Positions 1-19,495 of a stretch of 19,495 bases of DNA are shown one piece after another (positions within the stretch are counted from its first letter, which is position 1; each line of letters begins with the position of its first letter). The notes under the pieces were generated by a model. The model searched no databases. It was not told where the DNA came from and was given only the letters and a program-made list of their open reading frames with translations. A program made the position numbers and the translations under genes. Location: positions 1 through 19,495 of the forward strand of contig JAKLKB010000158.1 in the NCBI GenBank assembly GCA_023150835.1. The letters are read 5' to 3'. The DNA comes from Myxococcota bacterium (GTDB taxonomy: Bacteria; Myxococcota_C; UBA6777).

Positions 1-139
1 GCAGCGTCTGCATTTCGTGCATACAGCGTGCGTCATGAAAAAACAAAATCCCCGATGCTTCCGACTTTCGCTCCCTCCCCTGTTCACGGGGGAGGGCGGG
101 GTGGGGGGCTTTCCTCCGCTTCACCTAACGCCTATGGGG
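1..139 (+). repeat. 139-bp repeat block, left copy (perfect inverted copy at 14410-14548)
   Basis: Read base by base, positions 1-139 are the exact reverse complement of 14410-14548, without gaps (position n pairs with 14549-n). The match breaks at position 140. The block holds a GC-rich hairpin around CTCCCCTGTTCACGGGGGAG (roughly 71-92). The window begins inside or at the edge of this copy, so its left limit is unknown. It has no credible coding content; the short open frames across it lack ribosome binding sites and read through the hairpin. Confidence 0.9.
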
Positions 140-277
140 CTTTGCCCCACGCTCCACCATAGGCTGTCACCCCTTGACCCCAAGAGGGGCGAACAGAGCA
201 CTGTTTTTCAACCAGACGAATTTCTTGCTTGAACGGGTGCGAACATGGCTTTTTTTGCTCTCCGCGTAGCCACTGCT
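135..277 (+). repeat. Composite hairpin repeat, copy 1
   Basis: This starts with the hairpin TGGGGCTTTGCCCCA (135-149), continues through a CCCCTTGACCCC segment, then the 20-mer AGAGCACTGTTTTTCAACCA at 195-214. It ends in CGAACATGGCTTTTTTTGC (240-258) followed by a degenerate CTCCGCGTAGCCACT. The same order of parts occurs at 1084-1227, and the tail resembles the right end of the element at 5458-5573. The remainder of the gap up to 472 (about 278-472) shows no recognisable feature apart from the ribosome binding site of the next gene. Confidence 0.75.
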
Positions 278-462
278 TGCATTCGATAAGATGGTGCGGC
301 TAGGCTTGCGTTGCGGTGTGAGAGGGCGAGCCTTCCATCGTCTCTGTTTCGGCCTACTCGTCGGCTGTTGGCGTGGTCTCATGCCATCAAACCAAGGCGA
401 TCCCCCCAAATCCGCACCTTTGCACCATCGTTGGCATCGCCTCATGCCACCGAGAACCCCAC

Positions 463-467
463 GGAGG
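463..467 (+). promoter_or_regulatory. Shine-Dalgarno site deciding a GTG start
   Basis: GGAGG ends 5 nt before the GTG at 473. No comparable site precedes the ATG at 311, so this site fixes the start of the NTF2-like gene at the later GTG. Confidence 0.75.
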
Positions 468-472
468 AAATT

Positions 473-937
473 GTGACAACAAGAGAATTGCTAGAGACTT
501 TTTACAAAAGCTTTCAGGCCCGTGATGCCGAAGGGATGAAGGCGTGCTATCACAAAGACGTGCGTTTTTCTGATCCCGTTTTTCCTGATCTGCGCGGTGA
601 AGATGCAGGGCGGATGTGGGCGATGTTGTGCGCACGCGGCAAAGATCTGGTGGTGGAATTTTCGATCTTGGAGGCTACCGAGACCGAAGGCAAGGTCGCG
701 TGGGATGCGTATTACACCTTCCAAGTCACCAAGCGCAAAGTCCACAACCAGATCATCGGAACTTTTCGCATCCAAGACGGAAAGATCATCGAACACCGCG
801 ACACCTTTTCGTTTTGGCGTTGGACACGCATGGCTCTTGGCCCACTCGGCTGGTTGCTTGGCTGGTCTCCGCTCGTCCAAAACAAGATCCGCAAACAAGC
901 CGCCAAGGGACTCCGCGATTTTCAAAACGGAAAATAA
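473..937 (+). CDS. NTF2/SnoaL-like domain protein
   Basis: This 154-residue protein has the layout of the NTF2-like (SnoaL_2) fold. An N-terminal helix (RELLETFYKSFQARDAEGM) is followed by the typical YHKDVRFSDPVFPDLRG strand-turn and the later strands GTFRIQDGKIIEHRDTFSFWRW. The C-terminal tail is basic and aromatic (LGWLLGWSPLVQNKIRKQA) and may sit against a membrane or partner. Family members are small conical-barrel proteins, some enzymes and some plain ligand binders; no catalytic residue can be assigned, so the substrate is unknown. The frame is open back to 311, but I chose the GTG at 473 because GGAGG (463-467) lies 5 nt upstream and the family homology starts there; the upstream part does not look like protein. 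It is convergent with the peptidase gene and has no operon partner in the window. Confidence 0.85.
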   Translation: MTTRELLETFYKSFQARDAEGMKACYHKDVRFSDPVFPDLRGEDAGRMWAMLCARGKDLVVEFSILEATETEGKVAWDAYYTFQVTKRKVHNQIIGTFRIQDGKIIEHRDTFSFWRWTRMALGPLGWLLGWSPLVQNKIRKQAAKGLRDFQNGK

Positions 938-948
938 ACAGAGGCGTG

Positions 949-1063
949 ATACGAAATCCGCCCATAGTGTGATCGTAAAAATGTAGGGGCAGCCCCCTGT
1001 GGCTGCCCGATAATCGGGCATCTCCGAATGATGCTTTGTGTACGCTTCTTACGGATATCGTAT
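949..1063. mobile_element. 115-bp MITE-like element, family A, copy 1
   Basis: Terminal inverted repeats are ATACGAAATCCG (949-960) and CGGATATCGTAT (1052-1063), matching at 11 of 12 positions. Inside is a hairpin with stem GGGCAGCC/GGCTGCCC (987-994 with 1001-1008), overlapped by an alternative CCCGATAATCGGG pairing (1006-1018). It encodes no protein, so any movement would depend on a transposase supplied elsewhere. Its left end lies 12 bp after the stop of the NTF2-like gene, so the hairpin may also act as that gene's transcript end, although it has no T-tract. Confidence 0.7.
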
Positions 1064-1083
1064 GATGTGGCTGGTTTAGAAAA

Positions 1084-1227
1084 TGGGGGCTTTGCCCCCA
1101 AGCCCCCACAAGGGAGCGTCGCTCCCTTGACCCCGTATTGGCGAAAAGAGCACTGTTTTTCAACCAAACGATTCTGTCGCTTGGAGTGTCGCGAACGCGG
1201 CTTTTTTTTGCAATTGCGTAACTCCTA
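1084..1227 (+). repeat. Composite hairpin repeat, copy 2, ending in a family B terminal repeat
   Basis: It contains two strong back-to-back hairpins: TGGGGGC-TTT-GCCCCCA (1084-1100) and CAAGGGAGC-GTC-GCTCCCTTG (1109-1129). They are followed by AGAGCACTGTTTTTCAACCA (1147-1166, identical to 195-214), CGAACGCGGCTTTTTTTTGC and finally AATTGCGTAACTCCTA (1212-1227). That last 16-mer is the reverse complement, with one mismatch, of the element end at 3510-3525. No matching left end is visible upstream, so this is either a composite element or a solo end. Confidence 0.75.
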
Positions 1228-1358
1228 TAAATATTATGAAATTGGGCAAAATCAATTCTTTGGCACAGTGTGTCGTTCGGTATATTCGATAAATCAGATG
1301 GTTTGGCGTTTTTTTACTGGGGGCGAATTTTGCTTGGGTGGCGAAGTCTTAAAAAATA

Positions 1359-1473
1359 ATACGAAATACGCCTGTTGCGTCATCGTAAAAGTGTAGAGGC
1401 AGCCCCTATGGCTGCCCAATAATCGGGCATCCGCGTACTCTCCTTTGCTGTGTAGATCACTCGGATATCCTCC
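1359..1473. mobile_element. 115-bp MITE-like element, family A, copy 2 (decayed right end)
   Basis: The left end ATACGAAATACG (1359-1370) and the internal hairpin with GGCAGCC/GGCTGCC and AATAATCGGGCAT match copy 1 in order and spacing. The right end reads CGGATATCCTCC (1462-1473), which keeps 9 of the 12 terminal bases of copy 1. The end-to-end length is again 115 bp, which supports homology despite the eroded terminus. Confidence 0.6.
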
Positions 1474-1548
1474 AAGCCGTGTTCGCGCTCCTCCAAGCGA
1501 CACAACCGTTGCTTTGAAGGGCTTGTGATCTCTTCGTCTACACGGGGT

Positions 1549-1593
1549 CAAGGGGGCAAAGCTCCCTTGCGGGGTGTGGGGTGGAACCCCACA
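1549..1593. repeat. Double hairpin downstream of the carboxypeptidase gene
   Basis: Two adjacent stem-loops: CAAGGGGGC-AAA-GCTCCCTTG (1549-1569, one G-T pair) and TGTGGGGT-GGA-ACCCCACA (1575-1593, perfect 8-bp stem). This is the same kind of hairpin pair as at 1084-1129, in the opposite orientation. It lies about 48 bp beyond the stop of the minus-strand peptidase gene and could help end that transcript, but there is no T-run after the stems on the minus strand. Confidence 0.6.
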
Positions 1594-1641
1594 AAAGCCT
1601 AGATTTCTAGTTGATCTGGAGAATCAATCGGAGAAATAGAG

Positions 1642-3390
1642 TTATTGTGCGGTGGGTGTGGTGTAGGTGGTGCGACGAACGAGGCGGGGATCGGGAGGGG
1701 GGAGTGGGATGGAGCGGATCTTTTGGAAAGGATCGTCGGCGATGGATAAGAAGCGATGGATCAGTTTGAGATCTTGGCGGGTGGTGTGGGCTTGGAGGGT
1801 GGGTTTGAGATAAGAAGCGGAGCCGATCTCAAGGACGAGGGAGAGGGCTTTGAAGCGAGAGAAGCCCCAATCACCGAGGGTTCCTTGGTGTGGATAGAGT
1901 CGATGGGCAGGGAAAGTGCGGTAGCGGTTGGTTTCGATCAGATATTGTCCGATCTTGTAGAACAGATCCTCGAAGTCGTTGGGGAGGGGCTTTTTGGCGT
2001 AGGCGTAGGGCAAGAGGACAACGCGGCCATATTGGTGGAGATCGAGGAGAGCAGTCAGGCGGGGGAGTTTTTCGGCGAGTTGGCGGAGTGCGTCGGTTTC
2101 GGGCTCTGAAAAAGGCCGAAGGCCGGGGAGATTCACACGACCCCGATCCACGTAACGAAAGGGTTGCCAGTGATCGTCGTAGTTGCGATTGAGATCGACG
2201 CCGATCTGCCCGTCAGGTTGGATGCTTCGGTTGTAGCGCCAGATCTTGACGACGCCACCTGCGAGATCGAAGTGTTTTCCGTCGGGATTAAGGACTGGGA
2301 TCAGCCAAAGCTCGATGCGGTCGAGCAGTTCGCGGACGTGTGGGGTCTTGTGTTTTTTGAGCAGCGTTTGGGCGAGGTCGAGCAATATCTCGGTTCCCAT
2401 GTGTTCATCGGCGTGTTGGGCTCCGACCATCAAGACGCTTTTGGCGTTGGGGTTTCGGCGCTTGGCGTGGATGTGCAAAGCCCATAAGGTACGGCCCTCA
2501 TAGCTTTTGCCAAACGGAACAAGCCGCGTATGACGAGGGTACCGCTTGGCAAGCGTGCGAAGAAGTGCATCAGAGGCTTCGGGGGTGCGAAAGCGGATCT
2601 CTTGGTGGAGTCTGCGTGCGGTACACCACGAAGGGCTGATTTTTTGCTTAGAGAATCGGGCGAGAGCATCGGGAGCAAAGGTTTGTAAGAAGACGAGGAA
2701 CCACCACGGACATTCGCGGTGGCGAAGCATGGAGCGCTGCATCAACGTGCGGATGGACTCGATGCTTGGGGCATCGGTGCGCCTTGCGAGCCAACGGCTG
2801 AGGCGGGAGGTGAGGGCCGTTTGACGAGGCATCGACATGGCGGGATGATCCAACAAGGCCCCTGTTTTTTGCAGGATCTCGCGATAGAGCGGTTGTGGAT
2901 AACGATCGAGGTGAGGCTGCAAGAGCGTGTCGATCATCTCCAACAAATGATAGATCTTGTCGCTTTTTCGGCGATCAAACCACCACTCCCCGACGCGAAA
3001 GTATTTTTCTCGCCTTTTTGCCAACCAATCGAGCGTTTTTTGGGGAGTGTTTTCGAGATCACGCTTCCACCACGCAAGCAAGGCGATGATCAGCGCGTGG
3101 CGTGGGGCGATCCGCGAAGTGCGCCATGCCGCCCGGCACTTCGACACAGGGATCTCAAAGTGCTTGCACCCAAGCCAGCGAGGATGCCGATAGTAGGCGG
3201 GCAGAGGCAACGCCGGCTTGCGGGTGGAGGCCCGTCGTTTGCGCGGTGGGCGTGCGTATGCAGAGGTGACAGGACGGATCGCAAAAAGTGTCGAGGGGGA
3301 GGACCGCACAGACAAAGGAACGCTCGAAATGGTGGGAACAACACCGAGATATCCGATCAATAGGGCAAAAACAAATACAACCTTACGCAT
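1642..3390 (-). CDS. Secreted M14-family zinc carboxypeptidase
   Basis: This 582-residue exported metallopeptidase would remove C-terminal residues from peptides or cell-wall peptides. The catalytic domain spans about 270-550. A FGKSYEGR turn is followed by the zinc site HADE (H326, E329), then VLNPDG, then DLNRNY with N401/R402, the carboxylate-binding pair of the family. The third zinc ligand is H452 in LDLHQYG, a likely Tyr is at Y499, and the catalytic Glu is E521 in VLEIGSASY. All key residues are present, so it is probably active. The N-terminal 250 residues (Trp/Arg-rich, helical) are unfamiliar and make it longer than a plain M14 domain. I chose the ATG at 3390 because it starts a hydrophobic signal peptide (MRKVVFVFALLIGYLG) and AGGGAG lies about 10 nt upstream; the longer open frame to 3480 adds an unlikely leader. 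It is divergent from the cysteine-repeat lipoprotein gene. Confidence 0.9.
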   Translation of the reverse strand: MRKVVFVFALLIGYLGVVPTISSVPLSVRSSPSTLFAIRPVTSAYARPPRKRRASTRKPALPLPAYYRHPRWLGCKHFEIPVSKCRAAWRTSRIAPRHALIIALLAWWKRDLENTPQKTLDWLAKRREKYFRVGEWWFDRRKSDKIYHLLEMIDTLLQPHLDRYPQPLYREILQKTGALLDHPAMSMPRQTALTSRLSRWLARRTDAPSIESIRTLMQRSMLRHRECPWWFLVFLQTFAPDALARFSKQKISPSWCTARRLHQEIRFRTPEASDALLRTLAKRYPRHTRLVPFGKSYEGRTLWALHIHAKRRNPNAKSVLMVGAQHADEHMGTEILLDLAQTLLKKHKTPHVRELLDRIELWLIPVLNPDGKHFDLAGGVVKIWRYNRSIQPDGQIGVDLNRNYDDHWQPFRYVDRGRVNLPGLRPFSEPETDALRQLAEKLPRLTALLDLHQYGRVVLLPYAYAKKPLPNDFEDLFYKIGQYLIETNRYRTFPAHRLYPHQGTLGDWGFSRFKALSLVLEIGSASYLKPTLQAHTTRQDLKLIHRFLSIADDPFQKIRSIPLPPPDPRLVRRTTYTTPTAQ

Positions 3391-3540
3391 GACGATAAAA
3401 CTCCCTGCGTCTTGAAACGATGCGGCTTTGCGGAGTGCGTACGCTCCAAAAGATATAGAGCCTCTTGGAAACGAACGCAAAAGACTGCATCATGATCCGT
3501 TGTTTTAGATAGGAGTTACGCAGTTGAAAAGGAAAAAAGG
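3391..3540. promoter_or_regulatory. Divergent intergenic region
   Basis: These 150 bp separate the minus-strand peptidase start from the plus-strand lipoprotein start, so promoters for both genes should lie here. I see no -35/-10 pair good enough to call. The right third contains a family B element end (see the entry at 3510-3532). Confidence 0.5.
3510..3532 (+). repeat. Solo left end of family B element, supplying the ribosome binding site
   Basis: TAGGAGTTACGCAGTT (3510-3525) plus the next 7 bases match 5458-5480 at 22 of 23 positions. The end of the match, AAAAGG, followed by A-rich sequence, lies 7-9 nt before the start of the cysteine-repeat lipoprotein. This fragment therefore appears to provide that gene's ribosome binding site. 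Confidence 0.7.
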
Positions 3541-5427
3541 ATGTACTGGATGCGACGTGTAAGGCGAGTGTGTTTGTGGGCGGCTCTTTGGGGGGCCGTC
3601 GTGGCAGGATTTGGCGCGTGTGTTGTGGGTGGCAGCGGCAATGAACAAGAGTGCAAAGCAGACACCGACTGCACAGCGCCACGCAAGTGTTTGGGCGGAT
3701 ATTGCAGGGATTTAACACAGTCGAACACAGAAAAATCAGATGTGGAACAGCAGGGCGAGGCTCGACTTGACGGAGATCCTAACGAGTCTACATCGCAAGA
3801 GCCGATAACACCGACCGATGCGCCCTCCGAATCCATCACGCCGACAGAGACGCCCGCTGAAACGACTGATCCAGAACAATCGGTTAACCCCGAAGAATCG
3901 GCGTCTGTGGAGATCGGCCCGACAGATGCTTCTCCCGACGAATCGAACCCCACAGAAGCCACCATAGAACGCCTTCCTACGGAGCTTTTGCCCGAGGATG
4001 GTGGATGGCCCCAAGACGCCGAACCGATCGTTGAAACTACCCCAGAGCCTGCTTGTAGCGGAAGCCAAGTGCTTTGCGGGAACGTCTGTGTCAGCTTACA
4101 AACGAGTCCACAACACTGCGGAGGATGCGGAAAATCCTGTTGCGTAGGGCAGATCTGTTCGGCAGGGCAGTGCGCGTTGGCATGCCCAGCGGGGCAAAGC
4201 GCTTGTTCTAGAGAGAATGGATGTCCGTTTTGTGTGGATATTTCGAGAGATACGAATCATTGTGGGGTTTGCAACCGATCGTGCGGTAGTGGACAAGTTT
4301 GTGTGAGCGGGAGATGCGCTTGTTCGAGTGGTACGTTGTGCAACGGGGTGTGTGTCGATCTGCAAACAAATCGCGATAACTGCGGTGGCTGCGGGAAAAA
4401 ATGCGCAAGCGGTCAAGTTTGCTCGAATGGTGTTTGCCAGCTTGGTTGTCCGATGAGTGCGCCGCTTTGCGGAACGGGGGCCTCTGCTTCGTGCTGTAGC
4501 AACACTTGTTGTAGCGGGGTTTGTGCGAATCTGCAAACGAACGATGCGCACTGTGGAGCGTGTGGGACGGCTTGTAGCGGTGGGATGACCTGTCAAAGCG
4601 GTATGTGCCGTTGTCCTTCGGGTCAGACTTCTTGTAATGGAGTGTGCGTCAGTACTTCTCAAAACAACGCACACTGCGGAGGATGTAACGTGGCCTGTGG
4701 TGCCAGCCAGACTTGTTCATCGGGTCAGTGTGTGTGCATCGCGGGCTATTCGTCGTGCAGCGGCGTGTGTGTCAACTTGACAAGCGATAACAACCATTGT
4801 GGCGGTTGTGGCTTGCGTTGCCCGCTTGTCGCGCCTTGTAGCGCAGGTGCGTGCAAGTGCATCAATACTTTACGCACGCTGTGCGGTTCGACGTGCGTCG
4901 ATCTCCAAAGCAGCGCCTCGCATTGTGGAGCGTGCGGAAATGCTTGTTTGGGGGGGCGCATATGCAGCGGCGGGGCGTGCGTTTGCCCGACAGGGACACA
5001 GCTTTGCGGTGCGGTGTGTACGGATCTCACCACCACCGCGAATTGTGGGACGTGCGGAAACGCTTGTGGGACAGGTCAATCGTGTGTGGGTGGCGTGTGT
5101 ACTTGCCCGACAGGACAGACCTTTTGTGGAGGGGCGTGTGTCAACACAAGCACCAACAATGCGCATTGTGGGGTGTGTGGGAACGCTTGTGCGGCAGGGT
5201 CGAACTGTGAGAGCGGCGCGTGCAAATGTACCGACACCACCAAGACGTATTGTTCGGGAGCGTGTGTGAACGTACAAACGGATGATTCGAACTGTGGGAC
5301 GTGTGGGAAGAAGTGTACCTTTGAACAGATCTGCACGCTCGGGATCTGCAAATGCAACGGACCTATCTGCAAGGGCGTGTGTTGTTTTGAAGGGTCGTGT
5401 GCCAGCGGTTTTTGTGTTCCGTTGTAA
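3541..5427 (+). CDS. Lipoprotein with about ten Stig1-like cysteine repeats
   Basis: A signal sequence with a lipobox-like GFGAC puts the lipidated cysteine at C27, so the protein should be membrane-anchored on the far side of the inner membrane. Next comes a short four-Cys motif (ECKADTDC...KC...YC, about 38-56), then a Pro/Thr/Glu/Ser-rich spacer (about 60-170). From about 173 to the end are ten units of roughly 40 residues plus a short last one. Each follows C-x-G-x-C-V-[DN]-L, then [NH]-C-G-x-C-G, then three spaced cysteines. The spacing closely resembles plant Stig1 domains and repeats common in myxobacterial surface proteins. No enzyme motif is seen; adhesion or matrix binding is a guess. 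Unit 2 is irregular and unit 4 has a CC insertion. The start is ATG 3541 or ATG 3550; both leave the lipobox intact. Confidence 0.85.
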   Translation: MYWMRRVRRVCLWAALWGAVVAGFGACVVGGSGNEQECKADTDCTAPRKCLGGYCRDLTQSNTEKSDVEQQGEARLDGDPNESTSQEPITPTDAPSESITPTETPAETTDPEQSVNPEESASVEIGPTDASPDESNPTEATIERLPTELLPEDGGWPQDAEPIVETTPEPACSGSQVLCGNVCVSLQTSPQHCGGCGKSCCVGQICSAGQCALACPAGQSACSRENGCPFCVDISRDTNHCGVCNRSCGSGQVCVSGRCACSSGTLCNGVCVDLQTNRDNCGGCGKKCASGQVCSNGVCQLGCPMSAPLCGTGASASCCSNTCCSGVCANLQTNDAHCGACGTACSGGMTCQSGMCRCPSGQTSCNGVCVSTSQNNAHCGGCNVACGASQTCSSGQCVCIAGYSSCSGVCVNLTSDNNHCGGCGLRCPLVAPCSAGACKCINTLRTLCGSTCVDLQSSASHCGACGNACLGGRICSGGACVCPTGTQLCGAVCTDLTTTANCGTCGNACGTGQSCVGGVCTCPTGQTFCGGACVNTSTNNAHCGVCGNACAAGSNCESGACKCTDTTKTYCSGACVNVQTDDSNCGTCGKKCTFEQICTLGICKCNGPICKGVCCFEGSCASGFCVPL

Positions 5428-5457
5428 AGCCCCACCATCTGTTCGATCAATTTGTGT

Positions 5458-5573
5458 TAGGAGTGACGCAGTTGAAAAGGGAAACCCTGAGATATCAGAA
5501 CGTTGTAGGGGCGGTTCGCGAACCGCCCGCGCCCGAACATTGGCCTTTTTCGTATCGAACTGCGTAAGTCCTA
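5458..5573. mobile_element. 116-bp MITE-like element, family B
   Basis: Terminal inverted repeats are TAGGAGTGACGCAGTT (5458-5473) and AACTGCGTAAGTCCTA (5558-5573), matching at 14 of 16 positions. They enclose a perfect 20-bp palindrome GGGCGGTTCGCGAACCGCCC (5509-5528). The same five bases, TGTGT, flank both sides (5453-5457 and 5574-5578), as expected of a target-site duplication. There is no coding content. It fills the convergent gap between the lipoprotein and proline dehydrogenase genes, and its right flank touches the dehydrogenase stop codon. Confidence 0.75.
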
Positions 5574-5577
5574 TGTG

Positions 5578-6525
5578 TTATGAAGAGCGGGGAGGGAGGG
5601 CGGTTTTTGTTCGGAAAAGTCCGAAAAATTGTCGAAGAATATTTCTTGCGACGTACAGGGCCATTTGTGGATTTTCGACGAGGCGGCGTTTGGCGTAGGC
5701 GTAGGCGTGATCCCACGTGGTCGCGTAGGGGACATAAAGGCGAACGGGGATGCCTTGTTGGGTGATCTGTTGTTGGATGGCCGAGCGTGGAACGCCCAGA
5801 AGCATCTGCACTTCGTAGCGTTCGGGGGGGATGTGCTTGTCTTTGGCGAGTTGAAGGCAACGAGCGATCAAGGCTTCGTCGTGGGTGGCGATGGCAACGA
5901 AGTGACCTGCGTCCCATAACTGGCCGAGTCGTTGGTAGAAGTTTTCTTTCATCTCGGTTTTTTGTTGAAAAGCGATCTCGGGAGGTTCGGGATAGATCCC
6001 AAGGCAAAGGCGGATATGGGCTTGCAAACCATCCAGATAACGTGGGATATCGTTTTTTGTCCGAAAAAGTCTGGACTGCAACACGGTCCCAAGGTACGGG
6101 TGTTTGGGACGAAGCGTTCGGTATAATTCGAGCGTTGCATCGGTGTATCGGGATTCTTCCATGTCGAGGGTGATCGGGATGCAGCGAGACGTCGCTTTTT
6201 CGAGGAGGCGTTCTAGGTTGCGCTGGCACAAGGCAGGGTCCATCGCAAGGCCCATCTGTGTGGGTTTGAGCGAAAGTGTGATGTATGTGCGATCGCCGAT
6301 CGCGTCGATAGCTTCGAGATATTGTTGGATCTCGTGATCGATATCTTTTTCGTGTTGGATGCCTTCACCGAGCAGATCGAGGGTCGAGTGCAAGCCTTGG
6401 TTTTGGAAGAGGGTGTCGGCTTTGGCGAGGGCCATCGCAAGCGAATTGCCTGCGATATAGGGGCCTGCAAAGATCCGCACAAGAAAGCGGGGGGTCATCT
6501 GGATCAAGCGCGTGCGCAGAGACAT
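5578..6525 (-). CDS. Proline dehydrogenase (FAD-dependent, monofunctional)
   Basis: This 315-residue protein would oxidise L-proline to pyrroline-5-carboxylate with FAD, passing electrons to the respiratory chain. Family motifs occur in order along the barrel: LSLKPTQMGL (K87), ITLDMEES (D121), VLQSRLFRT (Q150), RLCLGIYPEP (R172), IATHDEALI (214-222), YEVQMLLGV (237-245), RLYVPYA and Y277-x-x-R280-R281 before LVEN, the pair that holds the proline carboxylate. The usual KGAY segment reads LGIY, with Lys replaced by Leu. Length fits monofunctional enzymes rather than bifunctional PutA, and no pyrroline-5-carboxylate dehydrogenase is in the window. ATG 6525 is preceded by GGAG at 9 nt. It is divergent from the macroglobulin gene. 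Confidence 0.9.
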   Translation of the reverse strand: MSLRTRLIQMTPRFLVRIFAGPYIAGNSLAMALAKADTLFQNQGLHSTLDLLGEGIQHEKDIDHEIQQYLEAIDAIGDRTYITLSLKPTQMGLAMDPALCQRNLERLLEKATSRCIPITLDMEESRYTDATLELYRTLRPKHPYLGTVLQSRLFRTKNDIPRYLDGLQAHIRLCLGIYPEPPEIAFQQKTEMKENFYQRLGQLWDAGHFVAIATHDEALIARCLQLAKDKHIPPERYEVQMLLGVPRSAIQQQITQQGIPVRLYVPYATTWDHAYAYAKRRLVENPQMALYVARNILRQFFGLFRTKTALPPRSS

Positions 6526-6776
6526 CGCAAAAGTCTCCTGTGGTATGGCGGGATGTGCTTTGACAACACATACGACCGCGTTGGGTGCGGCATGATCTGA
6601 GAGGGTTCGTTTGGCTTGTCAATTGGGCGATCGCTTTGTGTCGGATGTGCGGGTAAAAACCTGTGGTGGGCTAGATCGTTTTGGTGGGGTGTTGCGTAGA
6701 ACGCTGGGGTGTGTTGTGGTGTGGGCGGTGGTTCGCCTACATTCAACGACAAAAACAACGAAAATGAGGAGGTTCG
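6526..6776. promoter_or_regulatory. Divergent intergenic region, dehydrogenase and macroglobulin
   Basis: These 251 bp lie between two outward-facing genes and must hold promoters for both. A weak candidate for the plus strand is TTGTGG (6714-6719) with TACATT (6738-6743) at 18-bp spacing, too poor to call. It contains none of the repeat families found in the convergent gaps. AGGAGG (6767-6772) sits only 4 nt before ATG 6777 and sets that start. Confidence 0.5.
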
Positions 6777-9700
6777 ATGCAGAGACGAATGCGACGTCTG
6801 GCGTCTTGGAGCGCGGTGAGCTTTGTGCTGATCGCGCTGGCATGGACGCTTAGAGCATCTGCACAAGAAAAGCCCATACAAGCAGATCCTCTGTTTGCGG
6901 GTCTGCCGCCGATGCGTGCTACAGGCCAAGAAGTCTTTTTTAATTTTCGCCCGGGCCCCAATCCTCCCGGGAATATCGACACCCGAACCCAGATCTCTTT
7001 TCCGCCGCCCGCACCTCCCAAGCAACGGGCAACCGCCCCGCAAGTCAAGCCCAAGCCCTTGCGCGTGTTGCGCATTCAGCCCACAGGCGATGCCCAACTG
7101 GTCGGATCTGTGAGCGTCACCTTCAACCAGCCGATGATCCCGTTGGCGGCCTTGCAGGATGTGCGCAAGTTTCCGATCCCTTTTACGCTTGATCCCCAAC
7201 CTCCCGGGCAATTTCGCTGGCTTGGTGTAAGTACCGTGTCTTTTGTTCCAAAAGATCGGATGCCATTTGCGACAGAATATGAAGTCGTGATCCCCAAAGG
7301 TACGAAAGCCAACAGCGGCGTTTCGCTGGATCAGGAGGTACGCCAACGTTTTACGACGCCACGTCCGCAGGTGATCCGTTCGTTGCCTTATGCCTCAGAT
7401 TACTATCGCACCGATCTTTCGCCGATCTTGGCGTACGCCTTTAACCAACGCATCGATATCAAGCGCACAGCCCGAGCTTTTTCGTTGTACGGTCCCGCAG
7501 GAAAAGAACCTGTGCGGCTGCTGTCTACGAGCGAATGGAAAAAAGATCCTCGCTATGCAAATCAACTGCGCTATTGGGGGCCTGAAGATCGCCTCATCGC
7601 GTTTGCTCTCAAGCGCAAGCTGCGCAAAGACAGACGTTATGAGGCTTCTTTTCGTGCGGGTTTAACGGGCGCAGAAGGCCCACTTCCGATGATCAACGCA
7701 TGGAAAGGAAAGTTTCGGACTTACGGGCCTTTGCGCGTGAAGCGCGCACGTTGTTCGAGTGAACAGCGCTATGCGTTGTTTTTTACGCACTGTCGGCCTG
7801 AAGGGTCGATCTGGATCGAACTCACCAACGGCCTTGTGTATTCGCCTGAAAACGAGAAGAACATCGAAGTCTATCCCAAAAAAGGCGTCTATGCGCGCAT
7901 TAGCGGCTCCTACATTTATGTTTCGGGGGAAGACGGGCTGTTGCCGCCTGAGTCGACGATCCGTATTCGTCTGAAAAGAAATCTCAAAGATTCGTATGGA
8001 CAGCGTCTTGGCTCGGATTATAGCGTTTCATTTTCGACGACAGAGGCCCAACCGTATCTGCATCTACCGCAAGGCGGCATCGTGGCTTTGGAAGCCAAAG
8101 GGCCACAGCGGATGATGTTGAGGATGCGAAATATTCCAGAGTTTCGCTTGCGCGTGGTTCCTGTCGAAGAAGGCAGCATCAAGCGCTGGCGCGAGTATAT
8201 CGGCCAAGTCCAACAAAGCCGATATCGCGATACTGATCCGCTGGAAAACGAAAATCCGTTGGCGGATCGTTCGTATCGGCTTGGGAAAAAGGGTGGAAAA
8301 GAAGTCCGATATGAGGTGGATTTTTCGGATTTATTAAAGGGTCAACAAGGATGGTTTTTTTGCTTGATCACGGCCCCCAAACTGGCGGAGCGTTCTCGTT
8401 GGTATTCGCCGCATCGTGCGTTGCTGGTGCAGATCACAGATGTTGGTTTGACGGCGCGTTATGGACCCGACAAGATCGTCTTGATGGCGACAAGCATTCA
8501 AGGTGGAAAACCGCTCAAAAAGGCGGAGGTTCGGCTGATCTCGTATGAAAGCGGCACGACTTTGTGGCAAGGCAGGACGGATGCGCAAGGCGTGGCGATG
8601 GCACCGGGTGTCCGGCAGATGACGTCTTCGGAGCGCACTGCGTATGTGTTGATCGCAGGACCGAAGGAAGATCGCTCGTTTTTGATCTTGGAGGGCGGCG
8701 GTTACGGTGCGGTGGGTTATGTGTCGGGTTATCGGCGTTATAGTCAACCGAACACGACGTCGACGGAGACGATGTTTTTCTTTACAGAGCGAGAGCCTCA
8801 TAAACCCGGTGAGACGGTGTATTTGCGCGGTATCTTGCGCACAACGCTGACGACACCGAGCGGAACGCTGCGCAAGTGGGCTGGAACGAATACGCTCAGT
8901 TATCTGATCCGCACACCGCGCTGGCAAACCTTCAAAAAAGGCGAGATGCAGATCGGCGAAGATGGGAGCTTTTCGCTGAGCATCCCGACAAAAGAAAGCG
9001 CGGATCTTGGGAACTATCAAGTCCAAGTGACCGTCGGAACGCGCACGTTTTACCACAACTTTCAGATCCAAGCCTATCGTGCGCCAGAATACAAAGTGGA
9101 TGTCAAAACGGGCAACGGTCCGTTCTTCTTTGATCAAAAAGTCGCGGCAGTAATCGAGGGCCGTTATTTCTTTGGTGCGCCGATGACGGAAGCCTCGGTC
9201 AATTGGACGCTACGCCGAAAAGCAGGGAGTTTTACACCTCCAAACCAACCCGCAGGATTTCATTTTGGCAAGCGCGTGTATCACTACGGTGGTTGGATGC
9301 CACATTACGGCTATCGAGGCCGTCGTTATGGCGGGTATTATCGGCGTCATAGCTACGCAGGACAGCAGATCAGTAGCGGCAGCGGAAAACTCGACAAACG
9401 CGGAAACTTGGAAGTACTGGTCGGTTTGGAGCGGGGCGGCATGGAGAGCGTTGGGGCGTTTACGTTGGAGGCGCAAGTCTATGATCAAAATCGCCAATCC
9501 ATCGCGGGGCGCAAAACCATCCTTGCTCATCGTTCAGCTTTTTATCTTGGGTTGCGTACGAAAACATCGCTAATTCAAGCAGGGAAAAAACTGGAAGTGG
9601 AAAGCGTTTTGGTGGGGACCGATGGAAAGCGCGTTGTGGGGCGTCCTTACAGCATCGAGGCTGTACGCTTTGTGAGTGAACGCAAAGTGGTCAAGGTGGG

Positions 9701-12700
9701 GCAACGTGAGACCTTCCAGTACACCTCAAAGCGTGTGGTGGAAGCAAGCTGCAAACCGACGTCTGCCGAAGAGATCCAACGCTGTGCGCTGCAATTGAAA
9801 AAGGCAGGTTCCTATACGCTCGAAGCCAAGGTCAAAGACGGACAAGGACGAGAGGCGTTGACGGAGGCGCGTGTGTATGTGTTTGGGCCGGGCTATGTGC
9901 CTTGGAAGAACAAACAGCCCGGAACCATCGAGCTTGTGGCGGATCGAACAGAGTATCATCCCGGTCAGACGGCGCGGATCTTGGTGAAGTCACCGTTTCG
10001 GCGTTCGCGAGGGCTGTTGACCATCGAGCGCAACGGGATCGCAGAGCATCGCGTGATCGAGTTCAAGGGTTCTGCGCAAGCCGTGAAAGTGCCGATCCGT
10101 TCGGAGTATCTGCCCAACGTGTATGTTTCGCTGGTCTTGGTTCAAGGGCGCGTCAAGATCCCTGCCGATCAAGGGGGCGAAGAGAACGAAGACGATCCCG
10201 GACGTCCCGCTTCTGCGTTTGGACAAGTCAATCTCAAAGTGTCTCTCACCGAAAAGCAGATCCGTGTGGGGATTCAAGCCCAGCCCAACCCGATCCGTCC
10301 GAGCGGTGAACTCGATGTCAACCTTGCGATCACCGATCACAAAGGGCGCGGTGTGGCGTCCGTTGTGACCGTCGCATTGGTCGACGAAGGCGTGCTGTCT
10401 TTGCTTGGTTTCCAGACCCCGAACCCGCTGAATCATTTTTATACACAGCGTCCTGCGTGGGCTGTGATGCAAGATCTGCGTTTGCAGCTATTACGCCGCC
10501 TGCCCAAGAAAAAAGTCCTCACACGCCGAGAAAAGATGCGCAACGGTCTTAAACAGGACAAAGCCAAAGAAGAAGCGCACGACAACGACCGACCCACCGC
10601 GACGATCCAGCTTTCAGGAAGTACAGGGTACGGAAAGGGCGGTGGTGGACGTTCTTTCAAGCGTAGTGCGGCCAAGTCTTTGGCTTTTGCTCCGCCGGCA
10701 CCCGTGGCTGCGGAGAGGGCTGCTGCGCCCGGAGGCGGGATGGGAGCCGCAGCACAACCGATCGCGGTTCGGACGAATTTTGCGACGACGGCATACTACA
10801 AAGCCTCCGTTCAAACCGACCGCTACGGTAAGGCCAGCATGAAGATCAAGATGCCCGACAACTTGACGACGTTTCGTCTGATGGTGGTGGCGATGGATGT
10901 AGAAGAAGCGGATCGCTTTGGCAACGGGGAAGCGCAGATCACGGTACGCAAACCATTGTTGTTGCGCCCAGCACTTCCGCGCTTTGCAAACTACGGCGAT
11001 CAATTTGAAGCCGCCGTCGTCATCAACAACGAGACCGCAAAAGACGGCGAAGTCCAAGTGATCGCACGCGGCATCAACATCCGCTTTTTGGCAGGCCAGA
11101 GAAGGGCCGTCAACGTCAAAGCGGGCGAAGCCAAAGAAGTCCGATTCTTGGTCAAAGTCGTTCAAACAGGCATCGCACGCATCCAGTTTGCGGCAGCTTT
11201 GGAGGCTGAGCGTGATGCGGTCGAATCACAGATCCCGATCTTGGTCCCCGCAACCGCCGAAGCTTTCGCAACATACGGCACCACCAACGGCTCTGTGGCA
11301 CAGCAAATTAAGCCACCCGCCGATGCGCTTCCGTTATTTGGTGGTCTCAAAGTCTCGGTCTCTTCGACAGCGTTGACGGGCCTTGAAGATGCTGTGCGTT
11401 ATCTGATCTCGTATCCGTTCGAGTGTACCGAGCAAACCGCAAGTCGTGCGATGCCGATCTTTGCGCTCAACAAGATCCTTCCCGCCTTTAAGATCGGAAA
11501 AATCGACGATGAAACCAAGATGAAAGCGCTTGCAGAATCGGCGATCGCCAAGCTGGCGAGAGCGCAGCGTTATGACGGTGGTTGGGGCTTTTGGAGCGGC
11601 TCGGATCGGTCGAGCTTGTGGATCTCTTCGTACGTGGCTTACGCTTTGTTGCGTGGTCGTGCAGCGGGCTACAGCGTGCCGCCGATGGCCTTGAGTCGCG
11701 CCCAAAGCTTTTTGAATTACCGTTTAACGTATGGGGCTTGGGCCTATCCTTGGGAGGCGAAATCGTACGCAACCCACGCTCTGGCTTTGTTGGTATTGTC
11801 GGAGATGCGGGCCTTTCCGATCAACGCCATCGACAAAGTGTATGCGCATCGCGATGAGTTACCGTTGTTTGCGAAGGCTTGGATGATCAGCGTCTTTCAT
11901 CGCCAAGATCCCCAAGACAGCCGTATCGAGGCCTTGTTGACCGTGTTGCGCAATCGTGCCGAAGAGACCGCAAGCGCGATCCGATTCGCAGAAGGCCAGA
12001 CCGAAAGTTTGCGTCTGTTGATGCACTCGGATGATCGGAGCAATGCGATCATCTTGATGGCCTTGCTGGAGGCCCGCCCCAAGGACAGCATGATCCCCAA
12101 GATCGTGCGCGGCTTGATCCAATCGCGGATTCGCGGCCATTGGTCCACCACCCAAGGCAACGCTTATGCGATGCTCGGTCTTTCTCAGTATTACAACGTC
12201 TATGAAAAAGTCGAGCCAGACTTTACCTTGCAAAGCTGGTTAGGCAACGGATATCTCGGCCAATACACTTTCCAAGGCCGTTCGATGACTATCCAAGAGC
12301 AGCAGATCCCGATGTCGTTCTTGCAAAAGCAAGGACAACAAGACTTGGTTCTCGCCAAGCAAGGAGCGGGACGCTTGTATTATCGGCTTGGTTTGCGCTA
12401 TGCACCACGTTCGCTAAAGCTCGATGCCGAAGAACAGGGCTTTTCCGTCTCGCGTACCTACGAGCCGATCGACAAGCCCGACAGCGTCAAACGCGGAGCC
12501 GATGGAAAGTGGATCTTCAAAGCAGGTCATTATGTCCGTGTGCGTCTGCGGGTGATCGCAACAGGCGATCGCTATTATACGGCGGTCGTCGATCCGCTGC
12601 CTGCGGGCCTTGAAGCCGTCAACCTCGCCTTCAAAACATCGGCCTCCAGCGCGCTCGCAAATGCCACCGACGATCGTTTTTATGATTCGCGTTCGTGGTA

Positions 12701-12923
12701 CAGCTTCTTTGCTTTCTCTCACCAAGAAAAACGCGATAGCATGGTGGTCTTGTTTGCTGATCGCCTTCCTGCGGGGGTTTATGAGTACACCTATGTTGCA
12801 CGGGCCACGACTATCGGGGACTTTGTTGTGCCGCCCACCCGCGCAGAAGAGATGTACCAGCCCGAAACCTTTGGCCGCACCGCCACGATGTTCGCCAAAG
12901 TGATCGAAGCCGAGAAACCCTAA
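6777..12923 (+). CDS. Bacterial alpha-2-macroglobulin family protein with thioester
   Basis: At 2048 residues this is larger than the roughly 1,650-residue E. coli-type protein. Such proteins trap attacking proteases: cleavage of a bait segment exposes a reactive thioester that binds the attacker. The signal peptide ends near ASA-Q (A29) with no lipobox, so the product is soluble or loosely held rather than lipid-anchored. Visible landmarks are Ig-like macroglobulin domains (PGETVYLRG near 677, YHPGQT near 1062), VALVDEGVLSL near 1202, a basic then Gly/Ala/Pro-rich low-complexity stretch at about 1243-1328 that could be the bait, and FATTAYYKA at 1335. The thioester motif C1550-T-E-Q is intact, with DGGWGFW at 1600 in the helical thioester domain. 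The C-terminus (RLPAGVYEYTYVARAT...PPTRAEEMY) is typical, so the gene is complete. A Tyr/Gly/Arg-rich stretch occurs at about 835-860. No penicillin-binding protein 1C gene is adjacent. Confidence 0.93.
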   Translation: MQRRMRRLASWSAVSFVLIALAWTLRASAQEKPIQADPLFAGLPPMRATGQEVFFNFRPGPNPPGNIDTRTQISFPPPAPPKQRATAPQVKPKPLRVLRIQPTGDAQLVGSVSVTFNQPMIPLAALQDVRKFPIPFTLDPQPPGQFRWLGVSTVSFVPKDRMPFATEYEVVIPKGTKANSGVSLDQEVRQRFTTPRPQVIRSLPYASDYYRTDLSPILAYAFNQRIDIKRTARAFSLYGPAGKEPVRLLSTSEWKKDPRYANQLRYWGPEDRLIAFALKRKLRKDRRYEASFRAGLTGAEGPLPMINAWKGKFRTYGPLRVKRARCSSEQRYALFFTHCRPEGSIWIELTNGLVYSPENEKNIEVYPKKGVYARISGSYIYVSGEDGLLPPESTIRIRLKRNLKDSYGQRLGSDYSVSFSTTEAQPYLHLPQGGIVALEAKGPQRMMLRMRNIPEFRLRVVPVEEGSIKRWREYIGQVQQSRYRDTDPLENENPLADRSYRLGKKGGKEVRYEVDFSDLLKGQQGWFFCLITAPKLAERSRWYSPHRALLVQITDVGLTARYGPDKIVLMATSIQGGKPLKKAEVRLISYESGTTLWQGRTDAQGVAMAPGVRQMTSSERTAYVLIAGPKEDRSFLILEGGGYGAVGYVSGYRRYSQPNTTSTETMFFFTEREPHKPGETVYLRGILRTTLTTPSGTLRKWAGTNTLSYLIRTPRWQTFKKGEMQIGEDGSFSLSIPTKESADLGNYQVQVTVGTRTFYHNFQIQAYRAPEYKVDVKTGNGPFFFDQKVAAVIEGRYFFGAPMTEASVNWTLRRKAGSFTPPNQPAGFHFGKRVYHYGGWMPHYGYRGRRYGGYYRRHSYAGQQISSGSGKLDKRGNLEVLVGLERGGMESVGAFTLEAQVYDQNRQSIAGRKTILAHRSAFYLGLRTKTSLIQAGKKLEVESVLVGTDGKRVVGRPYSIEAVRFVSERKVVKVGQRETFQYTSKRVVEASCKPTSAEEIQRCALQLKKAGSYTLEAKVKDGQGREALTEARVYVFGPGYVPWKNKQPGTIELVADRTEYHPGQTARILVKSPFRRSRGLLTIERNGIAEHRVIEFKGSAQAVKVPIRSEYLPNVYVSLVLVQGRVKIPADQGGEENEDDPGRPASAFGQVNLKVSLTEKQIRVGIQAQPNPIRPSGELDVNLAITDHKGRGVASVVTVALVDEGVLSLLGFQTPNPLNHFYTQRPAWAVMQDLRLQLLRRLPKKKVLTRREKMRNGLKQDKAKEEAHDNDRPTATIQLSGSTGYGKGGGGRSFKRSAAKSLAFAPPAPVAAERAAAPGGGMGAAAQPIAVRTNFATTAYYKASVQTDRYGKASMKIKMPDNLTTFRLMVVAMDVEEADRFGNGEAQITVRKPLLLRPALPRFANYGDQFEAAVVINNETAKDGEVQVIARGINIRFLAGQRRAVNVKAGEAKEVRFLVKVVQTGIARIQFAAALEAERDAVESQIPILVPATAEAFATYGTTNGSVAQQIKPPADALPLFGGLKVSVSSTALTGLEDAVRYLISYPFECTEQTASRAMPIFALNKILPAFKIGKIDDETKMKALAESAIAKLARAQRYDGGWGFWSGSDRSSLWISSYVAYALLRGRAAGYSVPPMALSRAQSFLNYRLTYGAWAYPWEAKSYATHALALLVLSEMRAFPINAIDKVYAHRDELPLFAKAWMISVFHRQDPQDSRIEALLTVLRNRAEETASAIRFAEGQTESLRLLMHSDDRSNAIILMALLEARPKDSMIPKIVRGLIQSRIRGHWSTTQGNAYAMLGLSQYYNVYEKVEPDFTLQSWLGNGYLGQYTFQGRSMTIQEQQIPMSFLQKQGQQDLVLAKQGAGRLYYRLGLRYAPRSLKLDAEEQGFSVSRTYEPIDKPDSVKRGADGKWIFKAGHYVRVRLRVIATGDRYYTAVVDPLPAGLEAVNLAFKTSASSALANATDDRFYDSRSWYSFFAFSHQEKRDSMVVLFADRLPAGVYEYTYVARATTIGDFVVPPTRAEEMYQPETFGRTATMFAKVIEAEKP

Positions 12924-13261
12924 CTTTACCGCACTCCTACCCTAAAAATGGACAAAGCACAGCGAGCGTGTCACCGTTTTGGTTGAGCCTTGCGTTGATC
13001 GCGTTTGGTGCGGGCCGTTCCATCTTTCGACCACGAGACACGAGAGTCGGTTGGGACCTGTGGCGTTCAGGGTGGGTCTTTTTTGTTTGAACGGATCGCG
13101 ACGTTTGTTCGACGTTATCGATCGACCACTGCGGCGCAAACGCGGTGGGTTCTTTTTCTTGTGATGGACGATCGAGAAACACATCACAGCAAGCACAAGA
13201 AAAATAGCCTTCTTCAAAGGCGTTCTTTGGAGAAGCAAAAGCAGAAAAAGGAGCAGAAAGT
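12924..13261. other. Gene-free gap between macroglobulin and lipoprotein genes
   Basis: These 338 bp contain short open frames on both strands, but none has a ribosome binding site with protein-like composition. The only structures seen are a weak possible terminator near 13055-13084 and AGGAG (13249-13253), 8 nt before the next start. The promoter of the downstream lipoprotein probably lies here but was not identified. Confidence 0.5.
13055..13084 (+). terminator. Weak candidate intrinsic terminator
   Basis: CCTG-TGGCGTT-CAGG can pair as a short stem, with flanking GACC/GGTC available as an alternative, and six T residues follow (13079-13084). It lies about 130 bp beyond the macroglobulin stop. 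The stem is short, so the call is tentative. Confidence 0.25.
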
Positions 13262-14260
13262 ATGCGTATTCATGGTGTATGGAAAGCGATCTTCGTCGTC
13301 GCGTGCGCTGGTTTGATCAGCGTTGCCACGTTGCAAGGCTGCCCAAGCAATCCCACGACCGAAACAACCACCGAAGCCACGACCGAAACAACCACCGAAG
13401 CCACAACCGAAACGACCACCGAGCCGACTGCGGAACCCACGACCGAGCCGACTGCGGAACCCTCGACCGAACCGAAAGCCGAGCCTTCGACCGAACCGAC
13501 GGCAGAAACCACGACCGAGGCCACCACCGAGGCCATCGCAGACGGCAGCACCGAAGGAAACCCCGAAGCTACCGCTGAAACCTCCACCGAACCCACCGCC
13601 GAAGCGATCCCTGAAGCCGCAGGTCAGCAAAAATTCTCGATTCGTTTGCGTTCGCTCAATCCGCAAGTTCCGCAACAAACTTTTGCGGGAGCCAAAGTGT
13701 GCGAAGAAGGTACACAAAACTGCACCAATACGGACGCCAGCGCAGACGGAAGTCTGATGCTTGACGTCGGAAAAGAAGTCTACATCTCCGTAGAAGGTGC
13801 TTCGAGCGCGCAGCCGATCTTCCCCTTGCGCGTTCCGATCAAGATGCCATCCACCGAGCAAACGTTTGTTTTTTATGTGTTCTTGAACCAAGAAGTCCAA
13901 GGTTTGGCAGGCGTTGCACAGGTCCAAGTCGACCCCGCCAAAGGCATGTTGGGGATCCGTGCGCTCGACACCACAGCGCAGCCCAAAGATGGTGTTTCGT
14001 TTACGATGGATCCCAAAAGTGGCGAAGGCCCCTTTTATCTCGGGTTGACGGGGCTTCCTGACAAGACGCTTACCAAAACGTCGCTTGCAGGAACAGCCTT
14101 TTTTGCCAACACAACGCCCGCAACACCCTTCTTGATCAAAGGCGCACACGCCTCCCTGTCTTGCAAGGGGATTTCGATCGCACACACCGATGCCAACGGT
14201 GATCTCAAACTCACGACGAAGGCGGGCACCCTGACTACCACTTCTGTCATCTGTCAATAA
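13262..14260 (+). CDS. Lipoprotein with Thr/Glu/Pro repeat linker
   Basis: The 332-residue product begins with a signal sequence and a lipobox-like LQGC, placing the lipidated cysteine at C27. Residues 32-95 are an 8-residue repeat of the type TTETTTEA, drifting to TAEPTTEP and TAEPSTEP, which forms an acidic extended stalk. Residues from about 125 look globular and beta-rich. Two stretches (AGAKVCEEG...ADGSLML and AHASLSCKG...DANGDLKL) resemble the strand-turn pattern of carboxypeptidase-regulatory-like Ig folds, and cysteines sit in pairs that could bond. I recognise no family and no enzyme motif, so the function is unknown; a surface-exposed stalk with a binding head is a guess. AGGAG lies 8 nt before the ATG. 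The stalk layout parallels the cysteine-repeat lipoprotein at 3541-5427. Confidence 0.85.
   Translation: MRIHGVWKAIFVVACAGLISVATLQGCPSNPTTETTTEATTETTTEATTETTTEPTAEPTTEPTAEPSTEPKAEPSTEPTAETTTEATTEAIADGSTEGNPEATAETSTEPTAEAIPEAAGQQKFSIRLRSLNPQVPQQTFAGAKVCEEGTQNCTNTDASADGSLMLDVGKEVYISVEGASSAQPIFPLRVPIKMPSTEQTFVFYVFLNQEVQGLAGVAQVQVDPAKGMLGIRALDTTAQPKDGVSFTMDPKSGEGPFYLGLTGLPDKTLTKTSLAGTAFFANTTPATPFLIKGAHASLSCKGISIAHTDANGDLKLTTKAGTLTTTSVICQ
13355..13546 (+). repeat. 24-bp coding tandem repeat (8-residue Thr/Glu unit)
   Basis: About eight units of 24 bp encode TTETTTEA-type octapeptides. The first units are nearly identical in DNA; later units vary to Pro and Ser codons. Because the unit is a multiple of three, copy-number change would alter stalk length without breaking the frame. 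Confidence 0.75.
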
Positions 14261-14284
14261 TCTTAGAATCACGGTCTTTTTTTG

Positions 14285-14324
14285 TGCTCTTCTGCTCTTC
14301 TGCTCTTCTGCTCTTCTGCTCTTC
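14285..14324 (+). repeat. Five perfect tandem copies of TGCTCTTC
   Basis: Five consecutive identical 8-bp units begin 24 bp after the lipoprotein stop codon. This short satellite is non-coding. It can change length by slippage. Confidence 0.9.
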
Positions 14325-14409
14325 TTTGTCCGATCGTTGGACTTGTACGATATCCGAGCGATGTGTGTGTGCGTAGACGCCCTGTGGTTAGGCAGCCACA
14401 CCTGTCTGC

Positions 14410-14548
14410 CCCCATAGGCGTTAGGTGAAGCGGAGGAAAGCCCCCCACCCCGCCCTCCCCCGTGAACAGGGGAGGGAGCGAAAGTCGGAAGCATCGGGGA
14501 TTTTGTTTTTTCATGACGCACGCTGTATGCACGAAATGCAGACGCTGC
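14410..14548 (-). repeat. 139-bp repeat block, right copy
   Basis: This is the exact reverse complement of positions 1-139. It forms the larger part of the insert (14401-14650) that splits the family A element. Identity over the whole block without a mismatch points to recent duplication or gene conversion. Confidence 0.9.
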
Positions 14549-14559
14549 CGTTCCAACTT

Positions 14560-14577
14560 CCCCCCGTTCACGGGGGG
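14560..14577. repeat. GC hairpin CCCCCCG-TTCA-CGGGGGG
   Basis: A perfect 7-bp stem with a TTCA loop lies just outside the 139-bp block. It shares the CCCC-GTTCAC-GGGG core with the hairpin inside that block, so the insert carries two related palindromes. Confidence 0.75.
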
Positions 14578-14625
14578 ATTGAGGGGGGGAGAACAAAAAA
14601 AGGCGATCAAGACCGACTCTACGAG

Positions 14626-14654
14626 GTTTCCACCTTAACAAGGCGCGTATGGGG
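14626..14654 (+). repeat. 29-bp repeat, inverted copy at 19465-19493
   Basis: The sequence beginning GTTTCCACCTTAACAAGG and ending CGCGTATGGGG is the exact reverse complement of 19465-19493. It forms the right edge of the 250-bp insert. Beyond it the two copies differ: here the family A half-hairpin follows, whereas at 19456-19468 the GGGGC-TTT-GCCCC hairpin does. Confidence 0.85.
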
Positions 14655-14698
14655 GCTGCCCCTACATTTGGGCGCACACAATGGGCGGATTTCGTATT

Positions 14699-14811
14699 AT
14701 ATGAAATCCGCAAGATGTGTGATCGAAGGATCGTGCGTAGATGCCCTACGGTTGGGCAGCCACAGGGGGCTGCCCCTACATTTGGGCGCACACAATGGGC
14801 GGATTTCGTAT
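14699..14811. mobile_element. 113-bp MITE-like element, family A, intact copy
   Basis: The ends ATATGAAATCCG (14699-14710) and CGGATTTCGTAT (14800-14811) match at 11 of 12 positions as inverted repeats. The internal hairpin GGGCAGCC-ACAGG-GGGCTGCCC is intact. It lies 10 bp beyond the stop of the minus-strand gene ending at 14822, so the hairpin could mark that transcript's end. Confidence 0.75.
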
Positions 14812-14821
14812 AAGTCCGATG

Positions 14822-15349
14822 TTAATTCAATAATTCCCCGCTGCTTTGGGGATTTTGATCGTGTTCTTGTTCTGTTGGTGCGCCTGTGAACCAGAGGGGC
14901 TGTTCGGGTCCGAGTTTTTTGAGGATATCGAGTTGTTCGAAGCGGTACCCTGTTTCAGCAAAGAACAGGCTGTTGTGGTCGTTGCTGCGCTGCGCGATGA
15001 AAAGGATGGGATCGCCATTGCGGTTGTAGCCGAGCTGGATCAGTGCATTTTTCGGAAATTTGCCGTCAGGTGTCGAGAGTTCTTCGCGCAGAAAATAAAA
15101 CCCCTGATCGAGAAGGGGTTGAAGAGCGGCGAGAAAAGCGTCGTCGTTTTCGATGCCGGGGCCTTGTTCGTGAAAGTTCCAGACGTTGTGCGTATTTTCG
15201 CGGGGTAGCTGCAACATCGGGATATCTCGGTTGGAATGGTTGTGAAACATGACCAAAATTCCCGCAGGGATATCGGTTTCTTGGCCTTTGAGGGCGCGGC
15301 CTGTTCGATAAAGTCCGCAGGGCGGGAGTGTTGTCTTTCCTTTGCTCAT
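14822..15349 (-). CDS. Hypothetical protein with internal duplication
   Basis: This 175-residue protein has no signal peptide and no recognised family. It is built of two related halves. Residues 12-63 and 83-134 align without gaps at an offset of 71, sharing G-x-Y, a Leu, then Pro-x-x-x-Leu, N-x-D, and R-x-N-x-H-N followed by F-x-E-x-G. The pattern of short strands and turns suggests two small beta modules. The start ATG at 15349 has AAGGA 8 nt upstream; the open frame continues back to 15457 but that extension is Gln/Thr/Pro-rich and overlaps the spacer. It is third in a same-strand row after the genes at 16452-19277 and 15485-16291, with a 135-bp gap to its upstream neighbour. Function unknown. 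Confidence 0.75.
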   Translation of the reverse strand: MSKGKTTLPPCGLYRTGRALKGQETDIPAGILVMFHNHSNRDIPMLQLPRENTHNVWNFHEQGPGIENDDAFLAALQPLLDQGFYFLREELSTPDGKFPKNALIQLGYNRNGDPILFIAQRSNDHNSLFFAETGYRFEQLDILKKLGPEQPLWFTGAPTEQEHDQNPQSSGELLN

Positions 15350-15484
15350 GGTGTTTTCCTTGTGGAGGGGGTGGCGTTGTACGAGAGGCTTTTGCTTGGT
15401 CGGTCTCTGCGTCGTTTGGTTGTGACTTTGGGTGGGGCTTGTGGCGTGGGATGTCAAGGAAAAACAGGTGAGAGAGGGCAGCGG

Positions 15485-16291
15485 TTATCGGCAGGAAACG
15501 ACTTGGCATCCTGAGACGCGTTGGCCTGAGCCGTTGATGTTGCCGATGATGATTCTTTGGGTCATGTTGGAGCCGCAATTGCCGTTGGAAAGGATTCTGG
15601 CGGAGGTCAGGTCGGAGTGGAGGGCGGAGCCTGTGGCTTGGTAGCGGACACATCGGCGGTTGTAGCCGTAGCTACCTGTGCAGATCCGATAATATCCGAC
15701 TGAGTTGCACAGCCATTGTCGGCCTTGTTGGTTGGTTTGAGGCGAGGGGGATGCAGATGTCGGATACATGGGAAGAATCGTGGAACGATCGGTTTTGGTT
15801 TGCGGAGGGAGATATCTTTCTTGAGCGAGCTTTTTGACGAGCGGATGCTGGTAGTCGTAGATCTCGGCCACGACGAAAAGATATCCGTTTTGAACTTCGG
15901 CCACAAAGGCCGAGAGATTGGGGCCAAACTGCATCTGAAAAGTGTTGGTCTCGGAGGTCGGTAGCCACCGTTCAGAGGGGGTTTTTTTCCATGCTTGCAT
16001 CAAACCTTGGCGCAAAGCGTCGATGGCTGCTTTGAGTGGGATCGGTTGGTTGGCGTATATGTGTTTGGGGACGCCACGATAGCGGACGCTTGCGACGCCT
16101 TGGATGAAAAAGAAGACTTCTTCGATGCCGTTGCCGATGCTTTTGCGTTGGGGCGGGTAGTCGGGATGGCAAGGGATCTGTGTGTAGCCCGGGATACCGC
16201 AATCAGTCGTTGCATGGGCTGTTTGTGAAAGGAGCAAGCCCCCAAGGAAAGCCAAGGCGAAAGCCCGAAGAAAGCGAAGTGTTTTGCGCAT
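15485..16291 (-). CDS. Secreted cysteine-containing hypothetical protein
   Basis: The 268-residue product has a clear signal peptide (MRKTLRFLRAFALAFLGGLL...) with a likely cut after AHA at residue 27. The mature part has eight cysteines: C31 and C41 near the N-terminus, then C195, C204, C214, C239, C262 and C267 in a compact C-terminal module (WLCNSVGYYRIC...RRC...GNC...GC...SC). A Pro/Ser/Thr-rich linker (about 162-190) separates that module from a middle domain that has hydrophobic strands such as GYLFVVAEIYDY. The even cysteine count fits disulfide bonding outside the cytoplasm. I do not recognise a family. The ATG at 16291 has GAGGGA just upstream; the earlier frame to 16474 overlaps the neighbouring gene and is not protein-like. 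It follows the large lipoprotein gene by 160 bp. Confidence 0.8.
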   Translation of the reverse strand: MRKTLRFLRAFALAFLGGLLLSQTAHATTDCGIPGYTQIPCHPDYPPQRKSIGNGIEEVFFFIQGVASVRYRGVPKHIYANQPIPLKAAIDALRQGLMQAWKKTPSERWLPTSETNTFQMQFGPNLSAFVAEVQNGYLFVVAEIYDYQHPLVKKLAQERYLPPQTKTDRSTILPMYPTSASPSPQTNQQGRQWLCNSVGYYRICTGSYGYNRRCVRYQATGSALHSDLTSARILSNGNCGSNMTQRIIIGNINGSGQRVSGCQVVSCR

Positions 16292-16451
16292 ATTTCCCTC
16301 TTTGGAGCGGTGTTGGCCCCTGCACAAAGCAACCCACGCGACGCGAGTTTGTTTGCGAGGGGGAAAAGGTCGGATGATGTAGGTGATCGGTACGTTAGAG
16401 GAAGAGGCGGATGGGGTCAAGGGATTTTTTGTGATGTTTTTGAGAGGGGGG

Positions 16452-19277
16452 TCAAGGAGACGGGAGCTTTTCAAAGGCGTTGAGGGCGATCACGAGTTCA
16501 AAGTGAAGGGGAGGGGCTTTGGGATCGAAGCCGAGCAGATCGGCCATGAGGATGATCAGCCCGTCGCGTTCGATGCCAGCGACCTGTGTGGCGATGGCGA
16601 TCAGCTCTTCGAGGACGATACGGCAGCGCATCTCTCCGTTGGAGATAGCGGTGGGTCGGTTGTTTGCGTCGCGTTCGAGGGAGAAAGATATCTGGAGATC
16701 TTGGAGTCCGAGCGCACCGAGTTCGTTGTCGGCTTTGTCGAAGATCAAGAGGCGATAGAGGCGTTTTTGTGCGGAATAGGTGGGTTTTCCGTTGGTGGTC
16801 TCGATCTTACCGTCGTCGAGGGAGTCGGTGGTGTCGGGGTCAGGGAGACCATTGTTGTTGTGGTCAGTGCCGATGCGCCATGCAGGATCGGTCTTTCCGT
16901 CGGGGACGCTTTCTTTGGGCAGGGCGAACATCAGGGTGGGGATAAAAGAGCCGACGATAGTTTTGATGGCGGGATTTTCGGGTTTTTTGAGGGCAAGGTC
17001 TTTTTGGTTGACGCGCCAAACGACGGGAGGTTGGGGGTCGAGCCAGCCGTCTTTGATCTCGCCCGAAGATTTTTTAAGGAGTTTTTCCGCTTGTTCGTCG
17101 CGGCGTGTCCAAAAAAATCCAGTCGAAGTTTCCCACAGGTATCCGAAGGGGTAAGAAGTGAGGCTTTTGCGTTGGGTGATCAGGATCTCGGGTGGGTAGC
17201 GGTAGATATCTTTTTCGATGGTTTTGACGAGAGCGATGGCTTTTTGAGAGAGTGCCTTGGCTTGATCGATCAGGGTGCGCGCTTTCTCTCGTTCGGATCT
17301 TCGGGTATTTTCGTCTGGGGCTGCACCTTTTCCTCCGTCTGTGCGACCAAGGCGACAAGAACGCACCGCATCATAAAGCAGACGAGTGTGCTGGACGCGC
17401 CAAACAAACAACTGCAAGGTGGCGCGGAGTTCTTGTGAGAGCTTTTGTGCGACGGGATGGGATATTTGAGTGTCAGGTAGTTTGGCAAACAGCGCATTGT
17501 AGGCGGTTTCCATCTCGGTCAGTCGTTTCCATTGGCCGCCTTCCCATGTTTTGTAATCGGCTTCGGGGAGATCGTAGATCTCGCGGAAGGGGCGTTTGGG
17601 GCTGCGTGCCAAGATCCCCGCAGATTGGCCGATCTCATCTTGGGGAAGTTCACCTGCGATGTAAAAGATCATCTCAGGTATCGGTCCGTAGAGGTCGTCG
17701 ACTTGGCGCTTTGTCCAGTCTTTGAGCACTTGAGCGATCTTGGGAGCGTTGTCTGATCCGAAGTATCGGGAGAAATCGTCAAGGTAAGCTTCCCATGTGG
17801 TGCTACGATCCCACGTCACGCGGGTGAGGTAATGGTCGTACATCCAATAACCCCACTCCATGCCCGTTGTGAAGGTGACGTGTCCGTCGATGTCTTTTCC
17901 TGCGAGGACTTCGAGGATATCGAGCGCACGCGAATAACCCGTGATCGGTAGAGCAAGCGGGAGATTGTTGTCAAACCCCAGCCACCAAGCGGTTTCGGGG
18001 AAATACACGATGGGGCGTTTTGCGTAGACGCGATCGAAAAAATCTTTTTGGTGGTTGAAGTGGGTGTTTCCGTAGACAGGGGCGGGATGCTTGAGATCGT
18101 AAAACATGGTGGTGTGCAGATAAGCGCCCATCTCTGGGACCGAGCGTTCGGGAAGATGGAAATAATAGCTTTTGTTGTCGTCGGCCTTGAGTTTTCCTTC
18201 GGTGTGGATCCAAGCGTAGACACGGAGTTTTTTGGCGGCGAGGTGTTTGGCTGCGGTATCGAGCCAGTGAAGGGCGACTTGATCGCGGACTTTGGTGAAT
18301 TCGCTGGTTCCGAATTGGAGGACGAACAGAGAAAAGCCGCCTTGGGCCAGCTCGTCGAGTCCTGCGGTGATCGCTTTGGCTTGATCTTCTTTGGATTGGG
18401 TGAGGTCATCGAGGAGCTTGAAGTTGTTTTGCTGTTGATCGGCAAAGCTGAGTGTGATCGCAAGCATCACGCCGTAGCTTTGGGCGATATCGGCGATCTT
18501 TTTGATATAAGGGAGCCAACGTGAACGGTCGATGGTTTTGAGCATGTGAAAGCCGAGGACGTTTTGGCGGTTGGCTGCGAGCCATTGGAGATATTCGCGC
18601 ACGCGGGGGAGGTGGGCTTCGTCGGGTTCGAGCAGATAAACAGACAGGGGGATGGGATGTTGGGTGTGGTGATGGAACCCGCGCAAGGCGTATCCCGGCT
18701 TTTCGGTGAGGGCTTCGCCGATCTTGAGGGTGATATCGGTGCGTTTGGGGATGTAGGTTTGCCCGGGATGAGGGAAACGAACGCCGAGGTTACGCAAAAA
18801 AGCGTAGGCTCCGTATTGTACGCCCCCGACGCTTGGTGAGGCGATCTGGAAGATGCGTTGGTTTCCGATGTGTCGTCCGCGTTGGGTGTAAGATTCGGAA
18901 CCAAGTGTAGCGATATCTTCTTTGCGTAGAGGTTCTTGTTTGAGCAAAGCTTGTCCGAGCAGCAGGAGCTTTTTTTCAGAAAAGGTGCTTGCGTCGGTAT
19001 CGGGGGCGATGGCTTGGGGATCAGGGAAGGAGACGCCCGTCATCTCGGTGAGGGTCTTGCTTAGAAAACGGGCGGCTTCTTGGATGCCTTCGCCTGCGTT
19101 GTTGGGATAGAGGATGCGGAGGTCGGCTTTCCCGTCTTGGAGGATCGGAACGTCTTCGATGGTTTCGTTGCATCCGACAAAAGAAGCACATAGAAAGCAC
19201 GAAACCAGCCAACCAACGGTCCAACGAGAAAGTCGTGAAGTCCTGTAAGGGCTGGCCGAGGTTTGGGGGTGAGGCAT
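16452..19277 (-). CDS. Large lipoprotein with GH20/GH67-type N-terminal domain
   Basis: The 941-residue product has a signal peptide ending in a lipobox-like FVGC, giving lipidated C36. Residues about 50-190 resemble the alpha/beta domain that precedes the catalytic barrel in alpha-glucuronidases and hexosaminidases: LRILYPNN, then GGVQYGAYAFLRNLGVRFPHPGQTYIP at 151-177 and KPGYALRGFHHH at 193-204. Residues about 205-480 look like a TIM-barrel (FHMLKTID, MLAITLSF, LFVLQFGTSEF, YAWIHTEG, VYFPETAWW). The nearest family I can name is the DUF4838/GH67-like group; catalytic acids are not certain, with E326, E360 and E428 as candidates. The C-terminal third includes a calcium-loop motif DHNNNGLPD (805-813). 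A role in binding or cutting polysaccharide at the cell surface is inferred. The ATG at 19277 has GGAG about 10 nt upstream. It probably heads the three-gene minus-strand row. Confidence 0.75.
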   Translation of the reverse strand: MPHPQTSASPYRTSRLSRWTVGWLVSCFLCASFVGCNETIEDVPILQDGKADLRILYPNNAGEGIQEAARFLSKTLTEMTGVSFPDPQAIAPDTDASTFSEKKLLLLGQALLKQEPLRKEDIATLGSESYTQRGRHIGNQRIFQIASPSVGGVQYGAYAFLRNLGVRFPHPGQTYIPKRTDITLKIGEALTEKPGYALRGFHHHTQHPIPLSVYLLEPDEAHLPRVREYLQWLAANRQNVLGFHMLKTIDRSRWLPYIKKIADIAQSYGVMLAITLSFADQQQNNFKLLDDLTQSKEDQAKAITAGLDELAQGGFSLFVLQFGTSEFTKVRDQVALHWLDTAAKHLAAKKLRVYAWIHTEGKLKADDNKSYYFHLPERSVPEMGAYLHTTMFYDLKHPAPVYGNTHFNHQKDFFDRVYAKRPIVYFPETAWWLGFDNNLPLALPITGYSRALDILEVLAGKDIDGHVTFTTGMEWGYWMYDHYLTRVTWDRSTTWEAYLDDFSRYFGSDNAPKIAQVLKDWTKRQVDDLYGPIPEMIFYIAGELPQDEIGQSAGILARSPKRPFREIYDLPEADYKTWEGGQWKRLTEMETAYNALFAKLPDTQISHPVAQKLSQELRATLQLFVWRVQHTRLLYDAVRSCRLGRTDGGKGAAPDENTRRSEREKARTLIDQAKALSQKAIALVKTIEKDIYRYPPEILITQRKSLTSYPFGYLWETSTGFFWTRRDEQAEKLLKKSSGEIKDGWLDPQPPVVWRVNQKDLALKKPENPAIKTIVGSFIPTLMFALPKESVPDGKTDPAWRIGTDHNNNGLPDPDTTDSLDDGKIETTNGKPTYSAQKRLYRLLIFDKADNELGALGLQDLQISFSLERDANNRPTAISNGEMRCRIVLEELIAIATQVAGIERDGLIILMADLLGFDPKAPPLHFELVIALNAFEKLPSP

Positions 19278-19317
19278 GGGTTTGCGGCTCCGTGTGTTGG
19301 TGGAATGAGGGTGATGT

Positions 19318-19453
19318 TGTTGGTTTGTTTGGTTTGTTTGGTTTGTTTGGTTTGTTTGGTGTGTTTGGTTTGTTTGGTTTGTTTGGTTTATTTGGTTTGT
19401 TTGGTTTGTTTGGTTTGTTTGGTTTGTTTGGTTTGTTTGGTTTGTTTGGTTTG
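19318..19453. repeat. 9-bp tandem array, unit TGGTTTGTT, about 15 copies
   Basis: An almost uninterrupted array of the 9-mer TGGTTTGTT fills most of the space upstream of the large lipoprotein gene, with rare variants (TGGTGTGTT, TGGTTTATT). It is open in several frames only because the unit is a multiple of three; the resulting Asn-Lys-Pro or Cys-Leu-Val strings are not credible proteins. It starts about 40 bp before the ATG at 19277, so it would lie in or next to that gene's promoter or leader. Confidence 0.9.
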
Positions 19454-19455
19454 TG

Positions 19456-19493
19456 GGGGCTTTGCCCCATACGCGCCTTGTTAAGGTGGAAAC
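19456..19493 (-). repeat. Hairpin plus 29-bp repeat end at window edge
   Basis: GGGGC-TTT-GCCCC (19456-19468) is the same hairpin as at 135-149 and 1084-1100. It overlaps the 29-bp sequence (19465-19493) that is inverted at 14626-14654. The element probably continues past the window end. Confidence 0.75.
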
Positions 19494-19495
19494 AC

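What the first reader, a model, noticed from the sequence alone, without database searches (positions are those of the whole stretch)
14345..14697. Nested insertion exactly at the hairpin loop of a family A element
The two element halves, joined without 14401-14650, restore the junction seen in the neighbouring intact copy. The insert holds the 139-bp block, a second GC hairpin and a 29-bp edge that recurs at 19465-19493. Targeting of a hairpin tip is characteristic of some REP-associated or palindrome-seeking elements, so this may be a repeat that inserts into repeats.
Basis: partly seen in the sequence, partly recalled or inferred. Interest (0 to 1): 0.6.

Follow-up and report, generated by a model that had tools for sequence, protein, structure and literature searches.

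The report
Mini-transposon nesting in other repeats' palindromes
The insert is one of many copies of a short gene-free mobile DNA that lands on an 11-base palindrome (GGG-five bases-CCC), which in this bacterium is supplied mostly by two other repeat families; the target rule looks like that of a known transposon group (IS231), so it is a tidy new example rather than a new kind.

Summary
The insertion is real, but its edges and interpretation need correcting. The mobile unit is 14413-14651 (239 bp, no gene, imperfect inverted ends CATAGGCG.../...CGCGTATG). Its terminus occurs 152 times in the host genome and 35 times in a sister species (a Myxococcota MAG), and in none of three other family members. 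Of 55 complete copies, 39 have identical 11-bp flanking repeats; 38 of these read GGGN5CCC, and 52 of 55 have GGGN5CCC on at least one side. The five central bases differ between copies but match within a copy (38 of 47; shuffled mean 4.9, maximum 16), which proves target-site duplication. The restored site lies in repeat family B in 37 copies, family A in 13, neither in 5. One of those five interrupts an ORF at GGGCTGTCCCC, so the palindrome is read, not the repeat. The whole palindrome is duplicated, so this is a staggered cut of double-stranded DNA, not insertion at a loop tip. The CAT ends, TAA at positions 15-17, 11-bp duplication and GGGN5CCC target resemble the IS231/ISH8 groups of the IS4 family. 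No partner transposase with these ends was found.

The parts
14413..14651 (+). Complete mobile unit (called M here), 239 bp, no ORF of its own; T2-type end CATAGGCGTTAGGTGAAG at left, T1-type end CTTAACAAGGCGCGTATG at right
   Evidence: Boundaries from 55 complete copies and their target duplications
14402..14412 (.). Left target duplication, altered (CTGTCTGCCCC instead of GGGGCTGCCCC)
   Evidence: Sequence; CACCTGTCTGCCCC is a natural family A variant (27 occurrences against 83 of CAGGGGGCTGCCCC in the sample), so gene conversion or a chimeric join is likely
14652..14662 (.). Right target duplication GGGGCTGCCCC (GGGN5CCC)
   Evidence: Sequence; 38 of 39 exact duplications have this form
14345..14401 (+). 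Left part of the interrupted family A repeat, beginning with its terminal repeat (GTACGATATCCG; consensus ATACGATATCCG)
   Evidence: Family A consensus, own-genome copies
14663..14697 (+). Right part of the interrupted family A repeat, ending CGGATTTCGTAT
   Evidence: 47-bp identity with the neighbour, consensus
14698..14811 (+). Neighbouring uninterrupted family A copy, showing the empty site CACAGGGGGCTGCCCC
1..136 (-). Second M copy cut off by the contig start (T2 end outward)
   Evidence: 100% reverse complement of 14410-14548; contig C102 is exactly the window
137..147 (.). Target duplication of that copy, GGGCTTTGCCC, in a family B repeat
19457..19467 (.). Target duplication of a third M copy, GGGCTTTGCCC
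19468..19495 (-). Third M copy cut off by the contig end (T1 end CATACGCGCCTTGTTAAGG)
   Evidence: 29-bp identity with 14626-14654; terminus search

Best explanation
M is a miniature, gene-free DNA transposon (MITE). A DDE transposase supplied in trans, most likely of the IS4 family and of the IS231/ISH8 kind, binds its CATA-starting ends and moves it by cut and paste. It makes a staggered cut at the edges of an 11-bp palindrome GGGN5CCC; filling the gaps duplicates the palindrome on both sides. In this genome most GGGN5CCC sites outside genes lie inside two more abundant repeat families (A and B), so M nests in them. Shown: family, ends, 11-bp duplication, target rule, hosts, independent insertions in a sister species. 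Inferred: the transposase family, cut and paste, movement in trans.
For: Many copies with shared ends: 152 matches to the 18-bp T1 terminus. 55 complete copies: 39 exact 11-bp duplications, 38 of them GGGN5CCC; hosts B 37, A 13, neither 5. Five central bases match within a copy in 38 of 47, shuffled mean 4.9 and maximum 16 in 10,000. Every T1 end examined in the sister genome abuts GGGN5CCC (24 of 24, 15 distinct loci in one set). One insertion restores an open frame at GGGCTGTCCCC outside any repeat, and the reference M copy contains no GGGN5CCC. GGGN5CCC is rare elsewhere: 273 sites outside A, B and M in 1.67 Mb. Table 1 of PMC2266710 gives IS231 ends CAT-------AA--TAA and duplications of 10-12 bp, and ISH8 ends CAT with T15 and 10 bp; M's T1 end CATACGCGCCTTGTTAAG has CAT, T15, A16 and A17.
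Against: No transposase gene with M's ends was found. The five DDE_Tnp_1 (PF01609) loci of the genome carry no such ends within 1.5 kb, the sister genome has no PF01609 match, and the one IS4-family gene that passes its curated cut-off has other ends. M lacks the AA at positions 11-12 of the IS231 end consensus. About a quarter of the complete copies have altered or unlike flanks, and one (893 bp) duplicated ACCCTCACCCC.
Confidence: 0.8

Rival explanations
1. The transposase recognises an extruded hairpin or cruciform, as palindrome-seeking elements (IS1272 of the IS1182 family, or RAYT/REP systems) do, rather than the base sequence GGGN5CCC.
For: Nearly all targets can form a short GC stem-loop; the B target folds well (z -3.6). 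The first and fifth of the five central bases usually pair.
Against: IS1272 leaves no duplication (PMC5678879), whereas M leaves exact 11-bp duplications. Flanks are direct, not inverted (38 direct; 3 inverted, two of which are a single substitution). Y1 transposases are nearly absent. One copy used ACCCTCACCCC.
Confidence: 0.12
2. The transposase reads the host repeats themselves (family A/B sequence), so M is a dedicated hyper-parasite of those families.
For: 50 of 55 hosts are family A or B.
Against: A and B share little beyond the palindrome (consensus); one insertion lies in an ordinary ORF at GGGCTGTCCCC. The bias can follow from where non-coding GGGN5CCC lies and from selection against insertions in genes.
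Confidence: 0.06
3. The 250-bp segment is an ancestral part of a long form of family A, lost from the short copies.
For: Joining the halves restores a family A copy.
Against: Most copies lie in family B, with variable but paired 11-bp duplications; the sister species has its own insertion in the same spacer, in another palindrome.
Confidence: 0.01

Closest known systems
IS231 subgroup of the IS4 family (IS231A and its derivatives)
   Same: 5'-CAT ends with TAA at 15-17, duplication of 10-12 bp (PMC2266710), target consensus GGGN5CCC (Hallet et al. 1994, from memory; paper not held), repeated insertion into the ends of other transposons (PMC1626470)
   Different: M has no transposase gene, lacks AA at 11-12, lies in a Myxococcota lineage (IS231 is nearly confined to the Bacillus cereus group), and its hosts are two MITE-like families rather than Tn3-type ends
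ISH8 subgroup of the IS4 family
   Same: CAT ends with T15, about 10-bp duplications
   Different: ISH8 insertions show no apparent target specificity; M's do
Bacterial MITEs such as Chunjie, QMITE2, MITEAba12
   Same: Short, gene-free, inverted ends, many mostly intergenic copies, target duplication (PMC10969869)
   Different: M targets a strict palindrome carried by other repeats
IS1111 in the REP-like palindrome of QMITE2 of Coxiella burnetii
   Same: A mobile element inserted into a palindrome inside another MITE (PMC10969869)
   Different: Different enzyme class (IS110/IS1111 type, target chosen by a seekRNA; PMC11187229 title and abstract); only two insertions cited
IS1272 (IS1182 family)
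   Same: Targets inverted-repeat structures (PMC5678879)
   Different: Leaves no target duplication and replaces the repeat

Membership tests
MITE (miniature inverted-repeat transposable element) | Short element without a transposase gene | tested here: met
   239 bp here, mostly 150-280 bp in other copies; no coding region
MITE (miniature inverted-repeat transposable element) | Terminal inverted repeats | tested here: met
   CATACGCGCCTTGTTAAG and CATAGGCGTTAGGTGAAG, imperfect
MITE (miniature inverted-repeat transposable element) | Target-site duplication | tested here: met
   39 of 55 exact 11-bp; pairing against shuffles
MITE (miniature inverted-repeat transposable element) | High copy number, mobilised in trans by a related transposase | tested here: inconclusive
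   Copy number met; no partner found
IS4 family, IS231 subgroup | Ends CAT-------AA--TAA | tested here: inconclusive
   CAT and TAA at 15-17 met, AA at 11-12 not met (compare)
IS4 family, IS231 subgroup | Direct repeats of 10-12 bp | tested here: met
   11 bp
IS4 family, IS231 subgroup | Target consensus GGGN5CCC | tested here: met
   52 of 55 copies; the IS231A consensus itself is from memory
IS4 family, IS231 subgroup | Single-ORF DDE transposase with YREK motif | tested here: not met
   M encodes none; no partner with its ends was found. Membership is therefore not claimed, only likeness
REP/RAYT system | Short palindrome mobilised by a Y1 (RAYT) transposase | tested here: not met
   Only two Y1 matches near the cut-off; M has an 11-bp target duplication
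IS1182/IS1272 inverted-repeat replacement | No target duplication; inverted repeat replaced | tested here: not met
   Exact direct 11-bp duplications (PMC5678879)

The most novel reading that the evidence does not exclude
A layered repeat ecology: a young MITE that uses the palindromes of two more abundant MITE-like families as landing pads, so that those repeats shield genes from the younger one; the transposase may read DNA shape (a bent or extruded GGGN5CCC palindrome) rather than sequence alone, and may belong to an undescribed lineage since no known partner was found.
Probability: 0.2. Interest if true: 0.55.

Novelty: new member of a known kind. Interest (0 to 1): 0.38.

Why it matters
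It shows from one assembly, with more than 50 complete insertions, that a gene-free element obeys a strict 11-bp palindromic target rule, and that other repeats supply most of the usable sites outside genes. It gives a clean natural data set for IS231-like target choice in a group far from Bacillus, and it explains why this and many other contigs of the assembly end inside the element.

Tried and rejected
Long form of family A: rejected (variable paired duplications, family B hosts, independent insertion in the sister species). REP/RAYT mobilisation: rejected. Inverted-repeat replacement as in IS1272: rejected (direct duplications). IS4-family gene of contig C103 (L062) as partner: rejected, its inverted repeats are CTCGCTACATGACAG. 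Autonomous copy sought by exact GGGN5CCC duplications around 0.3-8 kb with CA...TG ends in the sampled DNA: none convincing; the longest complete element, 893 bp in L289, carries simple repeats and no transposase. Genome-wide pattern scan with 15 fixed bases: mostly chance, one true hit (L175). Plasmid search: no match. Rfam: one sub-threshold match (S4-Clostridia leader, 24.5 bits against 37.5) taken as chance.

Full report
What was checked. The 139-bp block and the 29-bp edge recur as stated, both in inverted orientation, at the two ends of the window. The window is a whole contig (C102) of a 7.56-Mb assembly in 239 pieces, and both its ends lie inside copies of the same element. Many other contigs also end in it (for instance C75, C114, C195 and C228).

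The element. Searching the own genome with the 250 bp gave about 40 matching places, all those the tool scored, most 90-98% identical over all or most of the query; an 18-bp terminus alone gave 152 places with up to 2 mismatches and none for the reversed control. Alignment shows conserved outer ends, CATACGCGCCTTGTTAAGG (T1) and CATAGGCGTTAGGTGAAGC (T2), with deletions and replacements inside. Complete copies mostly range from about 150 to 290 bp; the two largest confirmed are 568 bp (sister species) and 893 bp, the latter filled with simple repeats. None of those read holds a transposase gene.

Target duplication. From 100 stretches totalling 1.65 Mb of the own genome plus the earlier loci, 55 copies had both ends and both flanks. 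In 39 the 11 bases before the first C of the element equal the 11 bases after its last G; 38 of these read GGGN5CCC, and one reads ACCCTCACCCC. At least one side reads GGGN5CCC in 52 of 55. The middle five bases vary between copies (CAGCG, CGCTG, GCTGC, CGTTG, TTTCA and others) but agree within a copy in 38 of 47 pairs, against 4.9 expected after shuffling and never more than 16 in 10,000 shuffles. This is the signature of a duplicated target. In the sister genome G001, which is the Myxococcota MAG KLAP109, all T1 ends examined abut GGGN5CCC (24 of 24, 15 distinct loci in one set). Three further genomes of the family lack the terminus.

Which sequences are interrupted. Profiles of family A (about 118 bp, terminal repeats ATACGATATCCG) and family B (about 170 bp, ends near AGGAGTnACGCAGTT) were built and run on the restored empty sites: 37 copies lie in B, 13 in A and 5 in neither. 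One of the five restores an uninterrupted reading frame of 115 codons around GGGCTGTCCCC, so the palindrome alone suffices. In the sampled DNA GGGN5CCC occurs 237 times in A (overlapping matches counted), 112 times in B, 239 times in ORF space and 34 times in other spacers. Sampling favoured contigs that carry the element, so occupancy rates are only relative, but B sites are clearly used far more often than ORF sites; preference and selection against gene disruption cannot be separated here. The reference M copy has no GGGN5CCC (its GC hairpins have the opposite polarity, CCCC...GGGG), so it is not its own target; 1 of 41 complete copies has one inside.

The window copy. With the rule known, the element is 14413-14651, the right duplication 14652-14662 (GGGGCTGCCCC) and the left one 14402-14412 (CTGTCTGCCCC). 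The left one is altered, and its sequence, CACCTGTCTGCCCC, is a natural variant of family A (27 occurrences against 83 of the intact form in the sample). Gene conversion of the left half by another family A copy, or a chimeric assembly join, explains it. The family A hairpin is GGGCAGCC-ACAGGG-GGCTGCCC. In the sister species the same spacer, next to the orthologue of the gene at 14822-15457 (85% identical), carries the same kind of element in GGGTGACACCC followed by a family-B-like end, instead of the family A pair: an independent event.

How it works. A target duplication of about one helix turn, CAT ends, and TAA at positions 15-17 are published marks of the IS231 and ISH8 groups of the IS4 family (Table 1 of PMC2266710), whose studied member IS231A moves by cut and paste (same paper). 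IS231A prefers GGGN5CCC (Hallet et al. 1994, from memory; cited but not quoted in PMC2266710), and IS231 elements have repeatedly landed in the ends of other transposons (PMC1626470), with bent DNA at the site playing a part (PMC3299598). The best reading is a MITE moved in trans by such an enzyme. The enzyme was not found: five PF01609 loci in the own genome and none in the sister genome, none with these ends. The IS4-family gene of contig C103 has other ends. Repeated elements are often lost from metagenome assemblies, so the absence is weak evidence.

Verdict. The idea of a repeat that inserts into repeats is supported; the idea of loop-tip targeting by a REP-type system is not. The kind of thing is known; the nesting into two other repeat families on a strict palindrome, in a lineage far from Bacillus, is a new and well documented example.

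Noticed in passing
137-147 and 19457-19467: The cut-off element copies at the two contig ends are in the same orientation and both carry GGGCTTTGCCC. Joined end to start they would make one element with a matching duplication, as a circular molecule or an excised segment would. GGGCTTTGCCC makes up about 11% of family B sites, so chance is quite possible.
   Followed up: partly
933-1066, 14345-14697, 14698-14811: Family A (about 118 bp, ends ATACGATATCCG, 435 profile hits in 1.67 Mb) looks like a MITE itself; its own transposase and target were not sought.
   Followed up: no
1068-1230 and 1474-1606: Two inverted copies of family B (ends near AGGAGTnACGCAGTT, 224 profile hits in 1.67 Mb), the main host of the element; also MITE-like.
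   Followed up: no
L290:10597-10764: An element copy whose flanks are reverse complements (GGGCGCTGCCC and GGGCAGCGCCC) instead of direct repeats, differing at three positions; perhaps an inversion or a chimeric join.
   Followed up: no
L289:9074-9966: An 893-bp complete copy with an exact duplication of ACCCTCACCCC, a non-palindromic target, swollen by GGAAAGTAC-like and GGGGGGATTGA-like simple repeats.
   Followed up: partly
19312-19455: Long array of a 9-base unit (TGGTTTGTT), with a GTGTGTT and a TTTATTT variant, directly beside the element at the contig end.
   Followed up: no
3541-5427: A 628-residue ORF with many short cysteine-rich CGGCG-type repeats, apparently a secreted protein.
   Followed up: no
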